Positions 1 to 63,135 of a stretch of 63,135 nt of DNA are shown here, in pieces. The notes under the pieces were generated by a model. It did not search any database, was not told the DNA's origin, and was given only the letters and a program-made list of their open reading frames with translations. The translations under genes were made by a program, and so were the position numbers. How positions within the stretch are numbered: the first letter of the stretch is position 1; every line of letters starts with the position of its first letter. Source of the DNA: an uncultured Faecalibacterium sp. (GTDB taxonomy: Bacteria; Bacillota; Clostridia; Oscillospirales; Ruminococcaceae); assembly GCA_904394215.1 (NCBI GenBank), contig CAJFNF010000007.1, forward strand, positions 1 through 63,135. Direction: 5' to 3'.

Positions 1-24
1 GACTGTATTTTCTGGGCATAGCAA

Positions 25-71
25 AGACCTCCTATTGTAGTTCTATTCTACCACAGGAGGTCTCCTTTTTT
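25..71 (+). terminator. Rho-independent terminator of a gene upstream of the window
   Basis: Nine-base arms AGACCTCCT (25-33) and AGGAGGTCT (55-63) form a perfect stem followed by CCTTTTTT. It ends plus-strand transcription entering from the left edge. The gene it serves is not in the window. Confidence 0.75.
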
Positions 72-125
72 CATTGTCTGTTTTTACTGGGGCAGTTCAC
101 TTTCGTCCGAGGGATTTTGTTTTAT

Positions 126-878
126 TTATGCCTGGTCAGGAGCCACTTGGTAGAGCCGCCGGCCGATCATCTCCAGCAGGCACACCACCGGTGCCTGGCA
201 GGTCATCTGCCAGCCGCCCCCCACCCGCAGCTCCTCCATGTTGTAGCTGATGTTCAGGTCGCTGATCCGGGCCAGGGTGCAGCCCGGGCGGTTGGTCAGG
301 GAAATCAGGGTACAGCCCCGCTCCTTCAGCTGGCGGCAGATGTCCACCACCTGCCGGGTCTCCCCCGACACCGACAGCGCAATCACCGCCACGCTGTCAA
401 ACCGGGCCTGGGTGGTCATGCAGGTGTTCACCGGGGTGAACAGATCGTCCAGGAAGGTGGCAAAATACCCCGCGTTGCACAGATACCGCGCCCCGTACCG
501 GGCCAGGATGCTGCTGGTGCCCACCCCCACAAACAGGACGTGCCCCGCCCCGCGGAGAATCTGTACCGCCCGGCTCACCTGGCCCTGCAGGGCCGGGCCC
601 GACAGCCGGGTCAGAAAATCCTGGATGCCTTCAATGTCCAGGTCGGCGATGTCCTTTTGATCCCGCATCAGCTCCTGGCGCAGCTGGAGCTTGAACTGGG
701 TGTAGCCGTCGCAGCCGAACTTTTTGCACATGTGGAGCACCGTGGTGGTGGACACGTGGGCCCCCGCCGCCAGCTCACGGATCTTCATCGAAATCACCTT
801 TTCGCGGTTCTTGATGATGTAGTTGTACACTGCCATCTCCAGCGCGTTGAGGCGTTGCACTTCTTCGTGGGAAAACAC
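126..878 (-). CDS. RpiR/MurR family transcriptional regulator (HTH + SIS domain)
   Basis: Cytoplasmic DNA-binding regulator of about 250 residues. An N-terminal helix-turn-helix of the RpiR type (IRELAAGAHVSTTTVLHMCK) is followed by a SIS sugar-phosphate-binding domain (VLFVGVGTSSILARYGARY, then IALSVSGETRQVVD). Family members sense phosphorylated sugars or amino sugars and control the matching catabolic genes; no such target lies beside it, so the ligand is unknown. I place the start at the GTG at 878, behind a GAGGAGG/AGAGG ribosome site. An ATG at 944 is in frame but overlaps the -10 of the promoter at 935-963, so it cannot be used from that promoter. It follows the kinase gene on the same strand but has its own promoter. 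Confidence 0.85.
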   Translation of the reverse strand: MFSHEEVQRLNALEMAVYNYIIKNREKVISMKIRELAAGAHVSTTTVLHMCKKFGCDGYTQFKLQLRQELMRDQKDIADLDIEGIQDFLTRLSGPALQGQVSRAVQILRGAGHVLFVGVGTSSILARYGARYLCNAGYFATFLDDLFTPVNTCMTTQARFDSVAVIALSVSGETRQVVDICRQLKERGCTLISLTNRPGCTLARISDLNISYNMEELRVGGGWQMTCQAPVVCLLEMIGRRLYQVAPDQA

Positions 879-934
879 AGTCCTCTGCCCTCCTCTTCCC
901 CCGCTGCCGCCGGCGGGGGCCCGATTCTGGTACA

Positions 935-963
935 ATTTTAGCATAAAGGACCTGTATTTACAA
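935..963 (-). promoter_or_regulatory. Sigma-A-type promoter for the RpiR gene
   Basis: TTGTAA (958-963) and TAAAAT (935-940) with a 17-bp spacer on the minus strand. It overlaps the last codons of the histidine kinase gene and supports the downstream GTG start of the regulator. Confidence 0.65.
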
Positions 964-2331
964 CTGCCCTGCCGGGCCCCCGATCCAGATGGACACCCGC
1001 AGCCCGTGGGGCAGGGCATTCCCAAATTCCAGCCGCCCCTTGTGGGCCCGGACGATCTGCCGCACAATCCGCAGCCCCAGGCCGTGCTCCCCCAGGCTGT
1101 CGGCTTCCCCCGACAGGGGGGTGCCCCGGTTGAGCCGCACCAGCTGGGCCGGGCTCACCCCCACCCCGTCGTCCGCAATCACAAACAGGCACCCGCCCTC
1201 TTTGGCCGGGGCCACCGTCACCGAGATGGCGCAGCCGCCGGGGTTGTGCCGGATGCAGTTGCGCAGCAGGTTCAGCAGCATCCGGTCCACCAGGGCCGGG
1301 TCCGCCGCCACTTCCAGATGGGCCCCCGGCTTTTCCTCGGTGAAGGCGATGCTGTAGCGGTCCTCCAGCCCTTCGTTCAGCACCTCGCTCACCGCCTGCC
1401 GGGCCAGCTCGGCCCCGTCCAGCTTCTGGCAGGTGATGGGCCGCAGGGCGTATTCCAGCCGGGTGGTGAGGTTCAAGTCCGCCACCAGCCTCGTCAGCCG
1501 CTCGGTCTGCCGCCGGATGCTCCCGGCCCGCTGCCGGGCCCAGCCGGGCAGCTCGGGGCTGTCCTCCAGCTCGCTGGCATACCCCAGCATCACCGACAGG
1601 GGGGTGCGGATGTCGTGGGACACCCCCCGGATCCACTCGGCCCGGGTGTTGTCCTTCCGGGTCATGTAGGCCGCCGCCCGGTTCAGGCTGGCGTTGATCT
1701 CGGCCAGCTCCCCCTCTTCCGGCAGGGGCACCGGCCTGCCGTCCGCCAGGCTGCGGATGGCGTTCAGGATGGGCCCCATGGCCTTTTCCACCCGCCGGGC
1801 GCTGTGGATGAACAGCACCACCACCAGCAGGATGTTGCCATAAAAGAGGACGCAGGCCAGCAGGGTCAGGAAGTCCCAGTAGTCCAGCTCCACCGACAGG
1901 TAGTATTTGGCCATCGACCCTTTGGGCCGGCCCACCACCGCAAGGCTGCCGTCCTCCAGGCCCCACACCGTCACCGGCCAGTCTTCCAGGTACCACCGGC
2001 TGAACTGGGCGATCTGGGCCGCAGTGTAGCTGCGGGGCAGGCTGTCGGGCATCTGGTATTCCCACACCGCCTGCCCCGCCGGGTTCAGCACCATGGCCCA
2101 GCACTGGTTCCGGTCCAGCAGGGCCAGCCCCTGGCTGTCCGCCGCCCAGCTGTCCCCCGCCCCCGCCAGGTGGTCGCAGAAGTCGGTGATCTGGAAGCCG
2201 TCCGAGGGGGTGTGGAGCTCGCTGAACCCCAGCAAAATCACCAGCACCGCCATGTTGGCCGCCACCAGCAGACCCAGCAGCCCCACCACCGAGAACACAT
2301 ACCGCCGGAAAAACCGCCGCACCGGGTTCAT
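958..2331 (-). CDS. Two-component sensor histidine kinase
   Basis: Membrane sensor kinase of 457 residues. Transmembrane helices lie near residues 10-36 and 154-177 and bracket an extracellular sensor region of about 115 residues. The H-box GVSHDIRTPLSVMLGY has the phospho-accepting His near residue 237. The N-box (LLRNCIRHNPGG) and G-boxes (IADDGVGVS, GEHGLGLRIV) of the HATPase domain are present. The ATG at 2331 overlaps the stop of the response regulator gene (ATGA), so the two are translationally coupled and surely partners. The stimulus is unknown. The diverging peptidoglycan transglycosylase hints at an envelope role, but that is inference. Confidence 0.92.
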   Translation of the reverse strand: MNPVRRFFRRYVFSVVGLLGLLVAANMAVLVILLGFSELHTPSDGFQITDFCDHLAGAGDSWAADSQGLALLDRNQCWAMVLNPAGQAVWEYQMPDSLPRSYTAAQIAQFSRWYLEDWPVTVWGLEDGSLAVVGRPKGSMAKYYLSVELDYWDFLTLLACVLFYGNILLVVVLFIHSARRVEKAMGPILNAIRSLADGRPVPLPEEGELAEINASLNRAAAYMTRKDNTRAEWIRGVSHDIRTPLSVMLGYASELEDSPELPGWARQRAGSIRRQTERLTRLVADLNLTTRLEYALRPITCQKLDGAELARQAVSEVLNEGLEDRYSIAFTEEKPGAHLEVAADPALVDRMLLNLLRNCIRHNPGGCAISVTVAPAKEGGCLFVIADDGVGVSPAQLVRLNRGTPLSGEADSLGEHGLGLRIVRQIVRAHKGRLEFGNALPHGLRVSIWIGGPAGQL

Positions 2332-3029
2332 CGCTGCTCCCCCCGGGGCAGTTCCAGCCGGTACCCCAGCCCCTTCACCGTCACAATGGACACGGGGCGG
2401 GAGGGGTTTGCCTCCATCTTTTCCCGCAGGTGGCGGATGTGGGTGGCCAGGGTGCTCTCGTACCCCTGCCACACCGGCCCGCACACCGTCTCACACAGGG
2501 CCCCGGTGGTGACGATCCGGCCCGCGTTTTCGTACAGCTTGCGGAACAGCTGCAGCTCCTTGGCGGTAAGGGGGAAGGTCTGGTCCCCCCGGCGCACCGA
2601 TGCGTTTTCCAGGTCCACTTCGGCGGCGGCCAGCCGGACGGTGCGCCCCGGCAGCCGCCCCGTCCGCCGCAGGATGGCCTGGGCCCGGAACAGCAATTCC
2701 TTGGGCAGGAAGGGCTTGGCCAGATAGTCGTCCGCCCCGCTCTCAAAGCCGGTGAATTTGTCCTCCGCCTCGCTGCGGGCGGTGAGCATCAGCACCGGCA
2801 CTGCGCTGGTGCGCCGCAGCTGCCGCAGCACCGCAAAGCCGTCCATCCCCGGCATCATCACATCCAGAATCACCAGGTCGGGCCGGGCCGAGGCGCACAG
2901 GGCCAGGGCCTCGGGCCCCGACCCCGCCGTCAGCACCCGGCCATACCCCGCCCGGGCAAAAATTCCCCGGACCATCTCCCGCAGTTCCGCCTCATCATCC
3001 ACAATCAGGATGGTTCGATCTTGGTTCAT
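2328..3029 (-). CDS. OmpR/PhoB-family response regulator
   Basis: 233-residue response regulator. The receiver domain has the acidic pair DD (11-12), the phospho-acceptor Asp56 (LVILDVMM) and Lys105 (YLAKPF). The C-terminal winged helix ends in the usual VKGLGYRLE signature. It is encoded first in the operon and its stop overlaps the kinase start. The ATG at 3029 sits behind a GAGGTGAAGGG ribosome site; further in-frame upstream ATGs lack one. The intergenic region towards the diverging transglycosylase holds AT-rich half-repeats (AATTTCCC, AAATTTCG) that could be OmpR-type sites, but I could not resolve clean direct repeats. Confidence 0.93.
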   Translation of the reverse strand: MNQDRTILIVDDEAELREMVRGIFARAGYGRVLTAGSGPEALALCASARPDLVILDVMMPGMDGFAVLRQLRRTSAVPVLMLTARSEAEDKFTGFESGADDYLAKPFLPKELLFRAQAILRRTGRLPGRTVRLAAAEVDLENASVRRGDQTFPLTAKELQLFRKLYENAGRIVTTGALCETVCGPVWQGYESTLATHIRHLREKMEANPSRPVSIVTVKGLGYRLELPRGEQR

Positions 3030-3184
3030 ACCCTTCACCTCAGCTGCCATTGTATCACACCCGGGCCCCTGGTGTCTGCGTCCGGGGGCCAATCTCAAGG
3101 GAAATTCAAGCCCCATCCGGCCCCATTCCTTAAATTTCGATGGAAATTGCCCCCGCACCGTAGCCAGGGCCGGCCCTTGTGCGT

Positions 3185-3190
3185 TATAAT
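3185..3190 (+). promoter_or_regulatory. -10 element upstream of the transglycosylase
   Basis: A perfect TATAAT at 3185-3190, 55 bp upstream of the transglycosylase start. No recognisable -35 hexamer stands 16-18 bp upstream, so activation by a regulator (possibly the divergent OmpR-type protein) is conceivable. Confidence 0.4.
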
Positions 3191-3244
3191 AGGGGAGACG
3201 GGCAAAGGCCCGCCGGATTTCCAGACTTTACGTATGAGGTTGTT

Positions 3245-3946
3245 ATGAAGATCATCCGAACCTTTTGTACATGGCTGGTGCTGCTGGCCCTGGGTGCGGC
3301 CCTGGTCATCGGGGGCCTGATCACCTTCCAGGGCTGGCGGATGTACCGGGACGCCCTGGCCCGGCAGCCCCTGGCCCAGACGGTGGAGGCCATCCGGGCC
3401 CAGCCCGGCTACACCCCCCTCAGCGGCCTGCCCCAGATTTACCTGAACGCCGTCATCGCGGTGGAGGACCACCGCTTCACCCAGCACGGGGGCATCGACC
3501 CCATTGCCATCGCCCGGGCCACTTTCCACGACATTGCCACCCGCAGCCTGGACCAGGGGGGCAGCACCATCACCCAGCAGGTGGCGAAAAATTTGTTTTT
3601 CACCCAGGAAAAGAAGTTCTCCCGGAAAATCGCCGAGGTGTTCATGGCCTTTGCCCTGGAGCGCAGCTACACCAAGGGGGAGATCCTGGAGCTGTACGTC
3701 AACACCATCTACTTCGGGGACGGGTACTACGGGGTGTCCGCCGCCTGTGCCGGCTATTTCGGCAAGGCCCCCGGCCAGCTCACCGACTATGAGGCCACCC
3801 TGCTGGCAGGGATCCCCAACGCCCCCTCGGTCTACTCCCTCAGCGCCAACCCCGACCTGGCCGCCCAGCGCCAGGCCTATGTGGTGGGCCAGCTGGTGAA
3901 GTACGGCTACCTCACCGATGAAGAGGCCGCCGCCATCACCCCCTGA
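3245..3946 (+). CDS. Monofunctional peptidoglycan transglycosylase (GT51)
   Basis: Membrane-anchored glycosyltransferase of 233 residues that polymerises lipid II into glycan strands. One N-terminal membrane helix (about residues 8-28) is followed by a GT51 domain with the signature blocks AVEDHRFTQHGG (catalytic Glu74), QGGSTITQQVAKN and ERSYTKGEILELYVN. There is no transpeptidase domain, so it is the monofunctional MtgA/SgtB type rather than a class A PBP. The ATG at 3245 follows a GAGGT ribosome site. It is divergent from the two-component operon. The repeat at 4002-4134 lies between it and its terminator and would be co-transcribed. Confidence 0.9.
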   Translation: MKIIRTFCTWLVLLALGAALVIGGLITFQGWRMYRDALARQPLAQTVEAIRAQPGYTPLSGLPQIYLNAVIAVEDHRFTQHGGIDPIAIARATFHDIATRSLDQGGSTITQQVAKNLFFTQEKKFSRKIAEVFMAFALERSYTKGEILELYVNTIYFGDGYYGVSAACAGYFGKAPGQLTDYEATLLAGIPNAPSVYSLSANPDLAAQRQAYVVGQLVKYGYLTDEEAAAITP

Positions 3947-3950
3947 ATCA

Positions 3951-3988
3951 AAAAAATCTCAGCCGGACGACATGTGCGTACGGCTGAG
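3951..3988 (-). terminator. Minus-strand terminator after the UppS-like gene
   Basis: Arms CTCAGCCG (3958-3965) and CGGCTGAG (3981-3988). Read on the minus strand the hairpin is followed by ATTTTTTT. It would stop transcription from the 4.2-5.3 kb genes before it enters the transglycosylase gene. Confidence 0.6.
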
Positions 3989-4001
3989 ACACCTACAGGG
4001 C

Positions 4002-4134
4002 AAACACAGCGACCGCGTCCTGCGGACGAAAGAGGGAGCTGTGTTTGGCGCAGCGCTCCGGTTTTTGCAAGCACCCACTGCGGTGCGCCGCAAAAATCGG
4101 CTAAGGCAAGAGGATAAACTTTCCCCCTAAAGCG
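4002..4134 (+). repeat. Structured interspersed repeat, copy 1
   Basis: First of three copies of a two-hairpin element. Hairpin 1 has outer stem AAACACAGC/GCTGTGTTT (4002-4010/4038-4046) and inner stem CGTCC/GGACG (4016-4020/4024-4028). Hairpin 2 has outer stem CCGGTTTTTGC/GCAAAAATCGG (4058-4068/4090-4100, one G-U) and inner stem GCACC/GGTGC (4071-4075/4082-4086). A short tail TTCCCCCTAAAGCG (4121-4134) also recurs near copy 3. It lies in the transcribed 3' region of the transglycosylase gene. Stems in the other copies carry paired substitutions, which argues for a selected RNA or DNA structure. Function unknown. Confidence 0.8.
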
Positions 4135-4165
4135 CCGTCCGGCTGGATGCCGGGCGGCTTTTTTG
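4134..4165 (+). terminator. Terminator of the transglycosylase transcript
   Basis: GCCGTCCGGC (4134-4143) pairs with GCCGGGCGGC (4149-4158; one G-U) and is followed by TTTTTTG. Confidence 0.8.
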
Positions 4166-4179
4166 TATCCCGGGGTGCC

Positions 4180-4821
4180 TCAGCCACCCAGGGTCACATC
4201 CTGTTTCTGGTACCAGTCCAGGGCCTGCTGGAAGTCCCCGGGCTGGAAATCGGGCCACAGCCGGTCCACCACGAAAAAGTCGGCGTACACCGACTGCACC
4301 GGCAAAAACCCCGACAGCCGCCGCATCCCGCCCCAGCGGATCACCAGGTCCACCCGGGAGATGTCCCGGGTCCGGAGGCCGTCCAGGATGCGGCTGCGGC
4401 TGGCCCCGGGCCGGTCCAGCCCGGCAAGGTCCCATTCCCAGCCGTAGTTCACCAGGAAGTTCACCCGGATCCCCCCGCCGTTGAAGTCGGTGCGGGTCAG
4501 GTAGGGCCGCAGCGGCGCCGGGAAAAACGGGGACGCCCCGTCCCCCGCCACCAGCAAGGACACCGGCTGCTCTGCGATCCGCTCCACCGCCTGGACGCAG
4601 GCCTCCGAAAAGGCCGCCACCTGGGCGGCGGGCCGGCGGCAGTTGTCGGTGGTGAAGCCGTAATAGGTCAGTTCCTGCACCCCGGCGTCCCGGGCCAGCT
4701 CCAGCAGCTTGACCCCCGGGGCCAGCCCGTGGGCGTAGCCCTCCTGTTTTTCCATGCCGGCGCCTTTGGCCCACCGGCGGTTTCCGTCGGGAATGATCCC
4801 GATGTGATTGGGTATCCGCAT
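4180..4821 (-). CDS. Short UppS-like cis-prenyltransferase (isoprenyl transferase)
   Basis: 213 residues, related to undecaprenyl diphosphate synthase, which condenses isopentenyl diphosphate onto farnesyl diphosphate to make the lipid carrier for wall precursors. It starts with PNHIGIIPDGNRRWAKGAG (catalytic Asp in DGN), keeps a TYYGFTTDNCRRP block and ends with RRLSGFLPVQS and DRLWPDF. It is about 35-40 residues shorter than typical UppS, and the usual NYGGR block reads NYGWEWDL. It is therefore a divergent family member, perhaps a second paralogue with another chain length. The ATG at 4821 follows AAGGGGGGAT. It lies 43 bp after the HicB-like gene on the same strand. Confidence 0.78.
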   Translation of the reverse strand: MRIPNHIGIIPDGNRRWAKGAGMEKQEGYAHGLAPGVKLLELARDAGVQELTYYGFTTDNCRRPAAQVAAFSEACVQAVERIAEQPVSLLVAGDGASPFFPAPLRPYLTRTDFNGGGIRVNFLVNYGWEWDLAGLDRPGASRSRILDGLRTRDISRVDLVIRWGGMRRLSGFLPVQSVYADFFVVDRLWPDFQPGDFQQALDWYQKQDVTLGG

Positions 4822-4864
4822 CCCATCCCCCCTTGCCTGCCAGTCTGGGCGGAAGGAGGGAATT

Positions 4865-5278
4865 TTATGCACCGGGTTTTGCGCCCAGCCCCAGCCTGGC
4901 CTGCAGCTCCTGCTGCAGCACCTGGGACAAATCCAGCCCGGCCCGCTGGGCGGCCGCCGCCAGCCAGGCCGGCAGGGTTATCTCCCGCTCCACCAGGGGA
5001 TACGCCATCCGGCTGCGGATGTCGGGCATGTACACCTGCACCTCCACCGCCTCTTCCCCCGGCCCCGGGGCCAGGGCCGACGCCGGCGAGGGGGCCGGCA
5101 GGGCCTCCCCCATCTGTTCCCCGTCGGCCAGATACAGCCCCAGGGCCTCCCGGGCCCGGGCCAGGGCGGTGTCCCGGTCATGGGCGCAGGTCAGGCACCC
5201 CGGCAGGTCGGGAAAGGACACCGAGACATCCTCCCCCTCCCAGTGGAACACAGCGGGATAACAATACCAGTCTTGCAC
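4865..5278 (-). CDS. HicB-like antitoxin-family protein without a HicA partner
   Basis: 137 residues. The N-terminal half (YPAVFHWEGEDVSVSFPDLP, then GCLTCAHDRDTALARAREAL) is the HicB partial RNase-H-like fold. The C-terminal part (REITLPAWLAAAAQRAGLDL, then SQVLQQEL) resembles the ribbon-helix-helix or HTH segment used for DNA binding. A Pro/Ala-rich linker joins them. The start is a GTG at 5278 behind AGGAGGT. HicB normally neutralises the HicA mRNA interferase encoded next to it, but no HicA-sized ORF with a double-stranded-RNA-binding-like sequence is visible here; neighbours are an UppS-like gene and tRNA-Pro. It is probably an orphan or a repurposed regulator. Confidence 0.7.
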   Translation of the reverse strand: MQDWYCYPAVFHWEGEDVSVSFPDLPGCLTCAHDRDTALARAREALGLYLADGEQMGEALPAPSPASALAPGPGEEAVEVQVYMPDIRSRMAYPLVEREITLPAWLAAAAQRAGLDLSQVLQQELQARLGLGAKPGA

Positions 5279-5364
5279 AGTGCAGCACCTCCTTTTCCCG
5301 GAGTATGACACCTGCCCCGGCTTCTGTCAAGGGCGGGGGGCGCTGGATCCCCGCCGCCTCCCAG

Positions 5365-5414
5365 CAAAAAAGCCGCAGGGACACCCGGCAATCGAGCATC
5401 CATGCGGCTTTTTC
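5365..5414 (-). terminator. Terminator of the tRNA-Pro transcript
   Basis: GCCGCA (5372-5377) pairs with TGCGGC (5403-5408), flanked by A and T runs that extend the stem. On the minus strand the hairpin ends in a TTTTTT run, directly downstream of the tRNA. Confidence 0.65.
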
Positions 5415-5419
5415 TTCAG

Positions 5420-5492
5420 TCGGAGTGACAGGATTCGAACCTGCGGCCTCCTGCTCCCAAAGCAGGCGCGCTACCAACTGCGCAACACCCCG
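5420..5492 (-). tRNA. tRNA-Pro (anticodon UGG)
   Basis: Minus-strand cloverleaf: acceptor arm CGGGGTG/CACTCCG, D-loop with AGTTGGTAGCGC, anticodon stem-loop CCTGC-TTTGGGA-GCAGG with anticodon TGG, T-loop GGTTCGAATCC, discriminator A. CCA is not encoded. Confidence 0.95.
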
Positions 5493-5504
5493 GCGACGTG
5501 TTTT

Positions 5505-5533
5505 AGTATACCGCGTTTGGGGCGTTTCGTCAA
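5505..5533 (-). promoter_or_regulatory. Promoter of tRNA-Pro
   Basis: TTGACG (5528-5533), 17-bp spacer, TATACT (5505-5510) on the minus strand, about 13 bp upstream of the tRNA 5' end. Confidence 0.8.
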
Positions 5534-5540
5534 TTCCCAG

Positions 5541-5569
5541 TTGCCGGCCGCCGGGCGGGGTGGTACAAT
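5541..5569 (+). promoter_or_regulatory. Promoter of the HAD/PH gene pair
   Basis: TTGCCG (5541-5546), 17-bp spacer, TACAAT (5564-5569), about 33 bp upstream of the start at 5602. It diverges from the tRNA-Pro promoter. Confidence 0.6.
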
Positions 5570-5601
5570 GGTTCCAAAGACAGGACCGGGGAGGCGGCAG
5601 C

Positions 5602-6126
5602 ATGGCGGTGGTGTTTCTGGATATCGACGGGGTGATGTGCACCCCCCTCAGCCTCCGGCTGGACCGGCTGCTGCGGCGGCCCATGGACCGGCAGACCTTC
5701 GACCCCATCGCCCTTTGGGGGCTGCGGGGCCTGGTGCGCCGCACCGGGGCCCAGGTGGTTCTCTCCTCCTCCTGGCGGTACAGCCTGGAGGACCCCGACC
5801 CCTTCACCCGCCGGGTGATGGACAACCTCTACCGCATCCTGGAACGAAACGGCACCCCGGTGGCGGATATCGCCCCCATCCTGGGGCTGACCAAGGGGGA
5901 AGAGGTGGCGGCCTGGCTGGACCGACACCCCGGCACCGGGTATGTGATCCTGGACGACCGGTCGGACCAGTTCCTCCGGGCGCCGGCCCTAAAAAGCCGG
6001 CTGGTGCTGGTGGACGGCCTCCGGGGCCTGCGGCCCCGGGACTGCCGCAAAGCCCTGGCCCTGCTCCAAAGCCCTCCGTCACAAACCAAAACCCAAACCA
6101 ACGAAAGAGGTGTGCGCCATGATTGA
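5602..6126 (+). CDS. Small HAD-like phosphatase-fold protein
   Basis: 174 residues. The N-terminal FLDIDGVM matches HAD motif I (DxD), LSSSWRYSL matches motif II, and YVILDDRSDQF the acidic motif IV. The SSSWR and ILDD spacing is that of the HAD branch associated with RNA-repair proteins in some families (HAD_SAK), so a phosphatase on a nucleic-acid or small phosphate substrate is possible; the substrate is unknown. The ATG at 5602 follows GGGGAGG. The stop overlaps the ATG of the next gene, which points to translational coupling with the PH-domain protein. Confidence 0.7.
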   Translation: MAVVFLDIDGVMCTPLSLRLDRLLRRPMDRQTFDPIALWGLRGLVRRTGAQVVLSSSWRYSLEDPDPFTRRVMDNLYRILERNGTPVADIAPILGLTKGEEVAAWLDRHPGTGYVILDDRSDQFLRAPALKSRLVLVDGLRGLRPRDCRKALALLQSPPSQTKTQTNERGVRHD

Positions 6127-6499
6127 TTTTGAAAACCCGTCCTTTCTCAAGCTCCGCCCGGTGCAGGATTCCAAGCTGGAACCGCTGGTCCAGCCGATGC
6201 TGATCGCCGGGGAAGAGATCGTCCAGACCTTCCAGGGAATGCGGGACGGGGTGGTCTTCACCGACCGCCGGGTCATCGCGGTCAACGTCCAGGGCCTCAC
6301 CGGGATGAAAAAGGCCTTCACCGTCCTGCCCTACAGCCGGGTCCAGGCCTTTGCCGTGGAATCCGCCGGCCTGGGGGACCTGGATGGGGAGCTGCAGCTG
6401 TGGTTCTCCGGGGGTCTGGGGCCGGTGAAATTCGAGCTGCTGGCCGGCTCGGACCTGGCCCTGCTGAGCCGGGTGATCGGCTCGGCCATTTCGGGGTAA
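6119..6499 (+). CDS. Bacterial PH-domain protein
   Basis: 126 residues of one bacterial pleckstrin-homology-like domain: a beta-rich run with IAGEEIVQTFQGMRDGVVFT, then DRRVIAVNVQG, a KKAFTVLPYSRVQAF strand pair and a closing helix. The DRR(V/I)I block is the usual signature of this family. Function unknown; these domains often bind membranes or proteins. The ATG at 6119 overlaps the upstream stop and has a GAAAGAGG ribosome site; a GTG nine bases upstream is less likely. Confidence 0.75.
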   Translation: MIDFENPSFLKLRPVQDSKLEPLVQPMLIAGEEIVQTFQGMRDGVVFTDRRVIAVNVQGLTGMKKAFTVLPYSRVQAFAVESAGLGDLDGELQLWFSGGLGPVKFELLAGSDLALLSRVIGSAISG

Positions 6500-6512
6500 A
6501 CCCAAACAGACG

Positions 6513-6557
6513 CAAAAAAGCCCGGTGCCTTCCGCGGGGAAGGTTCCGGGCTTTTGT
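6513..6557. terminator. Bidirectional terminator between convergent genes
   Basis: Stem GCCCGG..CCTTCC / GGAAGG..CCGGGC spans 6520-6551, with TTTTGTTG on the plus strand and TTTTTTGCG on the minus strand. It ends the HAD/PH transcript and the long alaS-to-rnmV operon. Confidence 0.75.
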
Positions 6558-6561
6558 TGTG

Positions 6562-7176
6562 TCATGTTTCGGGTTCTTCCAGCCGGCGCAGCAGGTCGTC
6601 CAGCTGTTCAAAGGTATACAGCCGGTTGAATACTTCCAGCATTTCCTTTTTGGAAAGGCGGGGCGGCAGCCCCAGGGCCCCCAGCAGCCGGTATTTCCGC
6701 TCTGTGGCCCCGGCTGTCCCCGACAGGCCCCAGTCGTACAGGTCGGCGTAGGTGACGGCCCGGCCCTCTTTCGGGGGGGCGGGCTGGTCGGCCTCGGGGC
6801 CCAGGGCCTCCCGGAGGCTCCGGAGCACCACCTCGTCGGGCACCCCTTCCACCCCCAGCAGGCCTTCCTTGCCGGGGGCGGCCTTCCGCTTTTCCTTCCC
6901 CGGCAGGGCCGGGATGTAGGCCTGGACCACATGTTCCGCCCCCACCAGGTTGGTGATGTAGGTGCGGATCTGGAACCCCGCCTTGTCCGAGTCGGTCAGC
7001 AGGATCAGGCCGTTGTGCCGGGCCAGCTGCTTCAGCAGCCGCTGGCGCTTTTTGTCCGAGAACACCGCAAAGCCCCCGGTCAGCAGGATCATGGCGTCGG
7101 TGAGCCGGGCCAGCCGGGCAGCGTCGTATTTGCCCTCCACCACCAGCACCCGGCCGGTGTGCAGACGCTGGGTCAT
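6562..7176 (-). CDS. rnmV: TOPRIM-domain protein, RNase M5-like (5S rRNA maturase family)
   Basis: 204 residues. The N-terminal TOPRIM domain has the catalytic Glu in VLVVEGKYDAARL and the acidic pair in LILLTDSDKAGFQIR. The C-terminal half (LLGVEGVPDEVVLRSLREAL, VTYADLYDWGL, RYRLLGALGLPP-like run) follows the layout of the RNase M5 C-terminal region. RNase M5 trims 5S rRNA precursors in Firmicutes. The protein is somewhat longer than the Bacillus enzyme (186 residues) and diverged, so substrate identity is inferred. The ATG at 7176 overlaps the holA stop. Confidence 0.7.
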   Translation of the reverse strand: MTQRLHTGRVLVVEGKYDAARLARLTDAMILLTGGFAVFSDKKRQRLLKQLARHNGLILLTDSDKAGFQIRTYITNLVGAEHVVQAYIPALPGKEKRKAAPGKEGLLGVEGVPDEVVLRSLREALGPEADQPAPPKEGRAVTYADLYDWGLSGTAGATERKYRLLGALGLPPRLSKKEMLEVFNRLYTFEQLDDLLRRLEEPET

Positions 7177-8204
7177 AAGCCTCCTCCTTCCATGGCCAGC
7201 CGGCACAGGGCCGTCTCCAGCAGGGTCTGGGGGCTCACCGGCTGGCCTTTCAGGTTTTTGTCCAGTTCCAGCAGGATTTTCAGGCACCGCCGCAGCTGGG
7301 GCAGGCTGTAGCCTGCCGCCGTCTGGGCCGACCGCTTGAGCCGGTAGTCGCTGCCCTTGTAGCCGAAATCCTTGAACACGGCGGTATAGTTCTTCTTGTG
7401 CTGCTGGCCCAGTTTCACCCGGTACAGGTCCACGTAGCTGCCGATCATGGCGGCGGTGATGGCGATGGGCTCCTGCTGGAGCCGCAGCAGCACCTGCAAT
7501 TTCTTGCAGGCGGCGGCCGCGTTCCGGGCGGTGACCATCCGCACCATCTCAAAGACGTCGGCTTCCAGGCTCACCACCCCCATCTCGGCCACCAGGGCCG
7601 GGGTGATGGTGCGGTAGCCCGACCCCGCCGCCAGCTTGTCCACCTCATTTTCCAGCAGGTAGGGGTCCTCCCCGCACCGGTCCAGCAGGGCCGAAGCCGC
7701 CTGGCCGGTCATCTCGGCCCCCTGGGCCGCCGCCCGGTCGATCACCATCTGCCGCAGCTGGGCGGTGGTGGGCTTGGCCAGCTCCTCGGCATAGCCCAGC
7801 TTCCGGCACTGGTCGAGGGCCTTTTGGGCCCGCTTGCCGGGCCTGGCCCGGCCATTGCGGTCGGCCTCAAAGACGCTGCCCAGCACCACCACCGCGTTTT
7901 CCAGGCTGGCCAGGGTGTCCAGGAAGGCCGCCAGGTCTTTTTCCCCGTAGGCCCCCGGGTCCACCTCGGGCAGGCACACCACCCGCCGGGTGCCGAAAAA
8001 GGAGATGGTCCCCGCCGCCATGATCAGCTGGTCCACCTCGGGGGCGGCCCCTTCCAGAACGGTGGTCTCTTCCTCGGCGCCGGCGGCCAGCACCCGGCAG
8101 GCCAGCTGCACCGCCTGGCGCACCAGGTATTTCTCGGTGGAGTAAAAATAGTACACCGGGCATCCCTGCTGTGCCAGGGCTTCCAGTTTGGCTTGTGTGG
8201 GCAT
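7173..8204 (-). CDS. holA: DNA polymerase III delta subunit (clamp loader)
   Basis: 343 residues, full length for HolA. The N-terminal nucleotide-binding-like domain has no Walker motif, as usual for delta (YYFYSTEKYLVRQAVQLA; RRVVCLPEVDPGAYGEKDL). The central lid (DPYLLENEVDKLAAGSGYRT) and the C-terminal collar (KKLQVLLRLQQEPIAITAAM) follow the family. Delta opens the beta sliding clamp during replication. It lies 18 bp after comEC; the comEC-holA neighbourhood is widespread in Firmicutes. Confidence 0.9.
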   Translation of the reverse strand: MPTQAKLEALAQQGCPVYYFYSTEKYLVRQAVQLACRVLAAGAEEETTVLEGAAPEVDQLIMAAGTISFFGTRRVVCLPEVDPGAYGEKDLAAFLDTLASLENAVVVLGSVFEADRNGRARPGKRAQKALDQCRKLGYAEELAKPTTAQLRQMVIDRAAAQGAEMTGQAASALLDRCGEDPYLLENEVDKLAAGSGYRTITPALVAEMGVVSLEADVFEMVRMVTARNAAAACKKLQVLLRLQQEPIAITAAMIGSYVDLYRVKLGQQHKKNYTAVFKDFGYKGSDYRLKRSAQTAAGYSLPQLRRCLKILLELDKNLKGQPVSPQTLLETALCRLAMEGGGL

Positions 8205-8222
8205 GGCGACGCCTCCTGTCTT

Positions 8223-10451
8223 TCATTGCAGCATCCGGTATTTCCCCGGCCCCAGCAGCAGCCCGGCGCCGGTTTTTGCATCGGGGTCCATCCAGCTGTA
8301 GCGGCCCAGGGCCGCCGTCCCCTGCCACCGGAAGGGCTGGGGGTCTGCGGCGCTGGCCAGCAGCCAGTCCACCTGCACCGGGCTGGCCAGCCGGGGGCTG
8401 CCGGACACAGTGCCCAGGCTCCACCCCTCTGCCTCCACCCGGAGGATGATCCCCTCCGGGGTTTTCAGCAGCTGGGTGTCAAAGGGGCCGCAGCTGATCT
8501 CGTAGTGGAAATAATCGCTCTGGTGCCAGGCCGGGGTGATGATCCGGTCCGCCGGGGGCTGGTCGGCGGAGGACGCATCGGCCCGCAGGTCAATCATCAG
8601 CTGGGGCTGGGAGATGCCGTGGTTTTCCAGCCAGGTCTCCACCGCCTCGGGGCCGTTGACCCCGCCCCGGTAGAGCACCAGGGTGAAGTCCCCCTGGGTC
8701 AGGATGGCGGAGGGGCTTTGGGCGCCGCCCACCAGGCTGACCTGGACCACGTCCCGGCCCAGCACACTGGCGGTGCCCATGGCCAGGGCGGCGGTGAGAG
8801 CCACCGCCGGCACCCACAGCCGGGGCCGGACCTTGCCCCGCCAGGCCAGCCAGCACAGCCCCATCAGGGCCAGGCAGACCAGGGCGGCGTACCGGGTGTC
8901 AAACCGGAACTGGCTGCCGGGCCACCCGGCCGCCATCCTCACCCAGCCGTTCAGCAGCTGCACCAGGGCCCCGGCCCCGGCGGCCAGCAGGTGGTACAGC
9001 GGCTCCAGGGCCGGCACCATCCCGGCCAAAGCCGCCAGGATCCCCAGGGTCATCAGGGGCTGCACCACCCACAGGATGGCCACCCCCGACACCAGGGCGT
9101 AGGGGCTGGTGCTCATCCCCCAGCCCACCAGCACCGGGAAGGTGGCCGCAGTGGCACAGGCCGAGATGCAGAAGGCAGCCCGCAGTTCCCGGCCCCACCG
9201 GGCGGCCAGCCGCTGGGCCAGCGGGGCGGGCTGCGGGTCCAGATGGCCCCCCTGGTCCTGGTTTTTGGGCCCCTGGCGGGACAGTTCCACCCCGGCCAGG
9301 GTGCCCGCCACCGCCGCATAGGACAGCTGGAACCCCAGGTCGCAGACGGCGTAGCTGTTGAGGGCGCTCATTCCCAGCCCGGCCCAGGCCAGGCTGGTGA
9401 GGGGGTCGGCGGGGGCGTGGAGCCACACCCCGGCGGTGCCGATCAGCACGGCGGCAGCGGCCCGGAGCACCGAGGGGGTACAGCCGGTGATCCCTGCCAG
9501 CAGGACGGCCAGGGCTGCGGGCCAGAGGGCCAGCAGCCGCTTCACCCACATTTTGGGCCAGTTGAAGCAGCCTTTCAGGGCTTTGGCCCGGCGCAGCTTG
9601 CGCCGGACCAGCCCCAGGCCCAGGCGGCGGTAGAGCCAGACCCCCAGCCTCCCGGGCAGCAGGGCGGCCAGCTTCTGGCCCGCCGCCAGCCACCGGGCGG
9701 GGTTCCACAGGTTGGGCAGGCCCAGCCCGCAGAGGATGGATACGTGCATGCCGCTGACCACCAGCACATGGGACAGCCCTGCCGCCCGGTAATCATCCTT
9801 GAGTTCCCGGGTGATCCGGCCCGAATCCCCGGTGACCATGGCCGCCAGGGCCCCCGCCGCGTCCCCTTCCAGGTCCCGGCAGAGGGACTGGCTCAAAGCC
9901 TGCTGAAGCCGGGCGGCCCAGGCCCGGAACCCGGCGGCCTTTCCCAGCTCCACAAAGCCTTCCTGGTACCGGGCCACAAACACTTCCCCGTCGGCGTACC
10001 GGCCAGGGCGGTCGTCCAGGTCGGGGACTTCCATCACAAAGACCCCCTGGATCTCCTGCCCGGCGCTGCAGGCGGGCAGGTCGTCGCACCAGCAGCAGAA
10101 GTCCGCCGCCTCTTCCCCGGCCCGGGTCACCCGCAGCCGGGCCCGGGCGGTGCCGTATTGGTAGCCGTCCTGGACCTGCTCCACCGAGGCGGTGAGGGCC
10201 AGCCGAGTGTCCCCGTAGCGGGCGGTGAGGGCGTCCAGCCGGCCCTGGGTATGGATGGCAAAGGCCAGCCCCAGGGCCGCCCCTGCCAGCAGCCAGGGGA
10301 TGGGATGCCGCCCGCCGGCCAGCTTCCACCCCAGGATGGCTGCCCCAACAAAGAGAGCCGCAAGCGGCCAAAAGGTCACCTGCGGCTCAAAAGCAGCCAT
10401 CAGCTGCGCGGCCAGCGCACCGGCAAACAGCCCGCAGACCGGCCGCCTCAT
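8223..10451 (-). CDS. comEC: ComEC/Rec2 DNA-uptake channel with a degenerate C-terminal domain
   Basis: 742 residues, many membrane helices. After an N-terminal membrane part and an OB-like soluble region comes the Competence domain with the hallmark SHVLVVSGMHVSILCGL. The C-terminal segment sits where the metallo-beta-lactamase-like domain belongs (QVSLVGGAQSPSAILTQGD; LVLYRGGVNGPEA; LMIDLRADASS), but the zinc motif HxHxDH and its following histidines are absent. ComEC moves single-stranded DNA into the cytosol during transformation; no other competence gene is visible. The ATG at 10451 lies four bases after the upstream stop. Confidence 0.87.
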   Translation of the reverse strand: MRRPVCGLFAGALAAQLMAAFEPQVTFWPLAALFVGAAILGWKLAGGRHPIPWLLAGAALGLAFAIHTQGRLDALTARYGDTRLALTASVEQVQDGYQYGTARARLRVTRAGEEAADFCCWCDDLPACSAGQEIQGVFVMEVPDLDDRPGRYADGEVFVARYQEGFVELGKAAGFRAWAARLQQALSQSLCRDLEGDAAGALAAMVTGDSGRITRELKDDYRAAGLSHVLVVSGMHVSILCGLGLPNLWNPARWLAAGQKLAALLPGRLGVWLYRRLGLGLVRRKLRRAKALKGCFNWPKMWVKRLLALWPAALAVLLAGITGCTPSVLRAAAAVLIGTAGVWLHAPADPLTSLAWAGLGMSALNSYAVCDLGFQLSYAAVAGTLAGVELSRQGPKNQDQGGHLDPQPAPLAQRLAARWGRELRAAFCISACATAATFPVLVGWGMSTSPYALVSGVAILWVVQPLMTLGILAALAGMVPALEPLYHLLAAGAGALVQLLNGWVRMAAGWPGSQFRFDTRYAALVCLALMGLCWLAWRGKVRPRLWVPAVALTAALAMGTASVLGRDVVQVSLVGGAQSPSAILTQGDFTLVLYRGGVNGPEAVETWLENHGISQPQLMIDLRADASSADQPPADRIITPAWHQSDYFHYEISCGPFDTQLLKTPEGIILRVEAEGWSLGTVSGSPRLASPVQVDWLLASAADPQPFRWQGTAALGRYSWMDPDAKTGAGLLLGPGKYRMLQ

Positions 10452-10455
10452 CCCA

Positions 10456-10995
10456 TCAGTGGAGGAACAGGGGCAGCGGCTCCAGGAAGATGATGTCCTT
10501 CCGCTTGGCTGCGTCCCCTTCCGCCAGAACGGCGGCCTGGCCCACGATCTCACAGTGGGTCTGGTCGGCCAGGGCGTCCAGCGCCTTCAGGGAGCCGCCG
10601 GTGGAGATCACGTCGTCCACCACCAGCACCCGCTTGCCGTTCATTTCGTCCAGCTCTTTGCGGTCGATGACCAGCTTCTGCTTGCCCTCGGTGGTGATGG
10701 ACTGGTCCTCCACAACCACCGGGTCCTTCATATACAGCTTGACGTTCTTGCGGGCGCAGACGTAGGGTTTGCCGCTCTGGCGGCTCATCTCGTGGGCCAG
10801 GGGGATACCCTTGGCCTCTGCGGTCAGCAGGATGTCAAAGTCGGGGCACTTTTTCAGCAGCTCGGCTGCGGCGGCCACCGTCAGCTCGGTGTCCCCCAGC
10901 ATGATGAAGGCCGCAATGTCCATGTGTTCGTTCACCTTGCAGATGGTGAGCTGGCGGGTCAGGCCCGCCACGTGCAGGGTATAGGTTTCATCCAT
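10456..10995 (-). CDS. apt: Phosphoribosyltransferase, adenine PRTase type
   Basis: 179 residues. The PRPP-binding motif VLVVDDVISTGGSL and the flexible-loop/hood features (LLTAEAKGIPLAHEMSRQSG, KPYVCARKNVK) are those of type I phosphoribosyltransferases closest to adenine PRTase, which salvages adenine to AMP. The substrate is not certain because the hood is not diagnostic by eye. The ATG at 10995 sits eight bases after AAGGAGAG; an upstream in-frame ATG (11022) would overlap the HIT gene. It belongs to the alaS operon. Confidence 0.8.
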   Translation of the reverse strand: MDETYTLHVAGLTRQLTICKVNEHMDIAAFIMLGDTELTVAAAAELLKKCPDFDILLTAEAKGIPLAHEMSRQSGKPYVCARKNVKLYMKDPVVVEDQSITTEGKQKLVIDRKELDEMNGKRVLVVDDVISTGGSLKALDALADQTHCEIVGQAAVLAEGDAAKRKDIIFLEPLPLFLH

Positions 10996-11021
10996 GATGA
11001 TTCTCTCCTTTTGTGCAGCCA

Positions 11022-11363
11022 TCAGCCGGCGGGCCAGCCCATGGGCCGCTTGGCCATCACGTGGAAATGCAGGTGCTTGACGCTCTGGCCTGCATCCTCA
11101 CCCACGTTGGAAACGATCCGGTAGCCGCCGTCGCAGCCCAGATCATTGCACAGCTTGGCGATGGTGGCGAAAATGTGGCCCAGCAGGGCACCGTCCTCCT
11201 CGGTCAGGGCAGCGGCCGAAGGGATGTGCTTTTTGGGGATCACCAGAAAATGAACCGGTGCCTGGGGGTCGATGTCGTAAAAGGCCAGCAGCTGGTCGTC
11301 CTCATACAGCTTGTTGGAGGGCACTTCCCCTGCGGCGATTTTACAGAACAGGCAATCTTCCAT
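11022..11363 (-). CDS. HIT-family nucleotide hydrolase
   Basis: 113 residues, the usual length. The zinc-site CLFCKI begins the protein, and the histidine triad HLHFHV lies near residue 97. Family members hydrolyse adenosine phosphoramidates or dinucleoside polyphosphates, including aminoacyl-AMP. That fits its position 77 bp after alaS, since aminoacyl-adenylates leak from synthetases, but this link is inference. An AAAGGAGCT ribosome site precedes the ATG. Confidence 0.9.
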   Translation of the reverse strand: MEDCLFCKIAAGEVPSNKLYEDDQLLAFYDIDPQAPVHFLVIPKKHIPSAAALTEEDGALLGHIFATIAKLCNDLGCDGGYRIVSNVGEDAGQSVKHLHFHVMAKRPMGWPAG

Positions 11364-11440
11364 TGTTGACAGCTCCTTTCCCGGGCGGTGTAATTGGGTT
11401 TGGTTTCAAAGCGCGGTTTTGCCCGCGCAGGGATCCATAC

Positions 11441-14101
<2,661 letters not shown>

Positions 14102-14178
14102 AAATGATACTCTCCTTGATTGTGCCCCGGCAGGCGTGCCCGCCCGGCGGGGTGTGAATATGGCACGGCAGCGCGGCG

Positions 14179-14445
14179 AAAACAAAAGCAGCCCTCGCCC
14201 CGGCAAGGGACGAAGGCTGCCGTAACTGCTCCGTGGTACCACCCAACTTGCGGCAGGCGCTTTGGGCCCGCCGCCTCTTTTGCCGCAATAACGCTGCGCC
14301 GCGCCCGGCTTGTGTCGCCGGGAGCTCGAGGGTGGCATGGAACGGGATCAGCCGGGGCGCCTTCCAGCTTCAAAGCGCCCTCTCTGTGCGGCCCAAAGGC
14401 CCCGTCCCTGGCCCTGTCATAGCCAAGTAGCTCTGTTGATTTTAC
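14179..14445 (-). ncRNA. T-box leader of alaS (tRNA-Ala sensing)
   Basis: On the minus strand the conserved T-box TGGGTGGTACCACGG (14231-14245) precedes a terminator with arms GCAGCC/GGGCTGC and a TTTTGTTTT tail (14179-14220). Upstream lies an AGAGAG motif and, where the specifier is expected, GCC ACCC TCGAG, so GCC (14334-14336) is the likely Ala specifier. Uncharged tRNA-Ala would bind and favour the antiterminator, letting alaS and the downstream operon be transcribed. Confidence 0.9.
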
Positions 14446-14486
14446 AGGGTGCCGCAGGGCCCTCCGGCCCGTCACGCACCACTCAA

Positions 14487-14515
14487 ATTATAGCCATGTA
14501 CAGCGTTTTTGTCAA
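14487..14515 (-). promoter_or_regulatory. Consensus promoter of the alaS operon
   Basis: TTGACA (14510-14515), 17-bp spacer and TATAAT (14487-14492), a perfect sigma-A match on the minus strand just downstream of the walJ-like stop. It leaves a leader of about 380 nt. Confidence 0.9.
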
Positions 14516-14524
14516 CTGGTTCGG

Positions 14525-15322
14525 TCAAAATTCCAGGGCGGGGCTGATCTCATTGCGCCGCTGGGTCTGGACGATGCAGTCCTTCCCCGGCACAGCCCCC
14601 GCCGCCCCCAGGGTGGTGAACACCGTCTGCAAAGCCAGGGCGGGGGTGTTGTTCTCCTGGGACAGGTGGCACAGGGCAAATTTCTGGCAGCCCTGCTGCA
14701 CCAGCTCGGCCAGCTTTTCGCTGCACTCGTCGTTGGACAGATGGCCCCGGGGGCTCTCGATCCTCGCCCGCAGGTAGTAGGGGTAGGGGCCGTTGCGCAG
14801 CATGTAGGGGTCGTAGTTGCTCTCCAGGGCCACCAGGTCGCAGCCCGCCAGGGCGGCGTGGACGGCGGGGGTCAGCACCCCCAGGTCGGTGGCGATGGTC
14901 ATCACCTTGCCCTCGGGGGTGGTGATCCGGTAGCCCACGCAGGGCACGTCGTGGCTGGTGGGGAAGGCCCGCACCTCAAACCCGGCGATCTCCTCCCCCG
15001 CCCCGGCGGCGGGGTCCAGCTCATACACCGGCACCCCCGCCGGCAGAACCCCGCTGTTTTCCAGCGCTTCCAGGGTATCCCCCGCACCGTACACCGGCAG
15101 GGGATGGCGTTTCAGGAAGGTGCTCAGGCCCTTGACGTGGTCGCTGTGCTCGTGAGTCACCAGGATGCCGCCGCAGTCGGCGGCCTCCAGCCCCAGCTCC
15201 CGCAGGGCGCCGGTGGTGACCCGCACCCCCTTGCCCATGTCGATCAGCAGGTACCGGCCGCCGCTGCGCACCACACTGCAGTTGCCCGAAGAGCCGGAAT
15301 AAAGCGAGATAAATTCTGCCAT
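14525..15322 (-). CDS. walJ: Metallo-beta-lactamase-fold hydrolase, YycJ/WalJ family
   Basis: 265 residues. The start MAEFISLYSGSSGNCSVV is typical of the YycJ/WalJ branch, and the zinc motif THEHSDHVKGL (HxHxDH) lies near residue 57, followed by SHDVPCVGY, TDLG and HLSQENN. Family members are soluble nucleases linked to the WalKR system and mismatch processing in Firmicutes; no walKR genes are next to it here. A GGGAGGG ribosome site lies 13 bases before the ATG. It is 97 bp after murA and may be co-transcribed with it. Confidence 0.82.
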   Translation of the reverse strand: MAEFISLYSGSSGNCSVVRSGGRYLLIDMGKGVRVTTGALRELGLEAADCGGILVTHEHSDHVKGLSTFLKRHPLPVYGAGDTLEALENSGVLPAGVPVYELDPAAGAGEEIAGFEVRAFPTSHDVPCVGYRITTPEGKVMTIATDLGVLTPAVHAALAGCDLVALESNYDPYMLRNGPYPYYLRARIESPRGHLSNDECSEKLAELVQQGCQKFALCHLSQENNTPALALQTVFTTLGAAGAVPGKDCIVQTQRRNEISPALEF

Positions 15323-15418
15323 CAGGTATAGGGCCCTCCCAGCCCTGGGTCATTACAGCCAAAGGAGCCGCAGCCTTCCGGCCCGGCTCCCCTGGATTTA
15401 TGGTGAATCAAAAAGAAT

Positions 15419-16705
15419 TTACAGTGCCTGTTCCAGGGCGGCGGGGGTGCGCTCCACCTTGCGGATGTCGGCGCCCAGGCCCTGGAGTTTTTCCACGATG
15501 TTCTCGTAGCCCCGCTCGATGTGGCTGATCTCCTCGATCTCGCTGGTGCCGTCGGCCATCAGGGCGGCCACCACCATGGCGGCGCCGGCCCGCAGGTCGC
15601 TGGCCCGCAGGGGGGCGGGCATCAGCCGCTCCACCCCTTCGATGACGGCCACCTGGCCGTCCACCTGGATGTTGGCGCCCATCTTCCGCAGCTCGTCCAC
15701 ATAGCGGAACCGGTTGTCCCAGATCCCCTCGGTGATGGTGCTGGTACCCTTGGCCACGCTCAGCAGCACGCCCATCAGGGGCTGCATGTCGGTGGGGAAG
15801 CCCGGGTGGGGCATGGTGTTGATCTTGGTGGGCAGGATGGGCCCGGTGCGGGTGACGTGGACCGAGTCGTCAAACTCCTCCACCTCGGCGCCGCACCGCC
15901 GCAGCTTGGCGGTGATGGGCTCCAGGTGCTTGGGGGTGACGTTGCGGATCAGCACATCGCCGCCGGTGGCGGCTGCGGCCACCATATAGCTGCCGGCCTC
16001 GATCTGGTCGGGGATGATGCTGTAGGTGCAGCCGTGCATCTGGGTGACGCCCCGGACCTTGATGACGTCGGTGCCGGCACCCCGGACGTCGGCGCCGCAC
16101 ATGTTCAGGAAGTTGGCCAGGTCCACCACGTGGGGCTCCTTGGCGCAGTTTTCCAGGATGGTCTGGCCCTCGGCCATGACGGCGGACAGCATGGCGTTCA
16201 TGGTGGCGCCCACGCTGACCTTATCAAAGAAGATCCGGGCGCCCTTCAGCTTTTCCTTGGCCCGGACGGTGATCATCCCGTAGTCCACGCTGTCCTGGGC
16301 GCCCAGGGCGCTGAAGGCCTTCAGGTGCTGGTCGATGGGCCGGGGGCCCAGGTTGCAGCCGCCGGGCATGGCCACCTGGGCCTTGCCGAACCGGGACAGC
16401 AGCGCCCCCAGGAAATAATAGCTGGCCCGCATCTGGCGGGACAGGTCATCGGGCACATTGGTGCTCACCAGATGGGTGGTATCAATTTCATAAGTGTTGC
16501 GGCTCAGCATCCGCACCTGGGCGCCCAGGGCGCTGAGGATGTGCAGGCTGACCGAAACATCGCTGATGTTGGGCAGATTCTCGATCACACAGACGCCGGA
16601 AGCCAGGATGGTGGCGGGCAGAATGCCCACAGCTGCGTTCTTGGCGCCGGAAATGACGACTTCGCCCCGCAGGGGCCGGCCGCCGGTAACAACAAACTTC
16701 TCCAA
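15419..16705 (-). CDS. murA: UDP-N-acetylglucosamine 1-carboxyvinyltransferase
   Basis: 428 residues from the start I choose. MurA makes the first committed precursor of peptidoglycan in the cytosol and is the fosfomycin target. KFVVTGGRPLRGEVVISGAK opens the first fold; the active-site loop MPGGCNLGPRPIDQH keeps the catalytic Cys, so fosfomycin sensitivity is expected. I place the start at TTG 16705, nine bases after AAGGAG; it gives the usual family N-terminus (Met-Glu-Lys-Phe). An in-frame ATG at 16741 has no good ribosome site and would add 12 atypical residues. Confidence 0.93.
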   Translation of the reverse strand: MEKFVVTGGRPLRGEVVISGAKNAAVGILPATILASGVCVIENLPNISDVSVSLHILSALGAQVRMLSRNTYEIDTTHLVSTNVPDDLSRQMRASYYFLGALLSRFGKAQVAMPGGCNLGPRPIDQHLKAFSALGAQDSVDYGMITVRAKEKLKGARIFFDKVSVGATMNAMLSAVMAEGQTILENCAKEPHVVDLANFLNMCGADVRGAGTDVIKVRGVTQMHGCTYSIIPDQIEAGSYMVAAAATGGDVLIRNVTPKHLEPITAKLRRCGAEVEEFDDSVHVTRTGPILPTKINTMPHPGFPTDMQPLMGVLLSVAKGTSTITEGIWDNRFRYVDELRKMGANIQVDGQVAVIEGVERLMPAPLRASDLRAGAAMVVAALMADGTSEIEEISHIERGYENIVEKLQGLGADIRKVERTPAALEQAL

Positions 16706-16839
16706 AGTAATGATCTCCTTCAATGGGTCCGCAGATTCCATAAACGTCCCCGCCGCACCGCCCCGCGCCCTCTTTTTGGACACAGGCAGGCAGGTTTTCG
16801 GGGCTGCGCCCATGCGCATGCACCCCTGCGGCTCACCCT

Positions 16840-16868
16840 ATTATACACAACTCTGCAAAAAAAGCAAA
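16840..16868 (-). promoter_or_regulatory. Promoter of murA
   Basis: TTTGCT (16863-16868), 17-bp spacer, TATAAT (16840-16845) on the minus strand. The leader to the TTG start is about 130 nt. Confidence 0.65.
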
Positions 16869-16984
16869 GTTTCCGGCCAAAGGTTTTCTCTTATTTTCTG
16901 TTTTGCCCAGATTCTCCATAATGATTCAGAATTTTTCTCTCTTTTTCACAGAATTTTCAGCTTTTTGACGCCTGTGTGGGGCAG

Positions 16985-18991
16985 TTACCACACACGGTCG
17001 GGGGCTTCCTGCTCCTTGATCCACCCCAGCTGATAGGCCTCCACCAGCTGTTTCAGGTCGTGGACTTTTTCCCGCAGCACTTCGCCCTCGTCCACATCCT
17101 CCACCAGGACCCGGTGGTTTTCCTGTTCCAGGATGTTGGTGCGGGAGACGATGTCGATGTTCTCGTTGATGGCCTTTTCGGCGCTGATGAAGGGCTGGTG
17201 GGTCCGCAGGGACATATCCCGGCTGGAATAGGTGAGGGTGTAGCCGGCGATGCCGGTTTTCTCATGGTAGGCCCGGCAGAACCCGCCGTCGATGACGATC
17301 AGCCGGCCGCCCCCCTTGATGGGGCTCTCGCCGTTTTTCTCCTGCACCGGCACATGGCCGTTCACAATGTGGCAGGAACCCGGCAGCCCGAACTCGGACA
17401 AAATCCGGCGGCAGGCGGATTCCTCATTGTACCAGGTGTAGTAGGGGTCTTTCACCTCCTGGTGGGTGGCGGGGTCGGCCACATACAGCCGCTCGAAGGT
17501 GGTCATGGCGCTGCGGCCGAACAGGGGCGACAGCTTGCCGCACCACAGGTACCACAGGAAGTCCTGGCCGCCCTGGCGCTCGGCGCTGCCCTCGGGGGCA
17601 TAGTACCCCCGCCGGGCCCGCTGGTCGCAGTAGTCCATCAGGGCCCGGCCGGAATAGGCCCGGCCCTCGAACCGCTCGGTGGCAAAGGAGCCCTTCTCGG
17701 TCATGGGCACCGCCCCGTGGTACATCAGGTTGCCGTTTTCGATGTGGTAGACACTGCCCTTGGTGTAGAGGAACCGCACGTGCTGCTGGAGCTTTTCGCT
17801 CTGGCGGAAGGAGGCCACCAGCCGGTCCAGCACCATCTGCTCGTCGGGGATGAGGGCGGCGGGGTCCGACCGGTCCACGGTGGGGAAGCTGGTGTCCCGC
17901 AGGGGGTAGTCTTTGCCGGCCACATTGACGGTCCCCTTGTCCCAGTCGATCCGCCGCAGGTAGTCCCGCCCCTGCATCTGGAAGTCGGGGTTGCGGTCGA
18001 TGACGGCGCATTCCAGCTTGAACAGGATGATGGAGATGGCCTTGTGCATGACGGCGCACCGGTGGAGCCGACCCTCGGTGTAGGGGCCCCGGGCAGCGTC
18101 GGTGTGGGGCATCCAGATGGACAGGTCATCCTGGCCGTAGTATTGGTCGGCCAGCCGCTGGAGATGCCTCAGGTTGATGCCGTAGATATCTTCCAGCATC
18201 CCGTGGTTATAGTAGGCCAGGGTGGTTTTGATCACGGTGGCGGCGCAGATGGGGCTGCCGGCGGCGGCCCCCATCCACACCACGTCGTGGTTGCCCCACT
18301 GGACGTCCACGCTGTGGTGGCGCATCAGCAGGTCCAGGATGATGTCGGGCCGGGGGCCCCGGTCAAACAGGTCCCCCACAATGTGGAGCTTGTCCACCGC
18401 CAGCCGCTTGATCAGCTCGCACAGCCGGGTGATGAACCGGTCGGCCCGGCCGTTCTCGATGATGCTGCCCACGATCTGGCCGTAGTACAGTTCCTTGTTG
18501 TGGTCCTCAAAGTGGGCGTGGAGCAGCTCGTCCAGCACATAGCCGCAGCCCTCGGGCAGGCAGGACCGGACATAGCTGCGGGTGTGCTTGGAGGACACCA
18601 GCCGGCAGATGCCGATCAGCCGCAGCAGGGTCTCGCTGTACCAGTTTTCCAGGGCGGATTCGCTGGGCTGCCGGGCCTTCAGCTGGGGCAGCTTTTCGGC
18701 GGGGTAATAGATCAGGGTGGCCAGCTCGGCCCGGGTCTCGGCGGGGACGTCCTCCCCCAGCACCAGGTCCACCTTTTCCCGGATCACCCCCGAGGCCGAG
18801 TTCAGGATGTGGACAAAGGCCTCGTTTTCCCCGTGGAGGTCGCTCATAAAGTGCTCGGTGCCCTTGGGCAGCTTGAGCAGGGCCTGGGTGCTGATGATTT
18901 CGCTGGCGGCCGATGCCTGGGACGGGTAGTCCCGGGACAGCAGCGTCAGGTATTTCAGGTTGCGGCGGATTTCATCGGTTTCAGTCTGCAT
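16985..18991 (-). CDS. fbp: Class III fructose-1,6-bisphosphatase
   Basis: 668 residues, the length of the large Firmicutes FBPase (Bacillus fbp/yydE type). The metallophosphoesterase blocks FMSDLHGENEAF, VGDLFDRGPRPD, VQWGNHDVVWMGA and IVNGHVPV are all present. It hydrolyses fructose-1,6-bisphosphate in gluconeogenesis in the cytosol. It is transcribed divergently from the PflX-like gene from a symmetric promoter region. No clear U-tailed terminator stands between its stop and murA. Confidence 0.93.
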   Translation of the reverse strand: MQTETDEIRRNLKYLTLLSRDYPSQASAASEIISTQALLKLPKGTEHFMSDLHGENEAFVHILNSASGVIREKVDLVLGEDVPAETRAELATLIYYPAEKLPQLKARQPSESALENWYSETLLRLIGICRLVSSKHTRSYVRSCLPEGCGYVLDELLHAHFEDHNKELYYGQIVGSIIENGRADRFITRLCELIKRLAVDKLHIVGDLFDRGPRPDIILDLLMRHHSVDVQWGNHDVVWMGAAAGSPICAATVIKTTLAYYNHGMLEDIYGINLRHLQRLADQYYGQDDLSIWMPHTDAARGPYTEGRLHRCAVMHKAISIILFKLECAVIDRNPDFQMQGRDYLRRIDWDKGTVNVAGKDYPLRDTSFPTVDRSDPAALIPDEQMVLDRLVASFRQSEKLQQHVRFLYTKGSVYHIENGNLMYHGAVPMTEKGSFATERFEGRAYSGRALMDYCDQRARRGYYAPEGSAERQGGQDFLWYLWCGKLSPLFGRSAMTTFERLYVADPATHQEVKDPYYTWYNEESACRRILSEFGLPGSCHIVNGHVPVQEKNGESPIKGGGRLIVIDGGFCRAYHEKTGIAGYTLTYSSRDMSLRTHQPFISAEKAINENIDIVSRTNILEQENHRVLVEDVDEGEVLREKVHDLKQLVEAYQLGWIKEQEAPDRVW

Positions 18992-19046
18992 GGTTTTCCC
19001 CTCCCTGCGCCCCCGGCGCGTGGTTTTTGATTCCTTTTTGCCTTTT

Positions 19047-19082
19047 CAGTATACCACGGCAGGGGGAAAAAATGGTATACTG
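19047..19082. promoter_or_regulatory. Palindromic divergent promoter region (fbp / radical SAM gene)
   Basis: CAGTATACC (19047-19055) and GGTATACTG (19074-19082) are perfect inverted repeats 18 bp apart. Each arm contains TGGTATACT on its outward strand, that is an extended -10 element, one facing fbp and one facing the radical SAM gene. Neither has a good -35. The symmetry could also be an operator. Confidence 0.55.
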
Positions 19083-19128
19083 TTGGCAGAAGGAATCTGT
19101 AAATCTTTTGGAAGGGACTTTATGCACC

Positions 19129-20049
19129 ATGTCTAGTTCTCGTACGTTTGAAATCCCCAGCTGCTGCACCCTCTGTCCCCGGAGCTGCGGCGCCGACCGG
19201 GCCGCCGGCCAGGCGGGCTACTGCGGCGCCGCCGGTACCCTGAAGGTGGCCCGGGCCGCCCTGCATTTCTGGGAGGAGCCCTGCATCAGCGGCACCAAAG
19301 GCAGCGGCACCGTCTTTTTCTCGGGCTGTTCCCTGCGGTGCTGCTACTGCCAGAACTATCCCATCAGCGCCCAGGCCTTCGGCAAGGAGATCACGGTGGA
19401 GCACCTGGCGGAAATATTCCTCAGCCTCCAGGCCCAGGGGGCCCACAACATCAACCTGGTGACCCCGGGCCAGTGGCAGCCCTGGATCATGGCAGCCCTG
19501 GACCAGGCCCGGGCCGGGGGGCTCCGCCTGCCCATCGTCTGCAACACCGGCGGCTACGAGACGGTGGAGAGCGTGGAGGCCTGGCGGGGCTACATTGACA
19601 TCTGGCTGGCGGACCTGAAATACGCCTCCCCCGACCTGGCCCAAGATCTGTCCGCCGCCCCCGACTATCCCCTGGTGGCCAAAGAGGCCATCCAGGCCAT
19701 GATGGCCCAGGCGGGGCATCCGGTGATGGACGCCGACGGCATCCTGCAGCGGGGGGTGATCCTGCGGCATCTGGCCATCCCGGGGCACATCGACGACAGT
19801 TTCAAGGTGATTGACCAGATGGCGGCCTGGAATGACGCCGACCCGGGCTGTTTCATTCCCAGCCTCATGAGCCAGTTCACCCCCTTTTACCAGGCGGCCC
19901 AGCACGGCATCGGGCGCCGGATCACCACCTACGAGTACCGCCGGGTGGTGAACTACGCCATGGACAAGGGCCTCACCGCCGGCTACATGCAGCAGAAAAG
20001 CAGCGCCCGGGAAGAATACACCCCCAGCTTCGACCTCACCGGCGTCTGA
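19129..20049 (+). CDS. Radical SAM protein, PflX-like (PFL-activase related)
   Basis: 306 residues. An N-terminal Cys-rich stretch (CCTLCPRSCGADR, residues 12-23; YCG at 31) precedes the radical SAM cluster motif GCSLRCCYCQNYPIS (Cys67, 71, 74). The following KEITVEHLAEIFLSLQAQGA and NLVTPGQWQPW blocks are those of COG1313 (PflX) rather than PflA. The substrate protein is unknown; no glycyl-radical enzyme gene is nearby. The ATG at 19129 is used because the earlier ATG at 19122 runs into a stop after four codons. The stop codon is the first triplet of a 42-bp repeat. Confidence 0.82.
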   Translation: MSSSRTFEIPSCCTLCPRSCGADRAAGQAGYCGAAGTLKVARAALHFWEEPCISGTKGSGTVFFSGCSLRCCYCQNYPISAQAFGKEITVEHLAEIFLSLQAQGAHNINLVTPGQWQPWIMAALDQARAGGLRLPIVCNTGGYETVESVEAWRGYIDIWLADLKYASPDLAQDLSAAPDYPLVAKEAIQAMMAQAGHPVMDADGILQRGVILRHLAIPGHIDDSFKVIDQMAAWNDADPGCFIPSLMSQFTPFYQAAQHGIGRRITTYEYRRVVNYAMDKGLTAGYMQQKSSAREEYTPSFDLTGV

Positions 20050-20088
20050 CCTACTTTTCTGGAAGAAAAGTAGGCAAAAGACTTTTCA
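20047..20088 (+). repeat. 42-bp hairpin repeat abutting the stop codon, copy 1
   Basis: Begins with the TGA stop of the PflX-like gene, then stem CTACTTTTCT/AGAAAAGTAG with loop GGA (20051-20073), then GCAAAAGACTTTTCA with a small ACTTTTCA tail. An identical 42-base copy in the same relation to plsY lies at 45551-45592. Confidence 0.85.
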
Positions 20089-20257
20089 ACTTGTACCGGG
20101 CAACTGCTCCGGCTTACGTTACGTCCTGCCGGCGGTTCCGGCCCGTGACTCTTCGTTTACGTTTGCCCTGCGGGCGAGTGTCCGGAAACCCTCGTCTTGC
20201 CTAATCTTAAAACCCAGTCCCTGCTCCTGTTTTTGGGAGCGGGGGCTTTTTGTTTTT
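20089..20257 (+). terminator. Intergenic spacer with a terminator
   Basis: No gene is visible. At 20218-20254 a hairpin with GCTCC/GGAGC core and CCC/GGG base is followed by CTTTTTGTTTTTC, and terminates the PflX-like transcript. The same terminator sequence in diverged form follows plsY (45403-45442). Confidence 0.6.
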
Positions 20258-20725
20258 CTAAACCCACCCGCCGCCCTTAGATGAATCCCCCGGCCTGCGG
20301 CCGCGCCCCTGCCGGGGCTCGGAACTTTTAGCTGCTCCCTCTGTTTGCAGGCTTCGCAGCAGCCGCAAAGCCCCCTGACCGGCCCGGCCATCCCCCGGAA
20401 AAGGCGCATTTTGCCTTACCCTCCGGTACCCGCAGCCCAGATCCAGAGGAAGCAGTTCCCCGGCCCGGAGACCCTTTTTCCTCTATTGGCATTGTCTCAG
20501 TGAAAAGCACCCCGCAGCGCAAACCCAGAAGGAGAAGCTCTCGGCCAGTCCCCCCGAAGGGGGGATGCCGCACAGCGGCAGGGGCAAACACAGCGACCGC
20601 ATCCGGTGGATGAAACAGGGAGCTGTGTTTGGCGCAGCGCTCCGGTTTTTGCAAGCGGGCCACGTCCCGCACCGCAAAAATCGGCTAAGCACAAGAGGGG
20701 CTAAAAGGGCGGTGGGCGGGTTTAG
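20258..20725. mobile_element. MITE-like element with 21-bp terminal inverted repeats (468 bp)
   Basis: The left end CTAAACCCACCCGCCGCCCTT (20258-20278; 21 positions) and the right end, read inverted at 20705-20725, match at 19 of 21 positions. The interior holds GC-rich hairpins (ggccgcgcccctgccgggg region; CCCCCCGAAGGGGGG at 20550-20564) and the second copy of the structured repeat. No transposase is encoded. A shorter relative lies at 45142-45383. I see no clear target duplication. Confidence 0.65.
20586..20700 (+). repeat. Structured interspersed repeat, copy 2
   Basis: Same two hairpins as at 4.0 kb. Outer stem 1 AAACACAGC/GCTGTGTTT (20586-20594/20622-20630) is identical. Inner stem 1 is CATCC/GGATG (20600-20604/20608-20612) instead of CGTCC/GGACG. 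Outer stem 2 is identical (20642-20652/20674-20684). Inner stem 2 is GCGGG/CCCGC (20655-20659/20666-20670) instead of GCACC/GGTGC. Both differences keep pairing. This copy sits inside the terminal-repeat element. Confidence 0.8.
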
Positions 20726-20798
20726 ATCACAAATCAAAAGAGCCCAGCCTCCCGGCAAAGAAAAAGCTCCCCCACCCTGCCGGGTGAGAGAGCCTCAT

Positions 20799-21575
20799 TC
20801 AAATTTCAATGGTATCCCCTGTGGACAGATACCCCAGCCGGCCCATGTAGTCCTTCATAAAGGCATACTGCTTGCGGCCGGTGCAGTGGCAGGTGTAAAA
20901 CCGGGTGCCCGAAGCATCCAGTTCCCGGGCGTACCCCGCCAGGGTGTCGTCCAGGGGCAGGGTGTTGAAATGGAATCCCCCCACCAGCACGTCCGGCTTG
21001 AACCAGTCCACCAGGTTCAAAATCCCCTTGTGGGAACAGCCGCTGATCAGCACCCGCTTGTCCCCTTCCCGGATCAGCAGATAGTGCTCGTGGCGGAAAT
21101 CCTCGGGCCGGAAGGCCCCGCCCTCCTCCACTGTCAGCCCAAAGCTGCCCAGGTCTTTTTCCTTCTCTTTGCCGTTGCAGGTGGAGAGGGTCAGCCCCGG
21201 GGCGAGTTCCGCCTGGTCGTCCACAAAGCGCAGCCGGGGGCTGGAGGCCAGGGCCGGGTCCAGCCCGATGTACCGCTCTGTCCCGTGGTAGTGGGGCTCG
21301 AAGGCGTGGCGGTTCAGGTAGACCGGGGCGGTCTGGTTCAGCTCCAGAAATTTGGCCAGGCCGCCGCCGTGGTCGTAGTGGCCGTGGGACAACACCGCCA
21401 GGTCCGCCTGTCCCAGGTCGATGCCCAGCGCCGCCGCGTTCCGGGCAAACAGGTCGGTCTGGCCCATGTCAAAGAGGATCCGGTGGCCCAGGGCCTCGAT
21501 CCACAAAGACAGGCCGTGCTCTTTGCCCAGCGCCTCGCTGGACGTGGTGTTTTCCACCAGTGCTGTGATCTTCAT
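20799..21575 (-). CDS. Metallo-beta-lactamase-fold protein (dihydropterin synthase-like branch)
   Basis: 258 residues. VLSHGHYDHGGGLAKFLE supplies the HxHxDH zinc motif (near residue 63), ISGCSHKGILNLVDW a further metal His, and the CHCTG near the end another. The layout, with an N-terminal VENTTSSEALGKEHGLSLWI and GCSHKG block, matches the group annotated as 7,8-dihydropterin-6-methyl synthase-like (MptN/COG1237). True substrate unknown. It stands alone, convergent with the repeat-rich gap and divergent from thiT. Confidence 0.8.
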   Translation of the reverse strand: MKITALVENTTSSEALGKEHGLSLWIEALGHRILFDMGQTDLFARNAAALGIDLGQADLAVLSHGHYDHGGGLAKFLELNQTAPVYLNRHAFEPHYHGTERYIGLDPALASSPRLRFVDDQAELAPGLTLSTCNGKEKEKDLGSFGLTVEEGGAFRPEDFRHEHYLLIREGDKRVLISGCSHKGILNLVDWFKPDVLVGGFHFNTLPLDDTLAGYARELDASGTRFYTCHCTGRKQYAFMKDYMGRLGYLSTGDTIEI

Positions 21576-21698
21576 GCTGTCGCCGCCTTTCTCGTGGGGC
21601 GGGGGCCTGCCCCCCGCCGCTGTGGTTCCATTATACCCGATCTGCGCCCAAAAAGGAACGGCCCCGGCCCCTTCCGGCCCAAAATCTTGCCGCAGGTC

Positions 21699-21726
21699 TT
21701 GACATTTCCGCTGCGGCGCCTATACT
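21699..21726 (+). promoter_or_regulatory. Promoter of the TPP riboswitch-thiT unit
   Basis: TTGACA (21699-21704), 16-bp spacer, TATACT (21721-21726). Confidence 0.8.
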
Positions 21727-21743
21727 GGGCTTTGGACATGAAA

Positions 21744-21890
21744 ACAGGGGCGCCGAAAGGCTGAGATCCGTGCAAGCGGAGTACCCTCGAACCTGATCCG
21801 GGTAATGCCGGCGTAGGTAAGTTTGCGGAACGTCCCGTTTTGTGAACAAACCCCAGGCGCCTGCTGCAGAGCGGGCGCCTTTTGTTTTTG
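21744..21890 (+). ncRNA. TPP riboswitch with terminator expression platform
   Basis: Conserved THI-box blocks GGCTGAGAT (21769-21777), ACCCTCGAACCTGATC (21783-21798) and GGGTAATGCCGGCGTAGG (21800-21817) form the aptamer. Downstream AGGCGCC (21855-21861) pairs with GGGCGCC (21873-21879), followed by TTTTGTTTTTG. This is a terminator that should form when thiamine diphosphate is bound, shutting off the transporter. Confidence 0.95.
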
Positions 21891-21919
21891 TGTACTATTT
21901 GTTTGAGGAGCGATTTCTG

Positions 21920-22495
21920 ATGACCAAAACCTATTCCAAGACCCGCATCCTGGTGGAATGTGCCCTGATGATTGCGGTGGGCACCGTTCTGTCCAACATC
22001 CGCCTCTTCACCATGCCCAACGGCGGCAGTATCACCCTGCTGAGCATGCTGCCCTTTGTGCTGGTATCCTTCCGCCACGGGGTCAAGTGGGGCCTGTTCA
22101 CCGGTTTTGTGAACAGCCTGCTCCAGATGCTGCTGGGCTTCTGGGCACCCCCGGTCCCCACCTTTATCTACTTCCTGGGCGAAGTGCTGCTGGACTATGT
22201 GCTGGCCTTCATGGCCCTGGGCCTGGCCGGGCTGTTCGCCCGTCCCTTCTCCAACCGGGCTGTGGGCATTGCCGTGGGCACCTTCATGGCAGGCTTCCTG
22301 CGGTTTATCTGCAGCTTCCTGTCCGGCGTGCTGGTGTGGGGCAACCTGAACGAAGGCCTGTCCGCCTGGGTCTACAGCCTGACCTACAACGCCAGCTACA
22401 TGCTGCCTGAGACCCTCATCACCATGGTGGCTGCCCTGCTGATCTACAAGGCTGCCCCCCAGCTGTTCCTGGCTCAGGAGAGAAAGCCCGCCTGA
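21920..22495 (+). CDS. thiT: Energy-coupled thiamine transporter S-component ThiT
   Basis: 191 residues, about six membrane helices. The N-terminal KTRILVECALMIAVGTVLSN and the MPNGGSITLLSMLPFVLVSF block are the ThiT signature; FLRFICSFLSGVLVWG and a YNASYMLPE motif near the C-terminus carry the thiamine-contact residues of the family. It binds thiamine outside and needs the shared ECF module (EcfA, EcfA', EcfT), which is not in this window. Single-gene unit under the TPP riboswitch. Confidence 0.95.
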   Translation: MTKTYSKTRILVECALMIAVGTVLSNIRLFTMPNGGSITLLSMLPFVLVSFRHGVKWGLFTGFVNSLLQMLLGFWAPPVPTFIYFLGEVLLDYVLAFMALGLAGLFARPFSNRAVGIAVGTFMAGFLRFICSFLSGVLVWGNLNEGLSAWVYSLTYNASYMLPETLITMVAALLIYKAAPQLFLAQERKPA

Positions 22496-22512
22496 TTCCG
22501 CTTCCCCCATTC

Positions 22513-22556
22513 GCCGTCCCCAGAGGCTGACCCCTCTGCGGGGCGGCTTTTTTGCA
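22513..22556 (+). terminator. Terminator of thiT
   Basis: GCCGTCCCCAGAGG pairs with CCTCTGCGGGGCGGC, followed by TTTTTTGC. Confidence 0.85.
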
Positions 22557-22574
22557 GAAATTGCAAAAAACCTG

Positions 22575-22603
22575 TTGACATTCCCCCTGCCTTCTGCTAT
22601 AAT
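22575..22603 (+). promoter_or_regulatory. Consensus promoter of tRNA-Ala
   Basis: TTGACA (22575-22580), 17-bp spacer, TATAAT (22598-22603), a perfect match 42 bp upstream of the tRNA. Confidence 0.9.
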
Positions 22604-22645
22604 AACTGACGTCGCCGGTCAACACCGCGATCCACAAGAGAATAT

Positions 22646-22721
22646 GGGGGTATAGCTCAGCTGGGAGAGCGCCTGCATGGCATGCAGGAGGTCAGCGGTT
22701 CGATCCCGCTTATCTCCACCA
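22646..22721 (+). tRNA. tRNA-Ala (anticodon GGC)
   Basis: Acceptor arm GGGGGTA/TATCTCC, D-arm TAGCTCAGCTGGGAGAGC, anticodon stem-loop CCTGC-ATGGCAT-GCAGG with anticodon GGC, T-loop GGTTCGATCCC, encoded CCA (22719-22721). The anticodon matches the GCC specifier proposed for the alaS T-box. Confidence 0.96.
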
Positions 22722-22726
22722 AAATG

Positions 22727-22762
22727 AAAACCTCGTTTCCGAAAGGAAACGGGGTTTTGTTG
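22727..22762 (+). terminator. Terminator of tRNA-Ala
   Basis: AAAACCTCGTTTCC (22727-22740) pairs with GGAAACGGGGTTTT (22745-22758) around a GAAA tetraloop, with a short U tail. Confidence 0.85.
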
Positions 22763-22867
22763 TTCTAAGGCTTTGTACAACGCACAGCCGGCCCGGGGCC
22801 CCCCGGGCAATGTCCCACGGATGTTTCTGTTTGACCGCCCGTCCTGTGATTCTTTGAGGTGATGAAA

Positions 22868-25800
22868 ATGCATGCTCCTGTTCCGCCAATGCTGTCCCGG
22901 GCCCTTTCCGATGTCACAGAGTCCTTTGTCTTTTTCTTCGGCGCCGGGATTTCCTCGGCCCTGACCGGCCGGGTATATAACTGGGAGCAATGGGTGCGGG
23001 ACGGGATCGCCCTTGTCCCGGATCCAGCGGCGCGCCGGCGGTTCTGCCAACAGATGGGGGACACCGGCGAGGAAAAAGGCCACCCCGACGCCCACACCCT
23101 GACCCGGGTGCTGGAAGACGTCATCTCCACCCTGAAGGAAACCCCCGGCCTGTATGAATCCTGGATGCACCAGGCCTTTGAGACTTCCGCGGCGGCGCAG
23201 CCCGCCCTGGCGGCCACCCTGAAAAAATGCTCACCTTCTCCGATGTGTTTGTCACCACCAATTACGACAGCCTGCTGGAGCAGGCCACCGGCACCCGGGG
23301 CGTCTCCTATCTCCACCCCGAGCTGGTCTACCCCATGCTGGAAGCGGGGAAAAACCAGTACGTGGTCCACATTCACGGGCGGTACAGCACAGACCCAACC
23401 GGCCCCGAGGATTCCATCATCGCCACCGACACCCAGTATCATCAGCTGCTGGACAACCAGGGTGCGCAATTCGTCCAGAACACCATCGGCACCCGGACCA
23501 TTCTGTTCATCGGCTGCGGCAAGACAACCTCCGACCCCAACATCTCCCTGTTCATCCGGTTTGCAAGCCAGCATCTGCACCTGGACAAAACCTGTTACTT
23601 TCTGTACCTGGCCGGCCAGGAGCCGGATGACCTGCCGGACCACATCCTGCCCGTCTGCTACGGCGACAATTACAGCGACCTGCCGGCTTTTTTGGAGCAG
23701 CTCGCCAAACAGCGGCTGGACGCCTTCGTCCGGAATCATCCCTTCATCCAGCTGTTCCCCTCCGCCATCACCCCGGAGCAGAAACGCGCCTTCTCCCCCT
23801 CTTATTTTGCCGCCGAAGCCCTGCCCTTCCAGGGGCGGGAGGAGCAGCTGGCCTGCCTGGAAGCCTTTCTGGCGCAGAAAGACCCCGTCCTCTGGGAACC
23901 CGTCTGCGGCCAGTCGGGCAGCGGCAAAAGCCGGCTGGCCCTGGAGCTCTGCCGCCGGGCCGGCGGGCCATGGTGCGCTTTCTTCATCCGGCCCGAAATC
24001 GACGCCGCCGCGCTGGACTGTTTTGTCCCCTACCGGGACACCCTGGTGGTGCTGGATGACTTCAAGGGGCTGGAAAAGAACGCGGCAGCCCTCATCCAAA
24101 AGCTGTCCGGCCTGTTTGCGGGCACCCCTTACCGGCTCAGGCTCCTTTTGTGCGAGCGGGAAAGCAGCACCCTTGCCGGGAGCTGGTATTGGGAGCTGGA
24201 GCGGCATATTCCGGCGGGCAGCCTGCCAGCCTTCCAGGCTGCCCGGTACCAGGGCATGGACCAGCCCTTCCTGGCTGTGGGGGACCTGGACCGCGAGGCC
24301 CTTCTGCGGATGATTGCGGACATCTGCAGAAAGAACGGCCTGCCCCCCGACGCCGTCCGGGACAAGAGCCTCCTCGGCACCTACGAAAAGAAGCTGGAGC
24401 AGATCCGGTTCCGCCCCCTGTTTGTCCAGATGTTTGTGGAGGCCTGGATAGAAAACGGCTGCGCCTGCCCCCGGTTTGACGGTTCCGCCCAGCTTCTGGA
24501 GCGCATCTTTGCCCGGGAACAGGAGCGCTGGCTGGGTGAACTGGGCGGCGACTACCGGCTGTTTGACGCCTGGATCCGCCTGCTGCTGCTGGCCATCACC
24601 GCCGGCAAAGTGGAAAAGTCCGACCTGCCCGAGAAATACCGTCCCGACTTTGACGCCCTTTTCTCCTATGTGTCCGCCCATTCTTTCCCGGGCCGGCAGC
24701 GGCAGGAGACATTTCTATCCCTGATCTCGGACATGTGCCACCACATCGGCCGGCCCGATGCCTGCATCCAGCCCATGTATCCCGACCTGCTGAAGGAATA
24801 CTGTTTTCTGTATTATCTGGATGAGGACCGCCTCACCCAAACCGCAGCCGACCTGTGGGCCTTCTGTCCCCGGGGCTTTTCCTTCTGGCTGGAAAGGCTT
24901 GCGGTCGATTTCCCCTACAACGACAAAGTCTACCGGCTGATCGACGGGGACGACGCCTGCCGGCTCTGCCCCGACGCCCTGCGGGCCAGGATTCATCTGC
25001 TGGACAGCAGCACCCTGCAGCCGGGCGACGACCTGCGCAAAATCCATGACTGGGTGGACCGGGAGTATACATTTTGGGCCGGCCTGGCCCGCAGCTGCGA
25101 CGGGACCGACGAAGAGCAGGCCATCCTGATCTTTTTGGGCCTCCATCAGGTGGCCCAGCAGTACGGCGCACAGGACGCCCCCCCATCGCCCCACCGTGGA
25201 CAAAATGCTGGAGGTCTTGGGCAAAGCCCTGGACCTGCCGGGGGGAGAAGCCCTGGAAAGCCTCAAATTTCTCTGCGCCGAAGAGAGGGCCCAGGCCCTC
25301 TCTGTGGCAGGGATGACCGGGCCTGCGGCCGCGCTGCTGGCCAGGGCTTCCGCCTCCATGAAAACCGGGCTGGGCCGCCAGCTCGCCCGGACCGCCCGCC
25401 TGGAGCAGCTGAACACCCAGATGATGCAGTGCCTGTTCTCCCGCAACGTCATGGGCGGCTACAAGATCCTGAAGCAGGCCCTGGCCTTCTGCAGGGAATC
25501 CGGCGACCCCGAGGATGTGTGGTATTTTTTAAGGATGTGTTTTGGATTCGGGAAGGGGCTGTGCCAGTTTGGGGACATGGCCCTTTCCGGGCGGAAAAAA
25601 TACATATCCAAAGTCCTGTATCTGGCCGGCCAGACCGCCGGCCTTGGGGAGGAGGACAGCGAGCTGCAGTTCGCCCGCAAATCCCTGGAGCTGCTGGTCT
25701 TTGAAGCCGACCTTTCCCTGCTGAAAGAGGCCAAACATCAGGCCGCGGTCCGGGACATTTTCCAGTCCGCATGGGAAACTCCCGGCTGTGAGAGCAACAA

Positions 25801-26200
25801 CTGCCTGGGGCGGTCGGCTGTGCTGATGCTGAACTGGGAACACAGCCCCCGGGAAATCGGGGATCTGTGCCAAAAACTCCGCTGCCGCCTGGACCAGGCC
25901 CGCGGCGAAGAGGACAACGGGGATTCCCTGGCCCAGTCCTGCCTGCTCTGCATGATGGCCCTCAACCAGGCTTCCGGCGGGCTGTTCAACCGCCGGGAGA
26001 TCCGGCAGGCCTACGCCATCCTCCTCCGCTACCCCGACTCCGAAAACATCACAGCCCTGTTCCTGGAAATGCTGGATCACTCCACCGAGTCGGACCATCT
26101 GGAAGACTACATGCGGCGGGAAGTGCTCACCGCCGCCCTCACCTACAACAGATACCACCCCGTCCCCCCGGACCAGGAGGATTTCCCCTTCCCGCTGTAA
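22868..26200 (+). pseudogene. SIR2-STAND NTPase gene (defence type), broken by two frameshifts
   Basis: One gene in three frames; repaired it would encode about 1110 residues. SIR2 domain: FFFGAGISSALTG (near residue 20), TTNYDSLLEQ, the catalytic-type VVHIHGRY and IGCGKTTSDPNI. STAND/AAA-like NTPase: Walker A GQSGSGKS (near 346), Walker B LVVLDDF (near 393). The rest is helical, with no repeat type I can name. SIR2-STAND proteins (AVAST/Avs5-like) sense phage proteins and deplete NAD. Frame breaks fall on A6 (23222-23227; one base short) and C7 (25178-25184; one base too many). It lies alone, 100 bp after tRNA-Ala. The start ATG at 22868 is behind GAGGT. It could be a decayed gene, a phase-variable gene or an assembly error. 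Confidence 0.8.
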
Positions 26201-26223
26201 CGGCCGCACTTTCCGGGCCAAAA

Positions 26224-26263
26224 GAAAAATCCGCTTCCTCCTGGAGGCGGATTTTTTGTTTCA
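26224..26263. terminator. Bidirectional terminator between the SIR2-STAND and LysR genes
   Basis: Stem AAATCCGC/GCGGATTT with an inner TCC/GGA is followed by TTTTTTG on the plus strand and by TTTTTCTTTT on the minus strand. Confidence 0.7.
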
Positions 26264-26292
26264 GCGGCCCGGGGGTACCCGCCGGGCCTGTT

Positions 26293-27236
26293 TCAGTTTT
26301 CCTTTGCGGGGGGCGCAGCGCCTGCAGCCGCCCCTTCCCCGGGTTCCTCTTCCTTTTGATACCCGGACAGGAAGGCAAAAAATTCCCGGGCGCAGGGGTT
26401 GGGATTGTCCGGCATGCACAGGGCTACAAACTCCATCTGCTGCCAGGGGCCTTCCAGCTCTGCAAAGCAAAGCCCCGCAAAAAGCCGGTTTCTCAGATTG
26501 GAGGGGACGATGGCCACCCCGATCCCTGTTTCCACCATCATAACTACATTGGAAAAGGAGTCGGTATAGACCACCGGGTTTTTGCCAAGGCCCAGTTTTC
26601 GATAGTATGCCCCCATCCTCTCCCGGGTGGGCGCAACGCTGCTGGAACGGGATTCGATCAGGGTTTCCCCTTCCAGCTGGGCGGGGAGCACCCGCGGGCA
26701 CTTTGCCAGGGGATGCCGGGAGCTCATCATCAGCACCGCGTGGGCCGGGGGCAGGGAGATGGTTTGGAGACCCCCAGATCCGGCAGATCCAGGGCCAGGG
26801 AGATCAGCAGGTCAATCTTGCTTTCCACCAGGTCGTTGATCAGTTCCTGGCGCACACCCCCCGTGAAGGAAAAGGCGACCTCGGGATGCCGGGCCCGGAA
26901 TTCCCGCACCGGCCCCACCGCCACCTCCTGCTCCACCGCCGTGGGAAGGGCCAGCGCAATGGTGTGGCTCCGGGCAATCTGCCGCGCCTCGTCTGCGGCC
27001 GACTCCCAAATCCGGACGATCTCCTGGCAGGCCTTGCAGAAATGGGCCCCGGTGGCAGTCAGCCTCACATGGGCCGTGCTGCGGGCAAAGAGGGCCGCCC
27101 CCAGTTCCTGCTCCAATACCTGGATCTGGCGGGTGACAGCCGTCTGGGACACATAGTTTTCTTTCGCCGCCTTGGTGAAGCTCAGGCTGTCGGCAACACT
27201 CAAAAAATAGCGCAGCTGCTGCAGGGTCATCTCCAA
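26293..27236 (-). pseudogene. LysR-family regulator gene with a frameshift
   Basis: The N-terminal half (MTLQQLRYFLSVADSLSFTK, HTH to about residue 62) and the start of the effector domain are in one frame (27236 to about 26776). The rest (from ISLPPAHAVLMMSSRHPL) is in another. The break is at five G on the minus strand (C5, 26771-26775); a sixth G restores DLGGLQTISLPP, a normal LysR sequence, and a protein of about 314 residues. It is divergent from the exported flavoprotein gene, the classical arrangement for a LysR activator of that gene. A TATACT -10 (27264-27269) faces it. Confidence 0.85.
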
Positions 27237-27263
27237 ACATCCTCCTTTCCGCTTTTCTGTTTC

Positions 27264-27317
27264 AGTATACCATATCCCGGGGCGTCCTGCACCTGGTTTA
27301 TGCGGTTTTGTTATAAT
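27264..27317. promoter_or_regulatory. Divergent promoter region LysR / flavoprotein
   Basis: Minus strand: extended -10 TGGTATACT (TATACT at 27264-27269). Plus strand: TATAAT (27312-27317), 170 bp before the flavoprotein start, without a good -35, as expected for a LysR-activated promoter. The rest of the gap (27318-27470) is AT-rich then GC-rich and shows no gene. Confidence 0.5.
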
Positions 27318-27486
27318 GTTATTCTACTTTTCTATTTCCACCCGCCGTCCCAATATGTTAAAATTCTAACAGCAGAAAACAAAAAGCGCTTTTGCCTGCA
27401 GTGGTTATATTCCCGGCAGATCCGGCGGGCCCCCCGGGAAGGTCCGCCGGATCTGCACGCATTCACACGAAGGAAGGAAGATTTTC

Positions 27487-29622
27487 GTGAAAAGTTCCAT
27501 TTCGCGCCGCAGTTTCTTGAGAGCCGCTGCTGTAGGCGGACTGGGTCTGGCAGCCCTGGGTTCCATGGCCGGCTGTGCAAGCAGCAGCACCGCCGCATCC
27601 TCTTCGGCCGGCGCTTATATCCCCGGCACTTATTCGGCAACCGCAAAAGGCATCGGCCAGGTTACCGTGACCATGACCTTTGATGCAGAAAGCATCACCG
27701 AAGTGCAGCTGGATTTGTCCAACGAAACGGCCTCCATCGGCCAGGCAGCCGGCGACACCCTGAAACAGGCCATCCTGGATGCCCAGAGCAGCGAGATCGA
27801 CTCTGTCTCGGGGGCAACCGTCACCTCCAGCGCCGTGAAAGAGGCCGCTGCCAAATGCATTGCCCAGGCCAAGGGCCAGGCTGTGGAATCCACCGAGACC
27901 ACAGCCGCCGCAACCGCCCGTCCCTTCGGCTATATGTGCGACGAGGACTGGCTGGGAGAAGCCCCTGTGATTGACGACGCCGACATCGCCCAGACCTACA
28001 CCGCCGATGTGGTTGTGGTGGGCGGCGGCCATGCCGGCACCCAGGCTGCGCTGGCCGCAGCCCAGCAGGGCGCCACGGTGGCTGTCCTGGAAAGCCACGC
28101 AGACGGCGAGATCGTTTACCGCGGCGACGACATCTGCTCCTACAACTCCAAACTGCTGGAGAGCTGGGGCTTCGGACCCTATGACCTGGAAGAGATCGTC
28201 AACGAATACGTCCGCCGGGCCAACGGCCGGTGCGACACCGACGTCATCCGCACCTTTGTCTACAACTCCGGCGAGATGATGGACAACCTGGCCTCCCTGG
28301 TGCCCGACACCTCGGATGTGTTTGACTACGCCGGCGGCCAGTGCATCGTCCAGATCGGCTACAACAAGCCCGACGGCAGCAGCTACCCGGTGGAGAGCGA
28401 AGGCTACAAGATGTGGGCCTCCACCTTCCAGTCCATCGGCACCATCAACCAGAACCCGGTGGGCAAAAAGCAGCTCACCGGCCTGAGCCGCATGAGCGAG
28501 CTGGAGACCTACTGCCGCGACGCAGCAGAAGACCTGGGCGCCACCTGGTACTGCGGCACCAGCGCCGTGGTCCTGACCCAGAAAGAGGACGGCACCGTCA
28601 CCGGCGTCATCGGCCAGGACAGCGACGGCAACTACATCGAGTTCAAGGCCAACAAGGGCGTCATCCTCGCCACCGGCGACTTCGGCGGAAACGTGGACAT
28701 GGTCTGGGAGCTGTGCTCCGAGGTGGGCGAGTACGCCGAGCGCATCGGCATCCCCCGCGAGAGCGTGGGCGGCATGACCGACTGCACCGGCATGGGCCAG
28801 AAGCTGGGCTGCTGGGCCGGCGGCATGATCGAGACCCATCCCCGTCCCATCGCAGTCAACTGCCCCAACCTGGCCTTTGGCCCCTGGGGCACCACCCCCT
28901 GCCTGTGGCTGAACTGCCAGGGCAAGCGGTTTATGAACGAGGCCATGGCCGGTCTGGCCCTGGTGCAGTGCCTGCACCAGCCCATGCCCACGGTGGACAG
29001 CTGCAACTTTGCCATCATGGACAGCGATTACATGGGCTACATCCAGCGGGCCGGCCTGGACCACGGCGCACCCAACTGGGGCTACCAGGAGGGCATGGAC
29101 ATCTTCCAGAGCGATATGGCTGCCCTGGACCCCGCTGTCGGCTCGGGCGAAGTCACCGGCCTTGAGATCGCCAACAAGTCCATGAAGATGATGAGCACGG
29201 TCTATGTGGGCAACACGGCCGAGGAAGCCCTGCGGAACGCCGGCCTGGCCGAGGACGTAATCGAAAACGCCCTGGCCTCCCTCGAGCGCTACAACGAGCT
29301 GTGCCACGCCGGCGACGACCAGGACTACTGCAAGAATGCAGACACCATGCGCGCCATCGAGAACGGGCCTTTCTATGTGGCCATGCAGAACACCAAGGGC
29401 CTGTACAACTGCGGCCTGAACACCATCACCGGCCTGGTGGTCAACGGCGACATGCAGGTGCTGAACTGCAAGCGTGACGCCGTGATCCCCGGCCTGTACG
29501 CAGTGGGCAACTGCATGGGCCAGCGGTTCGGCAACGCCTATAACTGCCCCTCCGCCGGCAACAACATGGGCAACGCCATGACCACCGGCCGTGTGGCCGG
29601 CAAGCACTGCGCCAACCTGTAA
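27487..29622 (+). CDS. Exported FMN/FAD-dependent reductase (fumarate-reductase-like flavoprotein)
   Basis: 711 residues. A twin-arginine signal with a possible lipobox (SRRSFLRAAA ... GSMAGC30) sends it outside the membrane. Residues about 45-125 form an FMN_bind domain with SGAT (108-111), where ApbE attaches FMN through Thr111. An FAD domain starts at VVVVGGGHAGTQAALAA and ends with GLYAVGNCMGQRFGNAYNCP of the fumarate reductase/succinate dehydrogenase flavoprotein family. In gut anaerobes such proteins reduce diverse extracellular enoate-type acceptors; the acceptor here is unknown. GTG start behind AAGGAAGGAAG. Beside a LysR gene; followed after 38 bp by a TPR gene. Confidence 0.9.
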   Translation: MKSSISRRSFLRAAAVGGLGLAALGSMAGCASSSTAASSSAGAYIPGTYSATAKGIGQVTVTMTFDAESITEVQLDLSNETASIGQAAGDTLKQAILDAQSSEIDSVSGATVTSSAVKEAAAKCIAQAKGQAVESTETTAAATARPFGYMCDEDWLGEAPVIDDADIAQTYTADVVVVGGGHAGTQAALAAAQQGATVAVLESHADGEIVYRGDDICSYNSKLLESWGFGPYDLEEIVNEYVRRANGRCDTDVIRTFVYNSGEMMDNLASLVPDTSDVFDYAGGQCIVQIGYNKPDGSSYPVESEGYKMWASTFQSIGTINQNPVGKKQLTGLSRMSELETYCRDAAEDLGATWYCGTSAVVLTQKEDGTVTGVIGQDSDGNYIEFKANKGVILATGDFGGNVDMVWELCSEVGEYAERIGIPRESVGGMTDCTGMGQKLGCWAGGMIETHPRPIAVNCPNLAFGPWGTTPCLWLNCQGKRFMNEAMAGLALVQCLHQPMPTVDSCNFAIMDSDYMGYIQRAGLDHGAPNWGYQEGMDIFQSDMAALDPAVGSGEVTGLEIANKSMKMMSTVYVGNTAEEALRNAGLAEDVIENALASLERYNELCHAGDDQDYCKNADTMRAIENGPFYVAMQNTKGLYNCGLNTITGLVVNGDMQVLNCKRDAVIPGLYAVGNCMGQRFGNAYNCPSAGNNMGNAMTTGRVAGKHCANL

Positions 29623-29660
29623 CCATCAGGCAGAATGAAATCCAGGAGGAACCTGTCCCT

Positions 29661-30386
29661 ATGGCAACCGTCTTGACTGAAACCGAAAACGAACTGATCG
29701 AACTCTATACCGAAAAAGCGTTTCAGGCCTACCAGAGCGGCAAGCTCTCGGAAGCGGCCCGGTGCGCACAACGAATCCTGGACTTTGACCCCGAGGACGC
29801 CAACGCCCTGTTCCTGAAAGGCGCCACCATCGGGCGGGCTTCCAAGCCCGGCCAGCTCTATATCGAGCAGGCCTTTGCCATCTGGAAGCCGCTGGTCAAC
29901 CAGCTGGAGGGAGAGGACAAGACCCTGATGATCGACGCCATCTCCCACGCCTTTGCCATGATGACAGAGACCCCCGTCATGCTGGGGTTCCGCTTTTGGT
30001 CCAGCTACTACAGCCTGGGCACCATTCAAACCCTGCGGGATGTGCTCCAGGAGCTGCTCCGGCTGAGCGGCGCCCTGGTGGCAGAGCCCCGGGACGCCTG
30101 GATTCCTCCCCTTTTCCGGGCGAATTACGTGACCTGGGTGTACGATGTGGTGGGGGCAGATCTGGCTGTTCCAACCAGCTGCGAGGAAGCCATTCTGGAC
30201 GCCTTTTACGATATGGCCCACGCCCTGTATGAGCTGGCCAAGCGGATGCCGCCGGAGGTGCCCGGCGCCCCGCTGCTGCGCCGGCGCACCCTCCAGGCCC
30301 TGGCCAACTTCGAGGAGCGGAACCACCGCGACGGGCACCCTGAGCGCCGCGCTTACCTGCTCCAGGAACAGAGCCTTCTGGCCTGA
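29661..30386 (+). CDS. TPR-like protein of unknown function, partner of the flavoprotein gene
   Basis: 241 residues, cytoplasmic, all helical. The N-terminal FQAYQSGKLSEAARCAQRIL followed by DPEDANALFLKGA is a tetratricopeptide pair; the rest (FWSSYYSLGTIQTLRDVLQE, ANYVTWVYDVVGAD, FYDMAHALYELAKRMP) is Trp/Tyr-rich helix without a recognised family. AGGAGG precedes the ATG. The 38-bp spacing and shared terminator suggest co-transcription with the exported reductase, so a folding, export or regulatory role for it is possible but not shown. Confidence 0.65.
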   Translation: MATVLTETENELIELYTEKAFQAYQSGKLSEAARCAQRILDFDPEDANALFLKGATIGRASKPGQLYIEQAFAIWKPLVNQLEGEDKTLMIDAISHAFAMMTETPVMLGFRFWSSYYSLGTIQTLRDVLQELLRLSGALVAEPRDAWIPPLFRANYVTWVYDVVGADLAVPTSCEEAILDAFYDMAHALYELAKRMPPEVPGAPLLRRRTLQALANFEERNHRDGHPERRAYLLQEQSLLA

Positions 30387-30388
30387 TT

Positions 30389-30431
30389 GTTCCCGGGAGA
30401 CTTGTGGAGACACAAGCTCCCGGGTTTTTGT
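30389..30431 (+). terminator. Terminator of the flavoprotein-TPR operon
   Basis: CCCGGGAG..TGTG pairs with CACA..CTCCCGGG, then TTTTTG. Confidence 0.8.
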
Positions 30432-30448
30432 TTGGTCCGGCCCCGGCA

Positions 30449-30549
30449 GAAAAACGGGCGCCCTGCATCCAGCGGGGCGCCTGTTTTTGTGTATTCTCCC
30501 CGGGCATCAAAAAAGCGTCCGCCCGGCGGGATATGCCGGACAGACGCTG
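30449..30549 (-). terminator. Two terminators after the zinc-ribbon operon
   Basis: 30507-30549: AGCGTC/GACGCT with inner CCGGC/GCCGG; on the minus strand a TTTTTTG tail follows. 30449-30489: GGCGCCC/GGGCGCC with T runs on both sides. Together they end the minus-strand unit whose last gene stops at 30574. Confidence 0.7.
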
Positions 30550-30573
30550 TACACTCTGATTTTTTCTGGATGG

Positions 30574-31308
30574 TTACAGTCTTGTGCCGCACTCGGTGCA
30601 GAAGACAGCCCCTTCTTCCACCGGTGCATGGCAGTTGGGGCACTCACGCACCCCGGCGGGGGCGGGGGTCAGGGAAGCCCCGCATTCCGGGCAGAACACC
30701 GCGTCAGGGTCCACCGCCGCCCCGCAGCTGGGGCAGCGGGCTTCCGGCTGGGGGTCCACCGGGGGAATCAGCCTGGACGGCTCGGTGCGAATTCCCACCG
30801 CCGGCTTCACGCCGCTGTCGGCGGGAGGCGTCTGGGGCTGGTCCCCCATGGGGGCGCCGCAGTTCATGCAGAAGCGAATCTTCCCGTCCTGGATCTGCCC
30901 GCAATGGGCGCACTGCTTGAACCCTTCGGGGATTTCCTGGGGCTGGCTGTCCGCAAGACGCTGGCCGCAGCTGCCGCAGTACCGCGCCTCTTTGGGCGAC
31001 TCGGCGCCGCAGTGGCTGCAGATCACAATCCCCTTCAAATCCAGCCATTTCTGCCGGCAGGCCTGCTTTTCCTCCTCCAGCTTCCGGATGGACTGCATCC
31101 AGCTGGCAAAGGCGGGTTCATAGTCCTCCCGGTGGAGCTCCAGATAGGCTTTTCCCAGGGCCAGGCAGCAGGCCTCCACCTGCTGGTCTGCATCCGCCAT
31201 CTGCTGCTTCAGGCGCTGCTCTTCTTCCTGATCCGATACGGAAATTTCCATGTCCGGCTCCGGATCCACCGCCGGGCGGACGGTTCGACGCTCAAAGGGA
31301 TTTTTCAT
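30574..31308 (-). CDS. Coiled-coil protein with four zinc ribbons
   Basis: 244 residues, no membrane helix. A helical N-terminal half (DQEEEQRLKQQMADADQQVE, EPAFASWMQSIRKLEEEKQA) leads into four zinc ribbons: CSHCGAESPKEARYCGSCG, CAHCGQIQDGKIRFCMNCG, CPSCGAAVDPDAVFCPECG and CPNCHAPVEEGAVFCTECG. It is a paralogue of the protein at 32293: both have the (E)PAFA helix and the LDLKG/ILDIKG lead-in to the first ribbon. Last gene of the unit. ATG 31308 follows AAGGAAAGG. Function unknown; such ribbons mediate protein or nucleic-acid contacts. Confidence 0.75.
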   Translation of the reverse strand: MKNPFERRTVRPAVDPEPDMEISVSDQEEEQRLKQQMADADQQVEACCLALGKAYLELHREDYEPAFASWMQSIRKLEEEKQACRQKWLDLKGIVICSHCGAESPKEARYCGSCGQRLADSQPQEIPEGFKQCAHCGQIQDGKIRFCMNCGAPMGDQPQTPPADSGVKPAVGIRTEPSRLIPPVDPQPEARCPSCGAAVDPDAVFCPECGASLTPAPAGVRECPNCHAPVEEGAVFCTECGTRL

Positions 31309-31374
31309 GGTATCCTTTCCTTTCTGATTCAATCTGCCGGGACGGCAAAAGGCTTCCTGCCGGCCCGTCCGGGC

Positions 31375-31788
31375 TTACATGTAGCTGCTGATGAATTCAT
31401 CCACCGCCGGGATGACCACGGTGCTCTGCCGCAGGGCCTTGGCCCCCAGCACCAGGAACAGCACCTTTTTCACCACGTCCACCAGCTGGATGACGGCGGA
31501 GAACAGGTGGTTCAGGAGGACCAGCTGGAACTCGCCGCCCCCCAGGGCCACCACTTCCTCGATGGCGCTGAAGCAGTCGGGGATCAGCCCCAGCACGGCA
31601 TTCAGGGCCGAGAAGGCCACCATCAGCACCACTGCCTTGACGGCGCTGCGCCGCAGCCAGCCGTTGCTCTCAAACAGCAGGGTGTAGCCGGCCAGCACCA
31701 CCATGGCCACATAGCCCCCAAACAGGCCCACCAGGTAAATGGCTGCTCCCAGCAGCCCCACCGATATGCCAAGCCGTGTTTTCTGCAT
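31375..31788 (-). CDS. Small membrane protein of unknown function
   Basis: 137 residues, hydrophobic: helices near LGISVGLLGAAIYLVGLFGG, YVAMVVLAGYTLLF, AVVLMVAFSALNAVLGLI and an amphipathic C-terminal half (LLNHLFSAVIQLVDVVKKVL). No family recognised. It sits between two zinc-ribbon genes, 18 bp after one and 66 bp before the next, and is probably co-transcribed. Confidence 0.7.
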   Translation of the reverse strand: MQKTRLGISVGLLGAAIYLVGLFGGYVAMVVLAGYTLLFESNGWLRRSAVKAVVLMVAFSALNAVLGLIPDCFSAIEEVVALGGGEFQLVLLNHLFSAVIQLVDVVKKVLFLVLGAKALRQSTVVIPAVDEFISSYM

Positions 31789-31806
31789 CTTCCCACCCCT
31801 CTCTTG

Positions 31807-32268
31807 TCAGCTAAACGCCTCGTACAGCTCCTGCAGCTCCCGGTCGCAGTCGCTGCAGAGGAACACCATGGTCCCCAGAAGGTTTTCATGATGCCTGGTG
31901 GCCCGCCTGCCGCAGAGCATGCAGTGGGTCCTGCAGTTTTTGCAGATGTAGGCATAGCCTCCGCTGCTCAGCTGGTAGGACAGGGTGGGGGTTCTTCCGC
32001 ACCAGTCACAGGGTTCCATCGAGATGCGGAACAGCTGGCTTACCCCAAAACCCAGCCCGCAGACAAGGAGGATGCCGCACGCCCACATCACCAGCGAACT
32101 GCGCTTGAATCGCTTTGCCGGCGGGGCGGCGGGCGGGGTGACAGGCTGGATCTCCTTTCCAGCTGCCGGGATCACCTCCGGCAGGGTTTCGGTTTTGACC
32201 GGCGTTCCGCACTGGGGGCAGAATTTGGCCCCCTCTTTCAGCGGTGCGCCGCAGTTGCCGCAAAACAT
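31807..32268 (-). CDS. Zinc-ribbon membrane protein with a second Cys-rich domain
   Basis: 153 residues: N-terminal zinc ribbon CGNCGAPLKEGAKFCPQCG, a Pro/Lys linker, one membrane helix (SLVMWACGILLVCGLGFGVS), then a Cys-rich segment with CDWCG, CKNCRTHCMLCG and CSDCD that could bind two further metals. The second ATG (32268) is preferred because it stands six bases after GGAGG; the first (32271) is three bases away. Topology by charge: ribbon inside, Cys-rich part outside. Function unknown. Confidence 0.72.
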   Translation of the reverse strand: MFCGNCGAPLKEGAKFCPQCGTPVKTETLPEVIPAAGKEIQPVTPPAAPPAKRFKRSSLVMWACGILLVCGLGFGVSQLFRISMEPCDWCGRTPTLSYQLSSGGYAYICKNCRTHCMLCGRRATRHHENLLGTMVFLCSDCDRELQELYEAFS

Positions 32269-32292
32269 CATAGGCCTCCTTTCCCGCTGCGA

Positions 32293-32868
32293 TCACATTT
32301 TTGTGCCGCACTCGGTGCAGAATGCCGCGTCGCTTTCCAGTTCAGCGCCGCAGTTGGGGCAAATTTTGAGCTCCTTGGCCTCCGCTGCGGGCAGGGTTTC
32401 GGCCGCTGTCTGGGTCACGGGATTGCCGCACTGGGTGCAGAACCGCACCCCTTTTTTGATCAGCGCCCCGCAGTGCTCGCAGTGGACCATGCCCTCCTGC
32501 TCGGGGGTGCGGCTGCCTGCAATGGGGCTGCCGCAGGCGCTGCAGAAGGCCGAGCCCACTGCAACCTCGGCGCCGCACCGGGGGCAGCTGATGACCCCCT
32601 TGATATCCAGGATCTGCTGCTTGCAGCAGACGATCTTGTTGTTTGCCTCCGCCACGGCGGCCACCAGGTCTGCAAAAGCCGGTTCCGCGTCCTGCATGTG
32701 CATGGCGGAATACAGCTTGCCGATCTGGTAGTACAGCTCCCGGATTTTGTTTTCCTCCTCCGAAATTGCTGCGTTCAACCTTGCCACATCCGAGAGATCT
32801 TTTGCTTTTTGTACGGCTTTCCCGGTGGTTTCAGAAGCTTTTTGACTGATATGATCCCAAAATGCCAT
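32293..32868 (-). CDS. Coiled-coil protein with three zinc ribbons
   Basis: 191 residues. Helical N-terminal half (ISQKASETTGKAVQKAKDLS; LNAAISEEENKIRELYYQIG) then three zinc ribbons: CPRCGAEVAVGSAFCSACG, CEHCGALIKKGVRFCTQCG and CPNCGAELESDAAFCTECG. No membrane helix. Paralogue of the product at 30574. First gene of a four-gene unit. GGGGAGG precedes the ATG at 32868. Confidence 0.77.
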   Translation of the reverse strand: MAFWDHISQKASETTGKAVQKAKDLSDVARLNAAISEEENKIRELYYQIGKLYSAMHMQDAEPAFADLVAAVAEANNKIVCCKQQILDIKGVISCPRCGAEVAVGSAFCSACGSPIAGSRTPEQEGMVHCEHCGALIKKGVRFCTQCGNPVTQTAAETLPAAEAKELKICPNCGAELESDAAFCTECGTKM

Positions 32869-32931
32869 TTGAATTCCTCCCCTTGGCCATGCTGACAAAT
32901 AAAGACCTGACGAGAAAATATATTTTTGTTT

Positions 32932-32960
32932 ATTTTACTACATTTTTTTCCAAAAGTCCA
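32932..32960 (-). promoter_or_regulatory. Promoter of the downstream zinc-ribbon unit
   Basis: TGGACT (32955-32960), 17-bp spacer, TAAAAT (32932-32937) on the minus strand, followed by an A/T-rich initial region AACAAAAATATATTTT that resembles the one at the 35.7-kb promoter. Confidence 0.5.
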
Positions 32961-33010
32961 GCGCACGCCCCCCGCCGCTTCCGCCCCCGGGAGGCATTTC
33001 CGGACCCATG

Positions 33011-33063
33011 AAAACAAAAGAGCTGTTGAACGGCTTGATGGCTCACAACAGCTCTTTTGTTTC
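33011..33063. terminator. Strong terminator after the double-glycine protein gene
   Basis: AAACAAAAGAGCTGTTG and CAACAGCTCTTTTGTTT form a nearly perfect 17-bp stem with U runs in both directions. It separates the middle and downstream zinc-ribbon units. Confidence 0.85.
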
Positions 33064-33139
33064 ATAAGACTACAAGCGATCTCATGCCGGCGGAGCGGCC
33101 CCAGCGGGCCCCCGCCATGGTTCTATCGGGCCGCAAAAA

Positions 33140-33487
33140 TTAGAAGAACAGGCGAAGCAGGGCGTTGAAGAAGCTGCCCAGATTGAAGCTGGCGCCCCAG
33201 TTGAAGTAGGTATCGCTGATGCCGGTCTGGAACTGGGTGTGGGTTGCGGTTGCGCCCACCTGGGCAGGGCCGCCCATGGTGGTGGTGGCCTGGGAAGTGG
33301 TCGAGGTGCTGTCAGCGCTTATCTGGTTCTTGTTGGAGCCAAAGGAAACATCCAGGCCGCCCAGCAGGTACGAAATAAAGCCCAGCAGGCTGCCGGTGGT
33401 CACTGCGCCGCCGGAAATGACTGCGGATTCCTTTTCCGAGATGGAAACATACTGGCTGGGCATCACAATGGTCTGATTCTTTTTCAT
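33140..33487 (-). CDS. Small protein with a double-glycine-type leader
   Basis: 115 residues. The first 27 (ending ISEKESAVISGG) fit the double-glycine leader consensus: Gly at -1 and -2, Ile at -4, Glu at -8, Ser at -11, Ile at -12. The predicted mature part of 88 residues is hydrophobic then Ser/Thr-rich (STSTTSQATTTMGG), with an aromatic end (FNALLRLFF), no Cys. It could be a bacteriocin-like or signalling peptide exported by a C39-peptidase ABC transporter, but none is encoded in the window. AAGGGAG precedes the ATG at 33487. It follows the 677-residue zinc-ribbon protein gene by 107 bp. Confidence 0.6.
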   Translation of the reverse strand: MKKNQTIVMPSQYVSISEKESAVISGGAVTTGSLLGFISYLLGGLDVSFGSNKNQISADSTSTTSQATTTMGGPAQVGATATHTQFQTGISDTYFNWGASFNLGSFFNALLRLFF

Positions 33488-33594
33488 ACGAAAAACTCCC
33501 TTCTGCATTGTCATCATACAACGTTTTTCAACCTTGGTTGCTCCGATATCCATGGGATCTGCCTTGTGCCGGGGGTGATATTGGATGCGCTGTT

Positions 33595-35628
33595 TCAGGA
33601 CACCGCATCAAGCATGCTTTGGGCCTGCTGTTCCGCCTGCCGCATCAGCTCCTGCAGGGTCTGCTGGTCCACCGGGGCCTGGGCAGTGGAGCTGGAAGGC
33701 GCCTGGGAGGAGGCCGCCGGCGCCTGGGAACTTGCTGCCGGAGCCTTCTGGGTGGTCTGGGAAGACGCCTTGGAGGAGGAAGAAGCCGGCTTGGAAGAGG
33801 CCTTGGAGGAGCTGCCGGACCCGGAGGAGGCCGCCTTGGATGCAGCGGAACTGCTGCCCGCGGCCGCTTCTGCGGGCTGTGCACCGTCCAGGTCGGTCCA
33901 GGGGGCGGTGGCTGCGCCGCCGGTCCACTGGCCCTCGCTGACCAGGAGGTGGCCGTCGCTGCCTCTCATCAGCATGACGCCGGTGCCCTCCTGTTTGCCG
34001 CCGGCCACCTGGCCGTAGTAAATCCCTTCCGGGCTGAGATACAGGCAGGAACCAGTGGTGTCAAAAGGCCACAGGGATACCGTGCCCTGCCAATACCACA
34101 GGCCGCACCCCTGCAGCCAGGGATCTTCTTCCCAGAGGGCCATGGCCTGCCGGTAGTTTTTGGCGGACATTTCGTTCTGGATGTCCAGCATCCGGGAGGC
34201 GCTGCCGTTCTGCTGGGCGCAGGCCTGCAGGATGGCGTCACAGATGGGCTGGGGGTCCACCCCATCGGTGTTTTCCTCTTCCAGGCTGCCCGCATTCTGC
34301 TGGGCCATCACCTTTTCTGCCAGGATATCCAGCTGGGCGTCCGGATCGGTGAGATACTGGACGTAGGCCAGCAAAATCTCATCTGACGATTCCGAGGCCG
34401 CCGTCATCAGCGCCTGGTAGCAGGACCAGTCCGCCTTCCAGGGGTCCGCGTCGGTCTGGCGCCACAGCTTGTAGCAATCCGCCAGCTTGTCCTGCACTTC
34501 GGTGGTGAGGCCGGCTTTTTCCGCGGCCTTCAGATAGTAGGAGGCGGCGGCTTCCAGGGTTTCCCGGGCCGGGGAGGACAGGGCGCTGTCCACCAGGGTT
34601 TCAGCCGTTTCCAGGTTCCATTCCAGCTGGGTCAGGCCGCTGTCCATCCAGCTTCCCAAAGCATCCAAACAGCGCTCCAGCAGGACCTGTTCCTTTTGCT
34701 GGAGGGCCCGCACGGCGGTCTCCACCAGCAAATCGGTATCCTCTGTGCCGGGCTCCTTCAGCTGGTCCAGATAGCGTTCCATCACGGTGGTCAGCTGCTG
34801 CATCTGATCGCTGTGGAGCAGGGCCTCTGCGTAGCGGAGCAGGGCGGAACTGTCCAGATCCCCCAGATCCAGCTGGGCGAAGGCATCGGCTGCATTTTGA
34901 TAGTCCCCCTGTTCCACCAGGGCCTGGCCCAGAATGGTCAGCAGCTGGGGATTGTTTTCATCCTTCAGCAGCGCATCCTGGGTGTATGCAACGCAGTCTG
35001 CATAGTTCCCCTCTTCCAGCAGCTGGGAGGCTTCCTTCAGGAAATTCGAGCCGCCGCCCTGGCCTGCGGTATGAAGGGCCAGCGCTACCCCGCCTGTGCC
35101 CGCTGCAACCACAACCAGGCCGATTGCCACAGCCGCAATCACCCGCTTGACAGTTTTTTTGCCCGGCTTTTCAGGCTGCTTGGGAGCCTGGGGCCCGGCC
35201 TGCTGTTTGGCCTGACGCTGGGTTTGCTGTTTGGTCTGCTGTTTGGCCTGTTGTTTGGCCTGGCGCCGGGTTTGCGGCCCGGCTTGCGGGCCGGGCTGAC
35301 GCTGAGCCTGGGGCCCGGTTTGCGGGCCGGGCTGGCGCTGGGCCTGGGGCCCGGTTTGCGGGCCGGGCTGGCGCTGGGCCTGGGGCCCGGTTTGCTGCCC
35401 GGTTTGCTGCCCGGCCTGGCGCCGGGTTTGCGGCCCGGTTTGCTGTTTGGGCTGTCCGGAAACCGATCCATCCGCATGGTTTTCCGGGCGCACCTGAGGA
35501 GGTTTTTTCTGCGTTTTATTCCCATTGCTGCCGTTTTCATTCCGCAAGGTATGAATGGGATAACCGCATCCGGTACAAAAACGCACGCTATCCTCCAGCA
35601 CTTTGCCGCACTTGGGACAACGAATCAT
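33595..35628 (-). CDS. Zinc-ribbon, single-pass membrane protein with TPR- and MORN-like outer part
   Basis: 677 residues. Order: N-terminal zinc ribbon (CPKCGKVLEDSVRFCTGCG), Gln/Pro-rich linker (about 50-155) with three 12-residue repeats GPQAQRQPGPQT, basic stretch, membrane helix (VIAAVAIGLVVVAAGTGGVA), then an outer TPR-like helical region (LLEEGNYADCVAYTQDALL; ALVEQGDYQNAADAF), a MORN-like strand pair (YYGQVAGGKQEGTGVMLMRG) and a Ser/Ala-rich C-terminus. Charges put the ribbon inside. ATG 35628 follows AAGGGGTG. It has its own promoter. Function unknown; anchored surface protein. Confidence 0.77.
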   Translation of the reverse strand: MIRCPKCGKVLEDSVRFCTGCGYPIHTLRNENGSNGNKTQKKPPQVRPENHADGSVSGQPKQQTGPQTRRQAGQQTGQQTGPQAQRQPGPQTGPQAQRQPGPQTGPQAQRQPGPQAGPQTRRQAKQQAKQQTKQQTQRQAKQQAGPQAPKQPEKPGKKTVKRVIAAVAIGLVVVAAGTGGVALALHTAGQGGGSNFLKEASQLLEEGNYADCVAYTQDALLKDENNPQLLTILGQALVEQGDYQNAADAFAQLDLGDLDSSALLRYAEALLHSDQMQQLTTVMERYLDQLKEPGTEDTDLLVETAVRALQQKEQVLLERCLDALGSWMDSGLTQLEWNLETAETLVDSALSSPARETLEAAASYYLKAAEKAGLTTEVQDKLADCYKLWRQTDADPWKADWSCYQALMTAASESSDEILLAYVQYLTDPDAQLDILAEKVMAQQNAGSLEEENTDGVDPQPICDAILQACAQQNGSASRMLDIQNEMSAKNYRQAMALWEEDPWLQGCGLWYWQGTVSLWPFDTTGSCLYLSPEGIYYGQVAGGKQEGTGVMLMRGSDGHLLVSEGQWTGGAATAPWTDLDGAQPAEAAAGSSSAASKAASSGSGSSSKASSKPASSSSKASSQTTQKAPAASSQAPAASSQAPSSSTAQAPVDQQTLQELMRQAEQQAQSMLDAVS
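35296..35403 (-). repeat. Three tandem 36-bp units in the Gln/Pro-rich linker
   Basis: Units begin at 35296, 35332 and 35368 on the plus strand and each encodes a 12-residue GPQAQRQPGPQT-type block. Flanking codons (RQAGQQ, KQQAKQQ) look like older, diverged units, so the linker length may vary between strains. Confidence 0.75.
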
Positions 35629-35685
35629 TTCACACCCCTTCTTTCTCTGGATCATACCCCAAAAAGTTCACCAGATATTTTTATT

Positions 35686-35714
35686 ATTTTACAACATTGC
35701 AGGCTCAAAATCAA
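35686..35714 (-). promoter_or_regulatory. Promoter of the middle zinc-ribbon unit
   Basis: TTGATT (35709-35714), 17-bp spacer, TAAAAT (35686-35691) on the minus strand, 58 bp upstream of the ATG at 35628. The 252-bp gap 35629-35880 holds this promoter and no convincing gene. Confidence 0.65.
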
Positions 35715-35880
35715 TATAAAAGGGAGCCAATGCCCTTCCTGATCCGGCCCATATTTCATCCCTGGAACATTCTCTCTTTTGAGATGGGTTTATCCGCGGC
35801 CTGCAGCCCGGGCGCCCGCAGAATGTATTTTTCTGAAGGTGTTTTTTATCCCGCTGCGCTGCACCGGATATTCTGCCCTT

Positions 35881-37035
35881 TCACATGGTCACCGTGACCA
35901 CCGGGCTGTAGGCGGCATCCAGCATTCCGAGAAGGGTCTCCATATTTTCGGCCGATATTTTAATATCGCCGTTGGTGGGTTCCAGCGGCTTCAAAGAACC
36001 TTCCAGAACCCGGACCGAACCCAGCCCGGGGGTGGCGCTCCCCGGGGTGCGGCCGTCCCCATTGTTTGCAAAGAAAATATTGCAGGAATAATATCCTTTT
36101 ACAAACTGGGAATAGGTTTCCTCAAACGAAACGTTGCCGGCTTCCTGCCTCGTGGTGAGGCAGTTATAATAGGCGGAACCGCTGTCATCCACCCACACGC
36201 TGTCCGGCGTAAGCTGGATAAAGGGAATGGTCGTATCGGGCTGTTCCAGTCCGTAGCAGAACAGCACCGGGAAGGTTCCCGCCGGGGTTTTTCCGTCCCC
36301 CTCGGCGGGGGAATCGGTGGTCCCGTTGCGCCCGATGGCCGCCTCGCATTCAAAGAGGGTTTTCCACTCTCCCCCATCCTGCTGGAGCAGCGTCAGGCTG
36401 GCCGTCCCGTCCCCCTGGGGCACGATCCGTATTTCCTGCCGGCCTGCCGCCTGTTCCGCCGGGGCCGTTTCGGTGCTCTCTGCCGGCGGTTCGGCTTCGG
36501 CTTCCTCCGATGCTGCCGGCTGGGATTCGGGGGTCTGGGCCTCCTCCGACGCTGCCGGCTGGGAGTCCGGTTCCTCTGCTTCCTCCTCCAGCGGCTCTGC
36601 GGCAGAAGAGGCAGGGGCCGCCGGGGCCTCTTTGGAATGGCTTCCAAACCACCACCACCCGGCGGCGGCAAGGAGGACCAGCAGGACCACCACCACTGCC
36701 AGCACCAGCCCCAGGGGGCTGCGGCGGCGTTTGCCGGCTGCTTCCTGCTGCGGGGGCCGTGGATTCTCCTCCGCCGGGGCTTGTGTCTTGGGGTCCGGTC
36801 CTGCCGGGACGGTTTTCTCAGGAGCCGGTGTCTCGGGGGCTGCCTCCGGCGCCACCGGCTGGCCGCAGCGGTTGCAGAACCGGGCGCCGGGCATCAGGCT
36901 CTGGCCGCAATGGGGGCATTTTTTGCCCTGCTCCTGCTTTTCCGGCTGCGCCGGCGTCTGGGCCACCGGCTGGCCGCATTTGTTGCAGAACCGGGCGCCC
37001 TCCGGCAGCGTATGTCCGCAATGGGTGCACTTCAT
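35881..37035 (-). CDS. Double zinc-ribbon, membrane-anchored YkuD-like (inactive L,D-transpeptidase) protein
   Basis: 384 residues: two zinc ribbons (CTHCGHTLPEGARFCNKCG; CPHCGQSLMPGARFCNRCG), a Pro/Glu linker, membrane helix (LGLVLAVVVVLLVLLAAAGW, about 108-128), Glu/Pro/Ala stalk, then from about residue 200 a YkuD fold: AIGRNGTTDSPAEGDGKTPA, GTFPVLF, YYNCL. In active L,D-transpeptidases the C-terminus carries a GSxIFxH and TxGC(V/I) motif; here the corresponding stretch reads LGSVRVLEG and PTNGDIKIS, so the catalytic Cys position is Asp and the His is missing. It is probably a wall-binding or regulatory pseudoenzyme. 54 bp after the subtilase gene. Confidence 0.78.
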   Translation of the reverse strand: MKCTHCGHTLPEGARFCNKCGQPVAQTPAQPEKQEQGKKCPHCGQSLMPGARFCNRCGQPVAPEAAPETPAPEKTVPAGPDPKTQAPAEENPRPPQQEAAGKRRRSPLGLVLAVVVVLLVLLAAAGWWWFGSHSKEAPAAPASSAAEPLEEEAEEPDSQPAASEEAQTPESQPAASEEAEAEPPAESTETAPAEQAAGRQEIRIVPQGDGTASLTLLQQDGGEWKTLFECEAAIGRNGTTDSPAEGDGKTPAGTFPVLFCYGLEQPDTTIPFIQLTPDSVWVDDSGSAYYNCLTTRQEAGNVSFEETYSQFVKGYYSCNIFFANNGDGRTPGSATPGLGSVRVLEGSLKPLEPTNGDIKISAENMETLLGMLDAAYSPVVTVTM

Positions 37036-37089
37036 GGATGCTTCATCCTTTCTTTGCTCTGTCTGCCCTGCAGCGCCCAGGGCCGGGCC

Positions 37090-40050
37090 TTAGTCTTTTT
37101 CGATCTTTGCGCCGCATTTGCTGCAGTAGGTCTCATTCTCTCCGCAGAGGTTGCCGCAGTTGCAGCAGTAAACCCCTGTGGGTTTGGGGGGTGTCTGGGG
37201 CAGCTGACAGCCGCAGCGCCCGCAGAACCGGGCCCCTTTGGCGATGGGGGACCCGCACCGGGGACACACCGTGTCAGCTCCGGGCCGGGGCCCTGGATCC
37301 CAAATCCGGCGTCCGCCCGGAGCCGGGGCCTTTTCCCGGCCCTTTCCCAGGCTGACGGCGGCCAGCCGCCTTTCCTGGAAGCGGACCCGCACCTTTTTGA
37401 GGGAAACCGGCACCGCCACGCACACCGCCAGGTATGCGGCCGCCATGACGCAGATCAGCAGGGTGTGCTGCCGCCACAGCTGCAGCGCCGGGGCAAACCA
37501 GTAGCTCCCCGTCCTGCGCACCGAGACATCCCGGCTGCCCTCCTGGACCTCAAAGGAACCGCCGGCTGCGATGCCGTTGGATTTCCAGCGGTAGGCGGCG
37601 GGCTCCATGTTCTCCAGAACCACCTGCCCGTCGGGGCCGGTCTCTGCAGTGAACAGATAGGTGTCGCCTTCATACAGGTCCACCAGGGTGTCCGCCATGT
37701 CGGAGCCGAAATCCACATAGACGGTGGTTCTGGTATCCACCTCGATCTGGTCGATGGAGTCGGCAATGGCGTCTCCCACTTCCGACGCGTCGCCCACGTT
37801 GACATAGCTGCCGCCGGTGCTGTCCGAAAGGTCCTCAAAGAAGTCCGAGGCCTCTGCGCTGGCGTCGGTTCCGATGGCATACACGGTGATCAGCCCATCC
37901 TGCAGGGTGCCGGTGGCCCGCTCATCCGACTCTGTATAGTCAATCCCGATGCCTGCGCTGTTCAGCGCCCGCAGGACGTCGTCGTAGGTGTAGCCGGTCT
38001 TGGGCTCCGGGTCCAGCGGGGGCGCATCTCCCAGGATGATGATCACCTTTTTAGCGCTGTCTCTCCAGTCCAGATCCACCGCCGCCATCAGGCCCGAGTA
38101 GACGGTCTCGTTGTCGTCGCCGCCGTATCCCAGATCCAGCTCCTGGATGGCGCTGTTGATGATGGAATCCCGGCTGGTAAAATACTGCTGCACCTTGGCG
38201 GGGTAGTCATCATCGTCCCCCGACCGGTCGGCAAAATCCCGGTAGTCGATCAGGGCCACCCGGTAATCCTGGGACTTTTCCTGCAGCTGGGTCAGGATCT
38301 GCTCCATGTTTTCCTTGGCGTTTTCGATGTCATCCCACATGGAGTTGGTGGTGTCCACCACAAAGCAGAGGTCCAGGCTGGCTTCCGTCCTCTTGTCCAG
38401 CACCTTTTCGGCCTGCTGGCCCACCGTTGCAAGGGCCAGCTGCACCGCATTTTTCACATTCAGCAGGCCGCTGTACCCGCCCTCGTAGTAATACCGCCCG
38501 GTGGTGGATTCCATCAGGATCCGCTTGACCTGGGGCCCCGTCAGGTCGGGGTTGCACCCAAACACCAGCCCCGCTGCGCCGCTGGCGCAGGGCGCCGACA
38601 TGGAGGTGCCGTCTTCGGCCTTATATCCGCCGGGCACGGTGCTGTACACGCTCATGCCCGGCGCCACCAGATCCACCCGGTCCCCCACGTTGGAGAAATA
38701 GCCGTATTCATACCGGGTGCGTTCCTTAGTGGAGGCTTCCTGGTCGATTCCAATGGCCCCCACCACAAGGATGCGGTCCTTGATCTCGGGTGCGTCGATC
38801 AGGTTCAAAAAGTGGTTGTACTTGGCCAGAGAGCCGCCTTTTTCCCCACTGGTCTGCCCCGGGGCGGGGTCTTCCAGGTATCCATAGGCTGCGTTCTCAC
38901 TGGGATAATAGGTGATGTGGTTGCTGTTGCCCGCCGACATGCAGATCAGGAAATCGGGCCTGCCCTCCGCCTGGCGCTGCTCCACCATCGCAAGCAGGGT
39001 TTTTTCGGCCAAATCGGCCTGGAGGGTCAGATACTGGATGGCCTTCTGGTTTCCATGGCTGGCGGCAAAGCCGACCAGGCGGCTGGTATTCCGGCTGATG
39101 TTGATGACCTGCACATCCTGGTCCAGCAAGACCTTGATGCACTGCATGTATCCGTAGGCGGTGCTGCACGCGTTCCCCACGGTCCCGGTGTGGTTATCCA
39201 TATAGGCGAGGCTGTAGTACAGCTCCCCCTTGTTGGCCATGATGCCGGACACGCCTTTGCCGTCGTCCCATCCGGCGACCATGATCCCAGCCACATGGGT
39301 TCCGTGAAGGTCCTTCTCCACATTGTACTTGTTGACCTGGACCTCGTTGGTCTCGGGATCAATGGTCAGGATGCTGCTGTGGAACCGGGGCAGATCTTCA
39401 TGGGTCTGATCCGGCATGGTGTCAATCAGTCCCACCTTGACCTTGCTGATCTGGTCCAGATACCCCCAGGCCCCGGGGGCGTCAATGGCCTCCACCGACC
39501 AGTTTTCCCCCCGGGGGACTTCCACGTCCCAGGTTTCCTTTTTGAACCAGGAACCGCCCCAGGGATCATCGGGGTAAAACGGTTCTTTTTCTTCCACCGT
39601 GTCCGCCTCGATCTCATCCGTATTGGACAGCATCACCGGGTTGGGGTAGGCGTCCTCCACAATGGCGTTGGACTTGAGCTGCTCCACCAGGCTTTCCAGC
39701 TCGCCGAAGGTCATCTTGCTGGAATAAACCAGCCGATAGATGTGCAGATCCGCCATGAAGTCGTCCACCTGCGCCTGCTGGGAATCCAGGAACGCCTGGA
39801 CCTGCTGCTGGGAGGCGTTGGAGTCCAGGAAGACAATCACCTCGTTGTTGACGTACAGGATCCCCGTGTCCTCATCGAAATCAATGTCCTCGGATTCCGA
39901 TGCAATCTGGAGGATTACTTCCATCTCGCCCTCGCCCTGGCTCCCATGGAGGGCCGGGTACAGAAAGAACCGCCACCCGGCTGCCAGCAGCACCAGCAGC
40001 AGGCAGATCACCGCCAGAATCAGCAGGACCCACTTAATCTTTCGCTTCAT
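37090..40050 (-). CDS. Subtilisin-like protease fused to VWA domain, membrane helix and two cytoplasmic zinc ribbons
   Basis: 986 residues. N-terminal membrane helix (8-27); S8 protease with the triad in VGLIDTMPD (Asp near 207), DLHGTHVAGI (His near 250) and DGTSMSAPCASG (Ser near 483); VWA domain with FVVDTTNSMWDDI (near 558; MIDAS DxxxS-like, first Ser replaced by Thr) and a later GDAPPLD; a Cna-B-like strand region; second membrane helix (about 860-882); two C-terminal zinc ribbons (CPRCGSPIAKGARFCGRCG; CCNCGNLCGENETYCSKCG). Two helices put protease and VWA outside and ribbons in the cytosol. Overlaps the preceding gene by 17 bp. Confidence 0.85.
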   Translation of the reverse strand: MKRKIKWVLLILAVICLLLVLLAAGWRFFLYPALHGSQGEGEMEVILQIASESEDIDFDEDTGILYVNNEVIVFLDSNASQQQVQAFLDSQQAQVDDFMADLHIYRLVYSSKMTFGELESLVEQLKSNAIVEDAYPNPVMLSNTDEIEADTVEEKEPFYPDDPWGGSWFKKETWDVEVPRGENWSVEAIDAPGAWGYLDQISKVKVGLIDTMPDQTHEDLPRFHSSILTIDPETNEVQVNKYNVEKDLHGTHVAGIMVAGWDDGKGVSGIMANKGELYYSLAYMDNHTGTVGNACSTAYGYMQCIKVLLDQDVQVINISRNTSRLVGFAASHGNQKAIQYLTLQADLAEKTLLAMVEQRQAEGRPDFLICMSAGNSNHITYYPSENAAYGYLEDPAPGQTSGEKGGSLAKYNHFLNLIDAPEIKDRILVVGAIGIDQEASTKERTRYEYGYFSNVGDRVDLVAPGMSVYSTVPGGYKAEDGTSMSAPCASGAAGLVFGCNPDLTGPQVKRILMESTTGRYYYEGGYSGLLNVKNAVQLALATVGQQAEKVLDKRTEASLDLCFVVDTTNSMWDDIENAKENMEQILTQLQEKSQDYRVALIDYRDFADRSGDDDDYPAKVQQYFTSRDSIINSAIQELDLGYGGDDNETVYSGLMAAVDLDWRDSAKKVIIILGDAPPLDPEPKTGYTYDDVLRALNSAGIGIDYTESDERATGTLQDGLITVYAIGTDASAEASDFFEDLSDSTGGSYVNVGDASEVGDAIADSIDQIEVDTRTTVYVDFGSDMADTLVDLYEGDTYLFTAETGPDGQVVLENMEPAAYRWKSNGIAAGGSFEVQEGSRDVSVRRTGSYWFAPALQLWRQHTLLICVMAAAYLAVCVAVPVSLKKVRVRFQERRLAAVSLGKGREKAPAPGGRRIWDPGPRPGADTVCPRCGSPIAKGARFCGRCGCQLPQTPPKPTGVYCCNCGNLCGENETYCSKCGAKIEKD

Positions 40051-40585
40051 ACTGTCCTCCTCTCACCCCTCGGATGGACCCGTAGATGGAAAAGCAGGCC
40101 GCGGCGCCGGCCGCCAGAATCACCCCGCAGAGAATAGAAAAATCCAGGAACACCGCCGTGGTGTCCACCAGAAATTCCTGCCAGGCGCCGTCCAGCCGCT
40201 GCAAAAGCCAGATTCTCCCCAGCCCGGCCGCCGCGCTCAGCAGGGCGGCTGCCGCCGCAGCGATCCCCAGCCCCAGGAAAACCCTGCGCAGCCGGTGCAC
40301 ATTCGCCGCCACCAGCACCGCCGCCGGGATCAGGACCAAGGCCCCGATAGCGGCGAAAAAGAAGGGGGAATCCAAAAAGGCGCCCAGCATCTCCCCCGAG
40401 ACCGGTCCCGCCGCCGGAAGGTCTGCCCGTTCCCGCAGGGACCAGACAAACAGCATCCACACCGTCCACACCGCTGCGGCTGCCAGGAGCAGGACGCACA
40501 GAACGGTGAGGCAGACGGCCCCTTTGCCAGGCCGGGGGCTGAGAGAGGGAAACTCATTGCCGCTCAGTCGATTTTTATTCTTCAT
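40034..40585 (-). CDS. Four-helix membrane protein of unknown function
   Basis: 183 residues with four hydrophobic stretches (VCLTVLCVLLLAAAAVWTVW; FFFAAIGALVLIPAAVLVAA; VFLGLGIAAAAAALLSAAAG; FLDFSILCGVILAAGAAACF). No recognised family. Its 3' end overlaps the start of the subtilase-VWA gene by 17 bp, so the two are translationally coupled and may form a complex. GCAGGAGAG precedes the ATG at 40585. Confidence 0.72.
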   Translation of the reverse strand: MKNKNRLSGNEFPSLSPRPGKGAVCLTVLCVLLLAAAAVWTVWMLFVWSLRERADLPAAGPVSGEMLGAFLDSPFFFAAIGALVLIPAAVLVAANVHRLRRVFLGLGIAAAAAALLSAAAGLGRIWLLQRLDGAWQEFLVDTTAVFLDFSILCGVILAAGAAACFSIYGSIRGVRGGQYEAKD

Positions 40586-40600
40586 TGTAAATCTCTCCTG

Positions 40601-40640
40601 CAAAAGAAATGCGCACCGGACCAGTCCAGTGCGCACTTCT
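40601..40640 (-). terminator. Hairpin between the first and second cluster genes
   Basis: On the minus strand TGCGCACTGGAC and GTCCGGTGCGCA (40611-40636, one mismatch) are followed by TTTCTTTT. It stands directly upstream of the ribosome site of the four-helix protein gene, so it could act as a partial terminator setting the ratio of the two parts. Confidence 0.5.
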
Positions 40641-40798
40641 CAAAAACACCCATGAAACCGGTTATGCCTGCAGGAAAGGAGACCTCCGATTCCGCAAAGA
40701 CCCGCGCACCCCATGATCCCTGCCCATCTGTCTCATCTTCCCGCTGCAGACCAGCCACGCTGCGCCGGGCCGCCGTCACCCGGCCCGGCCCCTGTCAG

Positions 40799-43042
40799 TC
40801 AAAACCAGTTCAAATCTTCCTTGATTTCCATGGCGTTCCGGCTCCACACCATGTCCACGCCGGTCTCCACCAGCTTCTTTTCCTTTCCGTTGTAGTAGTA
40901 GAGATCCCCGTCGGAAATGTACAGCAGGGTGGAATCGTCCACCCGGACGTACTGGGTAACATCCTCCGCAATGTAGGTCTGTTCCCCCTTGGCGTTGATC
41001 ATGACCAGCTCGTAGCCGGAGCCCTCCCGGTACCCTGCATAGGCCAGGATCACATCGTCACTGTACAGGTTCATCTCGCCCAGCACAATATCCTGGGCCA
41101 GGCGGGTGCTGGTTCCATCCTCGTAGACGCACAGGTCACAGAAGTAGGTGTCGTTGTTCAGGTAGACCCCGTCGGCATAGTACAGGGCGTCCCCATCGAC
41201 CCCCAGCACGTGGGCATCGTCCGACACCAGCGAGAAGCTGCCCAAGACACTGCCCTCGGCATACGCCACGTACAGCTCACCGTCGCCGTCGGTCAGGTAA
41301 AGGCCCTTGTCGCCCAGGGCGCTCAGGTTCCCATACATGTTGTCCATCACGTCTGCATAGGTTGCAGCAGCGCTGGAGGACATGGTGCAGAGGGTTCCAT
41401 CCCCCAGAATGAGATTGATAGCATCTCCATTCAGATCACTAAAGTCGAGTGTGCCGGAGCCCGCTATGATCTGTTCGATGGGGATCTTGCCGGTGAACGC
41501 ATCGGTGGTGATGAACATGAGGCTTCCTGCCACCGACTCTGTACCGAGCACCTGGTTGTTGACTTCAGTCAAAGTTCCGTCTTCATACCGGTAGACGGTC
41601 TGGATTGGAATATCCTCGTCCTGCAGGCCCTCCCGTATGGCATTCCGGGTCTGGACATCGTTCCACTCGGACAGGGCCGCCTCGTAGGCGTCATAGTCGA
41701 CAGTGGTGCCGCTCTGGGACCGCTGGAAACAGAATTCCAGCCATTCCCCGGCGTAGCCCTGGCCATACTGGCTGGCCATGTTCATGAGGTCCTGCTGGAC
41801 CTCACTGGTGACCAGCAAATACCCGTCCGCATTTTCCTGGGACTTGTACTTTGCCACAAAGGCGGTGCACAGGGTATAGGAGGAATTGCAGTCCTCAATG
41901 GAATCGTGGAAGAAATACACGCTCTTGGTGCAGCTGGTATAGATCTCCCCCACCGTGCTGGGGTCATCCGAGCTGTACAGCTGATAGTACCGGTATTTCG
42001 GAACCGCGAAATCGCTGGCCATCGGCTGGGTCACGGCAGCATCCTGGGCCGCAAGGTCATCTTCCACAAGGGAGTAGGCGTTCAGCGTCTCACCATTTTG
42101 AGCGCTCAGATAAATATCATCGCCAATGAATGCCATATCGGTGGCACGATCCAGCAGTTTTTCTTCGTCCCGGTCGATTCCGCCCAGATAGATCGAGGCG
42201 GTTCCATCGTCGTCATCTTTGGCATACAGGATGCAGTTCAGGTCATCCGCATCCAGGACTTCGGCACAGTTGGAAGCCAGCTTGGTCTTTTTGTCGGTTT
42301 CCTTCAGGTTCACGCTGTAGAGGCTGCAGTCGTCCCAGGAAGTGCCGGACAAATAGATCAGCCGGTCGGTGCCCTCTGTATAGTAGTTGACCACATCCTT
42401 GCCCAGCTGAACCGCCTCTTTGCCGTCATAATAATACAGGGTATCGTCGGCGTTTTGATACAGCAGGGTCCCGTTTTCAAGGAACTCGAATCCCAGCCTG
42501 ACGTTGGTTGCAATGATTTCAATGTACTTGTCGTTTTTGACCGAATCCTTTTTCAGCTTCTTGTATTCCGCGCGGCACAGAGAAGCGGTCGATCCGTCAT
42601 ATTTGGTGTAATAATAAATGTATTTTCCATCCGGGCTGAAGGTCAGCAGGCTGTCGTAGGCGCTGGTGCCATAGACATCCGACCGGGCGGAGGCAATCTG
42701 GATGGATTCCCCTTCTTTCAGGTTGGTAATCAGCTCATACCGCCCGTCCGCAAGGTATGCGTAGGCGTTGCCGGAACCGCCGCCCAAAAGCGCTCTGATC
42801 CCAAAAAATATCACCAGAATCACGACCAGGGCAAGAACGGCCAAAACAATCTTTTTTGCATCGATTCTTTTTCCGGCCGGGGCAAACCCGGGGTCGGAAA
42901 CCGGAACAAGGCCCGGCTCAGCGCCCTCTCCGCCGTCCTGGATTTCCTGTACTGCCACCGCTGTGCGGGACAGATTTGCGCCGCAAAAACTGCAAAATTT
43001 ACTGCCGTCCGGCAGCTGGGTTCCGCATTTGGGACAAAACAT
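40799..43042 (-). CDS. Zinc-ribbon membrane protein with a propeller-like outer domain
   Basis: 747 residues. N-terminal zinc ribbon (CPKCGTQLPDGSKFCSFCG), linker, membrane helix (KIVLAVLALVVILVIFFGIR, about 64-84), then a large outer part made of recurring short beta units: LTFSPDGKYIYYYTKY, LYQNADDTLYYYDG, LYYADGVYLNNDTYFCDL, LLYISDGDLYYYNGKEK. These are DUF5050/TolB-like propeller blades, with an inserted helical stretch near residues 430-470. Ribbon inside, propeller outside. First gene of the cluster under the promoter at 43174. Function unknown. Confidence 0.78.
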   Translation of the reverse strand: MFCPKCGTQLPDGSKFCSFCGANLSRTAVAVQEIQDGGEGAEPGLVPVSDPGFAPAGKRIDAKKIVLAVLALVVILVIFFGIRALLGGGSGNAYAYLADGRYELITNLKEGESIQIASARSDVYGTSAYDSLLTFSPDGKYIYYYTKYDGSTASLCRAEYKKLKKDSVKNDKYIEIIATNVRLGFEFLENGTLLYQNADDTLYYYDGKEAVQLGKDVVNYYTEGTDRLIYLSGTSWDDCSLYSVNLKETDKKTKLASNCAEVLDADDLNCILYAKDDDDGTASIYLGGIDRDEEKLLDRATDMAFIGDDIYLSAQNGETLNAYSLVEDDLAAQDAAVTQPMASDFAVPKYRYYQLYSSDDPSTVGEIYTSCTKSVYFFHDSIEDCNSSYTLCTAFVAKYKSQENADGYLLVTSEVQQDLMNMASQYGQGYAGEWLEFCFQRSQSGTTVDYDAYEAALSEWNDVQTRNAIREGLQDEDIPIQTVYRYEDGTLTEVNNQVLGTESVAGSLMFITTDAFTGKIPIEQIIAGSGTLDFSDLNGDAINLILGDGTLCTMSSSAAATYADVMDNMYGNLSALGDKGLYLTDGDGELYVAYAEGSVLGSFSLVSDDAHVLGVDGDALYYADGVYLNNDTYFCDLCVYEDGTSTRLAQDIVLGEMNLYSDDVILAYAGYREGSGYELVMINAKGEQTYIAEDVTQYVRVDDSTLLYISDGDLYYYNGKEKKLVETGVDMVWSRNAMEIKEDLNWF

Positions 43043-43173
43043 TCTGATTCCTCCTTTTTTGCTTCTTTATTTATAAGATATACCCCGATCTAACTGCAGT
43101 CCTTTTCCGGTTCTCTCTTCTTGTTCCGCAAATCAGACAACCGGTATTTTTCAGGTCCTGCTGAATTACTTTT

Positions 43174-43202
43174 ATTATACAGGCCCCAGGGTGAATTTAC
43201 AA
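43174..43202 (-). promoter_or_regulatory. Promoter of the zinc-ribbon cluster
   Basis: TTGTAA (43197-43202), 17-bp spacer, TATAAT (43174-43179) on the minus strand; leader about 125 nt. The rest of the gap 43203-43475 holds only terminators. Confidence 0.75.
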
Positions 43203-43385
43203 GTATCTTTCCAGATTTCAGGCTTCTCCCCTGCGGCGGCCCGGCCCACCGGTTTTCGGGGCAAAATATTCGGCTTTTTTCCCGCCCGCGGCTCTGTCCC
43301 CCGCTTTTCCCGGGCCCATTTATCCCCGATTTTGGGGATAGAGCCGGGGCCCATGCAGGGCCGCCGGGCTCCTTTCCGCCGCACA

Positions 43386-43473
43386 AAAACAGCCCGGAAA
43401 CCGAATGATTCCGGGCTGTTTTATGCTGCCGGCAACCCAAAAGGCGGCGGAGCCAAAGCTCCGCCGCCTTCCC
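43386..43473 (-). terminator. Two tandem terminators after the M32 carboxypeptidase gene
   Basis: 43441-43470: AAGGCGGCGGAGC/GCTCCGCCGCCTT with a minus-strand TTTTGGG tail. 43386-43422: AACAGCCCGGAA/TTCCGGGCTGTT with T runs on both sides. Confidence 0.75.
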
Positions 43474-43475
43474 GG

Positions 43476-44978
43476 TTACAGGTTATAAAGTTCCGTATAT
43501 TTGCTGGTCAGATAATCCACATAGTATTGGGGGTCGAAGGGGCCGCCGCAGAGGCTCTCCACCAGCCAGCCGGTCTCTTTCAGGTTGCCGTACCGCCACA
43601 GCCGGCGGGTCAGTTCATCCCGCAGGGGGGCAAGATCCCCGGCAGCATACATGGCCTCAAAGTCGATGGCCTTTTCCAGGCCGGCCATGGCCTGGGCGCC
43701 GTAGGCGCTGCCCAGGGCGTAGCTGGGGAAGTAGCCAAAGTTGCCCTGGGCCCAGTGGATGTCCTGGAGGACGCCGTGGGCGTCGTCGGGCACATCCAGG
43801 CCCAGATACTCCTTGTATTTGGCGTTCCAGGCGGCGGGCAGGTCGGCCACCGCCAGTTCCCCGTGGATCAGGGCTTTTTCCAGCTCGTAGCGCACCATGA
43901 TGTGGAGGCAGTAGGTCAGCTCGTCGGCCTCGGTGCGGATCAGGCCCGGCTCGGCCCGGTTGGCCGCCCGGTACAGCTCCTCCTCGGTGACCCCTGCCAG
44001 CTGGCCGGGGAACAGCTGCTGCAGGGTAGGCCACAGCAGATGGATACAGCCCCGGCTGCGTCCCACCAGGTTCTCAAACAAGCGGCTCTGGCTCTCGTGG
44101 AGGCCCATGGAGGCGCCGCCGGACAGGATGGTGTAGTCCAGTTTGGGGTCCACATGGAGCTCATACAGGGCGTGGCCCCCCTCGTGGGCCACCGAGTACA
44201 GGTTGGACAGCACATCCCGGGGCATGTAGTGGGTGGTGATCCGCACGTCCCGGCTGTGGAAGCCGTCGGTGAAGGGGTGCTCACTCTCGGCCAGGATGCA
44301 GCGGTTCGGGTCCAGGCCCCACAGCTCCATCACCTTCCGGGACAGGACCCGCTGCTGGTCCACCGGCCACTCCTGATCCAAAAAGTCGGTGCGGATGGCG
44401 CTGCCCCGGGTCTGGACAGCCTCCAGCAGAGGCACAATGGCAGAGCGCAGGGTGTCAAAGAACTTGTCACACTTTTCGATGGTGAGCCCCGGCTCGTACT
44501 GGTCCAGCAGGGTCTCGTAGGGGTCCTTGCCGGGGGCGATCTGGGCGGCCTGACGACGGCGGCCCTCCACCAGCTTTTCCAGCCAGGGGGCAAAGCTGGC
44601 GAAGCCGCTGGCCTTCTTGGCTTTGGTCCAGGCGGACAGGGCCTCCTGGGTCAGCCGCTCATAGGAGGCGTATTCGTCGGCCGGGATGGGCCGGATCTGC
44701 CGCAGCATCCGGCGCAGTTCCCGCACCTCGGCATGGACCTGTTCGGCGTCGGGGGCGCTGTCGGCAGCGGCGTCGGCATCGGCCAGCAGCTGGTCCACCG
44801 ACGGGGCGGTGAGCAGGTCGAACTGGGCCCGGCTCAGCACCTCGATGGCCTCGGCCCGGCCGCCGGCCCCGTCGGCGGGGGCCACCGTCTCCCCGTCAAA
44901 GTTGATGACGCTCTGGGCATAGCGGTAGGCGTAGTTTTTGTGTTCCAGGCTGCGCAGGGCAGTGATGGCATCTTGCAT
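43476..44978 (-). CDS. M32-family metallocarboxypeptidase
   Basis: 500 residues, the usual length of the thermostable carboxypeptidase Taq family. The zinc motif SVAHEGGHALYE (HExxH) lies near residue 268, with the third ligand region in MGLHESQSRLFEN, and further family blocks such as RITTHYMPRD, IRTEADELTYCLHI and GYFPSYALG. It trims C-terminal residues of peptides in the cytosol. The ATG at 44978 is behind GAGAGGG. Single-gene unit with a -35/-10 at 45016-45044. Confidence 0.92.
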   Translation of the reverse strand: MQDAITALRSLEHKNYAYRYAQSVINFDGETVAPADGAGGRAEAIEVLSRAQFDLLTAPSVDQLLADADAAADSAPDAEQVHAEVRELRRMLRQIRPIPADEYASYERLTQEALSAWTKAKKASGFASFAPWLEKLVEGRRRQAAQIAPGKDPYETLLDQYEPGLTIEKCDKFFDTLRSAIVPLLEAVQTRGSAIRTDFLDQEWPVDQQRVLSRKVMELWGLDPNRCILAESEHPFTDGFHSRDVRITTHYMPRDVLSNLYSVAHEGGHALYELHVDPKLDYTILSGGASMGLHESQSRLFENLVGRSRGCIHLLWPTLQQLFPGQLAGVTEEELYRAANRAEPGLIRTEADELTYCLHIMVRYELEKALIHGELAVADLPAAWNAKYKEYLGLDVPDDAHGVLQDIHWAQGNFGYFPSYALGSAYGAQAMAGLEKAIDFEAMYAAGDLAPLRDELTRRLWRYGNLKETGWLVESLCGGPFDPQYYVDYLTSKYTELYNL

Positions 44979-45015
44979 GGGTATTCCCTCTCTTCCTTTG
45001 GATTTTGGTAAAGCC

Positions 45016-45044
45016 ATTATACCACGGCGGGCCGGGGGCGTCCA
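45016..45044 (-). promoter_or_regulatory. Promoter of the M32 carboxypeptidase gene
   Basis: TGGACG (45039-45044), 17-bp spacer, TATAAT (45016-45021) with an extended TGG on the minus strand. Confidence 0.65.
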
Positions 45045-45141
45045 TCCGGGCGCTGCAAGAGCCGGGCGGATTGGGTTTTTATCTTTTTTATTTATGATCT
45101 AAGCTCCCGGCTGGGGCGGGGTTGGCTGTTTTTGATTTTAT

Positions 45142-45383
45142 ATCTAAACCCACCCACCGCCCATAGCGGAACCCCCCGGCCTGCGGCCGCGCCCCTGCCG
45201 GGGCTCTGAACTAAAAACTGCTTCCTCTTTTTGCAGGCTGCGCAGCAGCCGCAAAGTCCCCTGCCTGACAGTTGCGGCCCAGCTGCTGGATGAGGGAGCA
45301 GCCATGGGCCAACTCCCCCCGAAGGGGGGATGCCGCGCAGCGGCAGGGGGGACACATCTAAAGGGCGGAGGGCGGGTTTAGAT
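45142..45383. mobile_element. Short MITE-like element (242 bp), relative of the 20.3-kb element
   Basis: Ends ATCTAAACCC and GGGTTTAGAT bound it; the 19-base inner ends (45144-45162 and 45363-45381) match at 17 positions when inverted. The interior shares the GCCTGCGGCCGCGCCCCTGC block, the TTTGCAGGCTGCGCAGCAGC block and the CCCCCCGAAGGGGGG hairpin with the longer element, but lacks the structured repeat. No coding capacity. Confidence 0.65.
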
Positions 45384-45402
45384 CCTAAATAAGGAAACAA
45401 CA

Positions 45403-45442
45403 CAAAAACAAAATCCCCGCTCCTGAAAACAGGAACAGGGAT
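45403..45442 (-). terminator. Terminator of plsY
   Basis: Minus strand: ATCCCTGTTCCTG pairs with AGGAGCGGGGAT (some mismatches), followed by TTTGTTTTTG. It resembles the terminator at 20218-20254. The stretch 45443-45550 shows GC-rich sequence and no gene. Confidence 0.65.
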
Positions 45443-45550
45443 ATGATCTCACTTTGGACTCACCGGGCCGCAGGCCGGGAGCCTGCCGAGGGGCGCAGGA
45501 CTTTGCCGCCGGCAGGGCCTGGGCAGGCCCAGGCCGTCAGTGGTACCAGG

Positions 45551-45592
45551 TGAAAAGTCTTTTGCCTACTTTTCTTCCAGAAAAGTAGGTCA
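45551..45592 (-). repeat. 42-bp hairpin repeat abutting the stop codon, copy 2
   Basis: Read on the minus strand it begins with the TGA stop of plsY and is identical over all 42 positions to 20047-20088. Confidence 0.85.
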
Positions 45593-46249
45593 GTTCTTGC
45601 CCTTGCGGCCGAAGCGGTACTCTTTGCCTTCCAGGATTCGCTGGAGGTTGGAGCGGTGCATATAGAAGATCATGCCGCCCATGATGGCCGCGCCGACGGT
45701 GGTGACCACCAGGTCCCGGGTCGGCAGGCCCATGATCAGGCCGTAGCCCAGGGTCAGGAAGGGATAGCACACCGCCATGGTGATGCTGCCCAGGGATACC
45801 ATGCCGGTGGGGATCAGGCAGATCAGGAAGATCACGACCAGGAAGGGCAGCAGCACCGGCTGCACCGCCAGAATGGCGCCACCTGCCACCAGAACGCCCT
45901 TGCCGCCCTTGAAGCCGAAATAGATGGGCTTCAGGTGGCCGATCACCGCCAGGATGGCGGCCAGGTATACCCCCAGATACTGGCTGAAGACGTCGCCCGA
46001 CAGGAAGGTGAACAGCCACCGGCCAATGCACACCGCAATGACCCCCTTCAGCACGTCGCCTGCGGCGGTCATGGCCGCAGCCTTTTTACCAAAGGTGCGG
46101 AGCATATTGGTCATGCCGGCGGCGCCGCTGCCGTGGCGGCGCACATCGTCGTGATACACCAGGTTCGACACCAGGATGCCGGTGTCCACACTGCCCAGCA
46201 GGTAGGCTTCCAGCGCCACCCCCAGGACAATCAGAATATCCAACAGCAT
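45590..46249 (-). CDS. plsY: Glycerol-3-phosphate acyltransferase PlsY
   Basis: 219 residues, five to six membrane helices. The family blocks AYLLGSVDTGILVSNL, the RRHGSGAAGMTNMLR motif and HLKPIYFGFKGGKGVLVAGG are present. PlsY transfers acyl from acyl-phosphate to glycerol-3-phosphate, the first step of phospholipid synthesis. Compared with canonical PlsY (GSGNxGxTN) the glycine loop reads GSGAAGMTN. It lies after der and the DUF512 gene, a neighbourhood common in Firmicutes. The stop codon is shared with the 42-bp repeat. Confidence 0.93.
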   Translation of the reverse strand: MLLDILIVLGVALEAYLLGSVDTGILVSNLVYHDDVRRHGSGAAGMTNMLRTFGKKAAAMTAAGDVLKGVIAVCIGRWLFTFLSGDVFSQYLGVYLAAILAVIGHLKPIYFGFKGGKGVLVAGGAILAVQPVLLPFLVVIFLICLIPTGMVSLGSITMAVCYPFLTLGYGLIMGLPTRDLVVTTVGAAIMGGMIFYMHRSNLQRILEGKEYRFGRKGKN

Positions 46250-46340
46250 AGGGATTCCTCCTTTGAATCAAGCAGCACAAGCCTGTGCACCCGGCCCGCC
46301 GGACCGCAAACCGGCGCCGGCCGGGGCCATGCAGGGTGAC

Positions 46341-47684
46341 TTAGACGTCCTTGGCGCCCACCTGACCGTTGCCCCGCTCCCGGACTACCAGGCGGATGGG
46401 GGTGTGCTCCAGGCTGAAGCTCTCCCGGATCTGATTGATCAGGTACCGCTGATAGCTGAAGTGGAACAGCGGCTTGGAATTGACAAAGGCCACGAATGTG
46501 GGGGGACGGGTGGATGCCTGGGTCAGATAGAAAATCTTCAGGCGGCGGCCCTTGTCGGTGGGGGGCTGCACCCGGGCGGTGGCCCGGGCCAGCATTTCGT
46601 TCAGCACGCCGGTGGGGACACGGGCGCCGTTCTGGTTGTCCACATCCCGGATCAGCCGCATCAGCCGGTCGATGTTGTAGCCGGTCTGGGCCGAAATGAA
46701 GATGATGGGGGCGTAGCTCATGAAGCTGAAGCACTCGGCATAGCCCCGGCGCTGGAGCTCCATGGTGTTGGTCTCCTTGCCCTCCACGGCGTCCCACTTG
46801 TTGATGACAATGATGCAGGCCTTGCCCTGCTCGTGGGCATAGCCGGCAATCTTGCTGTCCTGCTCGGTGAAGCCCACCGTGCCGTCCACCAGGATCAGGG
46901 CCACACGGCTCCGCTCCACGGCGGCCAGGGCCCGCACCACCATATACCGCTCCAGCCCCTCGCCGATGTTGGAACGGCGGCGCAGGCCGGCGGTGTCGGT
47001 GAAGATGAACTTGCCGTAGGCGTTGTCCACCGGGGTGTCGATGGCGTCCCGGGTGGTGCCGGCCTCGTCGGCCACGATCATCCGGTTCTCGCCCAGGATC
47101 CGGTTGGTGAGGCTGGATTTGCCCACGTTGGGCCGGCCGATGATGGCCACCGGGATCCGGTCCTCTTCCACAACGGTCTCGGAAAAATCCAGGTGGGCGC
47201 AGATGGCGTCCAGCAGGTCGCCGGTGCCGTGGCCGTGGACCGCCGACACGGGCATCACCTCGTCAAAGCCCAGGTTGTAGAACTCGTACATCTCCACCGG
47301 GGGCTCGCCGACGCTGTCGCACTTGTTGACAGCCAGGATGATGGGCTTGTGGCTGCGGCGCAGCATGTGGGCCACTTCCTCGTCCGAGGCGGTGAGGCCC
47401 GAGCGCACGTCCACCACCATCACGATGCAGTCTGCGGTGTCGATGGCGATCTGGGCCTGCTGGCGCATATGGGCCAGGATCCCCTCGGTGGCCTTGGGCT
47501 CGATGCCGCCGGTGTCCACCAGCAGCAGGTCGTGGCCCTGCCACTCGCAGGGGGCAAAAATCCGGTCCCGGGTGATGCCGGGGGTGTCTTCCACAATGGC
47601 CAGGCGCTGGCCGCACAGTTTGTTGAACAGGGTGGATTTGCCCACGTTGGGCCGGCCCACCACTGCGACAATGGGTTTACTCAT
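46341..47684 (-). CDS. der: Ribosome-assembly GTPase Der (EngA)
   Basis: 447 residues with two GTPase domains in tandem: VAVVGRPNVGKSTLFNKL with DTPG and NKCD in the first, VAIIGRPNVGKSSLTNRI with DTAGL and NKWD in the second, then a KH-like C-terminal domain. Der is needed for 50S subunit maturation. Its ATG overlaps the DUF512 gene by eight bases. Confidence 0.97.
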   Translation of the reverse strand: MSKPIVAVVGRPNVGKSTLFNKLCGQRLAIVEDTPGITRDRIFAPCEWQGHDLLLVDTGGIEPKATEGILAHMRQQAQIAIDTADCIVMVVDVRSGLTASDEEVAHMLRRSHKPIILAVNKCDSVGEPPVEMYEFYNLGFDEVMPVSAVHGHGTGDLLDAICAHLDFSETVVEEDRIPVAIIGRPNVGKSSLTNRILGENRMIVADEAGTTRDAIDTPVDNAYGKFIFTDTAGLRRRSNIGEGLERYMVVRALAAVERSRVALILVDGTVGFTEQDSKIAGYAHEQGKACIIVINKWDAVEGKETNTMELQRRGYAECFSFMSYAPIIFISAQTGYNIDRLMRLIRDVDNQNGARVPTGVLNEMLARATARVQPPTDKGRRLKIFYLTQASTRPPTFVAFVNSKPLFHFSYQRYLINQIRESFSLEHTPIRLVVRERGNGQVGAKDV

Positions 47685-49032
47685 TGGCTGTTTCCTCCTT
47701 CTTCGGCTTTCTGCGGCGGGAAATGTGCAGCCCGCTGCGCAGCAGCGCCCGGGCCTCCTTGCCGCCGTCGGCCGGCAGGATCTCTACCTTGACCCCCAGC
47801 CGCTGGGCCAGCTGCTCCACCGTGATGCTGTCCAGGAACATGTCCCGCTCGCTGCGCAGCATCACTTCCGGCACACCCAGCACCCCGCTGGTAAGGCTGC
47901 CGGCGCACTGGTCGATGATATCGGTGGCGGTCACCAGGCCCGCCACCCCCACGTTGCCGCCGAAAAAGCGGTTCCGGATGGGGTGGACCTTCACCGAGAT
48001 CATGGGGTACTGCTGGTGCAGCTCCTCCATCATGGCGGTGATCAGGGGGGCGGCCATGGTGCCGGTGACCACATCCATCTTCTTTTCCCCGTAGACCACG
48101 TGGGCCCGGGCCAGCTCGGCCCGGAAGCTGTCTTCGTACAGCCGCCACATGCCCACGCCGTTTTCCAGCTGGGCATAGTCCTCATAGAATGCCGCCGGCG
48201 GGATGGGCCGCCCGGCGTTCAGGTACCACTCGTCGCTGGGGTAGACAATCCGGCAGCCGTGGGCCGCCTTGGCCTTGTCCCCAAATTCCTCCATAATGTC
48301 GATGACTTCGGCGCTGGAGGCTGCGTCGTAGGGGGTCTGCTGGTACAGCCCCTGGCGGTAGTCGGTGACGCCGCAGGGCACCGCCGCAATGCTCTGGACC
48401 ATGGGTGCCAGGTCCAGCAGGTCGGCCAGGGTGCGGCGGAGCTCGTCCCCGTCGTTGACACCCCGGCACAGCACCAGCTGGCAGTTGACGGCGATGCCCG
48501 CCTCCACCAGCCGGCGGAGATACTTCAGGGTCTCGCCGCCCCGGCGGTTGGCCAGCATTTTGGACCGGAGCTCGGGGTTGGTGGTGTGGACCGAAATGTT
48601 GATGGGCGAAATATGCATCTTGATGATCCGGTCGATCTCATGATCGTGCATGTTGGTCATCGTGATGTAATTGCCGAACAAAAAGGACAGACGCTCGTCG
48701 TCGTCCTTGAAATACAGGCTCTTGCGCATACCCGGGGGCAGCTGGTCGATGAAGCAGAAAATGCAGCGGTTGGCGCAGGAGTGCTTTTTGTCCCCCAGGT
48801 AGGTGGCAAAATTGCAGCCGAAGTCCTCCCCCGGCCGGCGGGCCACATCCCATTCCTTCAGCCCGCCGGCCACCCGGGCCGTCAGGTGAAAGCCGGGGCT
48901 GTCGGTGTAGAACTGGTAATCCAGGGCGTCGTTGATGGCGTTGCCGTCCACCGACAGCAGCTCATCCCCGGGGCCCAGGCCCAGGGCAGCGGCATCGCTG
49001 CCGGGGGCCACCGTATCAATTTTCATGGCCAT
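47677..49032 (-). CDS. DUF512 radical-SAM-like protein with PDZ domain
   Basis: 451 residues. An N-terminal PDZ-like region (VAPGSDAAALGLGPGDELLS) is followed by a radical SAM-like cluster motif CANRCIFCFIDQLPPGMRKS (CxxxCxFC) and the YFKDDDERLSFLFGNYITMT block of DUF512 proteins; the C-terminal part holds FFGGNVGVAGLVTATDI. Function unknown, but it is conserved beside der and plsY in many Firmicutes. GGAGG eight bases before the first ATG (49032) supports that start. Confidence 0.88.
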   Translation of the reverse strand: MAMKIDTVAPGSDAAALGLGPGDELLSVDGNAINDALDYQFYTDSPGFHLTARVAGGLKEWDVARRPGEDFGCNFATYLGDKKHSCANRCIFCFIDQLPPGMRKSLYFKDDDERLSFLFGNYITMTNMHDHEIDRIIKMHISPINISVHTTNPELRSKMLANRRGGETLKYLRRLVEAGIAVNCQLVLCRGVNDGDELRRTLADLLDLAPMVQSIAAVPCGVTDYRQGLYQQTPYDAASSAEVIDIMEEFGDKAKAAHGCRIVYPSDEWYLNAGRPIPPAAFYEDYAQLENGVGMWRLYEDSFRAELARAHVVYGEKKMDVVTGTMAAPLITAMMEELHQQYPMISVKVHPIRNRFFGGNVGVAGLVTATDIIDQCAGSLTSGVLGVPEVMLRSERDMFLDSITVEQLAQRLGVKVEILPADGGKEARALLRSGLHISRRRKPKKEETANE

Positions 49033-49052
49033 GGGGGCCGCCTCCTTTCGTC

Positions 49053-49093
49053 GAAACGCGAAGAAGGGGAAGGCGCGGCACGCCCTCCCCTTC
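49053..49093 (-). terminator. Hairpin between rpmF and the DUF512 gene
   Basis: GAAGGGGAAGGCG (49063-49075) pairs with CGCCCTCCCCTTC (49081-49093). The minus-strand tail TTCGCGTTTCG is poor in U, so termination may be partial. Confidence 0.45.
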
Positions 49094-49130
49094 TGTCATA
49101 CATCCATGATGCCACCAAGTAAAATGCAAA

Positions 49131-49310
49131 TCAGCCCTTCTTGATGACTTCCTCGCCCTTGTAGTAGCCGCAGTTGCCGCAGGCCTGGTGGGGGAGCTTC
49201 AGAGAACCGCAGTTGCTGCACTTCACCAGCGTGGGGGCCTCCAGCTTCCAGACGTTGCTGCGACGCTTATCGCGGCGGGCCTTGGAAAGATGTCTCTTGG
49301 GTACTGCCAT
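49131..49310 (-). CDS. rpmF: 50S ribosomal protein L32
   Basis: 59 residues, MAVPKRHLSKARRDKRRSN, with a zinc-binding pair of CxxC motifs (CSNCGSLKLPHQACGNCG). Full length. It follows the yceD-like gene by 26 bp, the standard pairing. Confidence 0.97.
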   Translation of the reverse strand: MAVPKRHLSKARRDKRRSNVWKLEAPTLVKCSNCGSLKLPHQACGNCGYYKGEEVIKKG

Positions 49311-49336
49311 AGTTTGCACCTCCTTGGATGGAATAA

Positions 49337-49834
49337 TCAATTCAGCAGTGATTTCAGCACGCTCAGCCTCGCATCCGGCTGTGCGCTTTGTTCCGGCGCA
49401 GCCGGGCAGGAGCAGGGACGTTTGCGCCCACACTGGGGGCACAGCCCCGGGCAGTCGGCGCTGCACAGCAGCACCGTGGGGATCTGAAACAGGAATTCCT
49501 GGTACAGCCAGTCTTCCAGATCGATGCAGCCCGCCGGGTTCAGGGGCAGATCGAAATCCGGGTCCTCCAGATCGCGCTCCCGCGCCGTCCACTCCGCGTC
49601 CACTTGTGCCTGGAAGCAGACAGGGTCGAGACAGCGTGCGCATTCGCCATGCACCGATGCGCTTGCCTGCAAGGTCATCCGCACCTCGTTCCCGTCGGCA
49701 GCCGCCTCAAAGCGGGCCGACACCGGCTCTTCAATGCGGGACCCGGCAAAATCGCGCCCCGACAGGTCGCAGTCGAATGTCTGCTGCCAGTCAGCGCGGC
49801 CGGATGCGATGAACCTTCTTAGGTCAAATTGCAT
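49337..49834 (-). CDS. YceD/DUF177 family protein
   Basis: 165 residues. The central ECARCLDPV and the Asp/Glu-rich WTARERDLEDPDFD with a later DLEDWLYQEFLFQIPTVLLC and CPGLCPQCG are the YceD/DUF177 signature. The family is encoded with rpmF and has been tied to 23S rRNA processing in plants and bacteria. Own promoter at 49862-49890. Confidence 0.9.
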   Translation of the reverse strand: MQFDLRRFIASGRADWQQTFDCDLSGRDFAGSRIEEPVSARFEAAADGNEVRMTLQASASVHGECARCLDPVCFQAQVDAEWTARERDLEDPDFDLPLNPAGCIDLEDWLYQEFLFQIPTVLLCSADCPGLCPQCGRKRPCSCPAAPEQSAQPDARLSVLKSLLN

Positions 49835-49861
49835 AGTACACCTCTAAAAAGCTGCCTTGTA

Positions 49862-49890
49862 AGTATAGCGCCAAAGGGGGCCTGTGTCAA
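49862..49890 (-). promoter_or_regulatory. Promoter of the yceD-rpmF operon
   Basis: TTGACA (49885-49890), 17-bp spacer, TATACT (49862-49867) on the minus strand. Confidence 0.85.
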
Positions 49891-50009
49891 GCCCCAAATT
49901 GCGCACAAATGGGAAAAATTTCATTCTTTTGCACGGCGCAGGGCCGGCGTGCCTGTACGGTACGCCGGCCCCGCCGGATCATTTCAGAGTGAAAGCGCCC
50001 GCAGCTTGT

Positions 50010-50414
50010 TTACAGGTACTTCTTGACGTTGTGGGGCAGCACGCTCTCGTCTGCGCTGACGGTGACGGTGACCCGCACCGAGTCGCCGGCCACAGCGGCC
50101 AGCTCGTCCAGCACAACGCCCAGACGGTTGATGTCGTGGTCCAGCACCTTCAGGATGCCGTCGATGTAGACATCGGTGATATCATAGTTGCTGGCCAGCA
50201 GACCGGCCACGAAGCCATACAGCATCTCGCCGCCGTTGATCTTGTACTCCTCGAGGTCGATGAGGCGGGCAGACGAGGAGATGTCGTAGGTGAGCTTCAT
50301 GCCCTTTTCCACCACGACGACGCTGCCTTTGCTGGTGCGGACCGATTCATTGATCATATCGATCATAGCCTTGGTCTTGCCCGAGCCCTTGGTGCCAACA
50401 ATCAGTCTAATCAT
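50010..50414 (-). CDS. Small P-loop protein of unknown function
   Basis: 134 residues. MIRLIVGTKGSGKTKAMIDM opens with a Walker A motif; VVLDELAAVAG near the C-terminal third could serve as Walker B. No other domain fits. Conserved-looking, with ordinary codon use. The second ATG (50414) is chosen because it stands eight bases after AGGAGG, while the first is two bases away. It follows pgi on the same strand by 52 bp. Function unknown. Confidence 0.72.
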   Translation of the reverse strand: MIRLIVGTKGSGKTKAMIDMINESVRTSKGSVVVVEKGMKLTYDISSSARLIDLEEYKINGGEMLYGFVAGLLASNYDITDVYIDGILKVLDHDINRLGVVLDELAAVAGDSVRVTVTVSADESVLPHNVKKYL

Positions 50415-50466
50415 AGTCATTGCCTCCTGTATTTTCCACGCCTGGCGGCGGGGGATGTTTGGTGGT

Positions 50467-51798
50467 TTACTGGAGCTTGGCCTCCAGCTCAGCGGTCAGG
50501 CTCTCATAGCCGGGCTTGCCCAGCAGAGCGAACATGTTCTTCTTGTAGCTCTCGACGCCCGGCTGGTTGAAGGGGTTGACCCCCAGCAGGTAGCCGCTGC
50601 ATGCGCAGGCACGCCAGAAGAAGTAAATCAGATAGCCCACGTTGTAGGCCGACAGGTCGTCCACGTCAATCAGGAGCTGGGGCACACCGCCGTCGGTGTG
50701 GGCCAGGATGGTGCCCTCCATGGCCTTGCGGTTGACCACGCTCATGTTCTGGTTGGCCAGGAAGTTCAGGCCGTCGAAGTTGCCCTCCAACTCCTCGATG
50801 TAGAGGTCCTTGGCAGGGGTCTTGACGTTGACGATGGTCTCGAACATGTTGCGGGTGCCCTCCTGGATGAACTGGCCCATGGAGTGCAGGTCGGTGGAGA
50901 AGATGCAGCTGGCGGGGAACAGGCCCTTGTTGTCCTTGCCCTCGCTCTCGCCGAACAGCTGCTTGTACCACTCGTTCATCAGGGCGAAGTTGGGCTCGTA
51001 GCACTCGAGGATCTCGATCTGCTTGCCCTTGCGGCTGAGGATGTTGCGGGCTGCGGCGTACTTGTAGGCGTCGTTGTCGGGGCTCAGCACCGAGAACCGC
51101 TCCATGGCGTCGGCTGCGCCCTTCATCAGCTCGGTGATGTCGATGCCGGCGGCGGCGATGGGCAGCAGGCCCACAGCCGACAGCACCGAGTAGCGGCCGC
51201 CCACGTCGTCGGGGACCACGAAGGTGGGCCAGCCCTGGCTGTCAGCCAGCTGCTTCAGGGTGCCCTTGGCCCGGTCGGTGGTGGCGTAAATCCGCTTGTT
51301 GGCCTCTTCGGCGCCCACCTGGTCCTCCAGCAGCTTGCGCAGCACGCGGAAAGCCAGGCTGGTCTCGGTGGTGGTGCCGGACTTGGAGATGACGTTGATG
51401 GAGAACCGCTTGCCCTTGCACAGGGCGATGATGTCATTCAGTGCGGTGGGGCTGATGCTGTTGCCGCAGAAGTAGACCTTCAGGCCCGGCTCCAGCTCGT
51501 TGTGGTAGACGCCCTTGACGGCCTCCACCACAGCCCGGGCGCCCAGGTAGCTGCCGCCAATGCCGGCCACCACCAGGACGTCGGAATCGCTGCGGATCTT
51601 CTCGGCCGCAGCCTGGATGCGGGTAAACTCTTCCTTATCATAGTCCCGGGGCAGGTACATCCATCCCAGGAAATCGTTGCCGGGGCCGGTCTTGGACTCC
51701 AGGCTCTGATGGGCTGCGGCCACCTGGGGATAGATGGCAGCAAACTCGTCCTCTTTGATAAACGAAGACAGGTGCTTGGTGTTAAACGAAACGCTCAT
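50467..51798 (-). CDS. pgi: Glucose-6-phosphate isomerase
   Basis: 443 residues, the short bacterial PGI form. Blocks [35 protein letters not shown] (phosphate loop SGTTT), [14 protein letters not shown] and the C-terminal [16 protein letters not shown] identify it. It interconverts glucose-6-phosphate and fructose-6-phosphate. Promoter at 51897-51925. Confidence 0.97.
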
Positions 51799-51896
51799 GA
51801 TTCTAGGCCTCCAAACCGTTCCTTCCCTGTATGTTTCGCGCGGCGGCAGCAGGGATTTTCACCCCCGCCGGCGCCGGCGTCAGGATTCTTTCTCTA

Positions 51897-51925
51897 AGTG
51901 TACCGTTCCACCCCGATAAAGTCAA
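51897..51925 (-). promoter_or_regulatory. Promoter of pgi
   Basis: TTGACT (51920-51925), 17-bp spacer, TACACT (51897-51902) on the minus strand. The rest of the gap (51926-52056) shows no gene. Confidence 0.75.
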
Positions 51926-52056
51926 GGCCAAAATCCTTTGGATTCATACAATTTTAACAAGGCCCCGCCGGGCCATCTTGTAAATTCTGTTGATGATCGT
52001 GCAAAACTGCAAATCCCTGTCCCGATCTGGAAAAATCCGGCAAAACCTTTCCCATC

Positions 52057-52095
52057 CAAAAAGCGCCCTCCCCCGCCCCAAAGGCAGGAGAGGGC
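52057..52095 (-). terminator. Terminator of the D-alanyl-D-alanine carboxypeptidase gene
   Basis: Minus strand: GCCCTCTCCTGCC / GGCGGGGGAGGGC with small mismatches, then GCTTTTTGG. Confidence 0.65.
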
Positions 52096-52110
52096 CCCCT
52101 CGTTTTGGTC

Positions 52111-53328
52111 TCAGAACAGGCTTTCCAGCATCAGCCGCACCGCGGTGTCAAAATCCATCCTGGCGGCATCGGCGGCAGCCCGGATGGGCCAGCTGCCCAC
52201 CGTTTCCCCGTTGCTGGTGACGGTGACGGTGCCCACCTGGTCCCCCAGGCTCACCGGGGCGGCGCAGCTCTCGGGCAGGCTGATGGAGGCCTCCAGGGAG
52301 GCGGACCCGCCGCTGGGCACCAGCAGGCGGCCAGGCAGTTCGGTGTAATCCAGGGGGATCTCGGTGTCCCCGCTGCCGGTGACGGCCAGGTACAGGGGCC
52401 GGCCCGACAGGTCGGGCAGGGCGGCGGCCTCATAGTTGGCGAAGCCGTAGTCCAGTAGTTTGGTGGCGGCCTCGAACCGCTCGGCACTGGAATTGGCCCC
52501 CAGCACCACCGCAATCAGGTTGAGGCCGTTGCGGGTGGCGGAGGCCGAGATGCACACCCCGGCCCCGCCGGTGGTGCCGGTTTTCAGGCCGGTGATGCCG
52601 TCGTACCGCCGCAGCAGCTTGTTGGTGTTCACCAGCATGGTCTGGCCGTTCCGCAATGTGTCGGTCCAGATGCCGCTGTAGTGGAGCACCTCGGGGTACT
52701 GGTTCAGGATGGTGCGGCTCAGGATGGCCACGTTCCGGGCGGTGGACAGGTGCCCCTCGGTGTCCAGGCCGCAGGCATTTTTAAAGGTGGTGTCGGTCAT
52801 CCCCAGCTCGGCGGCCTTGGCGTTCATCATGGCCACAAAGGATTCCTCGCTGCCCCCCACCAGCTCGGCCACCGCCACCGCCGCATCGTTGGCGCTGGAC
52901 ACGCAGATGGCCCGCAGCATCTGGTCCAGGGTGAAGTCCTCCCCCGGTTCCAGCCAGATCTGGCTGCCCCCCATGCTGGCGGCGTGGTTGCTCACCGGCA
53001 CCTTGGTGTCGTAGTCGATCTTCCCGGCGTGGATGGCCTCAAAGGTCAGCAGCAGGGTCATCACCTTGGTGATGGAGGCGATGGGCACCCGCTGGTCGGC
53101 GTTTTTTTCATAGAGGACGGTGCCGGTGTCCTGGTCGATCAGGATGGCCGTCCGGCAGGGCAGGGACAGGGAATCCCCCGCTGCTGCCTCCACCGCCGCC
53201 GGCGCGGCCGCCGGCTGGGCCTCGGGCTGCATCCCCTCTGCCCCCCGGGCCGCCGGCCCAAAGGCCAGCACCACCAGCCAAAGACAAAGCGCCGCCGCGC
53301 AACTGAGAGCCAAACTTCTACGAACCAT
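52111..53328 (-). CDS. D-alanyl-D-alanine carboxypeptidase (low-molecular-mass PBP, DacF type)
   Basis: 405 residues. Signal peptide (RSLALSCAAALCLWLVVLAF, cleavage near 30), then a serine-type D-Ala-D-Ala carboxypeptidase: SITK (Ser85, Lys88), SAN (near 145) and KTG (GLKTGTTGG, near 240). A beta-rich C-terminal domain (PBP5_C-like; SLGDQVGTVTVTSNGETVGS) follows, and the end RMDFDTAVRLMLESLF is not strongly hydrophobic, so membrane anchoring is uncertain. It trims pentapeptide stems outside the membrane. ATG 53328 follows AAGGAAG. Confidence 0.93.
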   Translation of the reverse strand: MVRRSLALSCAAALCLWLVVLAFGPAARGAEGMQPEAQPAAAPAAVEAAAGDSLSLPCRTAILIDQDTGTVLYEKNADQRVPIASITKVMTLLLTFEAIHAGKIDYDTKVPVSNHAASMGGSQIWLEPGEDFTLDQMLRAICVSSANDAAVAVAELVGGSEESFVAMMNAKAAELGMTDTTFKNACGLDTEGHLSTARNVAILSRTILNQYPEVLHYSGIWTDTLRNGQTMLVNTNKLLRRYDGITGLKTGTTGGAGVCISASATRNGLNLIAVVLGANSSAERFEAATKLLDYGFANYEAAALPDLSGRPLYLAVTGSGDTEIPLDYTELPGRLLVPSGGSASLEASISLPESCAAPVSLGDQVGTVTVTSNGETVGSWPIRAAADAARMDFDTAVRLMLESLF

Positions 53329-53454
53329 TGCTTCCTTGCCTCCATCCCTCTGGGCCGCGGCTGCGGCGTGATCCGGGGGTCCCGGCGCGCTGCCGGGCCG
53401 CTCCAGTGTGATTGTATGCAGCGGCGGCCCCGTCCAGTCCGGCCCGGGGCCATC

Positions 53455-53483
53455 TTGCGTTTTTCGGTGGGATTCGATATACT
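53455..53483 (+). promoter_or_regulatory. Promoter of mtaB
   Basis: TTGCGT (53455-53460), 17-bp spacer, TATACT (53478-53483). Confidence 0.65.
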
Positions 53484-53566
53484 CAGAAGGACTATTTGCC
53501 CCGTTTTTCCCCGCTGTTCCTGGTTTTTTGGGGCGGGCGGGGCTGCGATACAGGAAAGGATATCCC

Positions 53567-54874
53567 ATGCGAGTATGTTTTTATACCCTTGGCTGCAAGG
53601 TGAACCTCAACGAGACCGGCGCCCTGGAACAGCTGTTTGAGCGCAACGGCTTCACGGTGGTGCCCGAGGGCCAGCCCGCCGACGTCTACATCGTCAACAG
53701 CTGCACCGTCACCAACTTTGGGGACCAGAAGAGCCGCAAATGGCTGCGGCAGGCCAAGCGGAACAACCCCGGCGCCGTCACCGTCCTCACCGGCTGCTAT
53801 CCCCAGGCCTTCCCCGAGGCGGCGGCCCGGCTGATGGAGGCCGACCTGGTCTGCGGCAACACCGACCGCCGCGCCATCCTGGACAACGTCCAGAAGCTGC
53901 TGGCGGGCCACGAGCGGATTGTGGCCATCCAGCCCCACGCCCGGGGGGAGGCCTTTGAGGAGATGCCGGTGGACCGGTTCGAGAGCCACACCCGGGCCTT
54001 CATCAAGGTGGAGGACGGCTGCAACCGCCGCTGCGCCTACTGCATCATCCCCAAGGCCCGGGGCCCGGTCCGCAGCCGGGCCGAGGCCAGCGTCCTGGAC
54101 GAGCTGCGCCAGCTGGCCGCCGCCGGCTACCAGGAGGTGGTGCTCAGCGCCATCTCCCTGCCCAGCTACGGCACCGACACCGGCACCAGCCTCTACGAGC
54201 TGATCGAGCACTGCGCCCAGGTGGAGGGGATCCAGCGGATCCGGCTGGGGAGCCTGGACCCCGACATGCTGACCGAGGAGGGGATCCAGCGGCTGGCGGC
54301 GGTGAACAAGCTCTGCCCCCAGTTCCACCTGAGCCTTCAGAGCGGCTGCGACGCCACCCTGCGGCGGATGCGGCGGCCCTACACCGCCGCCCAGTACCTG
54401 GACATCGTCAACCGAATCCGGGCCGCCTACGGGGACCGGCGGGTCAGCTTCACCACCGACTGCATCTGCGGCTTCCCCGGGGAGACCGAAGAGGATTTCG
54501 AGACCAGCTGCGCCTTCCTGGAACAGGTGGGGTTTTTGCGGGTCCATGTGTTCCCCTACTCCCGCCGGGAGGGGACGCCGGCCTTCAGCTTCCCCGACCA
54601 GGTCCACGAGCGGGAAAAGCAGCGCCGCAGCCGGGCCATGCACCTGCGGGCCGAGGCGGTGCGGGAAAAGGTCCTGGCCGGGCTGGAAGGCACCGAGGAC
54701 GAGGTGCTGCTGGAAACCCCCGTGTCGGCCACCGTCTTCACCGGCTACACCCGGCTGTATGTGCCGGTGTCTGTTTCGGCGCCGGGCTGCGCTTCGGGGG
54801 AAATTGTCCGGGTGCGGCTGGGGAAATACGACGGCGCCCGGGTCAGCGCCCAGTTCCTGGGGAAGGTGCGCTGA
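53567..54874 (+). CDS. mtaB: tRNA t6A37 methylthiotransferase MtaB
   Basis: 435 residues. N-terminal UPF0004 domain (YTLGCKVNLNETGALEQLF, NSCTVTNFGDQKSRKWLRQA, LTGCYPQ), radical SAM motif EDGCNRRCAYCIIPKARGP and a C-terminal TRAM-like domain. SLPSYGTDTG replaces the usual TGINLGxYG strand. It adds the methylthio group to t6A at position 37 of ANN-reading tRNAs. ATG 53567 follows AGGAAAGGA. Confidence 0.93.
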   Translation: MRVCFYTLGCKVNLNETGALEQLFERNGFTVVPEGQPADVYIVNSCTVTNFGDQKSRKWLRQAKRNNPGAVTVLTGCYPQAFPEAAARLMEADLVCGNTDRRAILDNVQKLLAGHERIVAIQPHARGEAFEEMPVDRFESHTRAFIKVEDGCNRRCAYCIIPKARGPVRSRAEASVLDELRQLAAAGYQEVVLSAISLPSYGTDTGTSLYELIEHCAQVEGIQRIRLGSLDPDMLTEEGIQRLAAVNKLCPQFHLSLQSGCDATLRRMRRPYTAAQYLDIVNRIRAAYGDRRVSFTTDCICGFPGETEEDFETSCAFLEQVGFLRVHVFPYSRREGTPAFSFPDQVHEREKQRRSRAMHLRAEAVREKVLAGLEGTEDEVLLETPVSATVFTGYTRLYVPVSVSAPGCASGEIVRVRLGKYDGARVSAQFLGKVR

Positions 54875-54924
54875 ACCGGGAAAAATTCTTTGTTATTTTT
54901 TTGACGCTTTTTTGCCTTCTGCCC

Positions 54925-54953
54925 TTTTCAAGCCGGGTAAAATGTGATAAAAT
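54925..54953 (+). promoter_or_regulatory. Promoter of the hydrogenase gene
   Basis: TTTTCA (54925-54930), 17-bp spacer, TAAAAT (54948-54953); 120-nt leader. Confidence 0.45.
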
Positions 54954-55073
54954 AACCTTGTATGAATGGCGCCGGGCAGAGGGGTTTTCTGCACCGCCGC
55001 GCCTGCAAAACCTGCGGCGGGCCCAGGGCCCCCGCACCCCCGGTTTTCTGCAAAAGCAAAGGAGAGTTTTGGA

Positions 55074-56618
55074 ATGAGCTTCAGAGGCATTAATACCACC
55101 GTCATCCAGATCCGGCGGGCGGTATTCACCGAAGTCGCCCGGATGGCCTACGCCAACGTCAAGGGCGAGCAGGCCAACCACATGATGCGCGCCATCCCCT
55201 ATAAGATCATCCCCGGCGAAGAAGGCAAGCTGCGCAAGGACATCTTCCTGGAGCGGGCCATCGTCGAAGAGCGCGTGCGCCTGGCCATCGGCCTGCCCAC
55301 CCGCCGGATGGACGAGCACAACAGCGTGGTGTCGGGCCTGGAGGACGCCAACATTGCGGACAAGTACTACGATCCCCCCCTGGTCAACGTCATCAAGTTC
55401 GCCTGCAACCGCTGCCCCGAAAAGATGGTGAAGGTCTCGGACCTGTGCCAGGGCTGCCTTGCCCACCCCTGTATGGAAGTGTGCCCCAAGGGCGCCATCA
55501 CCTGGGAGTCGGGCCGCTCCACCATTGACCAGGAGAAGTGCATCAAGTGCGGCCGCTGCGTGGACGTCTGCCCCTACCACGCCATCGTCAAGACCGAGCG
55601 CCCCTGCGCTACGGCCTGCGGCATGGGCGCCATCCACTCGGATGCCCTGGGCCGCGCTGAGATCGACTATTCCCGCTGCGTCTCCTGCGGCCAGTGCCTG
55701 GTCAACTGCCCCTTCGGCGCCATCGCCGACAAGGGCCAGATCTATCAGCTGATCCAGAGCTTCAACCGCGGCGACCGGGTCTATGCCCTGGTGGCCCCCG
55801 CCTTTGTCAACCAGTTCCCCGCCCTCAACACCACCGCCAAGCTGCGGGCTGCCCTGGAGCAGCTGGGCTTCTGCGAAGTGGTGGAGGTTGCCATCGGCGC
55901 CGACCTGTGCACGGTGGACGAGGCCCACGACTTCCTGGAGGAAGTGCCGGACAAGCTGAACTTTATGGCCACCTCCTGCTGCCCCGCCTGGAGCATGATG
56001 GCCAAGACCCTCTTCCCCGACATGGCCAAGAACATCTCGATGACCATGACCCCCATGGTCTTTACCGCCCGTATGGTGAAGGCCGCCGACCCCGAAGCCC
56101 GGATGTGCTTCATCGGGCCCTGCGCCGCCAAGAAGCTGGAAGCTTCCCGCCGGCATGTCCGCAGCGATGTGGACTTCGTGCTGACCTTCGAGGAGCTGGC
56201 CGGCATCATGGAGGCCCGGGACATCGACTACTCCACCCTGCCCGAGGATGAGGAAGACCTGCACTACGGCTCTGCCGCAGGCCGCGGCTTTGCCCAGTCG
56301 GGCGGCGTGGCCAAGGCTGTGGCCGACAAGATCCACGAGTGGTACCCCGACAAGGAGGTCAAGATCAGCTCGGCCCAGGGCCTGGCAGACTGCAAGAAGA
56401 TGCTGATGATGGCCAAGGCAGGCAAATTCAACGGCTACCTGCTGGAAGGCATGGGCTGCCCCGGCGGCTGCATCGGCGGCGCCGGCACCATCGCCGACCC
56501 CAACCGCACTGCGGTCCAGCTGAACAAATATGTAGCATCGGCCCCCTTCAAGGACCCCGAAAACAGCGCCTTCATCACCAACATCCACCTGCTGAAGGAC
56601 GACCCCGACCTTGAATAA
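55074..56618 (+). CDS. Monomeric [FeFe] hydrogenase, group B type
   Basis: 514 residues. An N-terminal region with three or four [4Fe-4S]-type Cys clusters (CNRCP, CQGCLAHPCMEVCP, CIKCGRCVDVCP, CVSCGQCLVNCP) precedes the H-cluster domain with P1 TSCCPAWS, P2 IGPCAAKKLEA and P3 EGMGCPGGCIGG. TSCCPAW and GPCAAK in place of MPCxxK mark the group B branch, expected to work with ferredoxin in fermentation. Maturases HydE/F/G are not in the window. AAAGGAG precedes the ATG at 55074. Single-gene unit. Confidence 0.93.
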   Translation: MSFRGINTTVIQIRRAVFTEVARMAYANVKGEQANHMMRAIPYKIIPGEEGKLRKDIFLERAIVEERVRLAIGLPTRRMDEHNSVVSGLEDANIADKYYDPPLVNVIKFACNRCPEKMVKVSDLCQGCLAHPCMEVCPKGAITWESGRSTIDQEKCIKCGRCVDVCPYHAIVKTERPCATACGMGAIHSDALGRAEIDYSRCVSCGQCLVNCPFGAIADKGQIYQLIQSFNRGDRVYALVAPAFVNQFPALNTTAKLRAALEQLGFCEVVEVAIGADLCTVDEAHDFLEEVPDKLNFMATSCCPAWSMMAKTLFPDMAKNISMTMTPMVFTARMVKAADPEARMCFIGPCAAKKLEASRRHVRSDVDFVLTFEELAGIMEARDIDYSTLPEDEEDLHYGSAAGRGFAQSGGVAKAVADKIHEWYPDKEVKISSAQGLADCKKMLMMAKAGKFNGYLLEGMGCPGGCIGGAGTIADPNRTAVQLNKYVASAPFKDPENSAFITNIHLLKDDPDLE

Positions 56619-56650
56619 TCCCGGGTTTTCCCGCTGTGATTTGAACCTGC

Positions 56651-56690
56651 CGCCCTCCCCGGTTTCGCGCCGGGGAGGGCTTTTTGTTTC
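56651..56690 (+). terminator. Terminator of the hydrogenase gene
   Basis: GCCCTCCCCGG (56652-56662) pairs with CCGGGGAGGGC (56670-56680), then TTTTTGTTTC. Confidence 0.9.
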
Positions 56691-56737
56691 TGCTGCGTCG
56701 GTTTTTCGGGGGGATGGGGTCGAAATTTGACGCGCCC

Positions 56738-56766
56738 TTGACATTTCCGGGAAAGGGTGCTATTTT
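56738..56766 (+). promoter_or_regulatory. Promoter of the secreted protein gene
   Basis: TTGACA (56738-56743), 17-bp spacer, TATTTT (56761-56766). Confidence 0.65.
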
Positions 56767-56823
56767 GATAGTGGGGCAGTTTGCACAACCTGCGCTGCCC
56801 CTCAGGAAAGGATGTTGGAACAC

Positions 56824-57324
56824 ATGACCTGTACCCTTTGCCGCAAACGGCTGTGGGCTGCGCTGCTGGCGCTGGCCGCGCTGCTGGCCTGGGCCCTGCC
56901 CGCCGGCGCGGCGGGCGCCGCCTCAGGCGTCACTGCTTCCACGCCCGTCTCTGTCACCTTCTGGGAAGAAGACACCGAGAACCCCTCGGCGGTGAACGAC
57001 GGCGTCGACAGCAGCCGCAGCGCCACCCTGGTCCGTCAGTCCAACGGGACATATACCCTCCAGCTGCCCATTCAGAACGTCTCGACGGTGGTGTTCAACG
57101 GCCACCTGTCGGGCCTGACCATCGGGGACATCTCCTACGACGGCCAGCTGTCCGGCAGCCTGGAGGATGGCACTGCCGTCCTCACCATCAAGAACCTGCC
57201 TTCGTCGGTGCTCACCGGCAGCAGCGTCAGCCGCTCGCTGCTGGTGACCTGCTCCATCGAAATGGATGTGGATCTGCTGGGTGAGACCACCAAGACGGCC
57301 CGGATGTGTGTCGCCGTCCTGTAA
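56824..57324 (+). CDS. Secreted protein, possibly NEAT-like beta-sandwich
   Basis: 166 residues. A signal peptide (RLWAALLALAALLAWALPAG, cleavage after AGA) is followed by one beta-rich domain. VSVTFWEEDTENPSA, then SATLVRQSNGTYTLQLPIQN and VFNGHLSGLTIGDISYDG recall the first strands of NEAT heme-binding domains, but the YxxxY heme motif is not evident and there is no wall anchor. Function unknown. The start is uncertain: ATG 56824 is about 11 bases after AGGAAAGGA; the ATG at 56812 overlaps that site. Confidence 0.6.
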   Translation: MTCTLCRKRLWAALLALAALLAWALPAGAAGAASGVTASTPVSVTFWEEDTENPSAVNDGVDSSRSATLVRQSNGTYTLQLPIQNVSTVVFNGHLSGLTIGDISYDGQLSGSLEDGTAVLTIKNLPSSVLTGSSVSRSLLVTCSIEMDVDLLGETTKTARMCVAVL

Positions 57325-57342
57325 CGGGCTGCGCACATACAT

Positions 57343-57382
57343 AAAAAGGCTGCGGGGCGCTTGCCTGCCGCAGTCTTTTTTT
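57343..57382 (+). terminator. Terminator of the secreted protein gene
   Basis: GGCTGCGG/CCGCAGTC (one G-U) followed by TTTTTTT. Confidence 0.75.
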
Positions 57383-57418
57383 GCCCGGCAGCGCCGGGCC
57401 CCTGTTCATGGCTACGGC

Positions 57419-57622
57419 TCAGAACCGTTCCATCAAATCATTTGCCATCTTGTCAAGGCGGCCCACAGCCTGTTCGGCCCCCTTGGCCATTTTGCGCGCG
57501 GTGCGGCGGACGGCCCGGGGGTCCTGATGGACCGCAGCCATGACGCCCATTGCTCCCACGGCTGCCCCTGCCGCCATACCCAGCAGCAGGCCGGCAGCCG
57601 ATTGTGCCTGATGATCTTTCAT
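57419..57622 (-). CDS. Small YtxH-like protein
   Basis: 67 residues. A glycine/alanine-rich hydrophobic helix (GLLLGMAAGAAVGAMGVMAA) is followed by a basic amphipathic helix (AVRRTARKMAKGAEQAVGRL). This is the layout of YtxH/DUF1490-like small membrane-associated proteins. GGGAGGG precedes the ATG. Function unknown. Divergent from the pyridoxamine kinase gene. Confidence 0.6.
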   Translation of the reverse strand: MKDHQAQSAAGLLLGMAAGAAVGAMGVMAAVHQDPRAVRRTARKMAKGAEQAVGRLDKMANDLMERF

Positions 57623-57737
57623 AGTCAGTGCCCTCCCATGGTATCAGATTGGATCGCAGCCCCCTGCGGGGCGGCCTGTGATAGTTATGCCCCGGCAGAG
57701 CCCTGATATGTATATGTAGAAAAAAGGAGGCTTTCCC

Positions 57738-58571
57738 TTGCCCACTGAACCCAAAAAAGTTCTCTGCATTCATGATCTGTCCGGCGCCGGCCGGTGCAGC
57801 CTTTCGGTGATTATGCCTGTGCTGGCCGTCATGGGGGTCCAGCCCATCGCCCTGCCCACCATGGTCTTGTCCACCCACACCGGGGGCCTGGGGGATCCCG
57901 CCCGGCTGGACTGCCAGGCCTATGGTCGGGCCGCCCTGGCCCACTACCGGGACCTGGGCCTTGTCCCCGACTGCATCTACACCGGCTATCTGGGCAGCGA
58001 GCCCCTGGTGGACCTGGCCGCCGAGGCCTTCCGGCTGTGGCCGGGGGCGTTGAAAATTGTGGACCCGGTGATGGCCGACGGGGGCAAACCCTACAGCGGC
58101 TTCACCCCTGAAATCATCGCCAGGGTGGGGCAGCTGTGCGCTGCCGCCGACCTGATCCTCCCCAACCTCACCGAGGCCCGGCTGCTGCTGGGGGAGGACC
58201 CCGCCTGCCCCGCCGGGGACATCACCCTGGAAGAGGCCCAGGACCTGGCGGGCCGACTCACTTCCATCGCCCGCCGGGTGGTGGTCACCGGCCTGCCCAT
58301 GGGCAAATTTGTGGGCTGCGCCGGCGCCGGGGACGAGCCCTTTGTGGTGCGCCATCTCCACATTGACCGCAGCTTCCCCGGTACCGGGGACATTTTCGGG
58401 GCCATCGTCACCGGTTCCCTGCTGCGGGGCAACGTGCTGAGCGCCGCCGCCGACGCCGCCGCCGGCTTTGTGGCCCAGGCCATCCAGCACACCCCCCGGG
58501 ACGCCGACACCCGGTTCGGCGTCTGGTTCGAGCCTTTGCTGCCCCGTCTGGCCCCCATGGGCGAGCTGTAA
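57738..58571 (+). CDS. Pyridoxamine/pyridoxal kinase
   Basis: 277 residues, ribokinase fold of the PdxY/PdxK type. HDLSGAGRCSLSVIMPVLA begins the protein, IVDPVMADGGKPYSGF holds the Mg/ATP region, and FPGTGDIFGAIVTGSLL the catalytic GTGD. It phosphorylates pyridoxal or pyridoxamine for vitamin B6 salvage. TTG start (57738), seven bases after AAAAGGAGG, with no better ATG in frame. It is 13 bp upstream of trmL and likely shares its transcript with trmL and the degV gene. Confidence 0.9.
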   Translation: MPTEPKKVLCIHDLSGAGRCSLSVIMPVLAVMGVQPIALPTMVLSTHTGGLGDPARLDCQAYGRAALAHYRDLGLVPDCIYTGYLGSEPLVDLAAEAFRLWPGALKIVDPVMADGGKPYSGFTPEIIARVGQLCAAADLILPNLTEARLLLGEDPACPAGDITLEEAQDLAGRLTSIARRVVVTGLPMGKFVGCAGAGDEPFVVRHLHIDRSFPGTGDIFGAIVTGSLLRGNVLSAAADAAAGFVAQAIQHTPRDADTRFGVWFEPLLPRLAPMGEL

Positions 58572-58584
58572 ACTGGAGGAAAAC

Positions 58585-59091
58585 ATGGAACACAAACCCA
58601 CCCTGAACATCGTCCTGGTGGAGCCCCGCATCCCCCAAAACACCGGCAATGTGGCCCGCACCTGCGCCTGCACCGCCTGCCGGCTCCATCTGGTGGGGCC
58701 CATGGGCTTCACCATCGACGATAAAAAATTAAAGCATGCAGGGCTTGACTATTGGCCCATGCTTGATATAACATATTATCAGGGCCTCGATGATTTTTTT
58801 GCAAAGAACAAAGGCCCTTTCTACTACTTTTCGACCAAGGCGCCCCGCCGCTACACCGACGTGTCTTACCCCGACGGGGCGTACCTGGTCTTTGGCCGGG
58901 AGGACAAGGGCTTGCCCGAGTCCCTGCTGGCCGCCAACCAGGACTGGTGCATCCGCCTGCCCATGCGGGAAGGCTGCCGCAGCCTGAATCTCTCCAACAG
59001 CGTAGCAGTGGGCGTCTATGAGGTACTGCGCCAGTGGGACTTTCCCGAACTGCTGGACCACGGCCATCTGCGTGATTACCAATGGAAATGA
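58585..59091 (+). CDS. trmL: tRNA (cytidine(34)-2'-O)-methyltransferase TrmL
   Basis: 168 residues, the usual TrmL length. SPOUT signatures: LNIVLVEPRIPQNTGNVART, LVFGREDKGLPE and IRLPMREGCRSLNLSNSVAV (the knot). It methylates the wobble base of tRNA-Leu isoacceptors using SAM. CTGGAGGAAA precedes the ATG. Confidence 0.94.
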   Translation: MEHKPTLNIVLVEPRIPQNTGNVARTCACTACRLHLVGPMGFTIDDKKLKHAGLDYWPMLDITYYQGLDDFFAKNKGPFYYFSTKAPRRYTDVSYPDGAYLVFGREDKGLPESLLAANQDWCIRLPMREGCRSLNLSNSVAVGVYEVLRQWDFPELLDHGHLRDYQWK

Positions 59092-59099
59092 GGATTACT

Positions 59100-59969
59100 A
59101 TGAACAAAATCGCGATCCTGACCGATTCCTCCTGCGACATTCCCCAGTCGCTGGCTGAAAAATACGGCATCGATATCATGAGCTTCCACATCATGCTGGA
59201 CGGCACCGACTATGTGGAGCGGGTCAGCTGCACCAACGAGGAATTCTACGGCCTGATGCGCCAGGCCAAGGGGGTGCCCTCCACCGCCGCCATCACTCCC
59301 ATCCAGTTCTGTGAGAAGTACTGCGAGTATGTGGACGCCGGCTACACCGACGTGGTCCACATCTCCATCAACCGCACCGGTTCCTCCACCTATGACAACG
59401 CCGTCATGGCCCAGGGGATGCTGCGGGAAGAGCGCCCCGAGCACAAGATGCGGATCCACCTGCTGGACAGCCACACCTATTCCATGGTGTTTGGCTGGTA
59501 CGTCTGCGAGCTGGCCCGGAAACTGCGCAACGGCGCCGAGCTGCGCCACGTCCTCAGCGAGTTTGAGGACCAGATGGCCAAGATGGAAATCATCCTGGGA
59601 CCCTACAGCCTGCGCCAGATGAAGAAGAGCGGCCGCATTTCGGCTGCCGCCGCCTTTGCCGGCGAGCTGCTGGGCCTGCGCCCCATCATCACCCTGATCG
59701 ACGGCAAGACCAATGTGGCCAGCAAGGTCCGCGGGGACGACAAGGTGATCCCCGCCATGGTGGACCTGTGCAAAAAGCGGACCGAAGGTGTGGAAGATTT
59801 TGAATATATGATCGGCCACACCAAGATCAAGCAGGCCGAGGACCTGCGGAAGGCCTGCAAGAAGGCTTTCGGCAAGGAGCCGCTGATCCTCTTTGAGCTG
59901 GGCGGCGCCGTCTCCTCCAACACCGGCCCCGACACGGTGGCCATCGCCTATGTGGGCAAGGCCCGTTAA
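59100..59969 (+). CDS. DegV-family fatty-acid-binding protein
   Basis: 289 residues. ILTDSSCDIPQSLAEKYGID opens the fold; TSAAITPIQF-like (PSTAAITPIQFCEKYCEYVD), SINRTGSSTYDNAV and GRISAAAAFAGELLGLRPII are the DegV/FakB blocks that hold the acyl chain. FakB proteins present fatty acids to FakA; no FakA is in the window. ATG 59100 overlaps the trmL downstream region with TGAGGA as ribosome site. Confidence 0.92.
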   Translation: MNKIAILTDSSCDIPQSLAEKYGIDIMSFHIMLDGTDYVERVSCTNEEFYGLMRQAKGVPSTAAITPIQFCEKYCEYVDAGYTDVVHISINRTGSSTYDNAVMAQGMLREERPEHKMRIHLLDSHTYSMVFGWYVCELARKLRNGAELRHVLSEFEDQMAKMEIILGPYSLRQMKKSGRISAAAAFAGELLGLRPIITLIDGKTNVASKVRGDDKVIPAMVDLCKKRTEGVEDFEYMIGHTKIKQAEDLRKACKKAFGKEPLILFELGGAVSSNTGPDTVAIAYVGKAR

Positions 59970-59996
59970 AGTTAAACTTGGGCGTGTCGAAAATAA

Positions 59997-60057
59997 CACG
60001 CTTTAGGGGGAACCCATTTCTGCGCGCATACGCGACAGAGATGGGTTCCCTGTTTTT
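59997..60057 (+). terminator. Terminator of the pdx-trmL-degV unit
   Basis: GGGAACCCATTTCTG (60008-60022) pairs with CAGAGATGGGTTCCC (60036-60050; near perfect), then TGTTTTT. The CGCTTTAGGGGGAA (60000-60013) at its edge also occurs, inverted, beside repeat copy 1 (4121-4134). Confidence 0.85.
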
Positions 60058-60100
60058 GCGGCAGGTGTCGCAACGCCCTTGCAAAAGACAGACCGCTGTC

Positions 60101-60212
60101 CTCTTGCGCTTAGCCGATTTTTGCTGCGCACCGCGGTGGGTGCTTGCAAAAACCGGAGCGCTGCGCCAGCGGCGGCTCCCTGTTTCGTCCACTGGACGCG
60201 GTCGCCGCCGCT
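60101..60212 (-). repeat. Structured interspersed repeat, copy 3 (inverted)
   Basis: Read on the minus strand: outer stem 1 AGCGGCGG/CCGCCGCT (plus 60205-60212 and 60168-60175) replaces ACACAGC/GCTGTGT of the other copies with pairing kept. Inner stem 1 CGTCC/GGACG (60194-60198 and 60186-60190), outer stem 2 CCGGTTTTTGC/GCAAAAATCGG (60146-60156 and 60114-60124), inner stem 2 GCACC/GGTGC (60139-60143 and 60128-60132). The single-stranded CGAACAGGGAG-type and GGCGCAGCGCT segments are conserved. It lies antisense to both neighbouring genes. Confidence 0.8.
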
Positions 60213-60213
60213 G

Positions 60214-60245
60214 CCCCGGCTGCAAAGCCGGGGTTTTCTTTTGCG
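60214..60245 (+). terminator. Hairpin with U tail beside repeat copy 3
   Basis: CCCCGGCT (60214-60221) pairs with AGCCGGGG (60226-60233), then TTTTCTTTT. Confidence 0.7.
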
Positions 60246-60247
60246 TC

Positions 60248-60276
60248 TTGTTTTCGGCGTCCTGCTGTGCTATACT
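60248..60276 (+). promoter_or_regulatory. Promoter of the preQ1 riboswitch-queT unit
   Basis: TTGTTT (60248-60253), 17-bp spacer, TATACT (60271-60276). Confidence 0.65.
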
Positions 60277-60324
60277 GTGTAGCAGTGTGCCCTGCACACT
60301 CCTTGAAATCCAAATAGCATCAAA

Positions 60325-60416
60325 GAGCAACTTAGGATTTTAGGCTCCCCGGCGTCGTGCCGGGCCAAACCTCCGGGGGCTGGCGGCCCCGGAAGGTCAA
60401 AATCTTTCCGCTGGAG
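60325..60416 (+). ncRNA. PreQ1-III riboswitch
   Basis: GAGCAACTTAGGATTTTAGG, CTCCCCGGC, CCGGGCCAAACC and the terminal GGTCAAAATCTTTCCGCTGG match the class III preQ1 aptamer known from Faecalibacterium, which folds as an HL-out pseudoknot with an extra hairpin. The GGAG at 60413-60416, the ribosome site of queT (ATG 60427), lies in the closing pseudoknot. Binding of preQ1 should thus block translation. Confidence 0.93.
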
Positions 60417-60426
60417 TTATTGTATC

Positions 60427-60966
60427 ATGAACAAGGAAACCTTTACCGTCCGCAAGCTCACCCGCTGCGCCGTGGTGGCAGCCATCTATGTGGCCCTCTG
60501 CCTGGGCCTGGCCCCCTTCTCCTACGGGGCCATCCAGGTCCGCGTGGCCGAGGCTTTGTGCCTGCTGCCTATCTTCGGCCCTGAGTACATCCTGGGCGTG
60601 ACCCTGGGCTGTGCCCTGGCCAACCTGCTGGGTTCCACCATGGTGGATGTGGTGTTCGGCACCCTGGCCACCTTCCTGGCCTGCCTGTGCACCTACGCCG
60701 TCCGCCGCTGGCGGATCGGCGGCCTGGCCATCCCCGCTGCCATCCCCCCGGTGATCTGGAACGCCGTCATCGTGGGCACCGAGATTGCGGTGTTCTTCTC
60801 GGACACTCCGGCGACCCCCGCCCTGATCTTTGCCAACGCCCTGTCGGTGGGCGCCGGTGAGATCATCAGCTGCTGCGTGCTGGGCGTGCTGCTGGTCCGC
60901 CTGATCGAATCCAACCCCCGTCTGGCTGCGGTCTTTACCGACGAAACCCTCCGCCAGCGGGCCTGA
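60427..60966 (+). CDS. queT: Queuosine-precursor ECF transporter S-component QueT
   Basis: 179 residues, five to six helices. RKLTRCAVVAAIYVALCLGL, FSYGAIQVRVAEALCLLPIF, GCALANLLG and PVIWNAVIVGTEIAVFF are the QueT (COG4708) blocks. It imports preQ1 or a related base with the shared ECF module. Translation is governed by the preQ1-III riboswitch upstream. Confidence 0.95.
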   Translation: MNKETFTVRKLTRCAVVAAIYVALCLGLAPFSYGAIQVRVAEALCLLPIFGPEYILGVTLGCALANLLGSTMVDVVFGTLATFLACLCTYAVRRWRIGGLAIPAAIPPVIWNAVIVGTEIAVFFSDTPATPALIFANALSVGAGEIISCCVLGVLLVRLIESNPRLAAVFTDETLRQRA

Positions 60967-60981
60967 GGGAGATTATTTGCG

Positions 60982-61623
60982 ATGAAAGACACCCAGCTGG
61001 TTTTCTGGGACTGGAACGGCACCCTGATGGACGACGTGGACTACTCCTGCGCCTGCCTCAACGGCCTGCTGTCTGCCTTCCACTACCCCCAGCGGTACGG
61101 GGTGGAGGAATACCGCAAGGTGTTCGGCTTCCCCATCCAGTCCTACTACCGCCGGGTGGGCTTCGACTTCGGCCGGGACCCTTTCCCGGTGCTGGCCCAA
61201 CGCTATATGGATCTGTACAACGCCGGGGTGGACCGGTGCCCCCTGACCGACGGGGCCGCCGATACCCTGGATGCCCTGGCCGGCCGGTGTGAGGGCCAGG
61301 TGATTCTGTCGGTGTCCCGCCGGGACTACCTGGTGGACCAGGCCCGGCGCCGGGGGGTGGCCTCCCGATTCAGCGACCTGCTGGGCCTCGACGACATCAA
61401 CGGGGTCAGCAAGGTGGAGCTGGGCCGCAGCTACATCCGGTCCGCCGGGGTGGACCCGGCCCGCTGCGTCATGATCGGGGACACCGACCACGATGCCGAG
61501 ACCGCCCGGGCCATGGGGGTGCGGTGCATCCTCTACACCGGCGGCCACCAGGCCCCCGGCCGGCTCAAAGCCACCGGCTGCCAGACCATCGACCGGCTGG
61601 AAGATGTGGCCGGCCTGCTGTAA
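60982..61623 (+). CDS. HAD-family hydrolase (phosphoglycolate phosphatase-like)
   Basis: 213 residues. Motif I WDWNGTLMDD (first catalytic Asp in DWNGT), motif II VILSVSRRDYL, motif III Lys in VSKVELG and motif IV MIGDTDHDAETARAMG. The DWNGT variant of DxDGT is found in Gph-like subfamilies of Clostridia. Substrate unknown. 15 bp after queT with a GAGGGAG ribosome site, so co-transcribed with it; a link to queuosine salvage is possible but unproven. Confidence 0.85.
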   Translation: MKDTQLVFWDWNGTLMDDVDYSCACLNGLLSAFHYPQRYGVEEYRKVFGFPIQSYYRRVGFDFGRDPFPVLAQRYMDLYNAGVDRCPLTDGAADTLDALAGRCEGQVILSVSRRDYLVDQARRRGVASRFSDLLGLDDINGVSKVELGRSYIRSAGVDPARCVMIGDTDHDAETARAMGVRCILYTGGHQAPGRLKATGCQTIDRLEDVAGLL

Positions 61624-61636
61624 ACAAAACCTTCTG

Positions 61637-61682
61637 CCGCCCTGTCCCCCCTGCCAAAGGGGGCCCGCAGGGCGGTTTTTGC
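61637..61682 (+). terminator. Terminator of the queT-HAD operon
   Basis: CCGCCCTG (61637-61644) pairs with CAGGGCGG (61668-61675 region), then TTTTTG. Confidence 0.8.
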
Positions 61683-61723
61683 GGTCTGTTCACAGAAATT
61701 TTACCGGAAAGCCGGCCAAATGT

Positions 61724-61753
61724 TTGACACCCCTTCCCGCTTTGGTGTATCAT
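61724..61753 (+). promoter_or_regulatory. Promoter of secA with structured leader
   Basis: TTGACA (61724-61729), 18-bp spacer, TATCAT (61748-61753). The leader of about 120 nt contains GTGCCG/CGGCAC (61761-61766/61811-61816) enclosing a GGGG/CCCC hairpin, then a GCCGG/CCGGC hairpin, before the ribosome site. Confidence 0.65.
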
Positions 61754-61883
61754 AGGAGCAGTGCCGTCGGGGGCTGTTTGTCCCCGGGGCCTCTGCTTTC
61801 CCAGGAAAGCCGGCACCGCCGGGCCGTGACCGGCCCCGCGGCCTGCCTTACGATATGCAACACTCCTGTTTTGAGGTGAAACT

Positions 61884-63135
<1,252 letters not shown>

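Follow-up and report, generated by a model that had tools for sequence, protein, structure and literature searches.

Faecalibacterium is an abundant gut genus, and several kinds of known element offer points of comparison for the repeat analysed here. The hairpins of IS200/IS605 elements are simple bulged structures. Group IIC introns and IS110 elements with bridge RNAs rely on structured RNA or DNA and insert next to hairpins or into repeats. Integrative elements that target tRNA genes leave an intact tRNA on one side and a partial tRNA copy on the other, mostly on the same strand. In the accessible portions of two sources, the BOX elements of Streptococcus pneumoniae are modular, variable-length, mobile-type repeats (PMC3049150), and the REP/RAYT definition requires a 20-40 bp palindrome that bears a terminal GTAG or CGTC tag (PMC3733652).

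The window, a stretch of 63,135 nucleotides from an uncultured Faecalibacterium sp., contains copies of a folded repeat. Like REP, REPIN and BIME sequences with their RAYT/TnpA-REP proteins, as presented in the accessible portion of that literature, it is a short, high-copy, intergenic hairpin repeat found in mosaics, for which mobilisation in trans is hypothesised. It differs in measuring 115 nt and having two unlike domains in place of 20-40 bp palindromes, in the lack of any Y1 gene found in its own genome or in genome G023 of the same genus, and in the tRNA gene fragments that adjoin it in other genera. In the alignment, the unit starts with GGC, ends with AAGAGG and carries a GTAG or CGTC tag at neither end.

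Similarly, non-autonomous derivatives of IS200/IS605 resemble the element in having hairpins close to both ends, a polar insertion that follows a short motif (here only GG), no visible duplication, head-to-tail copies and strand-specific structure. However, its internal loops and closing helix are unlike simple bulged hairpins, no TnpA was found in the own genome or G023, and no replichore bias was seen. The likeness to BOX elements, as modular, mobile-type repeats, is one of description in the accessible part of the source. Group IIC introns and IS110 elements are comparable in their use of structured RNA or DNA and their insertion beside hairpins or into repeats, but the element is 115 nt long and has no Rfam match, and neither the own genome nor G023 yielded a reverse-transcriptase or IS110 domain. 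To our knowledge, BOX elements have no association with tRNA genes.

As with integrative elements at tRNA sites, a direct repeat of part of a tRNA gene flanks the unit in 25 of 33 tRNA-near copies outside the genus; however, these units span about 150-270 bp, their break points fall in several tRNA arms, and the folded element sits directly at the broken copy in 25 of the 33. Since units of this size leave no room, no integrase gene lies within the element. Classical MITEs differ in their terminal inverted repeats, absent here (the ends GGCA and AAGAGG are not complementary), and in their target-site duplication, which was not seen. The element works like REP/BIME and IS200-derived hairpin elements, yet departs from their definitions in having no tag and no Y1 gene found in the own genome or G023; nor is it a classical MITE, an IS110 element by genome content, or an Rfam family.

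That the repeat matched no recognised RNA class, as first proposed, agrees with Rfam 15, which gave no gathering-score match to the element in the window and 20 further loci. A relaxed search returned a best E of 0.12, far below the cut-off, and for a type-2 copy nothing up to E 1. No description of the element was found in the literature searched, of which the accessible part leaves room for it among the thousands of unnamed candidate RNAs behind PMC8040213, and none was found of intergenic hairpin mosaics in Faecalibacterium. Beyond the preliminary description, the element is a mobile-type repeat of order-wide occurrence that, in other genera, often has tRNA gene fragments next to it.

Copies in the window and their fold

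Alignment with relatives defines a unit of about 115 bases, from GG to AAGAGG, with a two-domain fold common to all three copies in the window. Domain A comprises a 10-bp stem (outer stem 1, either CAAACACAGC/GCTGTGTTTG or CAGCGGCGGC/GCCGCCGCTG), a G-A/G-A internal loop that is our reading of the alignment, two pairs, an asymmetric loop (G versus AAACA), a 5-bp inner stem and a triloop. Domain B starts with the closing helix GCGCT/AGCGC, which has a 3-nt bulge (CTA) on its 3' side, and continues with a stem of 11 bp; an AA/GCC internal loop separates this from the inner stem, after which comes the tail ending in AAGAGG. In the closing helix, copy 1 lacks one base and copy 2 has one broken pair.

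The preliminary description reported a three-copy repeat at 4002-4134, 20586-20700 and 60101-60212. The copies are real and their strands correct, but there are far more than three (79 in the own genome by the structure model), and the ends required correction to 3999-4113 (+), 20583-20698 (+) and 60100-60215 (-); the end at 4134 lay 21 bases too far, inside the remnant of another repeat. All inner and outer stems and linkers named there are found in the sequence of the three copies, although parts of the supposed linking segments pair with each other as the closing helix GCGCT/AGCGC. The features are as follows.

3999..4113, + strand: copy 1, 115 nt (R1 and R2 model matches; fold z -3.5)
3245-3946, + strand, and 4180-4821, - strand: neighbours of copy 1, a transglycosylase gene and an undecaprenyl diphosphate synthase gene (gene calls, Pfam)
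4001..4047, + strand: hairpin A of copy 1 (covariation per pair; G-A pairs read from the alignment)
4053..4107, tail to 4113, + strand: domain B of copy 1 (RNAalifold; pair counts)
3958..3998, + strand: remnant of module E (CTCAGCCGGACGACATGTGCGTACGGCTGAGACACCTACAG), another repeat, directly upstream of copy 1 (by eye)
4121..4132, + strand: module F remnant (TTCCCCCTAAAG), with copy 1 before it and a terminator-like hairpin after it at 4134-4165 (by eye)
20583..20698, + strand: copy 2, 116 nt (model matches; fold z -4.4)
20585-20631 and 20637-20692, + strand: hairpin A and domain B of copy 2
19072-20049, + strand, and 20799-21575, - strand: convergent genes on either side of copy 2 (gene calls)
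60100..60215, - strand: copy 3, 116 nt (model matches; fold z -6.3)
60167-60213 and 60106-60161, - strand: hairpin A and domain B of copy 3
59082-59969, + strand, and 60325-60416/60427-60966, + strand: neighbours of copy 3, a DegV-family gene and a preQ1-III riboswitch with the QueT gene (gene calls, Pfam, Rfam)
60043..60099, - strand: piece of a repeat from a second subfamily, whose B-type hairpin and tail are similar (..CAGCGGTCTG..CAGGGAACCC; by eye against L035 and L031)

At the G023 ortholog of the copy 1 site (L154), modules E and F are present and the element is absent, as judged by eye, and L075 is a candidate unfilled paralog of the copy 2 site. The second-subfamily piece directly behind copy 3 has the look of a nested arrangement. 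No tRNA gene lies close to the window copies, the nearest being 1.3 kb away. The Rfam search placed the PreQ1-III riboswitch adjoining copy 3 upstream of the QueT transporter gene, and a TPP riboswitch elsewhere in the window, at 21736-21837.

Copy number and genomic placement

The repeat and its fold are not products of chance: a search at the DNA level returns 57 places within the own genome, 32 of them near full length, and the structure model finds 79 copies. Within the genus, 29 of 31 genomes have structure-model matches at E 1e-5, with counts, among at most 119 candidates scored per genome, that range from 0 in G020 and G021 to a maximum of 92 in G023. Both the own genome and G023 are drafts, 93% and 89% complete, respectively. 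Model R1 matches 16 of the 148 genomes of the family, and the broader model R2 matches 89 of 295 genomes and 47 of 148 genera of the order, own genome included. Outside the genus, 1-10 copies per genome were counted among the matches listed, with at most 12 candidates scored in each. At least 80 collection loci were listed, 66 of them from Faecalibacterium (F. gallinarum, sp. An122 and several Candidatus species); one of the 14 others listed passes the core-plus-tail scan, though it lacks domain A. The copy nearest to a given copy comes from the same genome in 79 of 118 cases, against 25 expected, as in lineage-specific amplification or homogenisation.

Placement was assessed with 44 own copies, namely 43 of the 48 own model matches plus one regex match, excluding five partial or contig-edge matches. 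In all of them, any overlap with a predicted gene stays below 20 nt. With unknown neighbours left aside, the 5' neighbour gene is on the same strand in 21 cases and the opposite strand in 16, and the 3' neighbour in 11 and 24, respectively; the latter counts led us to reject a cis-regulatory leader. The own copies have no replichore bias when match coordinates are counted from an assumed origin.

Many copies belong to mosaics in which, by eye, module E lies upstream, module F downstream, and a second subfamily of similar fold takes part. Tandem head-to-tail copies have one GG in common (..AAGAGG followed directly by CAAACAC..). The second subfamily was also seen by eye nested within a copy, between domains A and B and behind ..TTGG, and the reverse nesting occurs too. 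Module E itself (GGACGACATGxGCGTACGG..CACCTACAGGGAAATTT..TTTTGTCCCCAGGGG) is a structured-looking repeat present at L031 915-1035, L035 6118-6228 and L154, and a similar stretch exists in another genus (L227). In some same-genus genomes (L191 and L194), the element lies within a different repeat with ends like AACCTCTCCGTC and CTGAGAGGTT; right ends of this host repeat also occur in L204 and L208.

Filled and empty sites

The left edge is GG in 109 of 119 full-length own-type copies. There is one clean orthologous pair: L201 (G030) is filled and L256 (G029) is empty, their flanks agree at 86% over 507 bases and 94% over 497 bases, and the difference is the element plus a few right-hand bases. 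A candidate empty counterpart was available for 29 copies, and GG stands at the junction in 20 of these empties, as judged by eye; apart from L201/L256 and the permease site described below, such pairs are mostly repeat paralogs whose right junctions are often off by a few nucleotides. Because the flanks are themselves repeats and a looser comparison is noisy, the analysis was restricted to strict joins. Neither L201/L256 nor the host-repeat pairs read contain a target-site duplication, as the GGs at the two edges amount to no more than a 2-base match. We considered and dropped a preference for GGs that directly follow a hairpin, since these are not enriched: a hairpin lies within 2 nt in front of 21 of 44 insertion GGs and of 897 of 1488 other intergenic GGs.

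A second informative locus is the permease site, where gene 1 encodes an ABC permease (Pfam BPD_transp_1) and the product of gene 2 looks like an N-acetylneuraminate lyase. The element is present in 11 of 25 loci (one interrupted) and absent from 14, and six genomes of the genus yielded no such locus. In G014, G029 and G030, all of the same genus, a closely similar permease is found and the site is without the element. At L275 (G012), other sequence breaks into the copy within the domain A loop, and L266, L271, L273 and L276 carry tandem extra copies of domain B with the 3' arm of domain A.

Covariation

The paired changes had been taken as the mark of a folded RNA or of a DNA element recognised by its structure, and this is supported by covariation in every set of copies counted as well as at one orthologous site. 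Among 86 distinct copies, 95.1% of cells are paired, compared with 33-42% when partners are slid, and 23 of 38 pairs have changes on both sides. These copies derive from 130 regex matches (41 own, 89 other) after removal of duplicates and of copies with fewer than 7 of 10 outer-stem matches, and helix 1 is biased in this set because copies were selected partly by outer-stem pairing. Changes on both sides occur in 27 of 38 pairs of the type-2 set (25 matches), 33 of 38 of the mixed set (61 copies) and 32 of 38 of the order-wide set (54 copies), but the model used to select and align all three gives credit for pairing.

The orthologous permease site provides the cleanest and freest set. Ten of its 11 genomes were reached through the neighbouring permease gene and one, G084, through the model, and MAFFT alone made the alignment. 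Pairing is 96.3%, against 33-51% with slid partners, and 12 of 35 pairs are doubly changed. One-site pairing over many species exceeds the needs of a passive insert, which counts against a mobile element; because pairing is maintained across species there, the permease-site copies may also serve as structured RNA.

Such maintenance is what a cis-acting structured RNA would display, one that is co-transcribed with genes or tRNAs, stabilises, processes or terminates transcripts, and is spread solely by being carried along in recombination. Taken by themselves, the ten same-genus rows keep the fold with 335 of 348 cells paired and 8 doubly changed pairs, and outside the genus the tRNA-near copies lie on the strand of the tRNA in 31 of 33 cases. 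One strand also folds better: z-scores for copies 1-3 are -3.5, -4.4 and -6.3 in the sense direction and -2.1, -3.0 and -2.8 in reverse, the sense value being better in all three. On the sense strand, G-T cells outnumber A-C cells by 55:15, 46:10 and 17:3 in three sets, with a single pair contributing 27 of the 55 in the first set, about half of that excess. However, gene orientation around own-genome copies is irregular on both the 5' side (21 same, 16 opposite) and the 3' side (11 and 24), three genomes (G014, G029, G030) do without the element beside a closely similar permease, and copies per genome vary from 0 to 92, so that this explanation appears rather unlikely. The folded repeat may act as RNA or as DNA.

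Association with tRNA genes outside the genus

Forty regions from hit genomes, picked before their context was viewed, together with eight further loci gave a sample of 48 loci from 47 genomes outside Faecalibacterium. In 30 of these, a tRNA gene is found no more than 300 bp from the element, compared with 72 of 3423 control windows placed more than 800 bp from the element at the same loci; 18 have no tRNA within 300 bp. The 30 loci provide 33 tRNA-near copies, three loci with tandem copies being counted twice. A same-strand fragment of that tRNA lies at most 3 nt in front of or 15 nt behind the element in 25 of the 33, and a control with a different tRNA gave 1 of 33. Twelve pieces lie in front, ending at 17-20, 26, 35-37 or 63, and 15 behind; two copies have pieces on both sides. 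In addition, 11 of the 33 copies are preceded by an antisense copy of the tRNA, 14-28 nt long (control 0).

At L298, L343 and L328, the order is an intact tRNA with a terminator-like hairpin, the antisense arm, the element, and the 3' part of the tRNA with another terminator-like hairpin. At L319, L321, L330 and L333, upstream sequence and a tRNA 5' part are followed by the element and an intact tRNA, and at L312 and L336 a tRNA-Ser copy is split by the element. Where a fragment stands next to an intact tRNA, it looks as if the element had entered one of two tRNA copies or had arrived with a tRNA piece. Locus L333 also has two Gut-1 RNA (RF01706) matches, 2298-2374 (+) and 2420-2478 (-); they lie behind the tRNA-Ala gene, a 5' fragment of which adjoins the element.

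The inverted tRNA copies resemble the products of template switching, and pairing could in part come from conversion or template switching instead of selection. A spread free of any enzyme would have tandem duplication, unequal recombination, gene conversion and template switching at hairpins during replication both distribute the copies and keep them paired. The tandem blocks of tRNA 3' half, terminator and element at L328 are consistent with it, as is the similarity of copies to others of the same genome. However, template switching would also erase the internal loops, which persist in the alignments, and the same fold at unrelated sites requires some form of dispersal. Permease-site copies are moreover unlike the other copies read in G002 and G003, which is evidence against homogenisation. 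Together we consider such a spread improbable.

Mobility at the RNA level, with the folded RNA joining cleaved tRNAs or other structured RNAs before being copied back to DNA, would accommodate the 10 of 12 front pieces whose last position is 17-20 or 35-37, in the regions of the D and anticodon loops, the 10 of 15 rear pieces that reach the tRNA's last base, as tRNA halves do, and the end-to-end template switching of group-II-type reverse transcriptases, but it is very improbable given the DNA-level flanks of the broken tRNA copies (upstream sequence or a terminator, for instance) and the absence of RVT_1 from 18 of the 31 genus genomes, which include the own genome and G023 besides 16 others.

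Candidate movers and proposed mechanism

With a probability of roughly 0.5, the repeat is a non-autonomous mobile element whose folded single strand is recognised by an enzyme acting in trans. Polar insertion, the lack of a duplication, the GGs at the edges, the nested and tandem arrays and the strand-specific fold suggest that the predicted enzyme would recognise the folded strand and join the 5' end of the element behind GG. Copies would then arise by insertion and not by loss or duplication, and a unit ending in GG would re-create its own target; as such a unit brings a new target with it, head-to-tail arrays would be explained.

Three candidates for the mover were rejected. Y1_Tnp has no match in the own genome or G023, both drafts, and matches in 11 of the 31 genus genomes, several of them drafts. 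DEDD_Tnp_IS110 is absent from the own genome and G023; it is present in 10 of 31 genus genomes, with none in G000, G023, G004, G010, G022 and G024. A reverse transcriptase was discarded on the RVT_1 absences given above. An autonomous version, in which a gene would separate the hairpins, was not recognised among the 57 own-genome DNA matches. Of the 12 left halves, 8 have a right half no more than 190 bp away, and the other four comprise two at contig ends, one full structure match and one truncated copy beside a gene. At L250 (G030), an element at 3017-3130 (+) lies about 190 bp from an IS200-like tnpA frame at 3315-3719 (-), nested in another repeat (..GTAGGAATGTCTACCGGGAGG..) that is present twice there.

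A more specific proposal, which we regard as speculative and doubtful, is an order-wide new kind of mobile element: its folded strand would invade tRNA genes and hairpins, the adjoining antisense arm copy (11 of 33) would act as a target guide, an intact tRNA would be left, and in Faecalibacterium the element would have escaped tRNA genes into a genome-wide hairpin mosaic.

Implications

A covariation-backed fold, covariance models and an order-wide range make this family directly testable. If strand folding is how it moves, the REP and IS200 schemes would not cover this non-autonomous mobile element, which would often reside at tRNA genes; if it acts as RNA, it would be a widespread structured RNA absent from Rfam. 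Either way, it would help to explain the repeat mosaics, and probably the contig breaks, in these genomes.
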